DNA from: an uncultured Bacteroidota bacterium
GTDB lineage: Bacteria; Bacteroidota; Bacteroidia; JABEUT01
Length of the DNA: 64,000 nt
Direction of reading: 5' to 3'
NCBI GenBank assembly: GCA_903863935.1
Contig: CAIPDV010000042.1
Location: 1 to 64,000 of the forward strand
Positions 1 to 64,000 of the stretch are shown one piece after another (the stretch's first letter is position 1; every line of letters begins with the position of its first letter). Both the position numbers and the translations under genes were made by a program. The notes below the pieces were generated by a model. It searched no databases, had not been told where the DNA came from, and saw nothing but the letters and a program-made list of their open reading frames with translations.

Positions 1-213
1 AGATTGTAAGAATAAATTTTGCGAAATAGGACTTGATTGGATTGATTCTGTTAAAATTGATTTTGCTTCATTGAGCCTATCAGGAAAATAGGCTGAAGGA
101 GTAACAATCTTACTGCCTCTGATATAGTTGAATGTAGCACCACAGAAATCACAAACAAGTTTATTGGGTGGCAAAGGTGCTCCGCAGGAACTGCATCTAT
201 TTTCTTGTAACAT
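1..213 (-). CDS. Zinc-ribbon protein, N-terminal fragment (runs off the window)
   Basis: The 71 codons in the window begin with ATG at 213 and stay open to the left edge. The N-terminus has two CxxC knuckles (CSSC at residues 7-10 and CDFC at 21-24), the spacing of a zinc-ribbon as found at the start of many small bacterial membrane or regulatory proteins. After the ribbon comes a polar, serine-rich stretch with no recognisable domain. The rest of the protein is outside the window, so only zinc binding can be inferred. No Shine-Dalgarno sequence precedes the ATG, which is normal for this genome. Confidence 0.7.
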   Translation of the reverse strand, partial: MLQENRCSSCGAPLPPNKLVCDFCGATFNYIRGSKIVTPSAYFPDRLNEAKSILTESIQSSPISQNLFLQS

Positions 214-265
214 CGTTGGCGGAAATGGTTAAGAATATATAATTATCGTTATTTCGCCTACAATA

Positions 266-553
266 TTAGGATTTTCTTAATATTGCACAGGGACCGTAAT
301 ATCGAGTCGCCTCATGAAAACTTACTAATTCAAAATTATTCTCTGAAAGTATATTCATACCTTCCATAATTCTATAATAAACTTTACTATTATTCTTATT
401 GTCAAGTGAGTAAAATTCAATTCCAGATGCTTGCCCAAAGTCTAAATAAGATTTTCCTGTGGCATACCATAGTTTTCCGTACTTGCCCTTTGGAATATCC
501 TTAATGTTGACTTCATCTACATAATATTCAGTTGGAATTTCCTTCTCATTCAT
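266..553 (-). CDS. Hypothetical protein, 95 aa
   Basis: A short, soluble-looking protein with ATG start. It is rich in Tyr, Asn and Lys, and has no signal peptide, membrane segment or catalytic motif that I recognise. The middle (YGKLWYATGKSYLDFG) and the end look like an alternating beta structure. It lies on the same strand as the zinc-ribbon gene, 52 bases upstream, so the two may be co-transcribed. The composition resembles small accessory proteins of Bacteroidota, and no function is assigned. Coding status rests on its length and ordinary codon use only. Confidence 0.55.
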   Translation of the reverse strand: MNEKEIPTEYYVDEVNIKDIPKGKYGKLWYATGKSYLDFGQASGIEFYSLDNKNNSKVYYRIMEGMNILSENNFELVSFHEATRYYGPCAILRKS

Positions 554-902
554 AGTTCAATCCTTATTTCTTATTACTGTTGTATTTCAACCCTATTTTT
601 GAATTATAGTTAATTGTGTTCCTCAAGGCAATTATTGTAATTTGCCAATATTACTCAATTCCTTGTTTCATTACTCCAAAATTTTCATTTTCCTTTAGGT
701 ACTGGGGTGGCTTTGCACTTTCTTCACTAAGGGTTTATTCTAAGTAAGACATTAAGTTGCTCCTGGAAAGGAATAGGAAAGGTGAATGGCAACAATGGAA
801 GAAATAAAATCAAAGACACTTTGAATACATCCGTAAACCTATTTTTTTGCCATTGTATTTGTCAATCAATATATGTAATATACTGATAATCAATTCTAAT
901 TG
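554..902. other. Intergenic stretch without a visible gene
   Basis: About 350 bases of AT-rich DNA between the small unknown gene and tRNA-Met. I see only a weak hairpin (GGCAA...TTGCC near 625-645). No promoter of the TAnnTTTG type and no T-run terminator stands out. Confidence 0.5.
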
Positions 903-976
903 TAGCGAGAGAGGGGATCGAACCCTCGACCTCCGGGTTATGAATCCGACGCTCTTACCATCTGAGCTACCTCGCC
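903..976 (-). tRNA. tRNA-Met (anticodon CAT)
   Basis: Read on the minus strand this folds as a tRNA: acceptor GGCGAGG pairs with TCTCGCT (two G-U pairs), the D-arm contains AGCTCAGATGGTAAGAGC, the anticodon loop is TTCATAA, and the T-arm is GAGGG-TTCGATC-CCCTC. Anticodon CAT reads AUG. The first pair is G-U, not the unpaired C1-A72 of an initiator, and the anticodon stem lacks the three G-C pairs, so an elongator is more likely. A lysidine-modified Ile tRNA cannot be excluded. CCA is not encoded. Confidence 0.95.
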
Positions 977-1246
977 GAACAATTAGGTTTTTAATTAAAA
1001 GTTTGCAAAGGTAATGATTTAACCTTTTGCTCGTTTTGGCTTTTCTGAGAATAAAAACGGCCAGTTTTTACTTTTTTGCATTATCTATATGATAATCAGT
1101 AAAAATTGTCTGCTTTTAATGATTAGATTCAATCAAATATTCATTTTCTAGTAAGGTTTTTTGTAAGTTTTTACAATTAAACAGTTAAAAATTGCATTTT
1201 GTTTTGTTTTTTCTTTATTATTGCCGCCCGATTGTCCCCTTTGAAA

Positions 1247-1975
1247 ATGAAGAATAAGAAGAAATCAACACATAAGGTAACTCCCAAAAAGCAAGTTCTG
1301 GCTAAGCCTAAACCTGCTAAAAAAGTTTCGAAAAAGATCGAGAAGAAGAAAGTTGTTGCAAAAAAACAAAAACCTGCACCCAAAGTAGCTAAAAATAAGG
1401 TTGAGAAGAAAGTTGTAAAACCAATAGTGAAAACGGTAAGCAGCCCTGCGTCTAAACCAGTTGCGAAACCTGCTGCCAAACCGATTGCCAAAATAGTAGC
1501 CAAGGCACCTGTAAAACCTATAGTAAAGGCTCCGTTAAAAAAAGTTATGATACCTGTTAAACCTGCACCGCCTAAAATAGAAGAACCTAAACCAAAAGGA
1601 TATTATTCATTGGAATACGAATTAAATTCTTCTCCCGATGTGCTTTTTGAATTCATTTCCACCCCAGGAGGATTAGAAAAATGGTTTGCAGACAGAGTTT
1701 ATATCATTGAAGGAAACTTTGTGTTCAATTGGGAAGATGGGGAAAAGAGACTTGCCAAACAAATTGCGATAAAAGATAAAGAATGGGTTCGGTTTCATTG
1801 GCTTGATGAAGCAGATAAAAGGTATTTCGAGTTCAAGATTGTTATTGATGACCTTACCAGTGAAGTAGCCCTTATTGTTAGTGACTTTGCAGATAACCCT
1901 AAGGAGCTTGAAGAATCGACCAGGCTTTGGAACCAGCAAATTCACGATTTACACCATAATATAGGCTCTGCCTGA
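1247..1975 (+). CDS. START-like domain protein with Lys/Ala/Pro-rich N-terminal tail
   Basis: The 242-residue protein has two parts. Residues 1 to about 115 are nearly all K, A, P and V in repeated PAK/KPV units, like a histone H1 or AlgP-type tail. Residues 118 to 242 match the START-like (SRPBCC fold) family typical of Bacteroidota: YYSLEYELNSSP, a central WFAD, and a C-terminal WNQQIHDLHHNIG. The family normally consists of the ~125-residue domain alone, so the basic tail is an addition. The ATG at 1247 was chosen over an upstream one at 1199 because the latter adds a hydrophobic 16-residue leader unlike the family. Its stop overlaps the next ATG by one base, suggesting an operon. The fold suggests a hydrophobic ligand pocket and the tail suggests binding to nucleic acid; both are inference. 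Confidence 0.85.
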   Translation: MKNKKKSTHKVTPKKQVLAKPKPAKKVSKKIEKKKVVAKKQKPAPKVAKNKVEKKVVKPIVKTVSSPASKPVAKPAAKPIAKIVAKAPVKPIVKAPLKKVMIPVKPAPPKIEEPKPKGYYSLEYELNSSPDVLFEFISTPGGLEKWFADRVYIIEGNFVFNWEDGEKRLAKQIAIKDKEWVRFHWLDEADKRYFEFKIVIDDLTSEVALIVSDFADNPKELEESTRLWNQQIHDLHHNIGSA

Positions 1976-2640
1976 TGTTAGCTTTTCTTAAAAAGAATAA
2001 AGCATTTTTTATACCCTATTTTATTTTTTTGCTCACAGGTGGAATTACTCTTGTTTTGTGGAGCAAAACGGAGATACACCTATTCATCAATCAATTTCAC
2101 TGCCCTGCTGCCGATGTGTTTTTCAGTGCATGGACATGGCTTGGCCTTGGGGCTATGATAATACCGGTAGCCTTAGTACTTGCTTTTGTACGATTCCGTT
2201 ATTTGCTTATTTCCGTTTTAGGATTTCTAATTTCCGGGGGTATTAATAACCTGCTCAAGCAAATCTTTCATTCTCCAAGGCCGCTATCAGTATTCAATGA
2301 TATGCACCAATCACTTTACCTGGTTCCTAACGTTGATGTTTATTCCGATTATAGTTTCCCTTCCGGGCACACTGCCACCGGGTTTGCCATGTTTTGCCTG
2401 CTGGCTTTATACACAAAAAACAATTTTTTAAAGGTTCTTTATTTTATCATTGCATTTCTGATTGCATATTCACGAATGTATCTTTCCGAGCACTTTCTGA
2501 AAGATGTGTATGCGGCTTCATTTGTTGGTGTAGGCACCGCTTTGTTAACTTACTATTGGGTTATGAATGGTCGATTTTTTAATAAATTTGCAGATAGACT
2601 GGATAAACCATTAATACCTTTAAGCAAAAGCAAAAAATGA
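1975..2640 (+). CDS. PAP2-family membrane phosphatase
   Basis: A 221-residue integral membrane protein with about six hydrophobic segments. All three motifs of the PAP2/acid phosphatase superfamily are present: K-x6-RP in KQIFHSPRP, PSGH in FPSGHTATG, and SR-x5-H-x3-D in SRMYLSEHFLKD. The two histidines are the expected nucleophile and acid. Such proteins remove phosphate from lipid phosphates such as undecaprenyl pyrophosphate or phosphatidylglycerophosphate at the outer face of the inner membrane. The substrate cannot be told from sequence. It overlaps both neighbours (1 base upstream, ATGA downstream), so it is translated as part of a polycistron. Confidence 0.92.
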   Translation: MLAFLKKNKAFFIPYFIFLLTGGITLVLWSKTEIHLFINQFHCPAADVFFSAWTWLGLGAMIIPVALVLAFVRFRYLLISVLGFLISGGINNLLKQIFHSPRPLSVFNDMHQSLYLVPNVDVYSDYSFPSGHTATGFAMFCLLALYTKNNFLKVLYFIIAFLIAYSRMYLSEHFLKDVYAASFVGVGTALLTYYWVMNGRFFNKFADRLDKPLIPLSKSKK

Positions 2641-3155
2641 AACTAAAGTATCTGCTGATATTACCTATTGTAGTTTATTTTCTGGAAGGGTGTAATGATA
2701 ACCGCACCATGGTGAAGACCCTGCAATCGGAGATAAATTATTTAAACAAGCGGAACGATAGCCTTGAAAAGGAAATTCAGCGGGTGAAGCCCGGCCTTGG
2801 AGATCTGATGCTCGCGGTCCAGATTCATCATAATAAACTATGGTTTGCCGGACGGGAAGACAACTGGCCATTGGCCCAGTTTGAACATGATGAAATTATG
2901 GAAGTGCTAAAGCAAGCGGAAGAAATTGAAAAAGACAGACCTGAAGTAAAACTATTAAAGAGTATGATATATCCACAAATGGATACCATGCAGTTAGCCA
3001 TTACCCAAAAAAATGAGGAACATTTTAGTGTAGCCTTTACAAACCTTACAACTGCCTGCAATAATTGCCACTCGAATACCAAATTTAATTTCAACAAAAT
3101 AGTTATTCCTGAACATCCGCCCTATTCGAACCAGGAGTACGCCCCTGTTAAATAA
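2637..3155 (+). CDS. Periplasmic lipoprotein with a CxxCH haem-binding motif
   Basis: A 172-residue protein with a lipoprotein signal ending at Cys19 (YFLEGC). A short coiled coil follows (residues ~28-50), and near the C-terminus comes CNNCH, the covalent haem attachment motif of c-type cytochromes. Helical, charged sequence fills the space between. A Met or His axial ligand is not obvious, though several Met and His residues are available. It resembles the cytochrome c'/cytochrome c-like small lipoproteins of Bacteroidota. It starts inside the PAP2 stop codon (ATGA). An electron-transfer or sensing role is inferred only from the motif. Confidence 0.75.
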   Translation: MKLKYLLILPIVVYFLEGCNDNRTMVKTLQSEINYLNKRNDSLEKEIQRVKPGLGDLMLAVQIHHNKLWFAGREDNWPLAQFEHDEIMEVLKQAEEIEKDRPEVKLLKSMIYPQMDTMQLAITQKNEEHFSVAFTNLTTACNNCHSNTKFNFNKIVIPEHPPYSNQEYAPVK

Positions 3156-3173
3156 GCCTAAAATCAGCCGAAA

Positions 3174-3245
3174 GTTCATAAAGTTATAGAGTTCATAAAG
3201 TTGAAAGGCAAATAACTTTATAACTTTGAACCTTATAACTTTAAT
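3174..3245. repeat. Imperfect palindrome built of GTTCATAAA-like 9-mers
   Basis: Left half: GTTCATAAA, GTTATAGA, GTTCATAAA, GTTGAAAGG in direct succession. Right half: the inverted form (AACTTTATAACTTTGAACC and further). The same type of array is found at 7670-7718 and around 60889-61005. Confidence 0.7.
3221..3228 (+). promoter_or_regulatory. Bacteroidota -7 element TAACTTTG
   Basis: Exact match to TAnnTTTG, 21 bases before the TTG chosen as start of the fRMsr gene. It lies inside the 9-mer array, so it could be chance. Confidence 0.4.
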
Positions 3246-3249
3246 TACT

Positions 3250-3735
3250 TTGTCAGACTCAATCACGGTTAGCGGTTACACGCGCGAAGAAAAATATCTT
3301 TCTCTTTTACCGCAGTTAAAGGCACTTGCAGAAGAGGCGGACCAATATGCCGCTTTGGGAAATATTATTTCTGCAATTAAATATGGGATGGGGTTTTTCT
3401 GGGTAGGATTGTATGTTGTAAAAAATAATGAGCTTGTTCTTGGTCCCTTTCAGGGAACAGTTGCTTGCACCAGGATTGGCTTTGGCAAGGGAGTCTGCGG
3501 CACAGCCTGGAAAAATAAACGAACAATAATTGTGGAGGATGTAAATTCATTTGAGGGCCACATTGCCTGCAGCAGTGAAAGTAAATCGGAGATTGTATTA
3601 CCTGTTTTTGGTAAAAATGGTGAAGTGGCAATGGTATTAGATGTTGACAGTGATTTAATTGCAGATTTTACGGCTGTTGATGAAACTAAGTTTATAGAAG
3701 TGGTGCGCATAATTGAAAGCATAATAAACCGCTGA
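3250..3735 (+). CDS. msrC: Free methionine-(R)-sulfoxide reductase (GAF domain)
   Basis: A single GAF domain of about 160 residues with the fRMsr hallmarks: FWVGLY near the start, GPFQGTVACTRIGFGKGVCG with two cysteines, and GHIACSSESKSEIVLPV with the third catalytic-region cysteine. These enzymes reduce free L-methionine-(R)-sulfoxide in the cytosol with thioredoxin. The usual Asp after HIAC is Ser here. The start is uncertain: a TTG at 3226 falls within a promoter-like TAACTTTG, so the next TTG at 3250 (giving MSDSITVSGYTREEKYL) was preferred. No ATG is available. It is followed after three bases by the Ig-like lipoprotein gene. Confidence 0.88.
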   Translation: MSDSITVSGYTREEKYLSLLPQLKALAEEADQYAALGNIISAIKYGMGFFWVGLYVVKNNELVLGPFQGTVACTRIGFGKGVCGTAWKNKRTIIVEDVNSFEGHIACSSESKSEIVLPVFGKNGEVAMVLDVDSDLIADFTAVDETKFIEVVRIIESIINR

Positions 3736-3738
3736 GAA

Positions 3739-5364
3739 TTGAAAAGACTGTCAGGAATATTTCTATTTATGTTGCTTTTAGGCGGATGTGCGCAAGTTAT
3801 TGCACCCACCGGGGGGCCAAAAGATATTACTCCACCCAAGGCCATGGACTATACCCCTGAGAATAAGAGCACAAATGTTCAAACCAATAAGATAGAGATA
3901 ACCTTTGATGAGTATATCCAATTGAAAGAACTTTCAAAGCAGTTTATTGTTTCACCTCCATTGAAAACATTGCCTGTTCCTATTGTAAAAGGCAGGGTAT
4001 TGGAGATTCCCCTTTTAAAAGATACCCTTCAACAAAATACTACCTATACTTTCAACTTTGGAAATGCTGTTTGTGACTTAAATGAGAGCAATCCGCTCAA
4101 GAATTTTCAATATGTTTTTTCAACAGGACCATATATTGATTCAATGTCGGTGCATGGTATGGCTCTGGATGCTTTTACCCATGAACCAATAAAGGAAGGA
4201 TTAGTATTGCTATATTCTGATATGAGCGATTCAACCCCATATAAAAAACGACCTTCATATTGCGGCCAGACTGATGACAATGGTTTTTACAGGATAGATA
4301 ATATTAAAAGCGGTGACTATCGGATTATCGCCATTTCCAAAGGCTCGGGAGATTATTTTTATCATCCTTATTCACAAAGTATCGGATTTAAAAGCGGGCT
4401 ACTTTCACTAAGTAAAAGTGACACGGTTAATTTTTTTCTTTGCCTGGAAGACCAACCTAAATTACAGTTTATAAAAGCCAAAGCTGTTGATAAGGGAAAG
4501 ATATTGATGATATTTAACCGACCGGCAGATAGTATTGTTATAAGGCCTGTTAATATTGATATTTCTCAACCGTTCAAAACAATCATTCAATATTCGGCAA
4601 CCCATGATAGTCTAAATTATTGGATCAATTATCCTGATCTGGATTCCCTTCGTTTTATTGTGTGTCACGGGTATTACCCACTTGATACGGCAGTTGTTTA
4701 CAATATGCCGGGACATTCAAATAAGAAAAATAAAAAAGTTGAAAAGCCTTTACCTATCACGGTTAATGTTAACATCAGTGAAAAATCGGCGTATGATTAC
4801 CATCGGCCTTTTAGCATGAACTTTTCCACACCAGTAACAAATATTGATTTGTCTAAAATTTCACTACTTACAAGAAAAGATTCAATAAAACTAAAACAAG
4901 TGAGCAAGGCTTCCCTTTATGATTTATCACTTGCGCCGCAAAAGGACTTGATAAGTGATTCTTCTTATCGTTTTGTGGTTATGCCGGGAGCCTTCACCGA
5001 TCTGTTTGGAGCTACAAATGATACTATCAATTTGAAATTTAAAGTGGAGGAACAGTCCTATTTTGGTACGTTAACACTGAATTTGAAGTTTAAAAACAAA
5101 ACCCATTATTTAGTTCAGTTACTCGGAGATCAGGGTGCTGTTTCCCGCCAGGACACCGTTAATGGAACAAGCAGTATTTTTTATGATGGGCTTATTCCTG
5201 CTTTATACGGCATTCGCATAATTCAAGATGATAATAACAATGGCAAATGGGATGGAGGAAATTTTCTTAAAAATATTCAACCTGAAAAAGTTTTTTACTA
5301 CCCGGATAAAATCAATATCCGGTCCAACTGGGATTTAACCCCCGATGACTGGAAAGTGAATTAA
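3739..5364 (+). CDS. Ig-like domain lipoprotein (SbsA-Ig/Big-like), 541 aa
   Basis: The start is TTG: an in-frame TGA lies two codons upstream and the next Met is inside the signal peptide. The N-terminus is a lipoprotein signal (LMLLLGGC, lipid Cys at 17) followed by the very conserved APTGGPKDITPP. The first ~110 residues form a Big/SbsA Ig-like domain (YTPENKSTNV...ITFDEYIQL), followed by a carboxypeptidase-regulatory-like segment (DNGFYRIDNIKSGDYRI) and further beta-rich repeats. This architecture is a common Bacteroidota outer-surface or periplasmic lipoprotein of unknown function. A second calcium-like stretch (DDNNNGKWDGG) near the C-terminus is typical of the family. Confidence 0.85.
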   Translation: MKRLSGIFLFMLLLGGCAQVIAPTGGPKDITPPKAMDYTPENKSTNVQTNKIEITFDEYIQLKELSKQFIVSPPLKTLPVPIVKGRVLEIPLLKDTLQQNTTYTFNFGNAVCDLNESNPLKNFQYVFSTGPYIDSMSVHGMALDAFTHEPIKEGLVLLYSDMSDSTPYKKRPSYCGQTDDNGFYRIDNIKSGDYRIIAISKGSGDYFYHPYSQSIGFKSGLLSLSKSDTVNFFLCLEDQPKLQFIKAKAVDKGKILMIFNRPADSIVIRPVNIDISQPFKTIIQYSATHDSLNYWINYPDLDSLRFIVCHGYYPLDTAVVYNMPGHSNKKNKKVEKPLPITVNVNISEKSAYDYHRPFSMNFSTPVTNIDLSKISLLTRKDSIKLKQVSKASLYDLSLAPQKDLISDSSYRFVVMPGAFTDLFGATNDTINLKFKVEEQSYFGTLTLNLKFKNKTHYLVQLLGDQGAVSRQDTVNGTSSIFYDGLIPALYGIRIIQDDNNNGKWDGGNFLKNIQPEKVFYYPDKINIRSNWDLTPDDWKVN

Positions 5365-5371
5365 ACTAATT

Positions 5372-5379
5372 TATATTTG
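5372..5379 (+). promoter_or_regulatory. Promoter -7 element TATATTTG
   Basis: Exact TAnnTTTG match, 20 bases before the ATG at 5400. Confidence 0.6.
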
Positions 5380-5399
5380 TATTACACTTAATACAAGCT

Positions 5400-6145
5400 A
5401 TGTATAAAATCGTGTCAGCATTTTCAGTCATACTTATCCTGGCTTCTTGTATGCATAAGCATGATGGAGAGCGGAAAACCGGTTTGCTTTCCAATTTACT
5501 CAATATAACTGATAATGAGGATAAAGGTGTAAAAGAAGTTCTCAACTATTATGGAGGACTGTGTGAGTATTCGATTGGTACTACCTATTCATCTAATAAT
5601 GGGAGCAAAAATATTTTGAACTTAAAATGAGTAAATGCGACTTAATGGAAAAATATGCTCAAATTGTTGAAATGCCTGCATCCAACGTGGCTTATATATT
5701 TTACAGAAATCTAAAAGAAGAAAAAACTAATTATGATGAAATTCATATTTTAGTGATCTTTAATAATGGGCAACAGCAAGAGTTTAAATTTCCAGTTGGT
5801 CAACTTGAAATGGTAAATAAAAGAATGCCTTTGGTTAATAAAATGGTTGGCTACCTCAAAGCTAGGAATTACGATTCTGTTTCAAGAATTCTTGTGATAG
5901 ACTCATCAATAGTTTACTACGATAAGATTGAAGGGCTTAAAAATCTTTCAAGCATTGATACTGCCTGTGGGAATATTAAAGAGTTCATTCCATATGGTTT
6001 TCGTTTTTCCAAACTTAAAAATGGAAGGGAAATACTTCATATTGCAGGTGCCTTGATGAGGGATAAGCGAAGCAATGAATTTAGTGTTGAATTAGACCCC
6101 AATTCAACAAAAGATGAAATATTTGTTATGAATTACAAATTCTAA
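5400..6145 (+). pseudogene. Lipoprotein gene interrupted by a -1 frameshift at an A5 run
   Basis: Two overlapping frames encode one protein. The first (5400-5630) carries a lipoprotein signal (LILASC) and ends at a TGA after NILNLK. The second (ATG at 5627, to 6145) has no signal and starts abruptly. Reading the second frame upstream gives KYFELKMSKCDLMEKYA, and the first frame read to 5606 gives YGGLCEYSIGTTYSSNNGS. One extra A in the run 5607-5611 would join them as ...NNGSKKYFELKMSK..., a smooth ~248-residue lipoprotein. No slippery heptamer in the correct phase is present, so I favour a mutation or a base-calling error over programmed slippage. The function of the intact protein is unknown. 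Confidence 0.75.
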
Positions 6146-6152
6146 CAACAAT

Positions 6153-7664
6153 CTATTGAAATACCTCCGGCCTCATTTGAGGAAAGAATAGTACATCTTG
6201 TATAGAAGGATTATTCGTCATTAACATAGTCAGCCTGTCAATTCCCATTCCAATCCCCGAACATGGTGGCATACCATATTCCAGTGCACGCAGGAAGTCA
6301 TTGTCAATGGTCATAGCCTCATCATCGCCACGGGCTGCCAATTTCATTTGTTCTTCAAAACGCAAACGCTGTTCAACAGGGTCGTTCAACTCACTATAGG
6401 CATTGGCTAATTCCTTTCCGTTTACCATCAATTCAAAACGCTCTACCAGCCCAGGTTTGGAGCGGTGCTTTTTGGTGAGTGGCGACATTTCAACCGGATA
6501 ATCGATTACAAAAGTAGGTTGGCGGTAGTGTTTCTCACATTTTTCCGAAAACAGTTCGTCAATCATTTTTCCCGCACCCATTGATGCTTCCACATGAATG
6601 TTGTGTTTCTGGCATATCTTTCTTAATTCATCTTCATCCATAGCTGAAACATCATCACCGGTATGTTCTTTAATTGCATCCAGTATTCCAATCCGCTTAA
6701 ACGGACGTTTGAAATCAAGGGTATAATCTCCACATGGAACTACAGTTGTGCCGTATAGATCCATAGCAATCTTCTCAAGCATTTCCTCCGTCATTTGCAT
6801 CATCCATTCGTAGTCTTTGTAGGCTACATAAATTTCCATTTGAGTAAACTCTGGGTTATGTGTACGGTCCATTCCCTCGTTCCGGAAATCCTTTGCAAAT
6901 TCATACACTGCATCAAAACCGCCAACAATAAGGCGTTTTAGGTATAGTTCATTGGCAATACGCATATAAAGCGGCATGTCTAAGGCATTGTGATGTGTAA
7001 TAAAAGGCTTTGCGGCCGCGCCTCCTGGAATAGATTGTAGTATGGGAGTTTCCACTTCCAAATACCCTCTGTCATTAAAAAAGTTGCGCATGGAGTTAAT
7101 AATTTTAGCCCTCTGGATAAACACATTTTTCACATTCGGGTTCACGATCAAATCTACATAACGCTGACGATAGCGTAGTTCCGGATCAGTTACCACATCG
7201 TGGGCTTTACCTTCACTGTCAACTTTTGTTACAGGTAGTGGGCGCAGTGACTTACACAACAAAGTCATTGAGGTAACATGGATTGATATAGTTCCTGTAT
7301 TCGTTGTAAATACAAATCCTTTCACCCCGATGATATCACCAATATCCAACAGCTTTTTAAATACCGTGTTGTAAAGGGTTTTATCTTCTCCGGGGCAAAT
7401 TTCATCGCGTTTAATATAAATCTGTATCCGGCCGGTTTGGTCCTGTATCTCTGCAAAAGAGGCATTTCCCATAATACGGCGACCCATAATACGTCCGGCA
7501 ATACTAATGTTTTGGTAATCTCCTTTCTCACGTTCGAAGTTGGCTAGTATCTCCGCAGCGTTCGCATTTACATCATACAATGCAGCGGGGTAGGGATCAA
7601 TACCCAGTTTTCGTATCTCTTCTGCCGCATTATGGCGGAATTGTTCTTGTTCGGTTAGTTCCAT
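6153..7664 (-). CDS. lysS: Lysyl-tRNA synthetase, class II
   Basis: A 503-residue class II lysyl-tRNA synthetase of normal length. An N-terminal OB-fold anticodon-binding domain (ISIAGRIMGRRIMG..., about residues 55-160) is followed by the catalytic core. Motif 2 is FRNEGMDRTHNPEFT and motif 3 is GIGMGIDRLTML close to the C-terminus. It ligates lysine to tRNA-Lys in the cytosol. The start ATG at 7664 gives the usual MELTEQEQFR. It ends 7 bases from the end of the broken lipoprotein gene on the other strand, with no hairpin in between. Upstream lies a 9-mer array separating it from the GT9 gene on the same strand. Confidence 0.98.
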   Translation of the reverse strand: MELTEQEQFRHNAAEEIRKLGIDPYPAALYDVNANAAEILANFEREKGDYQNISIAGRIMGRRIMGNASFAEIQDQTGRIQIYIKRDEICPGEDKTLYNTVFKKLLDIGDIIGVKGFVFTTNTGTISIHVTSMTLLCKSLRPLPVTKVDSEGKAHDVVTDPELRYRQRYVDLIVNPNVKNVFIQRAKIINSMRNFFNDRGYLEVETPILQSIPGGAAAKPFITHHNALDMPLYMRIANELYLKRLIVGGFDAVYEFAKDFRNEGMDRTHNPEFTQMEIYVAYKDYEWMMQMTEEMLEKIAMDLYGTTVVPCGDYTLDFKRPFKRIGILDAIKEHTGDDVSAMDEDELRKICQKHNIHVEASMGAGKMIDELFSEKCEKHYRQPTFVIDYPVEMSPLTKKHRSKPGLVERFELMVNGKELANAYSELNDPVEQRLRFEEQMKLAARGDDEAMTIDNDFLRALEYGMPPCSGIGMGIDRLTMLMTNNPSIQDVLFFPQMRPEVFQ

Positions 7665-7669
7665 AGTAA

Positions 7670-7718
7670 GTTTATAAAGTTCGTAAAGTTATAAAGTTTC
7701 AAAGTTATAGGTTATGAA
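7670..7718. repeat. Array of GTTTATAAA-like 8-9-mers
   Basis: GTTTATAAA, GTTCGTAAA, GTTATAAA, GTTTCAAA, GTTATAG, GTTATGAA follow one another without gaps. They fill the gap between lysS and the GT9 gene. Confidence 0.7.
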
Positions 7719-7723
7719 AATCC

Positions 7724-8695
7724 TTATTCCATTATAAACTTTACAATATTTTCCTCGTCAATCTCCTCCATACATTTAAAATGCTTTTTAGGGCAGGCTT
7801 TAAACCCTATTTTGGAACAGGGTCGGCAGTTGAGGCCCTTAACCTCAATAATATGAGAATGGGTACCGGGAAGGTATGGATACATCCCGAATGCCGGAAC
7901 AGTGTTACCCCAAACCGATATAATGTCTTTCTTAAAAGCTGAAGCAATGTGCATCAAACCTGTATCATGAGTAATAATTTTTTTTGCCTGTTTTACTAAC
8001 GATGCAGAACCATGAATGGAAAATTTTCCACAGGCATTATAGACCAATTTTCCACAAGCTTGTTCTATCTGTAAAGCTTTTGTTTCATCACTTTTCCCTC
8101 CCAGGAGAATAACAGGTGCATTCAGTTTTTTACAAATGGAAATTATTTTGTGTGCCGGCAATTGCTTGGTATAGTGGTTGGCTCCAATTACAAAACCTGT
8201 GTAGCCATTTTGATGAGTTGCAGGTAGGGTTGATAGCTCTATTTCTTCGTTAGCGGGAATATGGTATTCCAGGCCTTTTCCATCATTTTTAACTTCTAAC
8301 GATTTTACTGTTTCAAAGTAGCGGTCTACAATGTGGATGCCGGGCATTTTATTTATCCGGAGGTTAACCAAAAGCCACTTTTCAATATTCAATTTTGGAA
8401 ATGCAGCCGATTTACTTTTTAAAGCGTTTTTCACCTGCATTGAACGCAGGTTATGATGTAAGTCCACGACAAAATCATAACCTTCCTTTTTCAAATCCTC
8501 AATTACTTCGCTGATGTCTTTTTCAATTGCAAAAATTTTATCGGTATGTCCGATAGCCTGCATCACAGGCAGAAAAGCCTTTTTTGTGAGATAATGAACT
8601 TCTGCTCCTGCCAATTGTTCTTTAATGCATCTAACCACAGGGCTTGTGAGCACTATATCTCCAATCGAACTGAAACGTATGACTAATAACTTCAA
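7724..8695 (-). CDS. Glycosyltransferase family 9 (heptosyltransferase-like)
   Basis: The 323 residues follow the ADP-heptose:LPS heptosyltransferase pattern: N-terminal IRFSSIGDIVLTSPVVR, a second Rossmann domain with VIGANHYTKQLP and LLGGKSDE, and the nucleotide-binding THDTGLMHIASAF. The C-terminal cysteine cluster (CRPCSKIGFKACP...C) is typical of Bacteroidota members. It probably adds a heptose or related sugar to the lipopolysaccharide core on the inner membrane. The start is TTG at 8695: an in-frame TAA sits directly before it and MKLLVIRF matches the family's N-terminus. It is divergent from ribE. Confidence 0.9.
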   Translation of the reverse strand: MKLLVIRFSSIGDIVLTSPVVRCIKEQLAGAEVHYLTKKAFLPVMQAIGHTDKIFAIEKDISEVIEDLKKEGYDFVVDLHHNLRSMQVKNALKSKSAAFPKLNIEKWLLVNLRINKMPGIHIVDRYFETVKSLEVKNDGKGLEYHIPANEEIELSTLPATHQNGYTGFVIGANHYTKQLPAHKIISICKKLNAPVILLGGKSDETKALQIEQACGKLVYNACGKFSIHGSASLVKQAKKIITHDTGLMHIASAFKKDIISVWGNTVPAFGMYPYLPGTHSHIIEVKGLNCRPCSKIGFKACPKKHFKCMEEIDEENIVKFIME

Positions 8696-8765
8696 TTATG
8701 AGTTACGAATTATGAGTTATGAATTAAGAACATTTGGCAAATTTATAATTCATAACCCATAATTC
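8696..8765. repeat. Heptamer array TTATGAR and its inverted copy
   Basis: Five heptamers in perfect phase, TTATGAG, TTACGAA, TTATGAG, TTATGAA, TTAAGAA (8696-8730). The 20 bases at 8707-8726 recur inverted at 8746-8765 with one mismatch, giving a large hairpin between divergent genes. Confidence 0.85.
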
Positions 8766-8766
8766 A

Positions 8767-8774
8767 TAATTTTG
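8767..8774 (+). promoter_or_regulatory. Promoter -7 element TAATTTTG
   Basis: Exact TAnnTTTG match. Its G is 5 bases before the A of the ribE ATG, so transcription would start at or next to the start codon (leaderless mRNA). Confidence 0.55.
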
Positions 8775-8778
8775 CCTC

Positions 8779-9372
8779 ATGTTTACAGGAATTATTGAAG
8801 AATTGGGAACCGTTAAAAACCTTGCCATGAAAGGTGGCAATCTGCATCTGCAGGTGAGTTCTTCCTTTGCGGGAAAACTTAAACTAAATGAAAGCGTTTC
8901 GCATAACGGGGCTTGCCTTTCAGTAAAGCCAATATCCAAAACCTATTACGAGGTTATGGCTGTTAAGGAAACATTGGATAAAACCAATCTGAAACACTTA
9001 AATGTAGGGGATAAAATAAACCTGGAGCGGTCGATTCCTGCCAACGGCAGAATTGACGGGCATTTTGTACAAGGTCATGTAGATGGAACTGTTACGTGCA
9101 AATCCGTGGAAAAGCTTAAAGGAAGCCATGTTTTTACCTTTGCTTGCAGCAAAGAAGGCAGTAAGTTAGTAGTTCAAAAAGGCTCAATTGCACTAAATGG
9201 TGTAAGCCTTACAATAGCTAATACGAAAGGAAACATATTCTCGGTAGCTATTATACCCTATACCTTCGAACATACCAATTTTGGCACGATAAAAACTGGT
9301 GATGTGGTGAATGTAGAGTATGATATTTTAGGGAAATACCTACTGAACTATCTGGGAAAAACTAAAAAATAG
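8779..9372 (+). CDS. ribE: Riboflavin synthase, alpha subunit
   Basis: A 197-residue protein beginning with the invariant MFTGIIEELG. It shows the two tandem lumazine-binding beta-barrels of the family: barrel 1 residues 1 to ~90 with NGACLSV, barrel 2 ~97 to 185 with GHFVQGHVDG and SIALNGVSLT. It dismutates two 6,7-dimethyl-8-ribityllumazine molecules to riboflavin, the last step of the pathway. Length is normal. Its 3' end overlaps the convergent metF gene by 11 bases. No other rib genes are close by. Confidence 0.98.
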   Translation: MFTGIIEELGTVKNLAMKGGNLHLQVSSSFAGKLKLNESVSHNGACLSVKPISKTYYEVMAVKETLDKTNLKHLNVGDKINLERSIPANGRIDGHFVQGHVDGTVTCKSVEKLKGSHVFTFACSKEGSKLVVQKGSIALNGVSLTIANTKGNIFSVAIIPYTFEHTNFGTIKTGDVVNVEYDILGKYLLNYLGKTKK

Positions 9373-10321
9373 TTTTCGCTATCCTCTTTACCGATTCCGA
9401 TTTACCCATGGTGTAAAAGTGGATGCATGGTACTCCAAACTTGATCAATTCCTTACATTGTTTAATACCCCATTCAATACCAATTTCCTTAACTTTTTTG
9501 TCGTCGTCGCATTTTTCTATGGCATCAGCAAGCTCTTCGGGCACTTCAATATGGAAAAATTTAGGCAAGCTTTGCAATTGCTTTTTCATGGATAGTGGCT
9601 TAATGCCGGGTATGATAGGTACATTAATGCCATGCTCCTTGCAAAGTTTTACATAATTAAAATACTTCTCATTATCATAAAACAATTGGGTAACGATATA
9701 CTCGGCTCCCGCTTCTACTTTAGCTTTAAGATGTTTTAAATCGGTTCCGAAATTAGGGCATTCAAAATGTTTTTCAGGATAACCTGCAACACCAATACAG
9801 AAGCCTCCATTGGAGGTATGTTCGGTCATTTCCTCTTCGTACAAGTATTTTCCATCGTTCAAAGCAACTATCTGCTTTACCAGGTCAATTGCATGTTCAT
9901 TGCCATTGGGCTCAGGTACAAACGAGCTTTCTGTTTTAACCGCATCACCGCGAAGCGCAAGTATATTATCAATTCCTAAAAATTGAAGATCAATAAGAGC
10001 ATTTTCGGTTTCTTCTTTGGTAAACCCACCACAAATAAGATGGGGCACCGTATCAATTTTATATTTGTTAATAATAGCAGCACAAATACCAACCGTTCCC
10101 GGGCGTTTACGTACCGAAATCTTCTCGAGGTAACCGCCTTCACGTTTGCGGTAAACATATTCTTCACGGTGATAAGTAACATTAATGAAAGATGGATTGA
10201 ATTCCACCAACGGATCGATACTTTCATAAATGGAATTGATACTTTTCCCTTTTAAAGGAGGCAATATCTCAAATGAAAAAAGAGTTGACTTTGATTTATT
10301 TAAATGTTGAATTACTTTCAT
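9362..10321 (-). CDS. metF: 5,10-Methylenetetrahydrofolate reductase
   Basis: A TIM-barrel flavoprotein of 319 residues. Family signatures are FSFEILPPLKG near the start, FINVTYH, a central ILALRGD, GVAGYPEKH and a C-terminal IHFYTMGKSE. It reduces 5,10-methylene-THF to 5-methyl-THF for methionine synthesis. The ATG at 10321 gives MKVIQHLNKSKSTLFSFE; a longer frame is possible but extends into gldH. The start lies one base after the gldH stop, so the two are probably translated from one transcript. Confidence 0.97.
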   Translation of the reverse strand: MKVIQHLNKSKSTLFSFEILPPLKGKSINSIYESIDPLVEFNPSFINVTYHREEYVYRKREGGYLEKISVRKRPGTVGICAAIINKYKIDTVPHLICGGFTKEETENALIDLQFLGIDNILALRGDAVKTESSFVPEPNGNEHAIDLVKQIVALNDGKYLYEEEMTEHTSNGGFCIGVAGYPEKHFECPNFGTDLKHLKAKVEAGAEYIVTQLFYDNEKYFNYVKLCKEHGINVPIIPGIKPLSMKKQLQSLPKFFHIEVPEELADAIEKCDDDKKVKEIGIEWGIKQCKELIKFGVPCIHFYTMGKSESVKRIAKTIF

Positions 10322-10322
10322 A

Positions 10323-10805
10323 TCAGTGTTTTTGTCTGGCGTTAACTTTTTCAATACTCAGGCCGGCATCCATTATCATGGGTAAGCTGTCTACCCGCAT
10401 AGCCTGGGTAAAAACAAACTCGTAATTTCCTTTCCGTTGAAAGGTCATATTCGATTTAAAAAGAAATTTATTATCCCAGATATCACCCAACCCATTTCCG
10501 ATCCATTTGCCGTTTTGGTCTGCCAGAGGACATTCCAGGGTATCTCTTTCGGTAAATTTCATAGGTGTTTTAATATCTATAAAAAGGAAAAGATTATTAA
10601 ACTCATAGTTATCGGCATTTCTAACGGTAACGTAAATATTATATTTATTGATAGTGTCATTCACAGGCACATCAAATACCAGCGGTTTGTTCATATCCCA
10701 AATATTATCGGGAATATATTGAGCATTCCTGTAAATAACATCTTTATTGCAGGCGCAAATAAGTATACAGATAAATAAACTAAAAGATAAAATTCGTTGG
10801 TTCAC
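10323..10805 (-). CDS. gldH: Gliding motility lipoprotein GldH
   Basis: The protein has a lipoprotein signal ending ILICAC and the GldH core: NIYVTVRNADNYEF, LFLFIDIKTP, RDTLECPLADQNGKWIG and a following GLGDIWDN, then a late QAMRVDSLPMIMD. GldH is an outer-membrane or periplasmic lipoprotein required for gliding and often kept with the T9SS machinery in Bacteroidota. Length is about 160 residues, as usual. The GTG at 10805 (MNQRILSFSLF) was chosen. An alternative TTG at 10817 falls in an ACTTTGC sequence that looks like part of a promoter. It sits directly upstream of metF. Confidence 0.92.
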   Translation of the reverse strand: MNQRILSFSLFICILICACNKDVIYRNAQYIPDNIWDMNKPLVFDVPVNDTINKYNIYVTVRNADNYEFNNLFLFIDIKTPMKFTERDTLECPLADQNGKWIGNGLGDIWDNKFLFKSNMTFQRKGNYEFVFTQAMRVDSLPMIMDAGLSIEKVNARQKH

Positions 10806-10877
10806 GGGTTGAAGCAAAGTGCGAAATTAACGAATATTCTAAACTTACTGTTTTAGAGCCCTGATAAGTATAATTTT

Positions 10878-11825
10878 TCAGAAATATATATTTATATTCA
10901 GATGGCCCCAACCGTGGTAAACACCTGTAGAAAACTCGTTTGTAATATGGGTTACCGAATAGGTTACCGAGGTTTTATGATAAGACAGACATACCCCGTA
11001 AGAATCACCAAATAAGATTGGGGTTAAGGCTTTTGGGCTAATTGTATATATACTATTATGGGTGAATAAAGCACCTTCAAGAGTTCCGTTATAGCCAACC
11101 CCTTCAACCCAAGCCTGAACAATACCGTAAAGCTGAAATTTGGAAGTATGATTACCAATAAAGTAAGACTGCATTTTTCCTAGGTGAAGAGTTATTCCTG
11201 CCAGAGCATTATCATATACAGTTCCCATACTTATCTGCCCTGTGGCATCTATATCAATAGCTGTATCAGCATAAATTGCTTTTTCATAGCGTAATTTATA
11301 ATTCAGGTAGAGGCCTGTGCCAATCTGGTATTGCCAGCCTGTAGGCTGAATGTTATTCCCATACTTATGGATTTCCTTTTGTTCGGCTTCACATTCCGCA
11401 CATTGCCCTATTTCACCAACATCTACTTCGGCAGTAAGGGCTTGTTTTTTTGCATAATCAAATGAAGTTTTTGTATGCCCCAGATAAATATACCCGGCAA
11501 ATGGCCTGTCACCTCTTAAAATAGAATCGCTTGAAATGCTGGTGGGTGTAAAACAATCCTGCACAGCCGTTAAACCATACTGAATAGTTGTATGTTTTAA
11601 ATATGGAAGGAGCCACATTATGGGCGAGTATCTGAATACCGGACCAACTGCCTCCAGTTTTATTCCCTGGGTATAATATTCATCAGTTTGAGTGAAGTAG
11701 TCATTCTCGTAGTTTATTCCAAAATATCTGGCGTTACTTATTTTCGATTTTACACTATCTCTTTGTGCCGAAACTGTTAAGCCGAAGGATGCAAACAAAA
11801 CCAAGAGTAATAGTATGTACTTCAT
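10878..11825 (-). CDS. lpxR: LpxR-family lipid A deacylase (DUF2219)
   Basis: An outer-membrane barrel protein with a cleavable signal (MKYILLLLVLF...VSAQ). The LpxR/DUF2219 markers are the early GINYENDYFTQTDEYYTQG, the PFAGYIYLG segment, the long loop ending IQPTGWQYQIG, and a C-terminal aromatic residue (YF). The family removes the 3'-acyloxyacyl group of lipid A in the outer leaflet. The catalytic Asn/Asp of the YENDYF motif are present. The start at 11825 gives the better signal peptide; an ATG at 11852 would add nine residues. A CAECE insertion with two cysteines is unusual. It is divergent from the YD-repeat pair across a motif-rich intergenic region. Confidence 0.82.
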   Translation of the reverse strand: MKYILLLLVLFASFGLTVSAQRDSVKSKISNARYFGINYENDYFTQTDEYYTQGIKLEAVGPVFRYSPIMWLLPYLKHTTIQYGLTAVQDCFTPTSISSDSILRGDRPFAGYIYLGHTKTSFDYAKKQALTAEVDVGEIGQCAECEAEQKEIHKYGNNIQPTGWQYQIGTGLYLNYKLRYEKAIYADTAIDIDATGQISMGTVYDNALAGITLHLGKMQSYFIGNHTSKFQLYGIVQAWVEGVGYNGTLEGALFTHNSIYTISPKALTPILFGDSYGVCLSYHKTSVTYSVTHITNEFSTGVYHGWGHLNINIYF

Positions 11826-11852
11826 AAACGAATATACGGAGTTGTTTGACAT

Positions 11853-12272
11853 TGGGTTTTAGTCTGTACAGCCCGGTTTTTTATTTTTTGCCAGCCTGTC
11901 TTTGAGTTTTGTTTTACACTTTTATACAGTTTTACAGGTTCTACATAAGTGTAAATGATTTAATTTAATTGCTGATTATAAGCATATTATAAAACATCCA
12001 AATGTAAAACAAATGAATTTTGGTGTAAAACAACCATTAAACACCTGCCTATCGAGCACATGCAAAGTGCTGGTTATCTATAAGTTACAATCATTCATTT
12101 TTGTTTCACATCGCAACCATCTGATTATCTGATACCACATATTTTGTTTTACACCTCCACAGTCATTAATTCGGTTGTTTGAAATTGAAATCCCGACCGG
12201 AGTTTTTGCAGGATTATGCTCATTCCCAATTTCGATAGATTTTTATATTTGCATGATTAAACAACTACTTCC
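11853..12272. promoter_or_regulatory. 420-bp regulatory region with repeated TGTTTTACAC sites
   Basis: No gene is present. The 10-mer TGTTTTACAC occurs at 11910-11919, at 12023-12032 (inverted) and at 12145-12154. Shortened copies are at 12003-12011 (TGTAAAACA) and near 11930 (AGTTTTACAG). The 27 bases at 11907-11933 are identical to 43862-43888, upstream of the HTH gene at 44098. The arrangement looks like a set of operators between the divergent lpxR-like and YD-repeat genes. Confidence 0.55.
12244..12251 (+). promoter_or_regulatory. Promoter -7 element TATATTTG
   Basis: Exact TAnnTTTG match, 21 bases before the ATG at 12273. The nearest TGTTTTACAC site is about 90 bases upstream. Confidence 0.6.
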
Positions 12273-13835
12273 ATGGTAAAATCACGCTCTCTTTTAACCC
12301 TAATTGCTATTCTGGCTTTCTTTATTCCAAGAGTAAACGGTCAGGAGAACTATCCGATGGAAGACCTCAATGGATATTTGTTAAAAGCATTGAGCTCGAA
12401 CGAATGTTTGAATTATTTACAAGACACCAGTGGAAGAAGCGATACGTATTTCAAATCGGTTACAGAAATTAAATATGTTTCAAAAGACAGCCTGATTACC
12501 GATAAAAAAATTGAATCGAAGAAAACATACCGCTTTAATAGAAAGGGCCAAATTACCTCGTTCGTAACAACAGACACCATAGGAAAACTTACGGACAGTG
12601 CCATTGCATTTTATGATGATAAATTTCACCCATTGGGTATTAAAGAATATCGTTTTGAGGAAGATCAGGGCAAACTTACTTTACAGGGAGAAATTATTGG
12701 CAGATATGATGAAAAAGGGAATTGCATTTGGTTGAAGAACTGGACTTACCGGCCAAATCAATACAGGGAACTGGATGTAAAAACCGATAAACTAGAGGAT
12801 GATTCCACAATTGAAATTTCTGCAACTACCTACAATGATTTTAACAAACCGATAAAAACTGTTATAAGTGATAATAAAGGAGACACTACGTTTCTCTTTT
12901 GTACCTATAACGCCAATAAAAAACTGTCAACTGCCAAAGGCTTAATGAAAATGGCCAGGGACGGAGGCACATCAAGTATCCTGCAAATGCGGATGAGAAT
13001 ACGAACAGGTGATTATGCTGCCGATTCGTATTTTATGAAATTTGATGATAATGGGAACTTAATTCAATCGGTTGAATTTGGCGATAAAGACACCATGAAA
13101 AATGAGATAAACACGTATGATGAAACATCGAGGCTTATTACGAAAATTACGTATAAGAATGGAAAACTACAGGCAAGAAAAAAGATTGTTTATGGTTCAG
13201 AAGCGGAACGAACCGAAACAACCGAGAATTTCGGGAGCGCAGGCGATATGGATGATGATGAGTCCTCTGACTATTCGGAATACAAAGTAGCTCCAACTTC
13301 TTGTGTTATAAATTCCACAACTGTGGATGTGTATAATAACTTTGGCGACATAGATTCAGATAAGGTTTCCATAACAAGCAATGGAAAACCTTCTGTAAAA
13401 ACTACCGCACATAAATACCTTTACAATTATTTCGGAAAAGCCCTTTCCGATTCTGAATTAGTGGTTGAACAAAGCGAATACCATTCATCAGGGACCCTAT
13501 CAGTAAATTATTATAAATATGATAACTGGGGTAATATGCTTGAAAAAATCGGAAAAGGTGGAGAAGGAACCTCCGCAGATGTTCGTACTACATATACTTA
13601 TAACCCGCAAAACCGAATGTTATCGGAAGAAGATTACGGCTCCTGTTTGGATACACCATTCGCTACCTATAAAATAAAATATTACCCCGATGGAAGCACC
13701 GAAAAAGAAATAGAAACATCACGCGGTGCAAACCATTATATATACAGATTTGGAGAAGATACACGCAAAACTGAAAATATTAATTCCACCACATACGGAA
13801 TTGAACAAACTGTTTATGAATACCAGAATTGGTAA
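12273..13835 (+). CDS. Secreted YD/RHS-repeat-like protein, first of a tandem pair
   Basis: A 520-residue protein with a signal peptide (LLTLIAILAFFIPRVNGQ). The mature part is made of short beta units of the type YDEKGNCIW, FDDNGNLIQSVEF and YNPQNRMLSEEDYG, which resemble YD/RHS or MORN-like repeats of Bacteroidota surface proteins. No toxin or protease domain, no T9SS tail and no lipobox are visible. It is about the same length and shares block-by-block similarity with the next gene (compare FNRKGQIT...GKLTDSA with FNKSGQIT...GKLNDSA), so the pair arose by tandem duplication. Probably periplasmic or released; function unknown. It lies behind the motif-rich region. Confidence 0.8.
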   Translation: MVKSRSLLTLIAILAFFIPRVNGQENYPMEDLNGYLLKALSSNECLNYLQDTSGRSDTYFKSVTEIKYVSKDSLITDKKIESKKTYRFNRKGQITSFVTTDTIGKLTDSAIAFYDDKFHPLGIKEYRFEEDQGKLTLQGEIIGRYDEKGNCIWLKNWTYRPNQYRELDVKTDKLEDDSTIEISATTYNDFNKPIKTVISDNKGDTTFLFCTYNANKKLSTAKGLMKMARDGGTSSILQMRMRIRTGDYAADSYFMKFDDNGNLIQSVEFGDKDTMKNEINTYDETSRLITKITYKNGKLQARKKIVYGSEAERTETTENFGSAGDMDDDESSDYSEYKVAPTSCVINSTTVDVYNNFGDIDSDKVSITSNGKPSVKTTAHKYLYNYFGKALSDSELVVEQSEYHSSGTLSVNYYKYDNWGNMLEKIGKGGEGTSADVRTTYTYNPQNRMLSEEDYGSCLDTPFATYKIKYYPDGSTEKEIETSRGANHYIYRFGEDTRKTENINSTTYGIEQTVYEYQNW

Positions 13836-13873
13836 CCTTTCAGTAGTAAAAGCCATTAACAAAAAATTGTAAA

Positions 13874-15388
13874 ATGAAGAAAATCGTAAACAGCCTTGCT
13901 ATTCAAAAAACCATACTCGTTTGCTTTATAGTATTATTTACATTACCCGCATTCGCGCAGTATGGATATTACCATTCCCATAGTTCTGCATATCCGCCAC
14001 GCAATGGCGGGGTTCAATTTTTATCATCCTATTACACCTACCGGTACAGCTATTATGAACACAACGATTGCAGACGCTTTCTGGACGCTTACAGCAATTA
14101 TGCCTATCTTGATTCGAACGAAGGAAAAGATGTGAAATTTAAAACCGCCACCCTGTATTATTACTTTTATAATGATTCACTGCTAACAAATAAAAAACTT
14201 GGTTTTAAGTCGGTGTATAATTTTAATAAGTCGGGCCAGATAACCTATATTTTACACTATGATACGGTTGGAAAACTTAATGACAGTGCCACTGTTGAAT
14301 ATGACATACGCGGAAACCGGACAAGGATAAGTGATTATGACAGGAGCATGTCGCCCGACAAATTACAAATGCGAAATGACGAGTTGTTCACCTGGGATTC
14401 AAAAAACAGGATGATACATGATTCTGATTTTGAAAAGAAAAATGAAGTGACCCGTTATGATACCAGCCAGTACAACATAAGCCGTATCACATATAAATAT
14501 GATGATTCCGATAATGTGGTGTATCAGTTCACACTTAACAATTCCGATACTGTTATTGAATACAATGAATACGATAAAAAAAACCGCCTATTGATAAACA
14601 GATCGTATCAGTACAAACATTGGACCTACCGCAGCTATGGCTATGATGCTAATGGGAACGAGATAAAAAATATTTCCATATTCAATAACCTGGACACTAA
14701 TTCAATATTTTCAGTTTATGATGCAGCAAACAGAAGAACAAACTGGCAGAAATTTCACGGCAACAAATTAACTGAACTTGAAACATGCAAGTTTAATCCG
14801 GACAGTAGCTATACAATGACTGAAGAAACGCTTGGAGATAATACCGGTCCTTCATGCCCGGAAGACAACAAAACAATTTCGCTATATAACATTCATCACG
14901 ATTGCTACTCCAAAATTACTACCCAGGAAAGCAATGGTAAACTTTTAACCACCACCACACTGGACAAGTTGTTGTACAATAAAATGGGTAAACTTCTGCG
15001 CGATTCGGAAATGGTGACAGGAAAAAGCCAATGGCACTGGGATAAAACCCTTACCATACATACCTATAAATACGACACAAAAGGTAATAGAACTGAAAGT
15101 GATATTATAGGCGGAGAAAATCAAAATTCCAACACCCGGAAGACAGAAACCTTTAACGATAAAAATAACATCCTTGAAGAGGATGAATATGGTGCTTGCA
15201 TGGATAAGCCATTCAAATCCACCATCACTAAATACTACCCTGATGGAAAAACAGTAAAAGAATTGCAGGTTACCGAAGGAACCAACACCACCATTAGTAA
15301 ATTTGGCAAAGACTCCCGTTTTCTTGAAAAAACAGCGTCCGACGCTATCACCAAAGAACAATGGGTTTGGGAATACACGGAATGGTAA
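13874..15388 (+). CDS. Secreted YD/RHS-repeat-like protein, second of a tandem pair
   Basis: Paralogue of the preceding gene, 504 residues, with its own signal peptide (FIVLFTLPAFAQ). After it comes a Tyr-rich segment (YGYYHSHSSAYPP) absent from the first copy. The repeat body has the same order of units, and both proteins end in the same way (EDEYGACMDKPF...TKYYPDG...VWEYTEW here, EEDYGSCLDTPF...KYYPDG...VYEYQNW there). It starts 38 bases after its partner with no promoter element in between, so co-transcription is likely. The function is unknown. Confidence 0.8.
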   Translation: MKKIVNSLAIQKTILVCFIVLFTLPAFAQYGYYHSHSSAYPPRNGGVQFLSSYYTYRYSYYEHNDCRRFLDAYSNYAYLDSNEGKDVKFKTATLYYYFYNDSLLTNKKLGFKSVYNFNKSGQITYILHYDTVGKLNDSATVEYDIRGNRTRISDYDRSMSPDKLQMRNDELFTWDSKNRMIHDSDFEKKNEVTRYDTSQYNISRITYKYDDSDNVVYQFTLNNSDTVIEYNEYDKKNRLLINRSYQYKHWTYRSYGYDANGNEIKNISIFNNLDTNSIFSVYDAANRRTNWQKFHGNKLTELETCKFNPDSSYTMTEETLGDNTGPSCPEDNKTISLYNIHHDCYSKITTQESNGKLLTTTTLDKLLYNKMGKLLRDSEMVTGKSQWHWDKTLTIHTYKYDTKGNRTESDIIGGENQNSNTRKTETFNDKNNILEEDEYGACMDKPFKSTITKYYPDGKTVKELQVTEGTNTTISKFGKDSRFLEKTASDAITKEQWVWEYTEW

Positions 15389-15625
15389 TTTTCCGGAAAC
15401 TTATTTTCTATAATAAATATTTTTTAGGCTTACCCTCAATGGCGGTCTGAAACCTTTTCAAACGAATTGACGTAAGAACAGGCATAAGGAATCAAAATCG
15501 TTATGATTTCTTACACCTTCAGGAAGCATTAATTTTTTTAGAACTATTTAATTTATTGATATGACTATTGTCATTTGCTATTTCAGGTGCTAACCTGAGA
15601 TAATTTTATTTAAACCCATTTACCC

Positions 15626-18046
15626 ATGAAGAAATATTATAACCGGAATCTGAAATTTGTACTTTGTTTCTTTTCCTTATTAATATTAACCGGTGTAAAG
15701 GCTGTGAATGTAAATTATTATCCGAAGGCCGGAAACACAGATCTGTCGCAAGTATCGCAATGGACCACAAGTGTGAATGGAATAGGTGGAACTTCCCCAG
15801 TCAATTTTTCTACTGCAAACCATACTTTCAATATAACAGGCGTTACTAACTCCTCCCCTACTATTGCGGCGAGCTGGACTGTTAGCGGAACAGGATCAAT
15901 ACTAATTATTGGCGATGGAATAACCGCGGTCAATTTTATTATTCCTTCCGCATATAAGGTTACAGGTAAGCTAAGTAATATTACTGCCAATGCCACACTA
16001 ACAATAAGCAACTCCAACAGCCTTACCGGTATTACATGGCCTTCCAATCTTGACCCTACAAGTACAGTAGACTTTTTAAACCTTAACAGCTTTACGCTTC
16101 CCATTTTAACAGCTACCACTACCGGATATGGAAATATCATTTTCGATAAATCCTCGGTGAATAACGTTATTATTGCCAATGTGGCCTTTGCAGGTAATCT
16201 TACCCTTCAAAATACGGGTTCATTTAACTCCACTTTTCTATCTCCCGATTTAAGAGGAAACGCAGACCAAACCATCACAGGCAATAACTTAACACTTACA
16301 GTAAATAACTTTATTGATACCCTTAAAACAGGCGGGAACATTATTCTAGCCCCAAATACTCCCATTAATTTTGACAAGGATATGTGGCTTAAACAAAGTG
16401 GGCCGGCAAACCAGTTTATGGATGGAGGTAACACGCTTTCATGCCTGGGGAATCTGAATATGAATGGACTTGCATCCGGATACAATTTTACCGGAACCAT
16501 GATTATTGCAGGCAGCCAGGGAACAACTCCTCAAAAACTGGATGATGATAACCAATATTCCTCACCGGGAGCCATAGTGGCCGCATTCAATAACCTTGTA
16601 ATTAATTGCAGCAACCCTGTTCAATTTATTACCAACGCTGCCAATGAAACAATAACCATTAACGGTAACTTTATTGTAGCATCTTCGGGAAACCACACCG
16701 TTACCCTCTGCACAACCAGCGCAGCAACAGGAAATCATACTTTTAATTTTCTGGGAGATTTTATGAATAACCAGAACATGCCGCTGAACTTTAATGCAGC
16801 AACAGTATATTCATTTAATGGGAATAACGGGCAAACCATTAGCACTGTTGCAACTTATGAAACTTTCACCAACCTTACTATTAACGACCCTTCAGGAATT
16901 ACATTAAGTTCCCCAATAAATGTGTCAGGTATTCTCAATCTTTCAAATGGAATAATAAATGCGAACGATACAACGGATGTTTTATTATTAAAATCAACCG
17001 CAAGCTGCCCTGTCGGCGGTTCTGTAAACTCCTATGTTAATGGCCCTGTTGCAAAAATAGGGAACAGCCCTTTTGAATTTCCGGTTGGTGCCAGCGGCCG
17101 ATTTATGCCATTGGCTATAAGTGCGCCTGCTACAAATACTGATACAATTACAGTAGATTATATTTTTGATGTTCCGGTAAATTCAATGTCGGTGGCTGCA
17201 CCGCTAACTAATGTTAGTTCGCTCGAATATTGGTATATCACGCAAAGCGTTGCAACCGATACTGTGAGCCTAACCCTCTATTGGCAAACAGGAAACTTGA
17301 GCGGTATCTATTATTACGATTCTACTTTACGTGTAGCCAATTACAATGGTGGATTATGGCATAACCTTGGCAACACTGCTGTTTCCGGAATATTTCCCGG
17401 TGCGGGAAGTGTTACATCTGCTACTGAAGTTACCGGAATGAACGGACAATTCACCTTCGGGAATTCCAACAATAATACCAACCCATTGCCAATTTCCCTT
17501 AGTTCTTTTACGGCAAATTACATGACGGAAAATAATTCTGTACTAACAGAATGGACTGTCGAATCTCAGTTAAACAACAAGGAATTTGTAATAGAAAAAA
17601 CACAGGACGGAACCAACTACACTGAAGTAGCCAGAACTCCTGGTGCCGGAACAACCGCAATGCCTCAATCTTATTCGGCATATGATTATAGTCCGTCTGA
17701 AGGAATATCGTACTACCGTTTAAAGCAAATAGATGTGGATGGAAACTCGTCAGAATTTACTCCAGTACCTGTTTACATAAATACAAAACAATACAGCACT
17801 ATCACCTTATATCCTAATCCTGTGAATGATCTAGCCAACCTTAATTATATTTCAGAGGACGGAGAACCTATTACTATATGCATTACTGACATGACAGGAA
17901 GAACACTATGTTGCAAAACTTATTCAGACGTAAAAAAGGGTGAAAATAATTTTCTCATTAATACCTCCGGATTGATCAGTGGTGTATATTTTATGAAAAT
18001 CAATTCACCTCAAAAGAATAATTGTTTGAAGTTCATTAAACAATAA
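15626..18046 (+). CDS. T9SS-secreted surface protein with type A sorting domain, 806 aa
   Basis: A signal peptide (LCFFSLLILTGVKA) is followed by ~600 residues of Asn/Thr/Gly-rich beta-helix-like sequence, then a module shared with the next gene (KIGNSPFEFPVGASGRFMPL). A fibronectin-like segment follows (LPISLSSFTANY...NNKEFVIEKTQDG...YYRLKQIDVDG). Residues ~725-806 are a type A C-terminal sorting domain (LYPNPVND, DMTGR, GVYFMKI). Proteins of this kind cross the outer membrane through the type IX system and are attached to the surface or released. No enzymatic motif is seen, so an adhesin or matrix role is a guess. A 94-bp stretch of its tail is identical to the paralogue at 18290. Confidence 0.88.
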   Translation: MKKYYNRNLKFVLCFFSLLILTGVKAVNVNYYPKAGNTDLSQVSQWTTSVNGIGGTSPVNFSTANHTFNITGVTNSSPTIAASWTVSGTGSILIIGDGITAVNFIIPSAYKVTGKLSNITANATLTISNSNSLTGITWPSNLDPTSTVDFLNLNSFTLPILTATTTGYGNIIFDKSSVNNVIIANVAFAGNLTLQNTGSFNSTFLSPDLRGNADQTITGNNLTLTVNNFIDTLKTGGNIILAPNTPINFDKDMWLKQSGPANQFMDGGNTLSCLGNLNMNGLASGYNFTGTMIIAGSQGTTPQKLDDDNQYSSPGAIVAAFNNLVINCSNPVQFITNAANETITINGNFIVASSGNHTVTLCTTSAATGNHTFNFLGDFMNNQNMPLNFNAATVYSFNGNNGQTISTVATYETFTNLTINDPSGITLSSPINVSGILNLSNGIINANDTTDVLLLKSTASCPVGGSVNSYVNGPVAKIGNSPFEFPVGASGRFMPLAISAPATNTDTITVDYIFDVPVNSMSVAAPLTNVSSLEYWYITQSVATDTVSLTLYWQTGNLSGIYYYDSTLRVANYNGGLWHNLGNTAVSGIFPGAGSVTSATEVTGMNGQFTFGNSNNNTNPLPISLSSFTANYMTENNSVLTEWTVESQLNNKEFVIEKTQDGTNYTEVARTPGAGTTAMPQSYSAYDYSPSEGISYYRLKQIDVDGNSSEFTPVPVYINTKQYSTITLYPNPVNDLANLNYISEDGEPITICITDMTGRTLCCKTYSDVKKGENNFLINTSGLISGVYFMKINSPQKNNCLKFIKQ
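17861..17954 (+). repeat. 94-bp block identical to 20168-20261
   Basis: Part of the T9SS tail coding region. The block is identical over 94 bases with the paralogue while the flanking bases differ at many third positions, which indicates recent gene conversion or partial duplication. Confidence 0.9.
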
Positions 18047-18257
18047 TCCCCGAAACCGATACAATAGAGGCTTTAACAGGCATCTGAATTTTATAAATTC
18101 TTTTTATTTATCATTAAGGGAACATTCCCTTAATATATACCCAATTTTATTTTGAAGGATATAACTTAGTGATAAGCGGGTATTTTCATTTTTTCAATGC
18201 TTTTTTATTGACAGAATAAATAACATTTGCATGTAATTTCAGGTAACATTCAGGGGG

Positions 18258-18265
18258 TAGTTTTG
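18258..18265 (+). promoter_or_regulatory. Promoter -7 element TAGTTTTG
   Basis: Exact TAnnTTTG match, 24 bases before the ATG at 18290. Confidence 0.55.
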
Positions 18266-18289
18266 CATCACACCTGTTAAACCCACCTC

Positions 18290-20353
18290 ATGAAAACAAT
18301 TGCCACTTTAAAGTGCTTTATCACTTTGTTATTTACGGGAGCATTTTTGCTGGCCTGTAATGATACTTCAGCCGTTACAAATACCTATAATTCCTCCGGA
18401 AATTATTCAACTACAGGAAACTGGAGTTTAGGGCATGTGCCTCTTGCGGGCGAAGATATTGTTATTAATGCAAACTGCACTATTAGTTCAGCTGTTACAA
18501 CTCCACTATTGAATAGCGTGACAGTTAATGCAGGTAAAACCCTTGGGTTTTCATCCAATTCCACTATAAATATAACAACACTTACCGTTTACGGAACTCT
18601 GTCTAACACAACCGCCAACACTATTATTATTAATGCAGTAAATGTTGCCCTAGACGCAACCACGGGAGCTGGGGATATTGAATTAGGAAGTAATTCATCT
18701 TCGAGCACAACCATAAACATTACCGGAAATCTCACGGGTGTATCGGGTGGGTACATTCATCACACAACGGGTGGTTCGACCGGAATTGTAAATTTTAACG
18801 GAAGTAATGTAATTCAAACCTGGAGCGATGCAACTACGTTTGCGGATAAAGTAAATTTTAATGTTAATGGTACCCATAACTCATTGCAACTTCTTACCGC
18901 CGCAACTTTATCTCCAAAAAGTACAGTCACCGTTTCTTCCGGTGATACATTAGACTGTCAGACCTTTTCACTTTCCAGCATGACCAACGCTGCCGGAGGA
19001 GTTACAATTTCCAGCGGTGCTGCAATTAAAATTGGAAACACAAGCGGACTCAACGGAAATGTTTCAACTGCCAACGGAGGTAATTCATTCAGTTCCGGAG
19101 GCACTTATATTTTTTCCGGAAGCACCAACCAGGTAACAGGAACGGAATTACCCTCCTCTATTGCTAACCTTACAATCCGCAACACGGGAAGTGCGGGCTC
19201 CAATATTGTTTCAACCTCTCAGGCAATTAACGTAACAGGAATTTTTACTTTAGGCGGCGGACTTTTAAGCACCAGCAGTACCAACTTGCTAACGCTTACA
19301 GCTACGGCATCATCCACAAACGGAACAACGGCATCGTATGTTGAAGGGCCGATGGCTAAAACAGGCAACACGGTATTTGTGTTTCCAATTGGAAAAAGTT
19401 CAAGGTTTATGCCTTTGGGAATAAGCGCACCGGCTACAATTACCAACACCATCACTTCGGAATATTTCTTTGCCACCCCAACAAACCCTTATTCGGTTAA
19501 TGCGCCCCTTATCAGCGCAAGCCTTTTGGAATACTGGATAATGACTGAAACAGTTACTGCAAATTCCATTGACGTTATCCTTAACTGGCAAAACGGGCCC
19601 AAAAGCGGGATTTATACTTACACCACTGCCGCATTACATGTAGCCGATTATACCGGGGGGGCCTGGCATGATCTTGGAGCAAGTGCGGTAAGTGGCACTT
19701 ATCCTGGTGCCGGAAGTGTTACAGCTAACAGTACGATAACTAATTTCAGTTCTTTACCCATAACATTTGGCTCTATTAACAGCACAAATCCGCTTCCAAT
19801 TACCCTTTCTTCTTTTAATGCAACTTATATGGAGGAAAGCAAATCTGTACTTATCAACTTTGTAGTAGCTTCCCAACTTAACAACAAGGAATTTGTAATT
19901 GAAAAAACCGAGGATGGAATTAATTATATTGAAGTTGCAACCATTGCCGGTGAAGGAACAACCCCTTTTTCAAATTCGTATTCTGCGTATGATCCAAGCC
20001 CTTCGGAAGGCATATCTTACTACCGTTTAAAACAAATTGATGTGGATGGAAATGCGACAGAATTTGCTCCCGTTCCTGTTTATATAAATACAAAACAAAA
20101 TAGCAATATTATTTTATACCCTAATCCTGGGAATGATTTAACCAACCTTAATTATATTTCCGAGGATGGAGAACCTATTACTATATGCATTACTGACATG
20201 ACAGGAAGAACACTATGTTGCAAAACTTATTCAGACGTAAAAAAGGGTGAAAATAATTTTCCCATTAACACCTCCGGTTTGAGCAGTGGTGTGTATTTTA
20301 TGAAAATCAATTCACCTCAAAAGAGTAATTGTTTGAAGTTTATTAAGCAATAA
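18290..20353 (+). CDS. T9SS-secreted surface protein, paralogue of 15626, 687 aa
   Basis: The N-terminus after the signal (YNSSGNYSTTGNWSLGHVPLAGED) resembles the G8-like beta domain often found at the front of T9SS cargo, followed by Ser/Thr/Asn-rich beta-helix sequence. From about residue 330 it is co-linear with the 806-residue paralogue: FPIGKSSRFMPLGISAPAT, then the fibronectin-like unit NNKEFVIEKTEDG, then the type A sorting domain at ~606-687. Odd point: the signal peptide ends FLLACNDTS, a plausible lipobox, so the protein might be a lipoprotein as well as a T9SS substrate. A Spase I cut after TSAV is the alternative. No catalytic motif is visible. Confidence 0.87.
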   Translation: MKTIATLKCFITLLFTGAFLLACNDTSAVTNTYNSSGNYSTTGNWSLGHVPLAGEDIVINANCTISSAVTTPLLNSVTVNAGKTLGFSSNSTINITTLTVYGTLSNTTANTIIINAVNVALDATTGAGDIELGSNSSSSTTINITGNLTGVSGGYIHHTTGGSTGIVNFNGSNVIQTWSDATTFADKVNFNVNGTHNSLQLLTAATLSPKSTVTVSSGDTLDCQTFSLSSMTNAAGGVTISSGAAIKIGNTSGLNGNVSTANGGNSFSSGGTYIFSGSTNQVTGTELPSSIANLTIRNTGSAGSNIVSTSQAINVTGIFTLGGGLLSTSSTNLLTLTATASSTNGTTASYVEGPMAKTGNTVFVFPIGKSSRFMPLGISAPATITNTITSEYFFATPTNPYSVNAPLISASLLEYWIMTETVTANSIDVILNWQNGPKSGIYTYTTAALHVADYTGGAWHDLGASAVSGTYPGAGSVTANSTITNFSSLPITFGSINSTNPLPITLSSFNATYMEESKSVLINFVVASQLNNKEFVIEKTEDGINYIEVATIAGEGTTPFSNSYSAYDPSPSEGISYYRLKQIDVDGNATEFAPVPVYINTKQNSNIILYPNPGNDLTNLNYISEDGEPITICITDMTGRTLCCKTYSDVKKGENNFPINTSGLSSGVYFMKINSPQKSNCLKFIKQ
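20168..20261 (+). repeat. 94-bp block identical to 17861-17954
   Basis: Second copy of the homogenised block, in the sorting-domain coding region of the shorter paralogue. Confidence 0.9.
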
Positions 20354-20491
20354 CAAATTCTTACTTACTCATAGCTGAATATCAATTGCAAAGGAGGCAA
20401 TTTTAAAAACATGCTCCAATTGCTTGTATCTTTTTCAAACTGCCGTATTATGAAGTATGATTCATCTAGTCTTAAAATGAATCATTCATCT

Positions 20492-20499
20492 TACATTTG
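20492..20499 (+). promoter_or_regulatory. Promoter -7 element TACATTTG
   Basis: Exact TAnnTTTG match ending 5 bases before the A of the ATG at 20504. A second in-frame ATG at 20525 would give a 25-base leader instead. Confidence 0.5.
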
Positions 20500-20503
20500 A
20501 AAA

Positions 20504-21697
20504 ATGAAATTAAATCCAGTTGCCATGAAATTAACAACATCCTTTTTCTGCATCACTTTTTTAACTATTATTTTTATTAACCCTTGCATCGCTGGCAGAC
20601 ACACTAGCGATTCGCATGTAAAAGGCTGGATGCTGGTAATTAAAAAAGGTAAAGGGTATCAAAGTGGTATTGATAAAAATATAAAACACTCGGGAACAGG
20701 CTCTGCTTTTATAGAATCAAATACAAAAAAAAGAGATCCGCAAAGCTGGGCCAACTTGATGCAGGTAGTGAAGTCTGCTCCCTATAAAGGAAAAAGAATG
20801 CGATTGACCGCTTGGGTGAAAACCGGATCCAAAACGCAGATAGTTACCTTATGGATGGGAGTAAGCCATACAACAACTACCAGCACGCCAGGCGTAAATA
20901 ATTTGATAAAAGGCATGGAAGACTGGCAGCAATGCTCATTGGTAATGGATGTTGATACTTCATCCGATTACATGGAATATGGCGTTATTCTTCCCGATAG
21001 TGGAAAGGTTTGGATTGATGATGTAACAATTGAACAGGTTGATAAAAGCGTTCCCGTTACGGTTGATATTTTTAAAACACACATGGCTTCTACCAATCTT
21101 AGTTTCGAAAATGTGTCTCAAACTGGAACACCTGAAAATTGGTGGGGTACCATTAATATCAATGGCTATACAGTTAAAAGCGATCGCGCTATTTTTCACG
21201 ATGGGGCACTATCGGCATGTCTCAGTTTTAAAAACCAAAAAATCAGCAAGGCTGATTGGGGCACTATTACAGGTAGCATGAAACCTGACAGCTTTAAAGG
21301 ACACCGGGTGAGAATGTCAGGATGGTTGAAAACGGACAGCGTGAGTGATTGGGCTGGGTTGTGGATGCGCGTTGATGGAAAAGATTTTAAACAGGTGCTG
21401 GCATTCGATAATATGCAGGAGCGAGGCGTAAAAGGAACAACTGACTGGAAAAAATATGAGATAGTGCTGGAAGTCCCCCAGGATGCAACAAACATAAATT
21501 TCGGAGCACTATTATGTGGGAAAGGAAAACTGTGGCTTGACGAAATAAAATTCGAAATAGTGGGGAATGATATTCCTTCTACAAGCACTTATACTTCCAA
21601 AGGGAAACATCTTTCAGCCGGAAAGATAAAGAAGCTCGAAAAAGAAAGAGCAGATAATGCCCATGATATTTTAGTAAATGGCGACTTTGAAGGGTAA
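20504..21697 (+). CDS. Secreted protein with two jelly-roll (CBM-like) domains
   Basis: A 397-residue protein with a signal peptide (FFCITFLTIIFINPCIAG). The mature part is two related ~160-residue beta-sandwich domains. Domain 1 contains KHSGTGSAFIES, GKRMRLTAWVKTG, MEDWQQCSLVMDV and GKVWIDDVTIEQV. Domain 2 repeats the order with HDGALSACLSF, GHRVRMSGWLKTD, LWMRVDG, GTTDWKKYEIVLEV and GKLWLDEIKFEIV. This looks like the carbohydrate-binding-like jelly-roll that in Bacteroidota is often attached to regulators or hydrolases; here it stands alone. No catalytic domain is present. Which of two ATGs (20504 or 20525) is used is open. Confidence 0.78.
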   Translation: MKLNPVAMKLTTSFFCITFLTIIFINPCIAGRHTSDSHVKGWMLVIKKGKGYQSGIDKNIKHSGTGSAFIESNTKKRDPQSWANLMQVVKSAPYKGKRMRLTAWVKTGSKTQIVTLWMGVSHTTTTSTPGVNNLIKGMEDWQQCSLVMDVDTSSDYMEYGVILPDSGKVWIDDVTIEQVDKSVPVTVDIFKTHMASTNLSFENVSQTGTPENWWGTININGYTVKSDRAIFHDGALSACLSFKNQKISKADWGTITGSMKPDSFKGHRVRMSGWLKTDSVSDWAGLWMRVDGKDFKQVLAFDNMQERGVKGTTDWKKYEIVLEVPQDATNINFGALLCGKGKLWLDEIKFEIVGNDIPSTSTYTSKGKHLSAGKIKKLEKERADNAHDILVNGDFEG

Positions 21698-21702
21698 TAG
21701 CA

Positions 21703-23700
21703 TTACCTGCTAGTTCTCATTGTTTCAATAGTTGAGTAAGGCACCATGATATAGGAATCATATAAACCAATCTCCGCTTTTTTACTATTAATCAGGTCAA
21801 GTATATCTTTGTGCCCGTCTGCTTTCTTTAACATATCGCCCCAGTTAAATGAATTCAACAAAAGGGCAGAATGATCATTGAGGTATTCCTGGTGTATAAT
21901 AAGATCGGCAAATTCATCTCTTGAACTAAATGTAAAATAGGGCTTGTCAGCTTTCAGCAATCCTGCATTATAAGCATCCTTCATTCTTGTTATGAGCTTT
22001 TTGTATTCTTGTCCCATGAATCCTTTTCTCGGATCAATTTTACTCATATCGCCCAGTTGTAAAGCAATCCATTCCAGCATTATTGAATAAGTTTTTCCTT
22101 TGGTTTCCGGGAAATCGTAAGTAAAATAACTACCTTCTCTTAGGAAATTATACCCGGCAGAATCCTTTACATGAGTTGCCATGTGATACCCTCCACCGTG
22201 GAACAATACTTTCGAGCTCTTGAGATATTTCCCGAAAACATGCTCATCCGTCAGGTTGTGAATGATGCCTTTCTGGCGGGTAGCCATATAGTCTGTTTTA
22301 CAGTCTAATGTTGTTTGTAAATTATTAATCACATTTTGAATATATTCCGAAGTTATGAATGGAAAATCTCCCACCAGTTTCCCTTCCAGAGCATTATCAA
22401 GCAAAGGTTTTATTCCATGCATAAAACCTTCTGTCAACCCTAAATTAAAAAGAGAATCTAACTTGGTTTGATCGGTTACAAGTTTCGTGAAATAGGGCTT
22501 TAAAATGTTATTTAGTGTTGCTTTCCTGTTCCATTCCATGTCTATAAACCCAACCTGGATAGGCTTATCGATATGTGTTTTATTCCAACGGCGTATATCC
22601 TGGTAAAGCAATGAATCATCAACTGTATTTACCTGTTCACTTAAATTATTTTTAAAAAATTCATTCGCTTTTGCATCATCGGTTTGAGAAAGGAAGTAAT
22701 TTACATATGGGGTCAAAGAATATTGCTGCTCAATTATTAAAAGGGGGTAATAATCAGCCTCATTAATGGCGAACAACGCCCTGTTACAAAAATTATGGAC
22801 GAAGGTTGAATAGTGCAATTCCCCCAGGAAAATTACTTTTTTCTCTCTGGCAATTTTCTGGAGCCACGCCAGATCTTTTACGTTTGAAAAATCCGAATTG
22901 ATATCTTCTTCCGAAATTTTTGAGAAACCGATATCCGCAGGATTAAAGAAAGTTTTCTCAACACTATCTTTAGCCGGATATTCACGTATCCCATAATCAT
23001 TAAGTGTTTTAGGACTATTTGCCTTGTCAATGGCCATGGTTCCTATAATTGCGTAAAACTGTTCTTTTCTATCCCGTTCTTTATAAAATGTACCATAGCT
23101 GTTACCTCCGTTTCCCAAACCCAAAATAACATGGAATAGGTTACCCGGGTATTTATCACGGTCTTCCTCGAACCATTTTAAAACAATACCATTTATGCTG
23201 GTTTTATACTTCTCTTCAGCCGCCTTATATGTACTTTCTTCTTCTTTAAAAAACTGTTCGCATTTGGCATCCGCATAAAACTGCTGCAATAGAGTTACGA
23301 ACTTAGTAGCTGCCTTTACACCCCACCTCGATTCCGGGATACTGTCTGTGAATTTAACTGCTGGTTTCAACGATGGTGGCTGCTCAATATACATTGCAAT
23401 TGCCGTCACAGCGTCATAAGCAATTCCATTTGAGTCAATCAAGGTTTTCGCATACGTAATTAATGGATGGTTTTGATATTTATCAAAGTGCTTATGAATA
23501 TCACTAACGTAATTTCCAAAACCTTCCTGGTTGTACTCTTTGCGGCCTGCTAACCGAAAGACGATACTTAATAATTCCACACGTTTGTCAACTTTTGGCT
23601 GCAACCCAGTACCACCTTCGGTAGACTGTGCCAAAACACTACCGGATAGAACCAGCGAACTGAGGCAAATAACAGTTGCCAGAAAAATATTCTTCACCAT
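21703..23700 (-). CDS. Secreted fusion: DUF4932 (protease-like, no HExxH) plus EreA/ChaN-like domain
   Basis: A 665-residue protein with a signal peptide (VICLSSLVLSGSVLAQ). Residues ~40-230 match DUF4932 (VELLSIVFRLAG, NGIAYDAVTAIAMYI, KWFEEDRDKYPGN, VILGLGNGG, FYAIIGT), a family that normally goes on to a zinc-binding HEFxHS motif. Here that motif is missing. From about residue 285 the sequence changes to a domain like erythromycin esterase/ChaN (Tiki superfamily): VIFLGELHYSTFVHNF, LLIIEQQYSLTPY, QVGFIDMEWNRK, KVLFHGGGYHMATHV. The His/Glu pairs of that fold are kept. It could hydrolyse an ester or bind haem; neither can be decided. It converges with the jelly-roll gene, and a GGTAAT-agc-ATTACC hairpin spans both 3' ends. 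Confidence 0.75.
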   Translation of the reverse strand: MVKNIFLATVICLSSLVLSGSVLAQSTEGGTGLQPKVDKRVELLSIVFRLAGRKEYNQEGFGNYVSDIHKHFDKYQNHPLITYAKTLIDSNGIAYDAVTAIAMYIEQPPSLKPAVKFTDSIPESRWGVKAATKFVTLLQQFYADAKCEQFFKEEESTYKAAEEKYKTSINGIVLKWFEEDRDKYPGNLFHVILGLGNGGNSYGTFYKERDRKEQFYAIIGTMAIDKANSPKTLNDYGIREYPAKDSVEKTFFNPADIGFSKISEEDINSDFSNVKDLAWLQKIAREKKVIFLGELHYSTFVHNFCNRALFAINEADYYPLLIIEQQYSLTPYVNYFLSQTDDAKANEFFKNNLSEQVNTVDDSLLYQDIRRWNKTHIDKPIQVGFIDMEWNRKATLNNILKPYFTKLVTDQTKLDSLFNLGLTEGFMHGIKPLLDNALEGKLVGDFPFITSEYIQNVINNLQTTLDCKTDYMATRQKGIIHNLTDEHVFGKYLKSSKVLFHGGGYHMATHVKDSAGYNFLREGSYFTYDFPETKGKTYSIMLEWIALQLGDMSKIDPRKGFMGQEYKKLITRMKDAYNAGLLKADKPYFTFSSRDEFADLIIHQEYLNDHSALLLNSFNWGDMLKKADGHKDILDLINSKKAEIGLYDSYIMVPYSTIETMRTSR

Positions 23701-23738
23701 TTTATTTCAGGTATTACTACCTATTGTTGTCCTAAAAC

Positions 23739-23771
23739 AAAAAGTGAAGATTTTTTAGGTCTTCACTTTTT
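23739..23771 (-). terminator. Rho-independent terminator of the tRNA-Arg transcript
   Basis: A perfect 12-bp stem (AAAAAGTGAAGA / TCTTCACTTTTT) with a 9-base loop. Read on the minus strand the stem is followed by TTTTTGTTTT, placing it 3' of tRNA-Arg and before the start of the DUF4932 fusion gene. Confidence 0.8.
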
Positions 23772-23802
23772 TAATGTAAGTCTTTTATTATCAGACTTTT
23801 AG

Positions 23803-23874
23803 TGCCCCCGATAGGAATCGAACCTATATCAAAAGTTTAGGAAACTTCTATTCTATCCATTGAACTACGGCGGC
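23803..23874 (-). tRNA. tRNA-Arg (anticodon CCT)
   Basis: Minus-strand cloverleaf: acceptor GCCGCCG against CGGGGGC, D-arm GTTCAATGGATAGAAT, anticodon stem GAAGT/ACTTT with loop TTCCTAA (anticodon CCT, reading AGG), T-arm ATAGG-TTCGATT-CCTAT. Position 4 against 69 is G-G, a mismatch in the acceptor stem; all other pairs form. CCA is not encoded. A strong terminator follows. Confidence 0.93.
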
Positions 23875-23884
23875 AGTATCTGAA

Positions 23885-23912
23885 CTAATAACTAAGAGTG
23901 AAGAGCTAAGAG
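23885..23912. repeat. Heptamer array (CTAAGAG type)
   Basis: CTAATAA, CTAAGAG, TGAAGAG, CTAAGAG in phase, between tRNA-Arg and the 3' end of metG. Confidence 0.65.
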
Positions 23913-23925
23913 TTTTATGCATTTT

Positions 23926-25956
23926 CTATTTAACTATTCCTCCGTTTTCAGCACTAATATCAGTTGGAGCGACAAAGATAAGTTTGCCATCTGAATTTTC
24001 AGCCATTAAAATCATTCCTTGTGATTCTATGCCCCTCAATTTACGAGGTGCAAGATTCACTAAAAGGCATATTTGTTTGCCAACAATATCCTCCGGGGAA
24101 TGAAACTTGGCAATACCCGAAACAACAGTCCTTACATCAATTCCGGTGTTAACCGTAAGTTTTAAAAGCTTATCGGCTCCTTGCACTTTTTCAGCAGCGG
24201 TAATGGTTCCCACCCGGATATCCATCTTTTCAAAATCTTCAAATACAATGGTCGGTTTTTGCGGTGTCACAGTTGGAACTGGCTTATTATCTACTTTGCT
24301 CTGATGCAATTTTGCAATTTGTTTCTCAATGTCAAAATCTTCTATTTTCTCGAACAGCATAACAGGTTCTCCCAACTGGTGGCCTTCGCGGAGCATATCG
24401 GCTTTGCCGGCTGCATCCCAATTGAGTGGTGCAATATTAAGCAAACTGCTTAATTTATCAGCCGTGAAAGGCATAAAAGGCCTCATTAAAACGGAAAGAT
24501 TGGCACAGATCTGCAGTGAAAGGTTCAATACAACCTGAACTCGTTTCGGATTTGTATTAAATACTTTCCATGGTTCATTATCGGCAAGATATTTATTACC
24601 CATGCGTGCCAGATTCATAAGTTCGGCAAGGGCTTCACGAAAATGGAATGATTCAATAGCCTCTTCAATTTTCTTCGGAAAACGGCTTAGCTCCTCCATT
24701 AATATCAGGTCGCCTTTTTCATACTCCAATGCAGATGGAACTTTTCCGTCGAAATATTTTTTGGTAAGTACATTGGTACGGTGTACAAAGTTGCCAAGTA
24801 TCGCTACTAATTCACTATTGTTACGTGTTTGGAAATCCGCCCATGTAAAATCGTTATCCTTAGTTTCGGGTGCGTTTGCGCAAAGCACATAGCGCAAAAC
24901 ATCTTGTTTGCCGGGAAAGTCTTCCAAATATTCATGAACCCAAACCGCCCAATTGCGGGAAGTCGAAATTTTTTCACCTTCCAAATTCAGAAACTCATTG
25001 GCAGGAACATTATCAGGTAGTATATATTCTCCATCACACATTAACATGGATGGGAATATGATACAATGAAACACGATATTATCCTTCCCGATAAAGTGAA
25101 CCAATCGGGTTTCCTTATCTTTCCAATACTTTTCCCAGTCTTTGGTAAACTCTTTGGTAGCAGAAATATATCCAATCGGAGCATCAAACCAAACATACAA
25201 AACCTTTCCTTCCGCATCTTTCAAAGGTACTTTTACACCCCAGTCAAGGTCACGGGTCATAGCACGCGGTTGCAAACCCTGGTTCAACCACGATTTACAC
25301 TGACCGAAAACATTGGGTTTCCAGTCGCTGTGTGAATTAATATATTCCTCAATTTGCGGTTGCAGCTTATCAAGTGGAAGGAACCAGTTTTTGGTTTCTT
25401 TTAAAACAGGCTTTTCGCCGCTTAATGTAGATACAGGGTTAATCAGATCCATAGGACTAAGCGAGGTTCCGCAACGTTCGCATTGGTCGCCATAAGCATT
25501 TGGATTACCACATTTAGGGCAAGTTCCGGTTATATAACGGTCAGCCAAAAATTGGTTTGCTTTTGCATCAAAATATTGTTCGGTTACCGATTCTGTGAAT
25601 ATCCCTTTATCGTATAGTTTTTTAAAAAAATCGGATGCCGTTTTATGATGAACTTCTGAAGAAGTTCTGGAATAGATGGAAAAAGCAATTCCAAACTCTT
25701 CAAAGGTCTTCTTCATTAAGTTATGGTACTTATCCACAACCTCTTGTGGGGTGCAATTTTCCTTTCTTGCCCTTATAGTGATCGGAACCCCATGTTCGTC
25801 AGAACCACATATGAATATCACATCCTTACCCCTGGAACGAAGGTATCGTACGTAAATATCTGCCGGCAAATAGCACCCGGCAATATGGCCAATATGCAGA
25901 CCACCATTGGCATAGGGCAGCGCAGCGGTAACAGTATGTCGTTTAAATGTATTCAT
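23926..25956 (-). CDS. metG: Methionyl-tRNA synthetase with C-terminal tRNA-binding domain
   Basis: The 676-residue class I enzyme has the HIGH-type signature [14 protein letters not shown], a zinc-knuckle insertion with four Cys ([18 protein letters not shown]), the tryptophan-binding-region sequence [15 protein letters not shown], and a KMSKS-equivalent EKISTSRNW. The last ~110 residues are an EMAP II/Trbp111-like OB-fold ([12 protein letters not shown]...KLLKLTV...[14 protein letters not shown]) that binds tRNA and dimerises. It charges tRNA-Met. The ATG at 25956 was chosen over a GTG four codons upstream. It is a single gene with tRNA-Arg 51 bases past its stop, on the same strand. Confidence 0.98.
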
Positions 25957-26143
25957 GAATCGGGGCACGAAGATAATGCGAAAAGCCTCTAATTTGTATT
26001 TAAGATTGAATTATATGACGATTCAACTAATGAAAGCCTTTTATTTATTGGCATTCCCTGCGTTTTCCAGTGATTTCAGCACTTATAAGAAATTTGATTC
26101 CCATTATTTAACCTATTTATGGGGCTACTTTCGGGAAATAATT

Positions 26144-26151
26144 TAGTTTTG
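26144..26151 (+). promoter_or_regulatory. Promoter -7 element TAGTTTTG for the polysaccharide operon
   Basis: Exact TAnnTTTG match 76 bases before the first gene of the eight-gene operon. It is the only such match in the 270 bases upstream. Confidence 0.55.
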
Positions 26152-26227
26152 CAACGAAAGAAATATCCTCCTATCCACGCCATTAAAGAATGTTAGCTTT
26201 ATTTAATCTGAACTTTTAACCTTATAG

Positions 26228-26983
26228 GTGAAAACAAAAAATACCTATTTATTATATTTCCTGGTTTATAAAAACCTCCAGCTAAAATACAAGCACTCAC
26301 TCCTTGGTTTTGTTTGGAGTTTTTTGCATCCATTACTCTACCTGTTAATTTTCAATTTTGTCTTTTCCAAAGCATTCTCCAATATTGAGAACTATCCGTT
26401 ATTTGTTTTAAGCGGACTTATATTCTGGATATACTTTTCTGCAAGTGCCAATCAGTTATGTCAGACATTTATCAGGAACTCACATCTAATCAAATCGCTC
26501 AACGTAAAAAAAATGTTCTATGCCCTATCGGAACAAGGGGCTGAACTATTCAATTTTTTAATTGGCTTATTGGCCTTTGCTATTCTTATGTTTTTCCTTG
26601 GAATGAAAATAACCTGGAACCTGTTTTATATTTTTCCGATAATTATTCTGTTCACCTTTTTCACATTTTGTTTCGGAGTGATATTGGGCTCGCTTAATGT
26701 CTTTTTCAGGGATATTGGAATACTTTGGAATACGTTGAATCCGGCGTTATTCTATTTAACTCCAATTGCTTACTCCATTGAAATTGTTCCTAAAAAATTC
26801 ATGTTCTTCTTCAAGTTAAATCCGCTTTATCACTTTTATTATATCATGCGGAACGTGCTGTACCAGGGCCAGCCTCCGGAAATCCGATATACCTTATATT
26901 GCCTTGCCATTTGCGCAATTACATTTGTGCTGGCTCTATTTATTTACCGCAAAACACGTAACGGTTTTATCTCCAACTTATAG
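26228..26983 (+). CDS. ABC-2 type polysaccharide export permease (Wzm/TagG-like)
   Basis: A 251-residue membrane protein with about six hydrophobic segments and the ABC-2 permease pattern: an N-terminal amphipathic LKYKHSLLGFVWSFLHPLLYLLI, a mid-protein GVILGSLNVFFRDIG and a C-terminal LNPLYHFYYIMRN. With the next gene it forms a transporter that flips a completed lipid-linked glycan across the inner membrane. The start is GTG at 26228, forced by a TAG immediately upstream in frame. First gene of an eight-gene operon in which gaps are 1-8 bases or genes overlap. Confidence 0.9.
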   Translation: MKTKNTYLLYFLVYKNLQLKYKHSLLGFVWSFLHPLLYLLIFNFVFSKAFSNIENYPLFVLSGLIFWIYFSASANQLCQTFIRNSHLIKSLNVKKMFYALSEQGAELFNFLIGLLAFAILMFFLGMKITWNLFYIFPIIILFTFFTFCFGVILGSLNVFFRDIGILWNTLNPALFYLTPIAYSIEIVPKKFMFFFKLNPLYHFYYIMRNVLYQGQPPEIRYTLYCLAICAITFVLALFIYRKTRNGFISNL

Positions 26984-26985
26984 CC

Positions 26986-27726
26986 ATGAAAGAGCCTGTA
27001 ATAGAATTGAAGGATGTAACTGTAAGTTATTTGCATAACAAACGCGGGATATACTCTGTCAAAGATTTTATATTGAAAGGAGGACTCTTCTCACCATTTG
27101 AACACAAAACGGTTCTGCACAATATAAATCTTTCAATTTTTAAAGGCGAAAGTGTTGGGGTGATGGGCAGGAACGGCGAAGGCAAAAGCACGCTCCTTCG
27201 TACCATCGCCGGTATTATAGTTCCTGATAAAGGGACATGCAGAGTATCCATTGAAATTTCTCCCCTATTGGCTCTGGGTGCGGGAATTGAACTGGAACTA
27301 ACGGGCATAGAGAACATAAAAATTTTCATGGCACTGAGCGGCAATTATCAAAAAGCAACTATTAACAGCCTGATTGAAAAGGTGGCAGCGTTTTCTGAAT
27401 TATCTTTGGAGCAATTAAAGATGCCTGCAAAAATGTATTCCACCGGAATGTTATCCCGTCTTGCCTTTAGTAGCGTAACTGTAGTTCAGCCGGAGCTATT
27501 ATTAATAGACGAAGTTCTGTCTGTGGGTGACCAGGGATTCCAGGCCAAATGCAGACACCGGATAAATGAAATACAGAAAGCAGGGGCGACAGTCCTTTTT
27601 GTTTCGCACAGCCCTGAACAAGTGATGGAAATTTGTGAACGGGGTATTTGTTTGGAGAACGGAACAGTTTATTGCGACGGCACTTCGGAAGAAGCCGCCA
27701 CGGCTTATAGCAAACTTTTCAACTGA
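26986..27726 (+). CDS. ABC transporter ATPase for polysaccharide export (Wzt-like)
   Basis: The 246 residues hold one ABC domain: Walker A GRNGEGKST (61-69), a degenerate signature STGML in place of LSGGQ (152-156), Walker B LLLIDEVLSVGD (171-182) and the H-loop VSHS (207-209). This STGM-type signature is characteristic of the Wzt/TagH/KpsT group. The protein ends at the ABC domain and lacks the C-terminal glycan-recognition domain of some Wzt proteins, so export is probably not gated by a terminal cap. It starts 2 bases after the permease. Confidence 0.93.
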   Translation: MKEPVIELKDVTVSYLHNKRGIYSVKDFILKGGLFSPFEHKTVLHNINLSIFKGESVGVMGRNGEGKSTLLRTIAGIIVPDKGTCRVSIEISPLLALGAGIELELTGIENIKIFMALSGNYQKATINSLIEKVAAFSELSLEQLKMPAKMYSTGMLSRLAFSSVTVVQPELLLIDEVLSVGDQGFQAKCRHRINEIQKAGATVLFVSHSPEQVMEICERGICLENGTVYCDGTSEEAATAYSKLFN

Positions 27727-27734
27727 TAGCAGAA

Positions 27735-29882
27735 ATGAGAAAATCAAAATCAGTTTTGAAAGATAAGGCTTCTGCAAAAAAGAATTTGCCGTTTAAAAAG
27801 GACCTGATCAAACGCAGGCCAAAGCTAGAGGATTACCGGAAGCTACATATTGACCTTAGCAAATCCAAAGCAGAAGTACGCGACCTGAACACCCAGCTAG
27901 CGGCTGCATTCCGAAGCATTGACCAGTTAATAAAACGTGTTGCCGAACTTGAGCAAAGCAAGTATTACAGGCTAAAAAGACTATTAACCCATTATTTAAA
28001 ACGCCTTCGTTCAAACTTTAAAACGGGAGAAAAAAAGGGATTTTTATCTATTGTATATAATTATTTATTTAAACGTGGTGCACGCATAGCACGGGAGTTA
28101 CTGGCAAAGGTCCTGAAACATATCTACCTTTTTGTTGAGCCGAGAAAGGTGCTTATCATTGAAGATTTTTCGGAGGTAATTGCTACTACAGCCGATTATA
28201 CGCACTACTTAACAAGGAAGAAATTCACAGATATCCGCAAAGAACTTATTTTCCGGGATATTAAAACTTTTAAGCGCAATCCGCTTTTAAGTGTGGTAAT
28301 GCCGGTGTATGATCCGCCTATAACATTCTTAAAACTGGCACTGGATTCCATAGTGGATCAATTCTACACCAACTGGGAAATTTGCATTGCGGATGATTGT
28401 TCCACTGATAAAGAAGTGCGTAAAACCCTTGAACGGTATGCAAGCAAACATAAAAACATTAAAGTAGTTTACAGAACCGAGAATGGGCATATTTCAAAAG
28501 CGACCAATTCGGCAATAGAACTTGCAACCGGTGACTATTGTGTGCTCATGGACCAAGATGATATTCTCCGTGAGAATGCGCTTTATGAAATTGCAAAACT
28601 ATTGAACCGCTCACCGGATGCGGAACTTATTTACTCCGATGAAGACAAGATTGATGAGAACGGTATCCATTCCGAGCCACACTTTAAGCCTGATTGGAGC
28701 CCTGAAAGTCTTCTTTCAAGGAATTACCTCGGTCACGTTTGTGCTTTTAAAACTTTCGCTCTGCGCGAGATTGGCGGTTACCGCGAAGGTTATGAAGGTA
28801 GCCAGGATTACGATCTGGCTTTGCGTTTCACTGAAAAATACAATAAGATACTTCATATCCCGGAAGTACTTTATCACTGGCGTTCGCATACACAAAGTGC
28901 GGCATATCATGAAACAGCCAAACCGTATGCTTACCGAGCTGCACAAAGGGCACTTACCGAGGCATTGCATAGAAGAGGCTGGGATTCTAAGATTGATTTC
29001 CTGGAAGGATTCAGAGGATATAAAGTATGGACCGAACTGAAAGACCCGAATGAGTTGGTGAGTATAATTATTCCGACAAAAAATAAGCAGGACTATTTGA
29101 AACAATGCGTTGATTCAATCATCAACAAGTCAACTTACAAGAACTTTGAAATTATTTTAGTTGATAACAACAGCGATGAAAAAGAGTTTTTCACCCTGGT
29201 AGATGAGTGGAAAAAGCAACATAAATTTGTATTTAAATACGTACAGGAAAATGCTCCTTTCAATTTTTCCTATTTAATTAATAAGGGACGGAAAGCTGCA
29301 AGTGGTAAGTATCTCGTATTACTTAATAACGATACGGAAATAATTACGCCCGAATGGATGGAAGGGCTGATCGGCCAGGTGCAACGTCCGGAAATTGGGG
29401 TAGCAGGATGTAAGCTTTTATATGAAAATGATACCATTCAGCACGCTGGTGTTATAGTAGGATTGGGCGGTGTTGCCGCTCACGTTTTCACTACCATGGA
29501 CAGAGACGGACCTGGTTATTTCAACTACATTAATTTATTGAATAATTATTCGGCACTAACAGCAGCTTGCTTTATGGTGAGGACGGAAGTTTTTGACAAA
29601 GTAAACGGATTTGATGAAAAATTTGTGGTGGAATATAATGATGTTGATTTTTGCTTAAAAGTAGTTGAAGCAGGATACCGTAATGTTTATGTGCCGCATG
29701 TGGAGCTTTATCATTACGAATCCATATCACGCGGGCATCCGCTGGCAAACCCAAAATCAATAAAACGTCACGAAAAAGAAATGAACATGCTATATAAAAA
29801 GTGGCCGAAGTTTACAGAAAATGATCCATGCTATAACCCGAATTTAACAAGGGGCCTGGATAACTTCTCCATTAAAATATAA
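27735..29882 (+). CDS. Double GT2 glycosyltransferase with N-terminal coiled coil
   Basis: A 715-residue, two-headed enzyme. Residues 1-150 are basic with a short coiled coil (about 40-75) and may hold it at the membrane. The first GT-A domain begins near 182 (LSVVMPVYDPP, ADDCSTD, and the metal-binding MDQDD). The second begins near 439 (VSIIIPTKNKQDYL, LVDNNSD, VLLNNDTE, and a late EYNDVDFCLKV). This arrangement is that of rhamnosyl- or O-antigen chain-extending transferases, where the two heads add alternate sugars of a repeat unit. Sugar specificity is not predictable here. Confidence 0.9.
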   Translation: MRKSKSVLKDKASAKKNLPFKKDLIKRRPKLEDYRKLHIDLSKSKAEVRDLNTQLAAAFRSIDQLIKRVAELEQSKYYRLKRLLTHYLKRLRSNFKTGEKKGFLSIVYNYLFKRGARIARELLAKVLKHIYLFVEPRKVLIIEDFSEVIATTADYTHYLTRKKFTDIRKELIFRDIKTFKRNPLLSVVMPVYDPPITFLKLALDSIVDQFYTNWEICIADDCSTDKEVRKTLERYASKHKNIKVVYRTENGHISKATNSAIELATGDYCVLMDQDDILRENALYEIAKLLNRSPDAELIYSDEDKIDENGIHSEPHFKPDWSPESLLSRNYLGHVCAFKTFALREIGGYREGYEGSQDYDLALRFTEKYNKILHIPEVLYHWRSHTQSAAYHETAKPYAYRAAQRALTEALHRRGWDSKIDFLEGFRGYKVWTELKDPNELVSIIIPTKNKQDYLKQCVDSIINKSTYKNFEIILVDNNSDEKEFFTLVDEWKKQHKFVFKYVQENAPFNFSYLINKGRKAASGKYLVLLNNDTEIITPEWMEGLIGQVQRPEIGVAGCKLLYENDTIQHAGVIVGLGGVAAHVFTTMDRDGPGYFNYINLLNNYSALTAACFMVRTEVFDKVNGFDEKFVVEYNDVDFCLKVVEAGYRNVYVPHVELYHYESISRGHPLANPKSIKRHEKEMNMLYKKWPKFTENDPCYNPNLTRGLDNFSIKI

Positions 29883-29887
29883 ATAGA

Positions 29888-31282
29888 ATGGTCTTTAGTT
29901 CTGTAGTATTCCTTTTCTTTTTCTTCCCCATTGTATTGTTAGGATACTTTCTGATAAAGAATATTACAGTAAAAAATATCTTTCTGATTCTTGCCAGCCT
30001 TTTGTTTTATGCATGGGGGGAAGGAATACTGGTTGTGCTTGTTGTTATTTCCGCCATGATAAATTATTCCTTCGGTTATCTTGTTGCGGTAAATGAGCGA
30101 AAAAAACTATATCTAACCATCGGGATTATTCTGAATCTTTCCATGCTTGTCTACTACAAGTACTTTGGATTCATTATTGAAAACTTAGATCACTTTCATT
30201 TCATACATATAAATCATACAAGTATACTTCTGCCAATAGGTATTTCATTTTTCACATTTCATGGGTTGTCTTATTTGATTGACATATACCGTGGCAATGC
30301 ACCTGTGCAGAAAAACTTCTTCAACATTTTACTTTATATTACCTTCTTTCCACAATTGGTTGCAGGGCCAATTATCCGCTACCATGATATTGCGGCACAG
30401 CTTGTAAAAAGAGAATCGACACTTGATAAAACAGTTGAAGGCATTCGCCGGTTCATTATCGGTCTGGCGAAAAAAATATTGTTGGCGAATCAGCTTGGTG
30501 CATTAGCCGATCAGATCTTCAATACAGACTTTAGCCTGTTTGGTTATAAAGTTGCATGGCTCGGAATACTTACTTATATGCTCCAGATATACTATGATTT
30601 TTCAGGATATTCCGACATGGCTATCGGTATGGCAAAGATCTTCGGTTTCGATTTCCTTGAGAATTTCAATTACCCATTTATCAGCCGGTCCTTCCGTGAA
30701 TTCTGGACCCGATGGCATATTTCACTATCCAGCTGGTTTCGCGATTATCTCTACTTCCCGCTCGGCGGAAGCCGAAAGGGAGAGTTTGCAACTTACCGCA
30801 ATTTAATTCTGGTGTTCTTTTTAACCGGATTATGGCATGGTGCTGCCTGGAATTTTATTCTCTGGGGATTCTTTCACGGCTTTTTTATCATTCTGGAGAA
30901 AGCATTTCTATCAAAATATTTAGATAAACACAGGATACTATCTCATATCTATTTCACCTTCGCTATCCTCCTGTCCTTTGTATTTGTGCGAATTGAAAAC
31001 TTTACACTTGATATGGTTTTAATCAAGAAGATGTTTACTTTTTTCCCAACATACGATACCAAACTACACGTTATGGCATTCATGAACCCGGAGTATTGGT
31101 TAATCCTTATTGTAGCTATTATACTATGTATCCCATGGCAACGGATAGTTATTGTTAAGAAACCGAGCTACGCGCTGGTAATGAATTATGCCCAACTACT
31201 ATTTGTCCTTGCAATTTTCTTACTTTCCATTATGTCGGTAGTTACTGACACTTATAATCCTTTTATCTATTACCGGTTCTAA
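29888..31282 (+). CDS. MBOAT-family O-acyltransferase (AlgI-like)
   Basis: A 464-residue polytopic membrane protein with the AlgI/DltB signatures: LPIGISFFTFHGLSYLIDIY, FFPQLVAGPI, YYDFSGYSDMAIG, FREFWTRWHISLSSWFRDY and GLWHGAAWNF, in which His317 is the expected active-site residue. AlgI-type proteins move acetyl groups across the membrane onto a partner that modifies a polysaccharide. The last base of its stop codon is the first of the next gene's ATG, and that gene encodes the probable partner. Its place in the operon implies O-acetylation of the exported glycan. Confidence 0.94.
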   Translation: MVFSSVVFLFFFFPIVLLGYFLIKNITVKNIFLILASLLFYAWGEGILVVLVVISAMINYSFGYLVAVNERKKLYLTIGIILNLSMLVYYKYFGFIIENLDHFHFIHINHTSILLPIGISFFTFHGLSYLIDIYRGNAPVQKNFFNILLYITFFPQLVAGPIIRYHDIAAQLVKRESTLDKTVEGIRRFIIGLAKKILLANQLGALADQIFNTDFSLFGYKVAWLGILTYMLQIYYDFSGYSDMAIGMAKIFGFDFLENFNYPFISRSFREFWTRWHISLSSWFRDYLYFPLGGSRKGEFATYRNLILVFFLTGLWHGAAWNFILWGFFHGFFIILEKAFLSKYLDKHRILSHIYFTFAILLSFVFVRIENFTLDMVLIKKMFTFFPTYDTKLHVMAFMNPEYWLILIVAIILCIPWQRIVIVKKPSYALVMNYAQLLFVLAIFLLSIMSVVTDTYNPFIYYRF

Positions 31283-33537
31283 TGGAAAGACTCACCTATT
31301 ATATTAAATTAACTTGCATTTGGTTGCTGTTTCCGGCTGCGTGGTTTCTATTTTACAGGATGGATGATCAGACTCGTAGCAATACCAATGAAACTGTATT
31401 TTATACCTCCGTTAAAGCACCAAAGGGAGCCATAGTGGAATTTTACAAGGGCAAAAGTTTTATGGTGAGGTTGAATGGAACAGGAAATAGTTTCAAGCCA
31501 TTGCAGTACGAAGGCGGTATTGATAAACTTGACTCACTAAATATTAAAGTCTCAGGAGCCCATACCGGCGATACTATTTCATTTGAATCAATCAACCTTT
31601 TTGAGCAAAATACAGTTTATACATTACCCGAAAATCAATTTCAACTTATTAAATCTGACTCAGCTTACATTTGCAATACCTCTGCTCATTTACTGAGTTA
31701 CATTCAAAACAAAAATGCAGGAAGGTTTACTATTTCGCTTACCAATCCCGCCTTTTGGGCCCACCCCGATGTTTCAAATCTTAAATTTTGGCTCCTACTT
31801 TCACTATTCATTTTTGCATTTGTAATTCTACTTATACTTGCTCCACCAATAAATATATTACTTATAGCTACTTCCTTTGCATGTGTTTTCATGGGCTTTT
31901 ACTGGTGGATAGGCAAAGACATAACAAGTGAAATAAACATAACAAACAGTAAGCCTATGAAGGAGGTTGTTATATATCATAACTCATCCCCTATTTTTAC
32001 TTATGAGTTGCACCGCTTTTATAAAGGCCCTTCTACAAATTTCAAAAGCCAGGTAGATCTGGTTTCAAGCCCCTATACCCGGATTAGTTTCATAAATGAC
32101 ACTACTTCCATTAATGTGCTTTCATTCAAATTGAACTATGGAATATTTAGCAAAAATTGGAATCTGAAAGATATACCACCTTCACAGATGTTCACCAACG
32201 ACGTAGATTATGATAGCCGCACCTCAACATGGAAAGTTACCGGCGGCGACCCCTTCGTTTCTATTACAACAGCACCTCTTATTCAGGAAATTGATAAACT
32301 TATTTTTATTCGTAAATCTGTCTTTCTTTTCATTTCCATTTTTGTTTTCATAGTATCGCTTTTTCTTTTTCCTTTATTATCGCGGATTTCATTGGATAAA
32401 AAAATTCTGGTGTCCTCATTTTTTGTTGTGCTTTTTAATTCGTTTTTGTTCTGGGTTTTTAATTCAGATAAATTGGAGTTAGATTCTGAAAAAAGACTTG
32501 CTTACCTCCCTCCTGCCCTCGATAACCTCACCTTCCCTGAATATACGCACGATTTAGGGCTGTATCTGCAAGATCAATTGCCGGGAAGAACGAGCCTGAT
32601 AGTTTCAAATAACTTCATAAAATATGAAACCTTTGGGCAAGTGCCGGGAAATGCAATGGTGCATTTTGGCTTGGATAGGTGGATGTTCTACACAGGAGAA
32701 AACACCACAGAAATTTATGAAAACAAACATCCTTTGACAGACAGTGAACTAAATGCGATGAAAACAATTTTAGTTGCCCGGAGAGATTGGCTTAGAAAAC
32801 GCAACATCCATTACTACATATTTTTCCCGCGTCTGCCACACTTTATTTATAATGAAAAAATGGGCCCCGGACTAAATGTTTACAATGCAAAACCCAAATT
32901 GATTCAATTACTGAATTACCTGAAACAAACTACAGATCTTGATATCATTGATATGGAAAAGCCCATTCAAGAGGCAAAGGGAAAGTATAAGCAAAATATA
33001 TACTACACCAACGATTCGCACTGGACAGACTTTGGGGCATACTTTGCCTACAGAGATATTATAAAATATATTCAACGGGATTTTCCAAACCTGCGTTCGC
33101 CTATACCTTTTGATTCTATTAAATGGGAAGAAGGATATGATTATGGAGGTGACCTTGCTCAACTGCTTTGCCTGAACACAGTAATACCTCGCCATATTTA
33201 TATTCCGGTAAATTCCAGGGTGAATGATTTTTACAAAATTGCCCCACCTATATATCCGGAATTTGTGTCTATTCATCCAATGCTTTTTTATAATTCGTAT
33301 GATGAGCATGCACCTAAAATGATAATGAATCGTGACTCTTATACTAATGCGCTGATACCTTATTTTTCGAGCGAGTTTAGCAGGCAGGGGTATTTATGGT
33401 CTCCTTTCTTTTACCCTACAATCATTGAAAAAGAAAAACCGGAAATAGTAATGACGGAAATGTCGGAACGATGCCTGTATGACCTATTACTAGATACTCC
33501 GCCGCGCGATTCAATTTCATCATCACAACATCGTTAA
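31282..33537 (+). CDS. AlgJ/AlgX-like SGNH acetyltransferase partner, membrane-anchored
   Basis: The 751 residues begin with a membrane anchor (11-27) and a beta-rich periplasmic part. Two more hydrophobic regions follow (about residues 170-212 and 340-395). The C-terminal ~300 residues are an AlgJ/AlgX-like SGNH domain: GLDRWMFYTGE near its start and the diagnostic NDSHWT (577-582), with Asp578 and His580 as part of the catalytic triad, and YNSYDEH probably near the serine region. It would take acetyl groups delivered by the MBOAT protein and place them on the glycan. The long N-terminal half has no match that I recognise and is longer than in AlgJ. Confidence 0.85.
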   Translation: MERLTYYIKLTCIWLLFPAAWFLFYRMDDQTRSNTNETVFYTSVKAPKGAIVEFYKGKSFMVRLNGTGNSFKPLQYEGGIDKLDSLNIKVSGAHTGDTISFESINLFEQNTVYTLPENQFQLIKSDSAYICNTSAHLLSYIQNKNAGRFTISLTNPAFWAHPDVSNLKFWLLLSLFIFAFVILLILAPPINILLIATSFACVFMGFYWWIGKDITSEINITNSKPMKEVVIYHNSSPIFTYELHRFYKGPSTNFKSQVDLVSSPYTRISFINDTTSINVLSFKLNYGIFSKNWNLKDIPPSQMFTNDVDYDSRTSTWKVTGGDPFVSITTAPLIQEIDKLIFIRKSVFLFISIFVFIVSLFLFPLLSRISLDKKILVSSFFVVLFNSFLFWVFNSDKLELDSEKRLAYLPPALDNLTFPEYTHDLGLYLQDQLPGRTSLIVSNNFIKYETFGQVPGNAMVHFGLDRWMFYTGENTTEIYENKHPLTDSELNAMKTILVARRDWLRKRNIHYYIFFPRLPHFIYNEKMGPGLNVYNAKPKLIQLLNYLKQTTDLDIIDMEKPIQEAKGKYKQNIYYTNDSHWTDFGAYFAYRDIIKYIQRDFPNLRSPIPFDSIKWEEGYDYGGDLAQLLCLNTVIPRHIYIPVNSRVNDFYKIAPPIYPEFVSIHPMLFYNSYDEHAPKMIMNRDSYTNALIPYFSSEFSRQGYLWSPFFYPTIIEKEKPEIVMTEMSERCLYDLLLDTPPRDSISSSQHR

Positions 33538-33538
33538 A

Positions 33539-34570
33539 GTGGAAACGCAAGCGAAGAAATTAATTATTAATGGAAGGTTTCTAACCCAATCAACGGGCGG
33601 TGTTCAGAACTATGCAAGGGGGATTATAAAAGCTTTGAGGAACGAGGGTATTTCGATTGAAATTGTTGTCCCTAAAGGCAATCATCATACTACAGACTTT
33701 CATGTAAAGCCTATTGGCCTTTTTCGTGGGTTTATTTGGGAACAAATCGTTCTACCATTGTACGTACGAAAGCGTGAGAATTATTTACTTCTTAACTTAT
33801 GCAACTCTGCGCCATTACTTATAAAAAATAAGGTAGTGACTATTCATGATCTGGCTTTCGAAGAAAAAAATAATTGGTTCAGCCCATCATTTAAAAGGTG
33901 GTATAAATTCCTTATTCCCAGGATTTGCAAAAAATCGAAATTAATTATTACTGTTTCAGAATTCTCCAAAAGAAAAATCAGGGAGAAATATGGAATTGCA
34001 GAATCGAAAATAGTAGTTGCTCCGCCCGGTATTTCTGAATTTACGCTTGATAGTGATGTCCCCGATTATGGCAATTATGTATTGCTAACAGGAATTAATA
34101 ACCCTAGAAAAAATGCACAATTTGTTTTTAACAACTTGGAATTGTTAAAACAACGCGGCCTTAAAGTAGTTGCTTTGGGTGGGAATAACAGCCATTTCAA
34201 AAAGGAGTCATTGCCAAAGAATGAATTTATAATTTATCTTAACTCAACCTCTTTCACTGAATATTATTCACTGCTAAAGAATGCCAGGGCGTTGATATAC
34301 CCCTCATTTTATGAGGGATTTGGAATACCAGTTTTAGAAAGTATATGCTTGGGTACCCCCGTTATTGTTTCTGATATTGAGGTATTCAGGGAAGTTTTCG
34401 GCGAAATTCCTCATTATTTCGAATTGGGCAATAAAGACAGCCTTGCACAAGCCATTGATTCATTAAAAGACAAAAAATTACCGGATAAAGACATTACCAA
34501 CCTGAAAAATAAATTTACTTTTGAATCTTCAGCAAAACGAATTCTGAATGCCCTGAATAATATCATGTAA
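33539..34570 (+). CDS. GT4 glycosyltransferase
   Basis: A GT-B fold enzyme of 343 residues. The N-terminal domain opens with FLTQSTGGVQNYARG (donor/acceptor loop). The C-terminal domain has LLTGINNPRKN and the E-x7-E motif in YEGFGIPVLESICLGTPVI, diagnostic of retaining GT4 transferases. It most likely adds one sugar of the repeat unit at the cytoplasmic face. It starts with GTG one base after the SGNH gene stop. A homologous GT4 gene follows after one base. Confidence 0.93.
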   Translation: METQAKKLIINGRFLTQSTGGVQNYARGIIKALRNEGISIEIVVPKGNHHTTDFHVKPIGLFRGFIWEQIVLPLYVRKRENYLLLNLCNSAPLLIKNKVVTIHDLAFEEKNNWFSPSFKRWYKFLIPRICKKSKLIITVSEFSKRKIREKYGIAESKIVVAPPGISEFTLDSDVPDYGNYVLLTGINNPRKNAQFVFNNLELLKQRGLKVVALGGNNSHFKKESLPKNEFIIYLNSTSFTEYYSLLKNARALIYPSFYEGFGIPVLESICLGTPVIVSDIEVFREVFGEIPHYFELGNKDSLAQAIDSLKDKKLPDKDITNLKNKFTFESSAKRILNALNNIM

Positions 34571-34571
34571 A

Positions 34572-35690
34572 ATGAAAGTAGCTATTGTACATGATTGGTT
34601 CAATGAAGAAGGCGGTTCGGAGAAGGTTGTTAAGGAAATCATTGCCTGCTTTCCGGATGCCGATATCTTCTGCCTTTTTGATTTTTTTGATAATGAAAAA
34701 CGCACAAAATATTTGGCAGGAAAATCAACTAAAACAAGCTTCATTCAATATATCCCTTTTGCGAAAAAGTTCTACCGTTTTTTATTCCCCTTTTTTCCAA
34801 GAGCTATAGAGGGTCTTGATCTTTCAACCTATGACCTTATTATTTCATCTTCCTTTTGCGTTTCAAAAGGGGTACTTAAATCCGGCAAACAACTTCATAT
34901 TTGTTATTGCCATAGCCCTGTAAGATATGCCTGGGATTTACGGAACGATTACCTGAACGAAGTTAAAGGCCCTTTTACAAAAAAGGTATTCAATTATTTT
35001 CTCGATCGCTTAAAAAAATGGGATATTGAAAGCAGCAAAAGCGTTGATTTTTTTATTGCGAACTCACAAAATGTAAAAAAAAGAATCCGGGAAAATTATG
35101 GAAGGGAAGCAATTGTAATTTATCCGCCGGTCAATATAAATTCCTTTACCTATACTGCTGATAAAAAAAATTACTACTTCTCTATTTCAAGGTTAGTTGC
35201 ATACAAAAAAACGGAATTAATAGTAAGGGCCTTTGCTAAACTTCCGCATTTGCAATTGGAGGTTGGAGGCAGCGGACCTAAATTCAAAAGACTGCAGAGA
35301 ATTGCTACCCCAAATGTTACACTACTTGGTTATATTGATTCGCAGACAAAAAAAACTAAAATAGAAAATGCCAAGGCCTTTATTGGTGCCGCTAATGAAG
35401 ATTTCGGGATAACCATGGTTGAGGCACAGTCATCGGGCACACCCGTAATAGTACCATACATGGGTGGTTATATCGAAACAGTGCTTGAAACAACCGGTTT
35501 ATTCTTTAAGAAGCAAAGCGTCGAAGATATTGTTGATGCGATTACCACATTCGAAAAACAAAACAAACTCTATCAGCCTTCTGATTTCAGGAATAATGTA
35601 GAACGGTTTAATGTTTCACGGTTCAAGAATGAATTCATCTTATTTGTAAACGACAGATTTTCTCAATTCAATAATTCCGGTGGAAAGTAA
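34572..35690 (+). CDS. GT4 glycosyltransferase (WbaZ-like)
   Basis: A 372-residue GT-B enzyme. The N-terminus VAIVHDWFNEEGGSEKVV and the middle HICYCHSPVRYAWDL are typical of mannosyl-type GT4 enzymes close to WbaZ. The C-terminal half carries YFSISRLVAYKKTEL, VGGSGP and the E-x7-E motif in NEDFGITMVEAQSSG. Sugar specificity is a guess (often mannose). Its 3' end overlaps the following gene by 11 bases, indicating translational coupling. Confidence 0.93.
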   Translation: MKVAIVHDWFNEEGGSEKVVKEIIACFPDADIFCLFDFFDNEKRTKYLAGKSTKTSFIQYIPFAKKFYRFLFPFFPRAIEGLDLSTYDLIISSSFCVSKGVLKSGKQLHICYCHSPVRYAWDLRNDYLNEVKGPFTKKVFNYFLDRLKKWDIESSKSVDFFIANSQNVKKRIRENYGREAIVIYPPVNINSFTYTADKKNYYFSISRLVAYKKTELIVRAFAKLPHLQLEVGGSGPKFKRLQRIATPNVTLLGYIDSQTKKTKIENAKAFIGAANEDFGITMVEAQSSGTPVIVPYMGGYIETVLETTGLFFKKQSVEDIVDAITTFEKQNKLYQPSDFRNNVERFNVSRFKNEFILFVNDRFSQFNNSGGK

Positions 35691-36933
35691 CCTTAAAACT
35701 ATTTCTTCATTCGGAGCGCGTGGCTCTCTTTTATTGTTATTCGCCTTTCCTATCTATCCTTTACCCGTTACGAATATTATTTTCATTTCATTTGCATTCT
35801 TTTCATTGCTTTCATGGGTATCAACAAAATGTCCTTCTATATGGAAAGCCCTTGGCAGGAATATCATATTCGCACTCCCATTTGCACCTTACCTTATCGA
35901 ATTGTGTTTTTACCATTCAAATGCGGTAGTTGGTTTCGAGGTGGAAAAAAAACTTTTGTTTTTCACCGCGCCATTTGCATTTGCATTTTACACTTCCTCT
36001 TTAAAACTCTTTAATTTTCGCGTTTACATCAGGACATTCTGTATCTCCATGATACTACTATCAGTTTACTCAATTCTTCTTCTTATAACAAATAAAATAT
36101 TATTTGATCCTGCTTACTATGCAGGCGACGCATCAACATTGCGGATCAAATTCGAAGATATCGCCCGGTTGCATCCTACCTATTTCGGCCTTTTTGCTTC
36201 CATCTCCATGCTATGGCTAATCTATGATCATAAAAATTTAACCCGGAAATTAAAATGGATATCGGGCTTTTCAATTTGCATTTTATTATTTGTTGATGTA
36301 CTTATTGCTGCTAAAATGTCATTGATAATTTTATTTGCAGGTACTGTAGTTATTTTATATAAAACCACTACCCAAAAGAAACATCTCGTTATTCCTTATG
36401 GGGTTTTACTTGCAGTTTTTACTATTTTAATAGTTGTAATACCTTCATCGAGAGAACGATTATATGAAATGATACATATCCTTTATTCAAAAAACGTTAC
36501 CTATAATAGTGTAAATGAAAGGAAGATAATTTTCAATTGCAGCTGGAATATTTTTAAAAACAACATTTGGCTGGGTGTTGGTTGTAGAAACACGCAGCAA
36601 TTTCTTAATGCGTTTTATTGGTCAATTCAATATTACCCTGCGTTTATTAAAAACTACAATTCCCACAATCAATTTCTCACACTTGGTCTTAATTATGGAA
36701 TCTTTGATGTATTTCTTTTCTTAGGCTCAATCGGGGCGGTATTATACAGGCAAAGGAAAAACATTTTTGCAATCGTTTTGATTGGTTCTATCGTAATGAT
36801 AATGCTTACAGAATCAATACTTGAGAGGCAGATGGGAGTCTATTTTTTTGCGCTTTTTACGCTGCTGCTTTTTAATATTGACAGGCGGGAAGAGTCTGCC
36901 AAATCATTAATTGAAACAAGCACTACGAATTAA
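35680..36933 (+). CDS. O-antigen ligase/polymerase family membrane protein
   Basis: A 417-residue protein with about ten to twelve membrane segments and a periplasmic loop containing ERKIIFNCSWNIF, GVGCRNTQQF and NYNSHNQFLTLGLNYG. The HNQFL segment is the Wzy_C/WaaL signature. Proteins of this group either ligate glycan to lipid A-core or polymerise repeat units. With an ABC exporter in the same operon, ligation is the more economical reading. GTG start inside the 3' end of the GT4 gene. Last gene of the operon; it converges with a kinase remnant with an 11-base overlap. Confidence 0.87.
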   Translation: MESNLKTISSFGARGSLLLLFAFPIYPLPVTNIIFISFAFFSLLSWVSTKCPSIWKALGRNIIFALPFAPYLIELCFYHSNAVVGFEVEKKLLFFTAPFAFAFYTSSLKLFNFRVYIRTFCISMILLSVYSILLLITNKILFDPAYYAGDASTLRIKFEDIARLHPTYFGLFASISMLWLIYDHKNLTRKLKWISGFSICILLFVDVLIAAKMSLIILFAGTVVILYKTTTQKKHLVIPYGVLLAVFTILIVVIPSSRERLYEMIHILYSKNVTYNSVNERKIIFNCSWNIFKNNIWLGVGCRNTQQFLNAFYWSIQYYPAFIKNYNSHNQFLTLGLNYGIFDVFLFLGSIGAVLYRQRKNIFAIVLIGSIVMIMLTESILERQMGVYFFALFTLLLFNIDRREESAKSLIETSTTN

Positions 36934-37201
36934 AAGCAGGTAAAATAAAATAAAAGCGGCTGCCTTTTCCAACTGAACTTTCCAACCCAATTTTACCCTG
37001 TTGCGATTCAATGAATTCTTTACTTATTGCCAGGCCTAATCCTGTCCCTGATTTACCTAATTCCATACTTGGAATCTTATTAAACTTATCGAACACTCTA
37101 TCCTGATATTTGGGGTCAATCCCTTGGCCATGATCAATTGCCGAAAATACAATACCTTCAGGCAATTCCTTTACTTCCATTACGGTAGCAGAATACTGCA
37201 A
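36923..37201 (-). pseudogene. Histidine kinase remnant (HATPase C-terminal part)
   Basis: The 92 codons encode only the last part of a HATPase_c domain: G1 box DHGQGID, F box VFDKFNKIP, G2 box GTGLGLAISKEF and the closing GKGSRFYFILP. The H-box and the sensor are missing. Directly upstream in the same frame only a shadow of the N-box remains (YALQYS) before a TGA at 37223-37225. No ATG is available. It lies downstream of, and on the same strand as, the sigma-54 response regulator, so it may be what is left of that regulator's kinase. Confidence 0.8.
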
Positions 37202-37723
37202 TGCATAAAATAAAAAGTGCTGTCATGGTTTTAAATTTTTTCAAAAAAGTTTATCGACTTGAAGAGTATCCACATACCAATCAGGCATCCAAGGAAAAGT
37301 ATTATTGTCATCATTTTATTTAGTATTTATTGTGCGATTATTCTTTATTTTATCGATTGTAAAGTTGGGGGTTGGGGTGTTTGTTACATATGCCTTTCAT
37401 CATGTCAGTTTATGACACTTATCAATAAAATTTCAGATTTTGGTATAGATTTCATTAATCAGTTGAGTTTGTGTTATACGTTTGACATGTAAGTATACAA
37501 TAGCCATGCCAATCTCAGAAACGAATGATGAATTCATGCTAATTATCTGGTATACTATGCCTTAAAATGACAATTCAGAAAATGTTATCAATACCTATGG
37601 ATATTTAACCCTACCATTATGGAAGGGTTATTTTCATTTTGGAAGGGTAGGTTTTAGCCCAATATAGAATTGGCTACTAAATGAAGAGTCTTCTTTGAAA
37701 AAAAATACTGTATTCCGCTTTCT
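37202..37723. other. Non-coding stretch with operator-like inverted repeat
   Basis: About 520 bases between the kinase remnant and the small membrane protein. I see no convincing gene; a TTG-started 77-codon frame at 37259-37492 has poor composition. The notable structure is AACCCTACC-ATTAT-GGAAGGGTT at 37607-37629 (one mismatch in the stem), with a further GGAAGGGT half-site at 37641, exactly 20 bases after the second arm. Confidence 0.5.
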
Positions 37724-37978
37724 TTAAAATCGCTTTCTTAATAACTCAATAACAAGATACCCGATAAGAGCTAAAATAATTGCGATTGCAAAATTGGCCC
37801 AGGTGAATATATCTTCAATCGCCCATAGCAGACCATTTTTTTGGCCAAGGCCCGAATGTGTATATTCTCCCATCAATAAATTCGAGTAAAAGAGGAAAAG
37901 AATAAAACCTACCTCCAGAAATGTTCTCCAGAAGAATGGTAGTTTTTTCTTGTCATTTCCTGTTGCCTTCTTGTCCAT
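37724..37978 (-). CDS. Small membrane protein, 84 aa, next to the response regulator
   Basis: A basic N-terminus (MDKKATGNDKKKLPFFW) is followed by two predicted membrane helices (about residues 21-38 and 58-80) and a short KRF end. The loop between carries EYTHSGLGQ. I do not recognise a family. It begins 6 bases after the response regulator stop and is almost certainly co-transcribed with it. It may be a membrane accessory of the two-component system; this is inferred from position only. Confidence 0.7.
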   Translation of the reverse strand: MDKKATGNDKKKLPFFWRTFLEVGFILFLFYSNLLMGEYTHSGLGQKNGLLWAIEDIFTWANFAIAIILALIGYLVIELLRKRF

Positions 37979-37984
37979 AACTCA

Positions 37985-39316
37985 TTACAGTTTATATTCT
38001 TCCAATTTGCGATAAAGCGTAGTCAAACCAATGCCCAGTAAGCGTGCCGTTTCCGTTTTATTTCCATTAGTATGCGCCAATACTCTTTGGATGTGATCCT
38101 TTTCAACGTCTGCCAGATTGAATGAATTCAAATTTCCGGAAACCATGTTCTTTAATTCATATGGAAGCTCATCTGATGAAAGGGTATCCTTATCGGAAAG
38201 AATTACCATGCGCTCCATAATGTTTTTCAGCTCGCGGATATTGCCTTTCCAGTGATATGCTTTTATTTTTTCCAAAAAATCAGGACTCATTTTTGGTGCA
38301 GGCTTATTCACTTTAGCAGCAAATAAACCAAGAAAATGCTCTGCTAAAGGCTCAATATCCCTGGCCCGTTCTCGTAATGCTGGAAGAGAAATTTGGAATA
38401 CGGCAAGCCTGTAAAATAAATCAGAACGAAAATGACCCAAGTCTGCTTCCTTTCGGAGATCACGATTGGTTGCGGCAATAACGCGCACATCCACTTTGGT
38501 GGTTTTACTGTCCCCGACTTTTAAAAATTCCTGCGTCTCCAAAACCCGGAGCAATTTTGCCTGCAGGTCTGCATTCATTTCTCCAATTTCATCCAGGAAA
38601 ATTGTGCCGCCATCGGCTTCTTCAAAAAGGCCTTTAGTATCTTTAGTAGCACCTGTATAAGCACCGGCTTTATGCCCGAATAACTCACTTTCTAAAATAT
38701 CCTTCCCAAGGGCTGAGCAATTAACAGCCACATAATTTTTTTCCCTTCTGCTACTGGCATAGTGTATAGCTTGCGCAAATACCTCTTTACCTGTTCCGGT
38801 TTCTCCAAGCAGCAGCACAGTAGCATCGGTAGGTGCAACTTTTTTTGCAAGATTAACTGCTTCCTGAATTTGCTTGGATGTTCCTATGATACTGTCAAAT
38901 CCATATTGCTTGTTAACTTTTTTTTCTAACCTGTATAGACGTTTTTGCAATTCAGACTTATCGACTGCCCTATATAAAAGCGGAAGAATTTTATCGTTGT
39001 CATCTCCTTTGGTGATATAATCAAATGCGCCATTCTTTATTGCTTTTACACCATCGGCAATGGTTCCATATGCAGTCAGCATGATAACCTCAGAAGACGG
39101 AGCTATCTCTTTTATTTTTTTCACCACATCAATACCGTTTGCATCCGGTAATTTTACATCGCAAATCACCACGTTAAAATCTTCCTGCTCAAGTTTTTTA
39201 AGCCCGGCTTTGGCTGTGGCAGCTTCAGCTACCTTAAATCCTTCTAACGAAATGATGCGGGAAAGTAATCCTCTCAGTTTTTCTTCGTCATCTATTATCA
39301 ATACGTTTCCGCCCAT
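37985..39316 (-). CDS. Sigma-54-dependent response regulator (NtrC/AtoC family)
   Basis: The 443 residues show the full three-domain layout. The receiver (1-120) has LIIDDEEKL and phospho-acceptor Asp53 in ICDVKLP. The AAA+ domain (about 140-370) has Walker A GETGTGKE (171-178), the sigma-54 contact loop GAYTGA (218-223) and Walker [10 protein letters not shown] Fis-type helix-turn-helix lies at 408-443 ([20 protein letters not shown]). It activates transcription from sigma-54 promoters after phosphorylation. No intact kinase adjoins it; candidates are the remnant at 36923 or the NtrY-like kinase at 42225. Confidence 0.96.
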
Positions 39317-39335
39317 AAACCGCTATAATGAAAAG

Positions 39336-39343
39336 CAAAGATA
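39336..39343 (-). promoter_or_regulatory. Promoter -7 element TATCTTTG (minus strand)
   Basis: Exact TAnnTTTG match, 20 bases before the response-regulator ATG. Confidence 0.55.
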
Positions 39344-39435
39344 TTGATTAAAAAAGTATCGGGTCATCAATACATCCAAACCTATGGATTACTTTGAATT
39401 AGAATTGTGCTACATTTTTAGTTAATTTGCAGGCT

Positions 39436-40338
39436 ATGATATCAAAAGAATCAATAGAAAACTATTTCCAGAGCCTTCAGGATGAAATTTGCAATGGCCT
39501 TGAAAAGGCTGACGGTAAAGGAAATTTTCAGGAGGATCTTTGGAAAAGAGAAGCGGGTGGTGGCGGCCGAACCCGAATCATTTCAAATGGAGATGTAATT
39601 GAAAAAGGCGGCGTTAATTTCTCTTCCGTTTTTGGCCCCTGCCCTGATTTTCTAAGGAAGGAGGCGGGCCTTGCTGAAAACGAAGAAGCCGAATTTCATG
39701 CGACGGGAGTATCTTTAGTGATACACCCTGTCAACCCAATGATTCCTATCATACACATGAATGTACGTTATTTGAAAGCAGGTAACCTTGAATGGTTCGG
39801 CGGTGGTATTGACCTTACCCCGCACTATATTTTCGAGGAAGATGCAACTTTTTTCCACAACCACCTTAAATCTGTTTGCGATACACACAATCCAGCCTAC
39901 TATACAGAATTTAAAAAGTGGGCCGACGATTATTTTTTTATTAAACACCGCAATGAAACACGTGGCATCGGCGGAATATTTTTCGACCGATTAGCAGCTA
40001 AGGATTCTATTTCAATTGAAGACAGATTCAATTTTGTGCAAACCATTGGCAATAGTTTTCTTGGAGCATATCTTCCATTGATAGAAAAAAACAGAAACAA
40101 AACTTATACCGAAGCTAACAGACAGTGGCAATTGCTGAGACGTGGCAGATACGTCGAGTTTAATTTGGTGTATGATAGAGGAACGAAATTCGGACTGCTT
40201 ACAAACGGCAGAACCGAATCAATCTTGATGAGCCTACCTCCTACTGCCTGTTGGGAATATATGAATATTCCGGGGAAAGATAGCCTGGAAGAAAAGACAT
40301 TAAGCCTTCTGAGAAAAGGAATAGATTGGGCAAAATAA
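39436..40338 (+). CDS. hemF: Coproporphyrinogen III oxidase, oxygen-dependent
   Basis: A 300-residue enzyme that fits HemF throughout: WKREAGGGGRTRIISNGDV near the start, KGGVNFSSVFG, EFHATGVSLVIHP with the catalytic His, IHMNVRYL, WFGGGIDLTPHY, GIGGIFFDRL, RRGRYVEFNLVYDRGTKFGL and a late SLPP. It oxidatively decarboxylates coproporphyrinogen III with O2 in haem synthesis. Its presence indicates aerobic growth. The ATG at 39436 was preferred to a TTG nine bases upstream. It converges with the cyclase gene, leaving 3 bases between them. The haem chaperone HemW is encoded nearby on the other strand. Confidence 0.98.
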   Translation: MISKESIENYFQSLQDEICNGLEKADGKGNFQEDLWKREAGGGGRTRIISNGDVIEKGGVNFSSVFGPCPDFLRKEAGLAENEEAEFHATGVSLVIHPVNPMIPIIHMNVRYLKAGNLEWFGGGIDLTPHYIFEEDATFFHNHLKSVCDTHNPAYYTEFKKWADDYFFIKHRNETRGIGGIFFDRLAAKDSISIEDRFNFVQTIGNSFLGAYLPLIEKNRNKTYTEANRQWQLLRRGRYVEFNLVYDRGTKFGLLTNGRTESILMSLPPTACWEYMNIPGKDSLEEKTLSLLRKGIDWAK

Positions 40339-40341
40339 AAA

Positions 40342-41094
40342 TTACATCACAATTTTGTAAAGCACCGGCTTGCTCGGAGTAGCATCATTTTCGAAGCTTG
40401 CAATTTGCAGGTTAAGCAGGTACATTCCATCCAGTATATCGTTCGGAACATATATCAACTCAGTAATTGTTTTGTGCGTTTGCGGATTGTTGGGATAATC
40501 CCAAAAAATATGGTGCGCGGTTAACTTGCCCTCGTCCTTTTCCCGGTCGACTGATGGTAAGTCTATCAGGAAATGCTCCACACCAATCTCAACAATATAT
40601 CGCATTGCTTCTTCAGTAATAAATGGTGGATTCGTTCCGGAATATTGCATATCCATTTTTGAAACCGGGTTTGAAATGGTTCGGATTATAAGGGCTTCCG
40701 GCCTTTTATCATCCAAACAGTTTTTAATATGTTGCGCGCTGATTACATGATCTCCATTTTCTAATTGATCGGGAAGAATTGTAATGACTTCTGCAATAAA
40801 AAAGAATTTCTTTAAACCCTGGTTGATGGAATAATTCTCCTTGCTTATATGCCCAACACATTCGGTATGCGTCCCATTCCCGTGAGGATTAAAAGCTATG
40901 TTCCGAAAATTTACAGAACCTCCCAGTGCAACTTCTCCTACCCAATCGCCAACACGAATAGGTTCAATTTTCACTGGTGCTGCATTCCAGGCGTTCACAT
41001 TTTTTTCTCCCGCCCTTAACGGAATTGAAATGTCGATTGGTTTATCCAGATCCGTTTTATATATTTTTCCTTTATGATTGATGGTTGTAAACAT
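40342..41094 (-). CDS. Cyclase-family hydrolase (kynurenine formamidase-like)
   Basis: A 250-residue protein of the cyclase/KynB superfamily. The metal-binding signature appears as NPHGNGTHTECVGHIS (the HxGTHxD-type motif, with E in the final place), and conserved regions include DLPSVDREKDEGKLTAHHIFW. Such enzymes hydrolyse N-formylkynurenine or cyclic amides with zinc or manganese. The actual substrate is unknown; no tryptophan-degradation genes are near. The ATG at 41094 leaves 2 bases after the hemW stop. A TTG at 41100 is possible. Last gene of a kinase-hemW-cyclase operon. Confidence 0.85.
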   Translation of the reverse strand: MFTTINHKGKIYKTDLDKPIDISIPLRAGEKNVNAWNAAPVKIEPIRVGDWVGEVALGGSVNFRNIAFNPHGNGTHTECVGHISKENYSINQGLKKFFFIAEVITILPDQLENGDHVISAQHIKNCLDDKRPEALIIRTISNPVSKMDMQYSGTNPPFITEEAMRYIVEIGVEHFLIDLPSVDREKDEGKLTAHHIFWDYPNNPQTHKTITELIYVPNDILDGMYLLNLQIASFENDATPSKPVLYKIVM

Positions 41095-41096
41095 GT

Positions 41097-42221
41097 TCAA
41101 ACAAATAAATCTGATGCTATTTTATCGGCCAGCAATTTACCTTTTTGTGTTAAAATTAAACAATCCTGTTTCCATTGCAAGTCGCCTGCGGCGATGTATG
41201 GTTCAGCACTGTTCATTAATCCATTTAATTTTTCCTCTCCAAAATTACTACTGACAGTTCCCGGGTTAACACCCCAAATGGTGCGTAATCCGGTCATTAT
41301 ATATTCATTGTATTTATTGGCTTCTGTGAGTATTTCAATCTCAAAATCAGGAGTACCTTCACTAATTCCTTTTATATATTTATTGTTGTTCGCCACATTA
41401 AATTGCCTGGAAACTCCATTGTAAGAATGCGCTGAAGGCCCTACACCCAAATAGTGTTCACCCGTCCAGTAGCTGCTGTTATGGCGCGATTGCATACCCT
41501 CTTTGCAAAAATTAGAAATTTCATAATGAATAAAACCCTGCTTTTCTGTTTCACACATCAGCATTTCAAACTGTTCAATTGTTTCAGCTTCTTTTGGTAA
41601 AATTATTTTTCCTGTTTTCAGAAAATGATTGAAAGCGGTTTTCTCTTCAATGGTCAAACAGTAAGCAGACAGATGCGGAACCCCAAGCTTAAAAGCCTGC
41701 TCCAGGTTAGCCGCCCACTTTTCTTTGGTTAAATTTGGCAATCCATAAATCAAATCAATACTGATATTTTTTATGCCAATTGCTTGTGCATTCTTCACCG
41801 ACCCTATGGCTTGTTCGGCAGAATGCGAGCGGTTCATCCTTTCTAAATCTTCATTAAAGAAAGATTGTATACCTATGCTGAGTCTATTAATTCCGACGGC
41901 TTTCAACTCATTTAATTTCTGCTCTGTCAAATCATCCGGGTTTGCTTCCAGTGTTATTTCTGCATCTGATGCTATTAAAAAGTGTTCTTTAACTTTCCCC
42001 ATAATTCTATTAAGCTCTTCACTGCTCAGTATAGATGGGGTTCCTCCGCCAAAATAAACGGTGGTAAGGTTTTTATTTTCCAGATAATCTTTTCTCAGAT
42101 CGATCTCATTGCATAACGCATCAATCAGCAATTCTTTATTTTGTAACGAGGTGGAAAAATGAAAATCGCAGTAATGGCAGGCTTTCCGGCAGAAAGGAAT
42201 ATGGATGTAAATGCCCGGCAC
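41097..42221 (-). CDS. hemW: Radical SAM haem chaperone HemW
   Basis: The 374 residues start MPGIYIHIPFC and carry the cluster motif CRKACHYC (Cys11, Cys15, Cys18) followed by Phe20, a HemW feature that separates it from HemN (CxxxCxxCxC). Further signatures are VYFGGGTPSIL, LEANPDDLT, INRLSIGIQSF, DLIYGLPN and GVGPSAHSY. HemW delivers haem to membrane proteins and is not an oxygen-independent coproporphyrinogen oxidase, as older annotations suggest. It lies 3 bases after the histidine kinase. Confidence 0.95.
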   Translation of the reverse strand: MPGIYIHIPFCRKACHYCDFHFSTSLQNKELLIDALCNEIDLRKDYLENKNLTTVYFGGGTPSILSSEELNRIMGKVKEHFLIASDAEITLEANPDDLTEQKLNELKAVGINRLSIGIQSFFNEDLERMNRSHSAEQAIGSVKNAQAIGIKNISIDLIYGLPNLTKEKWAANLEQAFKLGVPHLSAYCLTIEEKTAFNHFLKTGKIILPKEAETIEQFEMLMCETEKQGFIHYEISNFCKEGMQSRHNSSYWTGEHYLGVGPSAHSYNGVSRQFNVANNNKYIKGISEGTPDFEIEILTEANKYNEYIMTGLRTIWGVNPGTVSSNFGEEKLNGLMNSAEPYIAAGDLQWKQDCLILTQKGKLLADKIASDLFV

Positions 42222-42224
42222 TTT

Positions 42225-43748
42225 TTAAACTTTTGTCATCGCCTTTAGTACTATCCTGAATGTAGTTCCCTTATTTGCTTCTGAACTTTTCACAAATATT
42301 TTTCCTCCGTGATAATCTTCCACTATCCGCTTGCAAAGCGAAAGCCCAAGTCCCCAACCCCTGTCCTTAGTAGTATACCCTGGTTCAAAGACGGTCTTAT
42401 ATTTTCCTTTCGGAATGCCTTTTCCTGTATCGGTAATATCCACTGTTATAGTATCTGCCTGTCTTGATACATCAAGCGTTATAGAGCCCACACCGCCCAT
42501 TGCATCAATGGCATTGCGGAATAAATTTTCAATGACCCATGAAAACAAAGGTGGATTCAGCATAGCCACAGTATCCGTATCCGGAGGAACATTCAGCATG
42601 AATTTTACTTTTTGTGAACTGCGCGTTTTTATATAATCTTTGGTTTCCTCCAATTCATCCACCAGGTCGAATGGTTCAAGCTGCGGTGCAGAGCCTATCT
42701 TGGAGAACCTGCTGGTTATGGTCTCGAGCCGCTTCACATCTTTTTCCATTTCATCGGTAAGCTCTATATTTTTCGATTTCAGGTATTCCACCCAGGCCAT
42801 TAAGGATGTAAGCGGAGTGCCCAACTGGTGGGCCGTCTCTTTTGCAAGCCCTACCCAAACCCTGTTCTGTTCCGCCTTGCGTGAACTATTGAAAAGGTAA
42901 TAAGCCAGCATGATAAACAAACTTATTATCCCCAACTCTAAATATGGATAATAGCGAAGTTCCTTTGACAGTGAAGATTCCTCGTAAAAAATAAACCGCT
43001 TGCCTTCATCCGGCAATTCAATTTCGATTGGCGGATTGCTGTATCGCATATCAGCGATCAGTTCTTTCCGGTATACCGAATCCTTCATCTTCAATGTATC
43101 TACGTTTCCATACTCAACAATTTTTGTCTGCGTGGAATCTGTTAGTATTACCGGCACCGATGAAGCATTGGTCTGCACATCCTTCATGAATGATTCCACC
43201 AGATCATTTAGCACTACTTTCAGTTCGGTAAACAGTTTTGAATCGGAATAATAGAGATAGTTTTTCCGGTCTTTCGCAATAACAATTTCAATGGGTGTAT
43301 GCTGCTTACCCATCAGCCGCATCTGGCTGTTCAGGTATCCGGTATCATTCTGCTTTGCTTTTACAGTATCCGCTAAGTTCCGACTTTGCTGAGGTTTGCC
43401 CCTGTCGTCGACTAAAATAACAGGAACCGTTTGATTGTTCTTTATCACGTCGAGCAGGAAACTGAGATCACCTATCGGAGCATTCACGTCTCCAACCTTG
43501 CGGGTTGCATCGGCCCACAGTTGTACCTTTTGCCGCTCGTCCGAACCAATTTGATTGAACAAGTAATTGGCATATTTAACCAGCCTTGCTTTTTTCTGGA
43601 TGGCCTCGGCCCATAGCTGAACCTTGTTGCGTTCTTCCTTCTCTACCTTTTGAACCAGCCCGTTGGTATAGAACAACGATGCTCCTGCAATAAGAAAAGC
43701 CCCAATTATCAGGGCAAACTTCCAACGGCTTTTTTGGGTGTAGTTCAT
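42225..43748 (-). CDS. NtrY-like sensor histidine kinase with duplicated sensor segment
   Basis: A 507-residue kinase with membrane segments near 11-30 and 270-287 and a periplasmic domain between them. The cytoplasmic part has the H-box ETAHQLGTPLTSLMAW (His307), N-box ENLFRNAIDAM, G1 DTGKGIP and G2 RGWGLGLSLCKRI. The sensor repeats itself: residues ~108-177 (VPVILVDD...PIEIVIAKDRKNYLYYSDSKLFTEL) and ~198-266 (VPVILTDS...PIEIELPDEGKRFIFYEESSLSKEL) are co-linear. A second repeat (KVQLWAEA at 42, KVQLWADA at 74) precedes it. It heads an operon with hemW and the cyclase; a link to haem or redox state is possible but not shown. Confidence 0.92.
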   Translation of the reverse strand: MNYTQKSRWKFALIIGAFLIAGASLFYTNGLVQKVEKEERNKVQLWAEAIQKKARLVKYANYLFNQIGSDERQKVQLWADATRKVGDVNAPIGDLSFLLDVIKNNQTVPVILVDDRGKPQQSRNLADTVKAKQNDTGYLNSQMRLMGKQHTPIEIVIAKDRKNYLYYSDSKLFTELKVVLNDLVESFMKDVQTNASSVPVILTDSTQTKIVEYGNVDTLKMKDSVYRKELIADMRYSNPPIEIELPDEGKRFIFYEESSLSKELRYYPYLELGIISLFIMLAYYLFNSSRKAEQNRVWVGLAKETAHQLGTPLTSLMAWVEYLKSKNIELTDEMEKDVKRLETITSRFSKIGSAPQLEPFDLVDELEETKDYIKTRSSQKVKFMLNVPPDTDTVAMLNPPLFSWVIENLFRNAIDAMGGVGSITLDVSRQADTITVDITDTGKGIPKGKYKTVFEPGYTTKDRGWGLGLSLCKRIVEDYHGGKIFVKSSEANKGTTFRIVLKAMTKV

Positions 43749-43762
43749 TTATCAGTAAAACA

Positions 43763-43770
43763 CAAAGTTA
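43763..43770 (-). promoter_or_regulatory. Promoter -7 element TAACTTTG (minus strand)
   Basis: Exact TAnnTTTG match, 15 bases before the kinase ATG; would drive the kinase-hemW-cyclase operon. Confidence 0.55.
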
Positions 43771-43861
43771 ATTAGAATATTACGCTTACCCTTCTTTTTC
43801 CATGTTTCATTTAACATTGTTTGGCATTTGATTCCTTGAGTTTCTTGCTTACAATTCAGAT

Positions 43862-43975
43862 TTTTGTTTTACACTTTTATACAGTTTTCAAGATAGTGTT
43901 GCTGTGTCAAAATTTATTATATATAATTGTTTATCAATATATTCTAATCATTTTACATGTCCATTTGTTTTACAC
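43862..43975. promoter_or_regulatory. TGTTTTACAC sites upstream of the HTH gene
   Basis: TGTTTTACAC occurs at 43865-43874 and 43966-43975. The first lies in a 27-base block (43862-43888) identical to 11907-11933. No gene occupies 43771-44097. Candidate operators for the HTH protein encoded at 44098. Confidence 0.5.
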
Positions 43976-44097
43976 CCTTTAAATTTAAATCGTATGCAAT
44001 TCTAACATACCAAAACCTGCCTTATTCACCCCCGGTCAATGACTTTTTTAAAAAATGCTTTTTTGTGCAGTTTATTTGCATTGTTAAATTTAAAATC

Positions 44098-44616
44098 ATG
44101 GCAAAGAAATCATCGGCCGCAAGTACCGCACAACAGCAAACCCGCATGTTGAAGGCTTTACAAGCAAGTTATTGCAATGTAACAAGGGCCACAAAAGCAG
44201 TTGGCATAACACGCCAAACGCATTACAACTGGTATAAGAACGACCAGGAATACCAGGACAAAGTAGATGACCTGAAGTTTGAATGCCACGAAGAATTCAA
44301 GGACCTGGTAATGGAAGGGATCGTTAAAAAACTAAAGGAGGGAAATACGGCAATACTTTCCTTGTGTTATAAAACATTAGTAGTAAAGGATCAGGAGCAT
44401 TTAAGCAGTATGAATCCATATAAAACCCAGATGAGAGCCGTGTACAAACTGTCCGATCATAAGTCTGTAATGTATGCCAAAGACCCGGATACATCTAGGA
44501 TATTGAGCGAAATAGAGGAAGAAGGAAGCAATCCGAGGCAAAGGCTGGACCCCTTCTCTCCGGAGGGAATAAGGGCTTATGAAGAGGTGCTGAGGCGACA
44601 GCGGGAGGGGAAATGA
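44098..44616 (+). CDS. HTH DNA-binding protein (phage terminase small subunit-like)
   Basis: The 172 residues begin MAKKSSAAST and carry an N-terminal helix-turn-helix (NVTRATKAVGITRQTHYNWYK, about residues 26-46) of the type in phage terminase small subunits and transposase-like HTH proteins. It is followed by a charged helical segment and a Pro-rich basic tail. The ATG at 44098 was preferred to a frame that begins 47 codons upstream, because the upstream part covers the repeated-motif region and has poor composition. No other phage genes adjoin, so it is probably a domesticated chromosomal DNA-binding protein. Binding to TGTTTTACAC is an inference from position. Confidence 0.78.
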   Translation: MAKKSSAASTAQQQTRMLKALQASYCNVTRATKAVGITRQTHYNWYKNDQEYQDKVDDLKFECHEEFKDLVMEGIVKKLKEGNTAILSLCYKTLVVKDQEHLSSMNPYKTQMRAVYKLSDHKSVMYAKDPDTSRILSEIEEEGSNPRQRLDPFSPEGIRAYEEVLRRQREGK

Positions 44617-44647
44617 AAAACGAAAAATGGAAAGTGAAAAATAGAAT
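44613..44647. repeat. Heptamer array (RTGAAAA type) overlapping the HTH gene stop
   Basis: ATGAAAA, ACGAAAA, ATGGAAA, GTGAAAA, ATAGAAT in phase. The first unit contains the TGA stop codon of the HTH gene. Confidence 0.65.
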
Positions 44648-44943
44648 GACGCCTTGTGAGAGAAAAGAAAATGTTCAGAAATAGCTCTCCCTTCCTGTGA
44701 GAAGTCTGAAAGGTTCAAAAACCGTAAAATATCATCTCTTTTTATCACTTTTTTCAAAAACTTGCGTAAACAGGTATAACTTCACTTGGAGTTCATACGA
44801 TATTTCTACTTTGCGACCTGTTGCCCGTGTGTTTTTGATTGTCCTGTTTATTCGTTTGGAAAGAAATGCTGCTAATTCCTTATGTACCACCTATGGATGG
44901 TTTATTTATGTGTCATCGTCTAATTAAAAACCAATAGTATAGC
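44648..44943. other. Intergenic stretch without a visible gene
   Basis: About 300 AT-rich bases before the GTG of the barrel gene. Short similar words (TTGTGAGAGAAAAG and CCTGTGAGAAG) recur near 44655 and 44693. No exact TAnnTTTG element is seen. Confidence 0.4.
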
Positions 44944-46203
44944 GTGCCAATCGGATTACCCAGAGAAAATAAGCGTACTTCTTTATTGCTTGCAATGTCA
45001 TTGCTTGCACTACCCTTATCGGTCTTAAAAGCACAGCAAGACAGTACTTCCACCCATCATAAACACAAACCAAACCGCAAAAATTCCGACAGTATTTACA
45101 AGCAGGAGGATTTTACTGACGTCGCCTTTAAAGCCCTTCATATTAAAGCCAAGCCCGATACTGCCAAGCTTAAACCCGGCAAACTGTACCTTGCCGTTTT
45201 TCCTGCTATCGGCTATACCATTGCCAACGGTGGTACAGCAACTGTAGCTGCTAACGCTTCATTTTATACGGCCAGCCTTGATTCTACAAATCTTTCCACC
45301 ATACTCACCTACCCTCTTTACTCGCTCTATCACCAGATAATTGTTCCGGTTATAAGTACAGTCTGGACCAAACATAACGACATTAATTTTTTGGGTGACT
45401 GGCGTTATTACCGTTATCCATCTTACACCTTTGGCCTTGGCGGTAATACCCCATTTACAAAAGAAGACCAGTTGAATTATTCGTATGTAAAAGTAGACCA
45501 GGAGGCACTTAAAAATTTGGCTAAAAATTTATATGGCGGTATCGGTTATAACCTCGATTACCACTTTTTAATTCAGCAAATAGGCAGTTCAGAAACCGAT
45601 TTTGGCCAGTATAATCAAGGAGCCACAACAACTGTTTCATCGGGTTTGCTGCTACATTTAAAGTATGACAGCCGTACCAATATAAATAACCCGAAAGATG
45701 CTTTTTTCGGCAGCGTTTCCTACCGTTATAATTCAACTTTATTGGGTAGCGATAACAACTGGCAAAGTTTGCAGGTTGAATTACGCAAATATATTAAAAT
45801 ATCATCCAATCCGAATAATGTACTGGCTTTTTGGAGCTGGAATGAATTCACCTATGGTGGAAAAGTTCCATACCTTAATCTGCCAAGTACGGGGTGGGAT
45901 ACATACGCCAATATGGGGCGCGGATACGTTCAGGGCCGTTTTCGCGGGACCAGCCTGATGTATCTGGAATCGGAATACCGTTTTGGAATTACGCATAATG
46001 GCTTACTGGGCGGAGTTGTTTTCGCCAATAGCCAGGTTATACCCAACTGGCCTGTTTATAAATATAACACCATCAACCCGGGTTATGGAGTTGGCCTGCG
46101 CATTAAGCTAAACCGCTATTCCGATACCAACCTTTGTATTGATTATGGTTGGGGGACCGAAGGCTCCAGAGGGATTTTCTTTAATCTTGGAGAGGTGTTT
46201 TAA
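44944..46203 (+). CDS. BamA/TamA-family outer-membrane barrel protein
   Basis: A 419-residue protein with a signal peptide (LLLAMSLLALPLSVLKAQ). The mature part is a C-terminal Omp85-type 16-strand barrel: alternating aromatic strands, the conserved RGY..G.FRGTSLMYLESEYRF near the final third, and a last strand ending GIFFNLGEVF with the terminal Phe needed for outer-membrane insertion. There is no room for POTRA domains, only ~60 polar residues (KHKPNRKNSD), so it is a short Omp85 relative rather than BamA. The GTG start is fixed by a TAG three codons upstream. The substrate is unknown. Confidence 0.85.
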   Translation: MPIGLPRENKRTSLLLAMSLLALPLSVLKAQQDSTSTHHKHKPNRKNSDSIYKQEDFTDVAFKALHIKAKPDTAKLKPGKLYLAVFPAIGYTIANGGTATVAANASFYTASLDSTNLSTILTYPLYSLYHQIIVPVISTVWTKHNDINFLGDWRYYRYPSYTFGLGGNTPFTKEDQLNYSYVKVDQEALKNLAKNLYGGIGYNLDYHFLIQQIGSSETDFGQYNQGATTTVSSGLLLHLKYDSRTNINNPKDAFFGSVSYRYNSTLLGSDNNWQSLQVELRKYIKISSNPNNVLAFWSWNEFTYGGKVPYLNLPSTGWDTYANMGRGYVQGRFRGTSLMYLESEYRFGITHNGLLGGVVFANSQVIPNWPVYKYNTINPGYGVGLRIKLNRYSDTNLCIDYGWGTEGSRGIFFNLGEVF

Positions 46204-46230
46204 ACCATCAATTTTTGTACGACAATGACT

Positions 46231-46393
46231 TTGTCATCCTGACGAAGGAAGGATCTGTTTTTGCTACTGCTAAGAATCTCAATAATAATTGTATAGAAAT
46301 ATTGCAGGAAAATCCTATTGCCATCCTAATGAAGAAGAAACTGAAATTCTTTACTGCCACTTAAAACAGATCCTTCCTTCGTCAGGATGACAA
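46231..46393. repeat. 163-bp element with 31-bp perfect terminal inverted repeats
   Basis: The arm 46231-46261 (core TCATCCTGACGAAGGAAGG) recurs exactly, inverted, at 46363-46393. The interior is ~100 bases without a gene. It has the form of a non-autonomous MITE-like repeat or a bidirectional hairpin, and sits between two convergent 3' ends, where it can also act as a terminator. The TCATCCTGA...GAAGGATCT word is common in Bacteroidota intergenic repeats. Confidence 0.85.
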
Positions 46394-46422
46394 TCATAGA
46401 TGGCAATGAAAGTTGGAGTTAC

Positions 46423-46845
46423 CTACTTGCACTTGCAAGTATCCTTCTTAGCAATATCTTTTACGTAAATAATGCGGGTAATACTGTCGAACTGCATACA
46501 AATAACATTCAGTTCTTTGCCTTTTTCTGTCTTCCCGTTAAAATTAAATAACGGATGATGCTGGTTAAAATCCTGGCTTATTTTGGTATTAACCTTTCCC
46601 ACCAGCATGGCCTGACGAACTTCTGCTGTATCTATACCTTCGCACTTCATCTGGCATTTGGCTGTATCGCCGTATTTCATGGGCTGCCCTGCAAGCTGGT
46701 CTAGCTTTAGCATTCCGGGGGTAAGCATTTTATAATTTCGGTTACCGAAAAAGAAATAAACGCCTATTAAACCAATTACGACACCGAAGGTATAGAGGCG
46801 TATTCTTCTCCATAAATCAGAATTGCCTTTATCCATCATGGCCAT
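46423..46845 (-). CDS. Membrane-anchored DUF4258-like protein, 140 aa
   Basis: One N-terminal membrane helix (RLYTFGVVIGLIGVYFFFG) is followed by a periplasmic domain with CQMKCEGIDTAEVRQAMLVGKV, which resembles the DUF4258 core (H..RM..RGI...V...L..G), with Cys in place of the usual His/Arg. It ends with a CKCK tail. Four cysteines could bind metal or form disulfides. It starts 2 bases after the stop of the membrane pyrophosphatase and is co-transcribed with it. The function is unknown; the family assignment is tentative. Confidence 0.6.
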   Translation of the reverse strand: MAMMDKGNSDLWRRIRLYTFGVVIGLIGVYFFFGNRNYKMLTPGMLKLDQLAGQPMKYGDTAKCQMKCEGIDTAEVRQAMLVGKVNTKISQDFNQHHPLFNFNGKTEKGKELNVICMQFDSITRIIYVKDIAKKDTCKCK

Positions 46846-46847
46846 AT

Positions 46848-49064
46848 CTATTTCTTTACGTAGGTTACCGTATTGGCAGGAACAACGTTACTTGCAGGAG
46901 CCACTGTAACGGTTGTTTTTTTGTCGCCAAGTTGAAGAACCGGTTTGTAAGTAAGAATATTGATATGCGGAGCAATGATGAGTGATACAATACTCATTAA
47001 CTTAATCAAAATATTCATAGACGGGCCGGAGGTATCTTTGAAAGGATCGCCAACGGTATCACCGGTTACAGATGCTTTGTGCGGTTCAGATTTTTTGTAG
47101 AACATTTCTCCGTTGATGGAAACACCTTTTTCAAATGATTTCTTGGCGTTATCCCATGCACCGCCGGCATTCGATTGGAAGATACCCATGAGCACACCGC
47201 TAACGGTAACACCAGCCAATAATCCGCCTAATACTTCAGGTCCAAAAAGGAACCCAATAATAATTGGAACAATTAGTGCAATAGCTCCCGGAGCGATCAT
47301 TTCACGTATGGAAGCTTTGGTTGAAATGGCCACACACTTTTCGTATTCAGGTTTTGTTTTGTATTCCATAATTCCGGGTATTTCACGGAACTGGCGGCGA
47401 ACTTCGTTTACCATATCCATGGCAGCACGGCCTACGGCAGCTATACACAAGGATGAGAAGATAAACGGAATCATACCTCCCACAAAAAGACCTGCTAATA
47501 CCGGGGCTTTAAAAATATCGATACTTGAAATTCCGGCAATACCCACGAAAGCAGCGAAGAGAGCGAGTGAAGTAAGCGCGGCAGAAGCAATAGCAAAACC
47601 TTTTCCGGTTGCTGCTGTTGTGTTACCCACAGCATCGAGGTTATCGGTACGGTGGCGAACTTCTTCCGGCAGACGGCTCATTTCAGCAATACCACCAGCG
47701 TTATCAGATATTGGTCCGAATGCATCAATTGATAATTGCATAGCGGTTGTTGCCATCATACCTGCGGCTGCAATTGATACACCGTAAAGTCCTGCAAAAT
47801 AATAGGAAGTAATAATTCCGCTTGCCAACACTAAAATTGGAAGAACAGTTGATTCCATACCCATGGATAATCCACCTAAAATATTGGTGGCGTGGCCCGT
47901 TCCGGAACGCTTAATAATAGAAAGCACCGGGCGTTTACCCATAGCAGTATAATATTCAGTAATCATGCTCATTAAGGTACCTACAACCAATCCTGTAATT
48001 ATTGCATAGTATACATCTAACGAAGTGAATGACACACTACCAACTCTATTCATCATCATTTCAGCAGGAAGCATCCATGTAACTAAAAAGTAGCAAGCAA
48101 TAGCAGTTAAAATAATGGATGACCAGTTACCTAAATTCAATGCTTTTTGCACACTCGAATTTTCGTTCTTGATCTTCACAAACCAGGTTCCAACAATGGA
48201 GAACAGTAAGCCAACTCCTGCAATAAACATAGGTAGAATGATTGGAGAAAGTCCCCCGAAATTATCTTTGGTGGCATCAATCTCTTGTCCCAAAACCATG
48301 GTTGCTAAAATAGTTGCAACATATGAACCGAACAAGTCAGCTCCCATACCCGCAACATCACCTACGTTATCGCCAACGTTATCGGCAATGGTAGCAGGGT
48401 TACGAACATCATCTTCGGGGATGCCTGCTTCAACCTTACCCACTAAGTCAGCACCAACGTCAGCAGCTTTGGTATAGATACCTCCACCCACACGTGCAAA
48501 CAATGCAATAGATTCAGCACCAAGTGAGAAACCAGCCAATACTTCAATGGTTTGTTTCATTTCGTGGCCTGTGATAAGCGCACCAGCCGGAACAAATATT
48601 TTATAGAAAACAATAAATAAACCGCCTAATCCGAGAATGGCCAATCCGGCAACGCCTAATCCCATAACGGTACCACCTGTAAATGAAACCTTAAGGGCTT
48701 TAGCCAGACTTGTTCTTGCCGCCTGGGTTGTACGTACGTTTGCTTTAGTTGCTATACGCATACCAATATAACCTGCTGTAGCTGAGCACACTGCACCAAT
48801 TACGAATGCGATGGCGATTATTGGACTTGAATCTTCAACAGTTGTACCTGCCCATGCTAAAAGACATGCTGCAAAAACCACGAAAATGCTGAGGATGGTC
48901 CATTCGGCTTTCAGGAAGGCCATAGCACCTTTGGCTATGTATCCGGCCAATTCTTTCATGTTATCATCACCTGCATCTTGCTTGCTAACCCATGCGGAAG
49001 TGACTGCTGTATAGAGCAATGCGATAATACCAAATACGGGAACTAAATAAACTATTACGTTCAT
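46848..49064 (-). CDS. hppA: Membrane-bound ion-pumping pyrophosphatase, K+-dependent type
   Basis: A 738-residue protein with about 16 membrane helices. The substrate-binding motifs are present: [18 protein letters not shown] and [16 protein letters not shown]. It hydrolyses pyrophosphate and pumps H+ or Na+ across the membrane. The segment [11 protein letters not shown] has Ala where K+-independent enzymes have Lys, so it belongs to the K+-requiring group, which contains both Na+ and H+ pumps; the ion cannot be settled by eye. Start ATG at 49064 with a clear TATATTTG promoter 41 bases upstream. Confidence 0.95.
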
Positions 49065-49104
49065 AATTAACTATAGATTTAGATTGTGTATTTTTAAAAA
49101 GGTG

Positions 49105-49112
49105 CAAATATA
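49105..49112 (-). promoter_or_regulatory. Promoter -7 element TATATTTG (minus strand) for hppA
   Basis: Exact TAnnTTTG match, 41 bases before the hppA ATG. Confidence 0.6.
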
Positions 49113-49190
49113 CAGTTTCATATAATATGGAAGGAATGAGTTGTATCATTTAGCTCATTAACCTTACCCTCATTTATAGAATTTAGTTTA

Positions 49191-49198
49191 TACATTTG
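49191..49198 (+). promoter_or_regulatory. Promoter -7 element TACATTTG
   Basis: Exact TAnnTTTG match, 24 bases before the ATG at 49223. It supports that start over a TTG at 49196 that lies within the element. Confidence 0.55.
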
Positions 49199-49222
49199 CT
49201 CACTCTTCACATTAATCAACTC

Positions 49223-49765
49223 ATGAAAAAAATAGCTTTAAAGTACGGAACCATATCTGGTTTAATTGCCGGGGCACTTATATTAACAACCACTTTAATC
49301 GAAAAACAATATGGTATTGGAAGCACCCCTTCTATTTTCGGGATCATCGGGCTTATTTTAGCTTTTATTCCGGTATTTTTGGGTGTAAAGGAATTCAGGG
49401 AAACAGAGGGGGGAGGCACTTTAACCTTTCTTAAAGGCCTTAATGTTGGAATAATTATCGTTGCCATCTCCGGGGTTTTTTACGCCATTTTCGCATTAAC
49501 TACATTTTATTCATTAACGCCTGACTTTCCTGATAAAGTTTGCGCCTACCAGATCAAACAGAAAATTCTTTCCGGGAAAGATCTGAAAGATACTGTTCTT
49601 ATTAAACAAGGAATGGCAGACTATAAAAACATGACTAAAAACCCGTTTCTTTTTGGAGCACTTTCTTTTACCGATACATTGCCTTTAGGCGTTATCCTTA
49701 GCCTGGCGTGTGCTGGCATACTAAGAAAGAAACCACCCACATTGGAGCTTGATAAGCTCAGTTAA
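49223..49765 (+). CDS. DUF4199 membrane protein
   Basis: A 180-residue integral membrane protein with four predicted helices: GTISGLIAGALIL, IFGIIGLILAFIPVFLGV, the TFLKGLNVGIIIVAISGVFYA segment and a final LPLGVILSLACAGIL. The first pair, followed by FRETEGGG and TFLKG, is the DUF4199 pattern, a Bacteroidota family of unknown function. A helical extramembrane segment (about 105-140) lies between helices 3 and 4. The ATG at 49223 was chosen from the promoter position and because MKKIALKYG is the usual family start. It is followed 12 bases later by a barrel-like gene, likely the same transcript. Confidence 0.82.
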   Translation: MKKIALKYGTISGLIAGALILTTTLIEKQYGIGSTPSIFGIIGLILAFIPVFLGVKEFRETEGGGTLTFLKGLNVGIIIVAISGVFYAIFALTTFYSLTPDFPDKVCAYQIKQKILSGKDLKDTVLIKQGMADYKNMTKNPFLFGALSFTDTLPLGVILSLACAGILRKKPPTLELDKLS

Positions 49766-49777
49766 AACATCCCAGCC

Positions 49778-50524
49778 ATGAAAAGACTTTTGTTTCTCCT
49801 TATTTTTTGTGTCTGCATTTTTGCAAACTCGTATGCTCAAAGTTATGATTACAGGTTCAAGTCATATTCCTCTGAATCTTCAAGACTAGGCGATTCAATT
49901 TGGTTTAATGATGTGCCTTATCCCCGTGGCCAGTTCTATGCTTTGGTACGACAAAAAAAACTGAAAGTTAAAGAGGGCAATCGGTATGGCGACAGTGTTT
50001 ATTTTAAAGGAAAATGGATGGATCCGGACCAGTATGCTTCCAATTATTATTTCGAAACTGCCATGATGCCCGGCATTGAATTTGAATATTACAAACCCTT
50101 CCGGTCCGATTCCTTAGGTGCATGGTCGGGTATATCGGTAGAATATCTGTTTTATGGAAAAGTGCATAACGACGATGAAAATGGTCCCGGTCATTTTAAG
50201 TTTTATGGGAAATTAGGTATACTTGAAAACAGTAAATCCAATATTCCTATTATGCTTGACTATTCGCTCGGGATGTCTCTCTCCTGGGAAAAAAATCCGA
50301 AGCGTACCTGGCTCATTCCAAATTTCGGATTGGAGGCAGGAGGCTTCTCACAGAAGCAACTCGGCAGCATATTTTATTTCACGCCTATCGCGGGAATTCA
50401 GTTTATCGCTTTGCAGAATTTATTTGTCGGTGCCTATGCAGGATACCGCTATCCGTTAACAAATTTTGAAAACATGAGAGGCTTTATAGCAAGTGCTTCT
50501 ATTGATTTTTCGTTGTGGAAATAA
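49778..50524 (+). CDS. Secreted protein, probable outer-membrane barrel, 248 aa
   Basis: The signal peptide (LLFLLIFCVCIFANSYAQ) is followed by an N-terminal polar part and then, from about residue 90, alternating aromatic strands (GIEFEYYKPF, GISVEYLFYGKVH, FKFYGKLGILE, LDYSLGMSLSW, LIPNFGLEAGGF, FVGAYAGYRYPL) ending in SIDFSLWK. This is the pattern of a small beta-barrel of eight or so strands. No named family is recognised. Probably in the outer membrane; function unknown. Confidence 0.65.
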   Translation: MKRLLFLLIFCVCIFANSYAQSYDYRFKSYSSESSRLGDSIWFNDVPYPRGQFYALVRQKKLKVKEGNRYGDSVYFKGKWMDPDQYASNYYFETAMMPGIEFEYYKPFRSDSLGAWSGISVEYLFYGKVHNDDENGPGHFKFYGKLGILENSKSNIPIMLDYSLGMSLSWEKNPKRTWLIPNFGLEAGGFSQKQLGSIFYFTPIAGIQFIALQNLFVGAYAGYRYPLTNFENMRGFIASASIDFSLWK

Positions 50525-50535
50525 AGTAATAGGTT

Positions 50536-51696
50536 TTATAAAGCAGACCAGGATGAGCCGTTCCATTGGGCTATGCAACTGGCGGCAACGCCCCCGGCAG
50601 AATTGAATGAACCGCTTACAATTAGGTTTCCGTTGTAAACGATTGAAGAATAAATCACATCTGGTGCAGGATATAAAAATGGTTCACCCGGCATATTCTC
50701 ACCTATAGCATACTCTGCAATTAATCCAAAAGGTGATAACCAAAAACTTCCGTTGTATTCTGCCAATCCATATGTGCCTGCACTACCTATACTAAAAAAA
50801 CTACCGCCGGCAATAAGGTTATTATTATAATCAGTCAGAGATAAAACTACAGTACCTTGATTAGGATAAGCAGGAGTACCGATTTTTGAAGCTCCAACTG
50901 TTGTCCAGTTAGAACCATTCCATTGGGCAATATTCTTGGCTGTATCAGTACCGATAATCTCATCAAATGAACCTCCTACTACTAAGTTTCCATTATAAGT
51001 TGATAAAGAGTATATGGTAGCATTTAAACCTGCACCCAGGCTTGACCAAGTTGAACCGTTAAATACCGCAATGTTAGACGCTGTGTATTTACCATAATAA
51101 CCAAAAGAACCTGCCATAATTAAATTACCATTATAGACAGTTAAAGCATTTATTCCACTTGACCATATCTGCATACCTGAATCCGCAATAGGTAGCCATT
51201 TTGCCCCATTCCATTCAGCAATTTTATTAGCTACCCCAAGTCTGTTGGTGTCAAATTGCCCACCTGCAATTAAATTACCATTATATACTGTTAAAGCATT
51301 AACTGAACCATCAAATACTGAGCCTAGCATTTGCCATGAAGACCCATTCCACAGTTCAACGAAACCTCCTTGATTAGTAGTTTGACCTGCAGCAACTAAA
51401 TTTCCATTATAAACTGTTAAAGCCGTAGCAACACCAATTAGACCAGAACCTATTACATTCCATTTGGATCCGTCCCATTGAGAAACATTGTCATTATTAG
51501 CGGCAACAAGATTACCATTAAATAGAATTAATGCCGTGGCACCACTAAGGCCTGGGCCATTTGGAACTACTGGAAAATTTTGGTTCTGACTTGAGTTATT
51601 CGGAGTTGTCTCCTTTTTACACGCTCCAAAAAACAATCCGCCAAATGCAATTGCAAAAAGTGCTTTTATTATTTTTGATTTGGCAGAAAAAATCAT
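50536..51696 (-). CDS. Beta-propeller lipoprotein (kelch/galactose-oxidase-like repeats)
   Basis: The N-terminus ends in a lipobox (GGLFFGAC, lipid Cys at ~26). The mature protein is about seven repeats of roughly 45 residues, each with ALTVYNGNLVAAG (or a close variant) and QWNGSSW, for example at ~60, 100, 140, 190 and 240. A seven-bladed propeller is likely. The repeats are close to each other, suggesting recent internal duplication. No active-site motif of galactose oxidase is seen. It is likely exposed outside the inner membrane; ligand unknown. A palindromic element lies upstream of its start. Confidence 0.82.
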   Translation of the reverse strand: MIFSAKSKIIKALFAIAFGGLFFGACKKETTPNNSSQNQNFPVVPNGPGLSGATALILFNGNLVAANNDNVSQWDGSKWNVIGSGLIGVATALTVYNGNLVAAGQTTNQGGFVELWNGSSWQMLGSVFDGSVNALTVYNGNLIAGGQFDTNRLGVANKIAEWNGAKWLPIADSGMQIWSSGINALTVYNGNLIMAGSFGYYGKYTASNIAVFNGSTWSSLGAGLNATIYSLSTYNGNLVVGGSFDEIIGTDTAKNIAQWNGSNWTTVGASKIGTPAYPNQGTVVLSLTDYNNNLIAGGSFFSIGSAGTYGLAEYNGSFWLSPFGLIAEYAIGENMPGEPFLYPAPDVIYSSIVYNGNLIVSGSFNSAGGVAASCIAQWNGSSWSAL

Positions 51697-51742
51697 ATTA
51701 CGAAAATAGCAAATATTTTAATATAAAATTCCGTTGCTTCGG

Positions 51743-51917
51743 TCTGCCCCATTCCTAACTTTCCCCAAGAGGGGAAAGCGGCTCAGTTTTCTATACTTGA
51801 AACTTCCTGCAAACTCAAAACACAAAATGCGATTTTATAGGCAAAAAATCGATTTTAGGAAAAGTTCGAAAAAGGAAAAAGATACGCCTTCCCTTCAAGG
51901 GGAAGGAGGGATAGGGC
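51743..51917. repeat. Palindromic ~175-bp intergenic element, copy 1
   Basis: The left arm has TCTGCCCCATTCC and a hairpin CTTTCCCC-AAGA-GGGGAAAG (51759-51778). The right arm (51885-51917) is a diverged inverted form. The right end reaches the first base of the stop codon of the NHL-repeat gene. Copy 2 is at 53312-53487. Confidence 0.8.
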
Positions 51918-53263
51918 TACTTCTCTACCTCCACCTTCCTAACCAATTCAGCCACACCTGCTTTCTGAATCTTCAAAATATAAGTACCTGCCGCAAGTGC
52001 AGCAGTATTTACAGTTATTGTTTTTTTATCAGTGTATGATTGATTTAGTATTTCCTTTCCCTGAATGTTAAAGAGTGTAAGGGTAACTTCCCCATCTAAT
52101 CCTGTTAAAGCAATATTCATTTCCTCCTTTGCAGGATTTGGATAAACCGAAATTGAACCTTCCTTACGTATATTATTTATTGCAGTTGGAATTGCGTTTA
52201 CTTCACGCACCCGTGTGTTTCCATAATCGCCAATAAAAACATTGCCTTTATTATCGACACATACACCTTGCTGACCGCTTAATTCAGCCGCTGTCGCGGG
52301 TCCGCCGTCGCCATAAAATCCGCCGACACCGTTACCTGCAAAAGTGGATATAACGCCAGAAGTATTTACCATACGAATTGTGTTTGTCCCTTCATCATCT
52401 ATATATAAGTTGCCTGCAGCATCCATTCCCAATTCCTCCGGGTGATTGAGCTCAGATGCAGTAGCTGCGCCACCATCACCATAATAGCCCGCAGTACCGT
52501 TACCCGCATATGTACTGATAACTCCTGAAGTATTTACCATCCGTATCCTGGAATTCAACTGGTCTCCTATGTACACATTTCCAGCCGCATCAATAATTAC
52601 ACCTGTAGGATAATATAGTTCAGCCGAAGTAGCAGCGCCACCATCTCCCGAAAACCCGCCAAAACCATTTCCTGCAATGGTATTAATGATACCTGAAGTA
52701 TTAACCATTCGCACACGTTGTACGTCCTCATCCGCAATATAAAAGTTGCCAAGGTTATCAAATTTCACATCGGTTACAAAAGTCACTTGTGCGTTTGTAG
52801 CTTGTCCGCCGTCACCACCAGAACCTCCGCTACCGGTTCCTGCAACGGTTGTAATTATTCCGCTTGTAACATCCACTTTTCTAATTCTGTAGCCTGCTAA
52901 TTCAGTAATATAAATATTTCCTGCTGCATCCACTCCCAATCCGCCGGGGCCATTAATTTGAGCGGCAGTAGCTTGTATATTGTCAGAGTTATATCCGGCT
53001 ACACCGGTTCCTGCAAGGGTTGTAATTATTCCTGATGCATCCACTTTACGAACTACACTTTCTGCATAATCACTTATATAGAGGTTTCCGCTTGCATCAA
53101 CAATTACACCAATAGGGTTTTTTAATTCTGCTGCCGTTGCTTGTCCACCATCTCCGGTATAACCATAATATCCATTTCCGGCAACGGTAGTAATGTTTTG
53201 GGCTTTAATAGTTAAGACCGAGGAGCTAAGAACTATGAACGAAAGTACTGTAAGTTTTTTCAT
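51917..53263 (-). CDS. NHL-repeat beta-propeller protein with T9SS type A sorting domain
   Basis: A 448-residue protein with a signal peptide (VLSFIVLSSSVLTIKA). It then has six NHL repeats of the form IITVAGNGYYGYTGDGGQATAAEL followed by GVIVDASGNLYISD, spaced about 57 residues apart, making a closed propeller. The last ~80 residues are a type A sorting domain (ISVYPNPAKEEMNI, NIQGKEIL, GTYILKI, then a basic tail ending VEVEK). It should be exported by the type IX system and bound to the surface or released. Its internal repeats make it prone to recombination. Ends at an intergenic element. Confidence 0.9.
   Translation of the reverse strand: MKKLTVLSFIVLSSSVLTIKAQNITTVAGNGYYGYTGDGGQATAAELKNPIGVIVDASGNLYISDYAESVVRKVDASGIITTLAGTGVAGYNSDNIQATAAQINGPGGLGVDAAGNIYITELAGYRIRKVDVTSGIITTVAGTGSGGSGGDGGQATNAQVTFVTDVKFDNLGNFYIADEDVQRVRMVNTSGIINTIAGNGFGGFSGDGGAATSAELYYPTGVIIDAAGNVYIGDQLNSRIRMVNTSGVISTYAGNGTAGYYGDGGAATASELNHPEELGMDAAGNLYIDDEGTNTIRMVNTSGVISTFAGNGVGGFYGDGGPATAAELSGQQGVCVDNKGNVFIGDYGNTRVREVNAIPTAINNIRKEGSISVYPNPAKEEMNIALTGLDGEVTLTLFNIQGKEILNQSYTDKKTITVNTAALAAGTYILKIQKAGVAELVRKVEVEK
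53212..53239. repeat. Heptamer array inside the NHL-protein signal-peptide coding region
   Basis: TTAAGAC, CGAGGAG, CTAAGAA, CTATGAA in phase, of the same type as at 23885. It is within the coding region of 51917-53263. Confidence 0.45.
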
Positions 53264-53311
53264 GGGTGGGTTTAATTAATAATTATCAAATATATGAAAA
53301 TATATGCCTTG

Positions 53312-53487
53312 TCTGCCCCATTCCCTGCTTTCCCCAAGAGGGGAAAGCGTATCGGTTTTCTATAGTAATAAACTTTTTGCATACTCAAATATCAACCCTA
53401 CACATAGATAATGCTTCCATTTTAGGGAAAGATTGATTACAGATAATGAAACGCTTTCCCCTCTTGGGGAAAGCTGGGAATGGGGCA
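53312..53487. repeat. Palindromic ~176-bp intergenic element, copy 2, 37-bp arms
   Basis: The arm 53314-53350 recurs inverted at 53451-53487 with one mismatch in 37. Each arm itself contains CTTTCCCC-AAGA-GGGGAAAG. The right end is 4 bases from the stop codon of the mutase gene, the left end ~50 bases before the NHL gene start. It shares TCTGCCCCATTCC, the hairpin and GTTTTCTATA with copy 1. Confidence 0.88.
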
Positions 53488-53491
53488 TAAA

Positions 53492-56400
53492 CTACATATT
53501 CCTCCTATATTGCCCTCCTACCTCAAACAGTGCATTCGTAATCTGTCCCAGTGAACAGAAATGCACTGTTTCCATTAGCTTCTCAAAAAGGTTTTCGTTA
53601 TGTATTGCCGCAATTTGTAACTCTTTCAAAAGCTTGGATATTTTGTCGGCATTGGCTTTATGCATACTGTCGAGCATCTGTATCTGAAATTCCTTTTCCT
53701 CTTTGGTAGAACGAATTACTTCTTTCGGAATGATGCTCGGAGAACCCTTTGATGAAAGGAAAGTATTTACCCCCACAATCGGATATTCGCCGGTATGTTT
53801 CATGGTTTCGTAGTATAAACTTTCCTCCTGGATCTTGCCACGTTGATACATAGTTTCCATAGCTCCTAATACACCGCCTCGTTCAGTTATTCTATCAAAT
53901 TCAGCCATGATGGCTTTTTCTACCAGGTCAGTCAATTCTTCAATAATAAATGAACCTTGCAAAGGATTTTCATTTTTTGCCAAACCTAATTCACGGTTGA
54001 TGATTAGCTGAATAGCAATTGCACGCCTTACACTCTCTTCAGTCGGAGTGGTGATGGCTTCATCGTAAGCGTTTGTATGTAGTGAATTGCAGTTATCATA
54101 AATAGCATACAAAGCTTGCAACGTAGTACGTATATCATTAAAGTCAATTTCCTGTGCATGCAAGGAACGGCCCGAGGTTTGAATGTGGTATTTCAACATT
54201 TGCGAACGTTCATCTCCACCATATTTCAGCTTCATAGATTTTGCCCAAATACGTCGCGCAACTCTTCCTATTACTGCATATTCAGGGTCGATTCCATTGG
54301 AGAAAAAGAAAGAAAGATTGGGGGCAAAATCATCAATTTTCATTCCACGGGAAAGGTAATATTCCACGTATGTAAATCCGTTTGCAAGTGTTAGAGCAAC
54401 TTGTGTAATAGGATTCGCACCCGCTTCGGCAATATGGTAACCGGAAATTGAAACCGAATAAAAATTCCGGACTTTATTTTGTATAAAATATTGTTGAACA
54501 TCGCCCATCAACCGCAGCGAGAATTCCGTAGAAAAAATGCAAGTGTTTTGTGCCTGATCTTCTTTTAAAATATCGGCTTGAACAGTACCCCTAACACTTG
54601 ATAACGCAAATGCTTTTATTTTTTCGTACACATCCTTCGGAAGAACCTGGTCACCCGTAATACCAAGTAACATGAGGCCTAGGCCATCGTTACCTTTTGG
54701 CAATGCACCGTTATACGAAGGCCTTTTTACACCTTTCTTTTTGAAATGGTCTTTTATCTTTTTCTCTACTTCTGCTTCGAGTCCGTTTTGTTTAATGTAT
54801 AATTCGCATTGCTGGTCAATGGCGGCATTCATGAAGAATGCTGCCAAAATGGAGGCAGGCCCGTTGATGGTCATTGAGACCGATGTTTTAGGGTCGCAAA
54901 GGTTGAAACCCGAATAAAGCTTTTTGGCATCATCCAGGCAACAAATAGATACACCTGCATTGCCAATCTTTCCATAAATATCAGGACGGTATTCAGGATC
55001 ACGGCCATAAAGTGTAACAGAGTCAAATGCTGTGGATAGCCTCTTGGCAGGCATTCCCGCACTCACATAATGGAAACGCTTGTTAGTCCTTTCGGGTCCT
55101 CCTTCTCCTGCAAACATACGCGTAGGGTCCTCTTCCGAACGTTTGAATGGATAAACACCGGCCGTGTAAGGAAAATGTCCCGGGAAATTTTCCTGCAAAC
55201 ACCAATGCAATATTTCTCCCCAGGCTTTATACTTAGGTACTGCAATCTTCGGGACTTGTGTATGTGAAAGCGATTCAGTGTGCGTTTTTACTTTTATATC
55301 TTTTCCACGCACATTGTAAACGTAGTATTCATCAATGTAGCGTTGCATTTCTGCTTCCCAACCTTGCAACAATTTCCGGTTTTCAGGGGTAAGTTTTTCT
55401 TCTAATTCCTTAGCTCGTTTTTGAGTGATTTTCTTTACTTCCGCATCTGCTTTTCCATCCAACATTGCCTCTACTTTGTGCAGTGCATAAAGCTTTTCAG
55501 CAATTTCGCTTTGGTCGTCAGTCCATTTATCATAATTACGGATGGTCTCGGTAGTTTCTGATAAATAACGAACCCTATCCGGTGGAATAATAAATACTTT
55601 TTGTGATTGTTCCTCCGAATGCTTGTAAGTAGAATGCAGGTCTGCTTTGGTTTTAGCGACTATCGTATCCATAACCGTTTTGTAGAGCCTATTCATTCCC
55701 GGGTCATTGAATTGGGATGCGATGGTGCCAAATACGGGCAAGTCTGAATCCTTTGCAGTAAAGGCTTTGGTGTTTCGTTTGTATTGTTTTTTCACATCAC
55801 GCAACGCATCAGCTGCACCACGTTTATCGAATTTATTAATAGCAATAACATCAGCATAATCCAACATATCAATCTTCTCCAACTGGCTTGCAGCACCATA
55901 TTCAGGTGTCATAACGTATAATGATACATCTGCATAATCCACCACTTCAGTATCTGATTGTCCAATGCCGGAAGTTTCCAATAAAATCAAATCAAACTCG
56001 GCGGCTTTCAATATTTCAACGGCTTTGGATATACTTTGCGATAGTGCCAAATGGCTTTGTCTTGTCGCTAATGAGCGCAAATAAACTCTAGGATTGGCAA
56101 TCGCATTCATTCTTATACGGTCGCCCAGTAAGGCTCCGCCCGTCTTGCGCTTAGATGGATCCACACAAAGAATGCCAATGGTTTTGCCTTTAGACGTATC
56201 TCCATTTACAGAAAAATCAATTAAATATCGGCGTATAATTTCATCAATAAGGGAAGATTTACCAGCACCGCCAACACCCGTAATTCCAAGCACTGGGATG
56301 TTTTTACCCTTTGTAAGTTTTTCTATTTTTTTGTGAACTTCAGTCGCCTTATCAGGATAATTTTCAACAATCGAAATAAGGTTGGCAATGGATTTCGCCT

Positions 56401-56890
56401 CTTTCTTTTTTAGGTTTTTGATGTAATCGTCAACGTGCTTGCTTGAAGGAACGGTATCGCACTTTTCCAAAATATCATTAATCATACCCTGAAGACCCAT
56501 TTTGCGGCCATCGTCAGGGGAATAGATACGGGTAATGCCATATTTGTGCAGGTCTGCAATTTCAGAGGGAAGTATAACGCCACCACCACCGGCGAATATT
56601 TTAATATGTCCGCAACCTTGCTCTTTCAGAAGGTCGTACATATATTTCAAATACTCGTTATGCCCGCCTTGATAGGAGGTCATGGCAATGGCGTTGGCAT
56701 CCTCCTGAATGGCGCAATTCACTACTTCCTGTGCGCTGCGGTCATGCCCAAGGTGGATGACCTCGGCACCACTGGCCTGCATAATGCGGCGCATAATGTT
56801 AATGGCGGCATCATGCCCGTCGAACAAGGAGGCGGCAGTAACAATTCTTATTTTATTCTTAGGCTGATAGGGAGGTACTTCGGCTTGCAT
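53492..56890 (-). CDS. icmF: Fused isobutyryl-CoA mutase-type B12 enzyme (IcmF)
   Basis: A 1132-residue protein combining three parts usually separate. Residues 1-~140: B12-binding domain ([27 protein letters not shown]). From ~200: a MeaB-type GTPase chaperone with P-loop GVGGAGKSS. From ~580: the mutase barrel ([31 protein letters not shown], a central SMTINGPA). The order B12-GTPase-barrel and the Phe in NKRFHYVS are marks of IcmF, which isomerises isobutyryl-CoA to n-butyryl-CoA; methylmalonyl-CoA mutases carry Tyr there. Other acyl-CoA substrates have been found in this family. The ATG at 56890 was chosen over a TTG 9 bases earlier. A TACCTTTG promoter lies 23 bases upstream. Confidence 0.92.
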
Positions 56891-56912
56891 AATAAACAAT
56901 GGTGTTGAGATG

Positions 56913-56920
56913 CAAAGGTA
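56913..56920 (-). promoter_or_regulatory. Promoter -7 element TACCTTTG (minus strand) for the IcmF gene
   Basis: Exact TAnnTTTG match, 23 bases before the mutase ATG. Confidence 0.55.
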
Positions 56921-56931
56921 ACGGAAAATGA

Positions 56932-56959
56932 GTGAAAAGTGAAAAGTGAAAAATGAAAA
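56932..56959. repeat. Heptamer array (GTGAAAA type)
   Basis: GTGAAAA three times and ATGAAAA once in phase, between the divergent mutase and DUF4160 genes. Confidence 0.7.
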
Positions 56960-56997
56960 GCGGGTTTTTGGTAGGTTTTTAGGTGCTAAAAGGTTAG

Positions 56998-57005
56998 TAT
57001 ATTTG
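56998..57005 (+). promoter_or_regulatory. Promoter -7 element TATATTTG
   Basis: Exact TAnnTTTG match whose G is 6 bases before the A of the DUF4160 ATG; implies a leaderless transcript. Confidence 0.55.
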
Positions 57006-57010
57006 CAACT

Positions 57011-57337
57011 ATGTCACCTACACTATTTAGCTATAAAGGAATTTCAATAAGGATTTATGGGTTAGACCATAAACCTATTCATGTTCATGCCAATGTAAAA
57101 GGGAATTATGAAATGAAAGTGATCTTTAAAATGAAAAGTGGCAAGGTACTGGACGTTACTTACGAAAATGTAAAAGCAAGAAAGCCATTTACACCTGCGA
57201 TGATGCGTGACCTAAAAAAACTTGTAAATGAATTTGGACAGAAAATGGCGGATGACTTTATTACAGTTGTTGAGAAAAATCAAGAAGTACACGGACAAAT
57301 TGTAATTCATAAAATCTATGATAATAAAAAAGGTTAA
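57011..57337 (+). CDS. DUF4160 domain protein
   Basis: The first ~55 residues match DUF4160: [20 protein letters not shown] then [11 protein letters not shown]. The remaining half ([22 protein letters not shown]) resembles the N-terminal end of such pairs and is helical. Its last 20 bases overlap the next gene, which encodes DUF2442; the two families often occur together and may act as one unit. A toxin-antitoxin role has been suggested for this type of pair but is not shown by the sequence. The ATG follows a -7 promoter element by 6 bases. Highly AT-rich compared with the mutase gene. Confidence 0.85.
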
Positions 57338-57593
57338 ATACATAGGGGAATATATTCTTGAAATCACTTATGAAGATGGAACTGCGAAGCACTACGACTT
57401 TAAAAAGTGGTTATATACTGATATTAACCCCATGTATCAAAAATTCAGAAAAATTGAAAATTTCAAGAAGGTAAAACCTTATGACAGTATGATAATATTT
57501 GGGAATGACGAAATGGAATTTCCGGATTACCAACTTGGTTATTTTGAGGTGAAAAAGAAAAAGTTTAAAGTCACCAAAGAAAAAACGTTATAA
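57318..57593 (+). CDS. DUF2442 domain protein
   Basis: A 91-residue protein with the DUF2442 core: [27 protein letters not shown] near the start and DEMEFPDYQLGYFEV near the end. It overlaps the DUF4160 gene by 20 bases in another frame, so the two must be translated together. The lysine-rich end (KKKKFKVTKEKTL) could touch nucleic acid. No catalytic motif. Confidence 0.85.
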   Translation: MIIKKVKYIGEYILEITYEDGTAKHYDFKKWLYTDINPMYQKFRKIENFKKVKPYDSMIIFGNDEMEFPDYQLGYFEVKKKKFKVTKEKTL

Positions 57594-57606
57594 AATAATT
57601 CCTCTA

Positions 57607-58392
57607 ATGAATTATGTGAGTGAAAAAATATATCCAAAGGAAGATGGGAGTGGTTTCTTTCAAATATTTGAAGGAAGTGAAGTTGAATTTATTGATCCAA
57701 CTCCTTATTTTCTTGAATGGTACTTGAAAATTAGATTGTCTCAATTCACCACTCAGATGTCTATTGAACATCCTGAAATACCATTAGAATTAGTTCTTAC
57801 TAAACTATCGGATCAAATTCAAAATGATATGGCTAACGAGTTCATGAAAATAATTGATATTCCTATACCCAACAATTTCATTAAGTTACTTACATGTAAC
57901 TCCAAAAAAGAGCAAGTTCAATTACTAAAGGGAACTACTCTTCACCCATTCCAATTGGAAGCTTTAATAATAAAAGCTTGGAACGACTATGGATATAGTT
58001 TTAGTAACTATAAAGCCGAACATCGACCCAAAGGATATGAAGATGCTAAACTTCCAAAACTTGGAGTATTGAAGGGAAATACTATTGAGGCAGTCGGAAA
58101 TACTACATTATCTAAAAAGCAAGTTAAGCAAGTGATTGAACAAAGAAACGTATATATTTCAAAGTTTATTGATAAAGGCTCCACTTGGCACTGCTTTTTT
58201 ATAACCTACAATAGTTTAAAAGGAAGTGAAAATTGGAATAATGGTACGCCGCACTATCACTATATATCCGATAAGTTTGGTATAAATAGGGATGAAGTTG
58301 TACGCACGTTAAAAAGTAACAAATACAAATTGGGAAACTTGCCCCATATTATACTTAATAATAATAAAATAGATGAACACTTCCCTGTTTAG
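57607..58392 (+). CDS. Hypothetical protein, 261 aa, with a His-rich C-terminal segment
   Basis: It starts 13 bases after the DUF2442 gene and could be transcribed with it. No signal peptide or membrane helix. The C-terminal ~70 residues (STWHCFFITYNSLKG, HYHYISDKFGINRDEVVRTLKSNKY) look like a compact, conserved domain with an HxH element and a helix-turn-helix-like end. Similar end segments occur in unannotated Bacteroidota proteins that I cannot name. Part of an AT-rich accessory patch from 57.0 to 58.4 kb. Confidence 0.7.
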   Translation: MNYVSEKIYPKEDGSGFFQIFEGSEVEFIDPTPYFLEWYLKIRLSQFTTQMSIEHPEIPLELVLTKLSDQIQNDMANEFMKIIDIPIPNNFIKLLTCNSKKEQVQLLKGTTLHPFQLEALIIKAWNDYGYSFSNYKAEHRPKGYEDAKLPKLGVLKGNTIEAVGNTTLSKKQVKQVIEQRNVYISKFIDKGSTWHCFFITYNSLKGSENWNNGTPHYHYISDKFGINRDEVVRTLKSNKYKLGNLPHIILNNNKIDEHFPV

Positions 58393-58416
58393 GTTTTTAA
58401 ATTTTAACATAATTTT

Positions 58417-59283
58417 ATGCTCACCATCGACCCATCCTCTACCCCTCAAAACCTGCTTCATTCCCATTTAGTTTCTTCTGTAGGCCCAAGACCGATATGC
58501 TTTGCCAGTACAATTGATTCATTGGGCAATCCTAACCTTGCACCGTTCAGCTTTTTCAATATTATGGGTTCAAACCCTCCAATTGCGGTGTTTTCACCTG
58601 CACGTTCGGGAAGAACCGGGAATAATAAGGATACAGTGTACAATGTGAAAGAAGTTCCTGAGGTGGTAATAAATATCGTCACCTATAGTATGGTTCAGCA
58701 GATGTCGCTTGCAAGTGCTGAATATCCAAAAGGGGTGAATGAGTTTATAAAGTCGGGCTTCACCCCTATTCCATCGGAAAAGGTACGGCCTTTCCGAGTG
58801 AAAGAATCGCCCGTACAGATGGAATGCAAAGTATTGGAGGTAAAGGAAACCGGCACTGGTGGAGGTTCGGGTAACCTGATAATTTGCGAAATAATTTTGA
58901 TGCACATCAATGAAGAAGTATTAAACGCAGACGGTCGAATAGACCAAACCAAAATTGATACTGTCGGCCGCATGGGTGCTAACTTTTATTGCCGAGCACA
59001 TGGCGAGGCTTTGTTTGAACAACCTCAACCGGGGCATAATTTGGGTATTGGTATAGATTCACTGCCAGCGTCTATCCGGAACAGCAAAATATTAAGCGGT
59101 AACGACCTCGGCAGACTTGGAAATATTCCCCACTTGCCTTCGGATGCCGATGTTCAGGCTTACAAAGCAACCCTGAAAAAGAAATTCGGTAACGAAGATG
59201 AACTGCACACCGAAGCTAAAAAGTTATTGGAAGGAAATCATGTGGTAGAGGCTTGGAAGGTGCTTTTGGCGGGATTTTCCTAA
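58417..59283 (+). CDS. Flavin reductase-like protein (FMN-binding split barrel)
   Basis: The 288 residues hold a flavoredoxin-type split-barrel: SSVGPRPICFASTID, NLAPFSFFNIMG, then NVKEVPEVVINIV and the MECKVLEVKETG strand. In this family FMN is bound tightly and the protein either reduces free flavin with NAD(P)H or serves as an electron carrier. The C-terminal ~70 residues (SDADVQAYKATLKKKFG...) form a helical extension beyond the usual ~200 residue core. Substrate unknown. It begins 24 bases after the 261-residue protein and is convergent with the nucleotidyltransferase. Confidence 0.9.
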   Translation: MLTIDPSSTPQNLLHSHLVSSVGPRPICFASTIDSLGNPNLAPFSFFNIMGSNPPIAVFSPARSGRTGNNKDTVYNVKEVPEVVINIVTYSMVQQMSLASAEYPKGVNEFIKSGFTPIPSEKVRPFRVKESPVQMECKVLEVKETGTGGGSGNLIICEIILMHINEEVLNADGRIDQTKIDTVGRMGANFYCRAHGEALFEQPQPGHNLGIGIDSLPASIRNSKILSGNDLGRLGNIPHLPSDADVQAYKATLKKKFGNEDELHTEAKKLLEGNHVVEAWKVLLAGFS

Positions 59284-59289
59284 TCTTTA

Positions 59290-60048
59290 TTATTTATAAT
59301 ATTCTTCTTTAATTGTAAAACAGTAATCCCTTAAAATAGCACCAAGTCTTTGCCTATCATTACTACTTTCAGGCGACTTATTTTCAAGGTGACTAGTAAA
59401 TAATTTAATTGCATTTAAAATACCTTCTTTTTCAGAGCTTGATACTTCTTGTTTCTCCTTTTGCTGCTTTTTTATTTCCAAGCTTTCTTTCGCTATAGTT
59501 AGAATATCATTCCCTTTTTTGAATTGCTGGAACAAATCATAAATCAAAAGCTCTGGCATGACATGGTTATATGACAGTTCTGCCGATAGGAGTCCACGAA
59601 TACAATAAAACACTGTTTTATAGGTAAACTTCTTTCCTGTCTCCATCAAACTAATATTTCCTTTTGAGAGAGAAAGATAATGGTAAAACAGAGCTTTAAA
59701 ATCAAAATTTTCAATAATATCGTTTTGGATTTTTGTCCAATCAGGAAGAACATTATAGTAAATAATATGCCCCCTTAGCCACTCCAAAACCGTTGGATTA
59801 CTTTTTGCTAATAATCCAAACATCTTATCGATATCATAGGATACAAAATCAAAATCTCCATCCATTATTTCGATTATATCGGGGTGTTCTTTAAAGTCAA
59901 AATATTGTTGTTTTGATTGCAAATGAAAGCCCCGAACATCATAATCACTATCAGGGCTAGCAATACCCCAAAGTCGGCTGCCACTTTCAATGTAAAAAAG
60001 AGGTTTTTCATCCAAATGATTAAACACAGTATCTATTTTTTGCCGCAT
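59290..60048 (-). CDS. Predicted nucleotidyltransferase (COG3541-like)
   Basis: A 252-residue protein with the Pol-beta-type active site near its N-terminus: GSRLWGIASPDSDYDVRGF, where GSxxWG-x8-DxD are the catalytic residues. A central LEWLRGH and a helical, lysine-rich C-terminal half follow, as in YcgL/COG3541 proteins of unknown substrate. The ATG at 60048 was chosen since the upstream TTG at 60081 lies within a TATATTTG promoter element. It stands alone between convergent and divergent neighbours. Confidence 0.85.
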   Translation of the reverse strand: MRQKIDTVFNHLDEKPLFYIESGSRLWGIASPDSDYDVRGFHLQSKQQYFDFKEHPDIIEIMDGDFDFVSYDIDKMFGLLAKSNPTVLEWLRGHIIYYNVLPDWTKIQNDIIENFDFKALFYHYLSLSKGNISLMETGKKFTYKTVFYCIRGLLSAELSYNHVMPELLIYDLFQQFKKGNDILTIAKESLEIKKQQKEKQEVSSSEKEGILNAIKLFTSHLENKSPESSNDRQRLGAILRDYCFTIKEEYYK

Positions 60049-60078
60049 ATTGCCCCTATTTTTATTTACTATCAAATA

Positions 60079-60086
60079 CAAATATA
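60079..60086 (-). promoter_or_regulatory. Promoter -7 element TATATTTG (minus strand)
   Basis: Exact TAnnTTTG match, 31 bases before the nucleotidyltransferase ATG at 60048; it decides that start. Confidence 0.6.
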
Positions 60087-60146
60087 CAGAAAGTAACTTT
60101 TTAACCTATCTTCACGTCTTAGGAAAAATCATTAAAACAAAATGCT

Positions 60147-60875
60147 ATGAAAACTAACTTTTCCCTGATCGCCGTAACCTCAGTATTATTAGTTTCTGCC
60201 TGTGTAATTAATGTGGGTGGCTCTGACATTAAATACACCCACCTTCCACCAGAAGGCAAGAATATGCCTGTTCAGTCTTTTACATCCATTAAAGCCAATG
60301 GTGTATTTAACATTATCCTTCAGCAAGGAACTACCGAAAGTGTTATTGTGAAAGACGACTTTCCAAGCGACCTGAAGGTAACGAATGATGGCAATACCCT
60401 CATTATTGTAGATACTTTGAATAATCACGATGGTATACATGATAAAAAAACCAACATTTACGTAACTTATAAACAACTAAATTCTATTGAAACACAATCG
60501 GTAGGGAGTATTAAAACCATAGACACTATTAAAACCGGGAAGTTTACCTTTGAATCGGATGGCGTTGGAGAAAACACCCTTTGTATTAATGCAGATTCGG
60601 TAACGGCTTCTGAAAATGGTGTAGGCACTTTAAATATCTCGGGAAAGGCGCATTATGCCAATATTGAGGATAACGGAGTAGGTAAATTGAAAGCAAGAGA
60701 TTTTACCGTAGACATTTTACATGCGAGTGTTAATGGAGTTGGTGCAGCTACAGTATGCGCTGACAGTGAAATCTATTTGGATGCTAACGGTATTGGTGGA
60801 ATCACCTATTATGGCTCCGCTAAGGTGATGGAAAATACCAGTGGAGGTATTGGCAAAATATCTCACGGCAATTAG
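60147..60875 (+). CDS. Head-GIN domain lipoprotein (DUF2807)
   Basis: A 242-residue lipoprotein with lipobox LLVSAC (Cys at ~19) followed by a DUF2807/head-GIN beta-helix. Its first strands are FTSIKANGVFNIILQQGTTE and VKDDFPSDLKV. The right-handed helix then repeats GVGE/GVGT/GVGK turns (SDGVGENTLC, ENGVGTLNIS, DNGVGKLKA, VNGVGAATVC, ANGIGGITY). These domains are anchored outside the cell or in the periplasm and are thought to bind other proteins or glycans. Function unknown. It ends 130 bases before rpsU, and a hairpin lies between them. Confidence 0.88.
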   Translation: MKTNFSLIAVTSVLLVSACVINVGGSDIKYTHLPPEGKNMPVQSFTSIKANGVFNIILQQGTTESVIVKDDFPSDLKVTNDGNTLIIVDTLNNHDGIHDKKTNIYVTYKQLNSIETQSVGSIKTIDTIKTGKFTFESDGVGENTLCINADSVTASENGVGTLNISGKAHYANIEDNGVGKLKARDFTVDILHASVNGVGAATVCADSEIYLDANGIGGITYYGSAKVMENTSGGIGKISHGN

Positions 60876-60937
60876 CGTAAAAAGTTAGAAAGTTCCTGAA
60901 ATTTATAAAGCAGAACCAGCTAGTCTATAAAAGCAAA

Positions 60938-60982
60938 AAGTTCATAAAGCCCTCCGAATTAGTCGGATCACTTTATGAACTT
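60938..60982. terminator. Bidirectional hairpin between the head-GIN and rpsU genes
   Basis: A perfect 12-bp stem (AAGTTCATAAAG, 60938-60949 / CTTTATGAACTT, 60971-60982) encloses a second stem TCCGA/TCGGA (60953-60967). No T-run follows directly. It contains the same GTTCATAAA word as the arrays at 3174 and 7670. Confidence 0.6.
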
Positions 60983-61007
60983 GATAAACTTTAAGAACTG
61001 TATAACT

Positions 61008-61199
61008 CTATTCTAAAGAGTCAATATATTTCTGACGGAGAATAGCTTTCAGCTTCTTTTGTCTGCGAACGATAGATGGCTTGTTATAAACCTTACGAAC
61101 ACGTAATTCTTTAACAATACCAATACGGTCGAACTTTTTCTTGAACGCTTTCAGCGATTTCTCAAGATTTTCTCCTTCTTTAATTTGAACAATAATCAT
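61008..61199 (-). CDS. rpsU: 30S ribosomal protein bS21
   Basis: A 63-residue protein, MIIVQIKEGENLEKSLKAFK..., basic and helical, of normal length for bS21. It binds the small subunit near the 3' end of 16S rRNA and supports initiation. A Shine-Dalgarno sequence AAGGAT stands 6 bases before the ATG, a feature rare in this genome. In Flavobacterium, bS21 is reported to help hide the anti-SD on the ribosome, and its own mRNA keeps a strong SD as feedback control. The promoter TATATTTG lies 34 bases upstream. Confidence 0.95.
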   Translation of the reverse strand: MIIVQIKEGENLEKSLKAFKKKFDRIGIVKELRVRKVYNKPSIVRRQKKLKAILRQKYIDSLE

Positions 61200-61204
61200 G
61201 TTTT

Positions 61205-61210
61205 ATCCTT
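61205..61210 (-). promoter_or_regulatory. Shine-Dalgarno sequence AAGGAT of rpsU
   Basis: AAGGA with a 6-base spacer to the rpsU ATG. Most other starts in the window have no such purine box. Confidence 0.7.
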
Positions 61211-61232
61211 GATGTATTTTTTAATAGGGCTG

Positions 61233-61240
61233 CAAATATA
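61233..61240 (-). promoter_or_regulatory. rpsU promoter, -7 TATATTTG with upstream TTG
   Basis: TATATTTG with a TTG (61258-61260 on the minus strand) 17 bases before it, which fits the TTG/TAnnTTTG consensus of Bacteroidota sigma-A promoters. Confidence 0.65.
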
Positions 61241-61353
61241 GTAGTTTTTTCATATCGCAATGATATGGAATGAAATATTAATAAATACTTAGCAAACGAG
61301 TCCAATCTCACTTTTCTTTCTCAAACCTTGCTAATGGGCAATATCTATTTGAT

Positions 61354-63303
61354 TTACTTATTATTGCGTCCTAAATTACGGAAGGCTTTCCCTACCAGGC
61401 GAATATCGGCAGCCACATTGTAATCGCGGGCATAAATGGCATTCATATCGTGGATGGTAGAACTATCGGAGGATTTTGGAAGAGCATCCAATGGCGTTAA
61501 CACCCCTTTTTTGATGGCGGGTAATCGGTGTGTCAGTTTTTGCTGCTCGTTAGCATATGCATAACCCACCCATGATCTTTCACCGATTAGAACCCAGAAA
61601 ATATTGCCAAACAGTCCGATCGGGTTACGCTGAATCCAGCATAACAGCGGACTGGATACCAATAATAGCAAGCTCAACACAATATCAAACAGGCGTTTGT
61701 TACGCACATTGGCACCGGTATTTATAGCTTGCACATCTATCATATACAATTCACCGGAAGTATGAATAGAATTACTGCCAATAATAGCCCAGCTTTCAGG
61801 CGGAGCAATTTTAAACTCCAACCCTGAAGCAGCTATGGTCGACATGGCATCCATTATAGTTTGAGACGGAAGACTCTTGGCGCAAAATATCACTTCGTTA
61901 ATGTGGTATATCTTCACCGTTTCACTCCATTTGTCAAATCGTTCTCCATTACTGCCTTCTTCAGGGCCCAGGTAGCGGAGCTCTTCAATCTTAACGCCTG
62001 TTTTTTCAAGCAGAGCGTGTACCCGTTTGCTTTCATCTTCCTCACCAATAATCAGTAAACGCCGGTTATACCTTGCAAAGCCTTTCACTTTAAATACCAT
62101 AAGCAAAGTGCGGATGGTAGTAAGGGCGAGTATCACCCAAACAGTTCCAATAAGAATTAACGCCCTTGAGAACCGGAAAGCCTCGGGTAAAAGAGCATAC
62201 ATAATAAGAATGAACCCCGTTCCCCAAAGGATACCTCTGATTATTTTCCACTGTTTAACGGGCTTATCATATCCGCCGCTGAATAGAATACAGAACAGCC
62301 ATATTAATATGTAACAGGGCAGTATGAGAAGGAGGGAAATACGTGAATAATATGCTTCGGAAGAAAACTTAATATCGGCATAAAAAAGAGAGATGAGATA
62401 ATACCCCCCATAAATGGTTGCAAAATCAAAAAAGGGTAATAACATCCGTGTAATAAAACGGTGAAGAATGGCTATAGAGGCCCGGAAGAAGATAGCCATA
62501 TTCATAAGTATTGAAAAGAGCCTTGCATTTTTATGCGCAAAATGTTTCTGAGCGAAAATGCGCATGGCATTATAAAATACAATAACATAATTCACGCTGC
62601 TCTTTTTAGTACTCTCGCCTTTGTAATGGATTATCCGCGTAAGCGGAAAATAGTAATTGCTGTAACCCGCCTGTGTTATGCGGTAGGACATATCAATGTC
62701 TTCGCCATACATAAAAAAAGTTTCATCCAGCAAGCCTGCTTTATCAAGCGCAGCTTTGCGCATGAGCATAAATGCACCAGAAAGAATATCCACTTTATTA
62801 ACTTCGTCCTGCGAGAGGTATGTAAGATGATACTTCCCGAATTTCTTTGATTTAGGAAACAATTTCGAAAGCCCGAATATCTTATAGAATGCCACTTCAG
62901 GTGTTGGCAACGCCCGTTTCGATTCCGGCAGAAAATGACCCGTACCATCTATCATTTTTACCCCAAGCGCGCCTGCATCGGGGTGTTCATCCATGAATGC
63001 AATTGTTTTGGTGAAGGTTTCCTCCTCTACTATTGTATCCGGATTCAGCAGTAAAATATATTCTCCGCTAGCTTGCTTTATAGCCTGGTTATTAGCGACT
63101 GAAAATCCGGCATTCTTTTTATTCTCGATCAGCTTTACTTCCGGAAATTTTTCTTTGAGCATTTCTATGGAACCATCCACTGAGTTATTGTCCACTACCC
63201 ATGTTTCAACATCAATCCCCTTTGTCGCCTTTCTAACAGAGTAGAGGCATTGCTCCAAAAAGTGCTTTACGTTATAGTTGACAATAATTACGGATAACTT
63301 CAT
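61354..63303 (-). CDS. GT2 glycosyltransferase fused to a truncated sugar-transferase membrane scaffold
   Basis: The first ~230 of 649 residues are a GT2 domain: LSVIIVNYNVKHFLEQC, WVVDNNSVDGS, LLLNPDT and the later GEDIDMSYRITQAGY. Residues ~255-420 hold about five membrane helices, as in the front part of WbaP/CpsE-type polyprenyl-phosphate sugar transferases. A Rossmann-like segment follows (RRLLIIGEEDESKRV). At ~537 the helix KRLFDIVLSLLLLVSSPLL of the phosphoglycosyl transferase core begins, but the catalytic part after it is missing. It therefore probably works as a membrane-attached GT2. The fusion order is uncommon; substrate unknown. Confidence 0.82.
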   Translation of the reverse strand: MKLSVIIVNYNVKHFLEQCLYSVRKATKGIDVETWVVDNNSVDGSIEMLKEKFPEVKLIENKKNAGFSVANNQAIKQASGEYILLLNPDTIVEEETFTKTIAFMDEHPDAGALGVKMIDGTGHFLPESKRALPTPEVAFYKIFGLSKLFPKSKKFGKYHLTYLSQDEVNKVDILSGAFMLMRKAALDKAGLLDETFFMYGEDIDMSYRITQAGYSNYYFPLTRIIHYKGESTKKSSVNYVIVFYNAMRIFAQKHFAHKNARLFSILMNMAIFFRASIAILHRFITRMLLPFFDFATIYGGYYLISLFYADIKFSSEAYYSRISLLLILPCYILIWLFCILFSGGYDKPVKQWKIIRGILWGTGFILIMYALLPEAFRFSRALILIGTVWVILALTTIRTLLMVFKVKGFARYNRRLLIIGEEDESKRVHALLEKTGVKIEELRYLGPEEGSNGERFDKWSETVKIYHINEVIFCAKSLPSQTIMDAMSTIAASGLEFKIAPPESWAIIGSNSIHTSGELYMIDVQAINTGANVRNKRLFDIVLSLLLLVSSPLLCWIQRNPIGLFGNIFWVLIGERSWVGYAYANEQQKLTHRLPAIKKGVLTPLDALPKSSDSSTIHDMNAIYARDYNVAADIRLVGKAFRNLGRNNK

Positions 63304-63315
63304 GCAGGGTTTCGT

Positions 63316-63936
63316 CTATTTTCGAACTACTGAAGATTCATATGGCACCCGTAAAATTATCGATTGCCCGAGTGTAACCTCATCGGCATATTGCAACTCA
63401 TCACCAACCGACACACCCCTTGAAAGGGTGCTCATGGCTAAATTAAAAGGGCTCAGTTTTTTGAAAAGATAAAAATTGGTGGTGTCGCCCTCCATGGTAG
63501 ATGGCATAGCCATTATAACTTCTTTCACACCTCCTTCTTCAACACGTTTAATCAACGGTTCTATATTTAAATCCATAGGGCCTATGCCGTTTATCGGAGA
63601 GATTATTCCACCCAATACATGATAGGTTCCATGGAATTGAGATGTATTTTCAATGGCTATCAGGTCTCGGATATCTTCTAACACACATATGGTTGAATGG
63701 TCGCGCGCCTGATTGGAACATATCGTACAGATGGGGTCTTCGGAGATGGCAAAACAAACGGAGCAATACTTAATATCCTCCGACAGTTTGGCAAGTGTAG
63801 CCGACCATTTCATAAGTTCATTCTTGTCCTGTTTCAATAAAAACAAAACATAGCGCAGGGCTGTGCGTTTGCCCACACCCGGAAGTTTGACAAATTCATC
63901 AACAGCCTGTTCAAGCAGATGGGATGGTAAATTCAT
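63316..63936 (-). CDS. recR: Recombination mediator RecR
   Basis: A 206-residue protein of standard RecR layout: N-terminal helix-hairpin-helix (LPGVGKRTALRYV), a four-cysteine zinc finger (Cys58, 61, 70 and 73 in CSVCFAISEDPICTIC), then the Toprim domain with ICVLEDIRDLIAIE and a Walker-like C-terminal end. With RecF and RecO it loads RecA at gapped DNA. Its ATG overlaps the stop of the upstream gene (ATGA). The spacing to the GT gene after it is 12 bases. Confidence 0.97.
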   Translation of the reverse strand: MNLPSHLLEQAVDEFVKLPGVGKRTALRYVLFLLKQDKNELMKWSATLAKLSEDIKYCSVCFAISEDPICTICSNQARDHSTICVLEDIRDLIAIENTSQFHGTYHVLGGIISPINGIGPMDLNIEPLIKRVEEGGVKEVIMAMPSTMEGDTTNFYLFKKLSPFNLAMSTLSRGVSVGDELQYADEVTLGQSIILRVPYESSVVRK

Positions 63937-64000
63937 CCTTTCGCAATTAATTTTTTAAGGTAAGTTTTTTCTTGCTCATAGCTCATACCTTCAATTTCCA
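63933..64000 (-). CDS. 3' end of an unidentified gene upstream of recR
   Basis: The last 22 codons of a protein ending EIEGMSYEQEKTYLKKLIAKG are visible, stop TGA overlapping the recR ATG. The fragment is too short to name a family. Confidence 0.6.
   Translation of the reverse strand, partial: EIEGMSYEQEKTYLKKLIAKG

Follow-up and report, generated by a model that had tools for sequence, protein, structure and literature searches.

Small IHF-containing repeats located before genes are well known in Neisseria. The Correia elements (CREE/NEMIS) of that genus are non-coding, measure 153-157 or 104-108 bp and possess inverted end repeats; the long form contains an IHF site, many copies lie upstream of genes, and the host promoter is sometimes found between the element and the gene (PMC2649163). 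MITEs, as reviewed in PMC10969869, are likewise short, non-coding, multi-copy and mostly intergenic, with inverted ends. The element described below, from an uncultured member of the Bacteroidota, is closest in kind to the Correia elements, with which it has in common its small size, lack of coding capacity, IHF-type site and position upstream of genes, with a promoter between element and gene in some cases; an inverted second end word is present in part of the copies. In contrast to Correia elements, it has an unrelated sequence, belongs to a different phylum, is present in ~19 copies rather than ~120-250, yielded no target-site duplication, has a drifted interior in which only binding-type words are kept, and turns an asymmetric end toward the gene. 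Like MITEs, it is short, non-coding, multi-copy and intergenic, with an inverted end word in part of the copies; it differs from them in that no parental transposon and no target-site duplication were found and the copies are not near-identical.

The window, by which we mean the whole 64,000-nucleotide stretch analyzed, contains 6 exact matches to TGTTTTACAC compared to 0.22 expected from dinucleotide shuffles, none of which reached 6. A first-pass annotation of this DNA had placed the 10-mer three times before a YD-repeat gene pair and twice before an HTH gene at 44098; all five places were confirmed, and the remaining match, which that annotation had overlooked, falls within the LpxR-like coding sequence (11546, minus strand). 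The 27-bp block it had described as common to the two loci (11907-11933 and 43862-43888) is indeed exactly identical. Its further statement that the loci are alike nowhere else is nearly correct by plain identity, but fails at the level of a profile, built with both window copies in its training set, that aligns the two loci across ~135 bp (Table 1). Over the genome as a whole (3.76 Mb in 126 contigs), exact copies of TGTTTTACAC number 44 and those of a reversed-letter control 11. The genome-wide count also bore out an intergenic enrichment, which the annotation had proposed as a check, as ~31 of the 44 copies (~70%) lie between genes while the non-coding share of the fetched DNA is only ~10% (binomial P ~6e-21 at p=0.105 and 7e-13 at p=0.2), a fraction that is approximate given a simple longest-ORF scheme for gene calls and stretches chosen around the sites. 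The match at 43966 was scored as genic in this count since the HTH ORF had been extended upstream.

Table 1. Positions in the window of the repeated word, the two element copies, their parts and the genes that they face.
Feature	Position	Strand	Basis or remark
TGTTTTACAC, exact matches	11546(-), 11910(+), 12023(-), 12145(+), 43865(+), 43966(+)		
Copy A	11904..12035	+	profile match 11905-12039, 66.8 bits, E=6e-18; alignment
Copy A conserved end GAGTTTTGTTTTACACTTTTATACAGTTTT, phased TTTTACAC-type words	11904..11933	+	alignment
Copy A internal GTGTAAAT word, +43	11949..11956	+	alignment
Copy A imperfect inverted end word ATGTAAAACAAAT, +95	12002..12014	-	inverted-repeat search
Copy A inverted end word GTGTAAAACAACC, +116	12023..12035	-	inverted-repeat search
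Extra end word TTTTGTTTTACAC, +235	12142..12154	+	118 bp before YD/RHS-repeat gene at 12273
Copy B	43859..43975	+	profile match 43860-43996, 63.5 bits, E=6e-17
Copy B conserved end GATTTTTGTTTTACACTTTTATACAGTTTT	43859..43888	+	alignment
Copy B internal TGTGTCAAA word	43904..43912	+	alignment
Copy B IHF-like site TATCAATATATTC, +70	43932..43944	+	12/13 positions of WATCAANNNNTTR
Copy B direct end word ATTTGTTTTACAC, +101	43963..43975	+	word search
LpxR-like outer-membrane protein gene, faced by copy A	10878..11852	-	PF09982 E=5e-47
Histidine kinase gene, faced by copy B	42225..43748	-	PF02518 E=8e-23

The block bearing TGTTTTACAC forms one end, the conserved one, of a ~130-bp non-coding intergenic element. 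A sequence-only profile returned 19 matches of ~130-140 bp on the family strand in this genome (E<1e-5), of which only the nineteenth (C58:1835-1962) was found independently, the profile having been trained on the 18 aligned copies. Weak matches on the opposite strand at several copies result from the inverted ends of the element. All 18 copies examined sit between genes. The aligned copies begin with GASTTTTRTTTTACACTTTTWTACASTTTT at a sharp outer edge, across which mean pairwise identity changes from 0.33 outside to 0.89 inside. Ungapped pairwise identity was 0.89 for the first 20 bases, 0.71 for the next 10 and ~0.3-0.4 for the next 80, compared to ~0.3 beyond the edge; the interior has thus drifted almost to background, while the end is near identical. 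Rfam models identified two tRNAs in the window and no family at the element.

Several shorter words recur inside the element. A TGTAAA word is found at about +44, and an IHF-type consensus, WATCAANNNNTTR, near +70 (placed at +56 to +72). This consensus occurs within +40..+100 in 9 of the 18 copies, compared to 0.29 expected and a maximum of 2 in 500 shuffles, and other family members carry it exactly at the position matching the IHF-like site of copy B; we regard these sites as candidates for binding. A second end word is present in inverted orientation in ~10 of the 18 copies, at +107 to +126 (about +116); in the remainder it either runs in direct orientation (about +91 to +102) or is degenerate. 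Several copies have additional end words grouped no more than 250 bp away. By eye, the words along some copies show an apparent periodicity of ~73 bp. The copy at L033:8145-8360, located past the end of an MFS gene rather than before a start, carries three consecutive inverted end words (+114, +189 and +203). Near position 5671 of L102, on the minus strand, a related-looking inverted pair with another end word (TCTTATATTTTACAC ... GTGTAAAATAAGA) may represent a second subfamily.

With these parts, the element appears to have the build of a nucleoprotein assembly site, and two uses fit the layout: a recombinase complex of a mobile element, or a regulatory complex upstream of a promoter. The region upstream of E. 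coli ompF provides an example of the latter, with OmpR sites near the promoter, an IHF site and a distal OmpR site. The element resembles it in having phased direct repeats, an IHF-type bend site, a distal repeat and a promoter downstream, and differs from it in lacking a fixed promoter distance, in preceding ~19 unrelated genes and in having no regulator found.

In our judgment the most likely account, to which we give about an even chance, is that of a non-autonomous, MITE/Correia-type mobile element. The sequences directly establish the repeat family, its anatomy, its location between genes, its biased orientation and its absence from the orthologous gaps compared; from them we infer an element that moves by means of an enzyme supplied in trans, is bound by IHF and may affect transcription. 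The end words would serve as substrate for a trans-acting recombinase that spread the element, and copies would have inserted, or persisted, immediately before promoters, the conserved end pointing to the gene. The phased words at that end would bind a protein, IHF or HU would bend the DNA at +70, ~70 bp into the element, and the bend would bring the ends of the element together, with the far end word (~100-116 bp in) joining the complex. Spread by copying is favored because the multi-part layout stands before unrelated genes, is absent in relatives, has inverted ends and lies at a variable distance from the promoter; an arrangement of four or five spaced parts would hardly arise in front of unrelated genes without copying, and the variable distance is unlike that of a fixed activator site. 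If true, this account would provide an independent case, in an unrelated lineage, of mobile DNA supplying regulatory sites. It nevertheless has real weaknesses. The shared flank measured 2.65 bases compared to 2.45 by chance in shuffled pairs, showing no target-site duplication, and none of the 7 tyrosine-recombinase genes in the 126-contig assembly adjoins an element, in a search confined to that family of enzymes. A near-identical end beside a drifted interior would likewise be odd for dead insertions. Since the target-site duplication was looked for and not found, we place the element as working like a MITE or Correia element, rather than as a proven member of either.

The position of the copies relative to genes bears on both uses. 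Of the 18 copies examined, 16 turn the conserved end toward a gene reading away from it, 30-185 bp upstream of that gene; L033 and L100 are the two exceptions, in which no gene start is faced. The faced genes are those for an LpxR-like protein (by homology, a lipid A deacylase), a histidine kinase, mnmE, trhO, an MFS transporter, PBP1a, ruvA, mltG, a carboxyltransferase, ispB, a surface protein, secDF, the small SRP RNA (RF04183), a TPR protein, a receiver-domain protein and, at L045, an electron-transfer flavoprotein-like protein judged by its N-terminus (mnmE, ispB and the L045 gene were named by eye from sequence). No functional theme is evident among them. Compared to random intergenic placement, which predicts 0.57-0.58 per copy, the bias corresponds to P ~0.004-0.006, a value that is descriptive, as the bias was spotted in the data before the test. 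Genes on the other side of the element follow no comparable rule. In the window, the conserved end of copy A lies 54 bp from the start of the LpxR-like gene (11852) and that of copy B 113 bp from the start of the histidine kinase gene (43748), with a TAnnTTTG box 91 bp from copy B on the kinase side. This box, the -7 promoter consensus of Bacteroidota, separates element and gene in 9 of 15 cases compared to 1.5 expected, its distance from the element ranging from 25 to 121 bp. Because boxes lie between the two at varying distances, the element is placed before core promoters without a constant spacing. The first-pass annotation had named as the contrary case a repeat family scattered without relation to genes; a scattered family of ~19 copies it is, but its relation to genes is clear.

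The gene-facing bias counts against the mobile-element account, and, together with strict conservation of the end beside a drifted interior, suggests that the end is still in use, making a regulatory role a serious rival or a second layer. The main rival is a dedicated regulatory module, in which a DNA-binding protein would occupy the phased words, IHF would bend the DNA and the distal word would join the complex, activating or repressing ~19 promoters. An OmpR/PhoB-type response regulator, for example, would be a candidate, as regulators of this class bind direct repeats about one helical turn apart. The contrast between end and interior, the orientation of 16 of the 18 copies, the intervening TAnnTTTG boxes, the intergenic location of ~70% of the exact 10-mers and the extra end words near several copies are each consistent with such a module, yet it would have to act over promoter distances of 25 to 121 bp, on genes lacking a shared theme, with the L033 and L100 copies facing no gene start, the element missing from congeners that possess the same genes, and no cognate regulator found. 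On balance, we consider a dedicated module possible but doubtful. The module may also owe its spread to an old mobile element and have been kept afterwards. A more specific proposal, that a mobile module particular to this lineage inserts in fixed orientation before housekeeping promoters and is now, or is spreading as, a global regulatory input, its phased sites and IHF bend connecting unrelated genes to one DNA-binding protein, strikes us as unlikely.

The lineage has no other described genus of its order in the collection, such that ten congeners constitute the nearest comparison. In these, the profile returned no match at E<1e-5, the best reaching 21.9 bits (E=5e-4). Where gene order is kept, the maeB-ruvA gap measures ~30-115 bp in G001, G003, G004, G008 and G009 compared to ~480 bp here; the gap from the stop of the preceding gene to the ispB start measures 57 bp in G002 compared to ~315 bp here. 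A short, lipoprotein-like ORF (~60 aa) sits beside the element between maeB and ruvA (L036, 9881 to 10291), so the extra DNA at that gap is only partly element. Given these short gaps, the ruvA and ispB copies look to have been gained in this lineage, which is the simplest reading. The first-pass annotation had suggested looking for the motif before orthologues, and the outcome was negative: ispB, ruvA and mnmE are not preceded by the element in those congeners that were compared, which include several incomplete genomes and are too distant (RuvA identity 65-86%, IspB 67-80%) for exact empty-site boundaries to be drawn. Among 84,980 species, in a scan that may leave out this genome and very near ones, the exact 22-base core was matched 34 times, in no case accompanied by the remainder of the element; outside the genus, it occurs only in T-rich tandem words without the other parts. 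A phage or plasmid origin was rejected, as a 23-base core had no match in viral contigs and one copy, submitted to blastn, matched phages and plasmids only over short stretches attributable to chance. Among the titles and abstracts listed, the literature had nothing relevant for the exact 10-mer on either strand.

We also asked whether the end words might be degenerate DnaA boxes (TTWTNCAC plus T/C), acting with IHF in chromosome maintenance to titrate or reload DnaA, or serving a nucleoid-organizing protein. DnaA boxes are paired with IHF at datA/DARS sites, and TTTTACAC fits the DnaA-box consensus TTWTNCACA at 8 of 9 positions, although the ninth base of the end words is T or C rather than A. 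Tandems of TTTTTTACAC run directly into a perfect DnaA box, TTATCCACA, in two Flavobacteria contigs (L184 near 7970 and L197 near 2785), consistent with this reading; in this genome, however, no end-like words occur near dnaA, and the gene-facing orientation would be left unexplained. We consider a role of this kind improbable. The L184 and L197 tandems are perhaps a piece of an origin or of a dnaA-type regulatory region.

Finally, the first-pass annotation had taken the words for operators of one regulator, perhaps the 172-aa HTH protein, which would then govern its own gene together with the YD-repeat pair. The HTH start is indeed preceded by two end words, at distances of 235 and 134 bp, and the YD gene by one (Table 1), so that an effect on the YD gene is possible. 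The motif itself stands as real, intergenic, multi-copy, seemingly protein-binding and located before promoters; control by the HTH protein does not, its support having gone after checks of copy number, orientation and paralogues. The words belong to a genome-wide family of ~19 copies, mostly before unrelated housekeeping genes, and the conserved ends at both window loci face the LpxR-like and histidine kinase genes instead. The HTH protein has a terminase-small-subunit-like HTH (PHROG E=2e-6; PF13022 E=2e-5, below the family cut-off). The genus contains multiple copies of it without the motif: paralogues are encoded here, and relatives occur in seven of the ten congeners, none of which has the element. 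These checks remove the reason to link the protein with the motif, which it may nonetheless bind, and leave the operator model highly improbable. A genome-wide count is accordingly needed before a block common to two intergenic regions is taken for the operator of whichever HTH gene lies nearest. The closest HTH paralogue (C81:58882, 44% identity) is on a contig without an exact motif copy. It is located ~1.5 kb from a tyrosine recombinase gene (C81, 58882-61237, G000), hinting at a mobile region.
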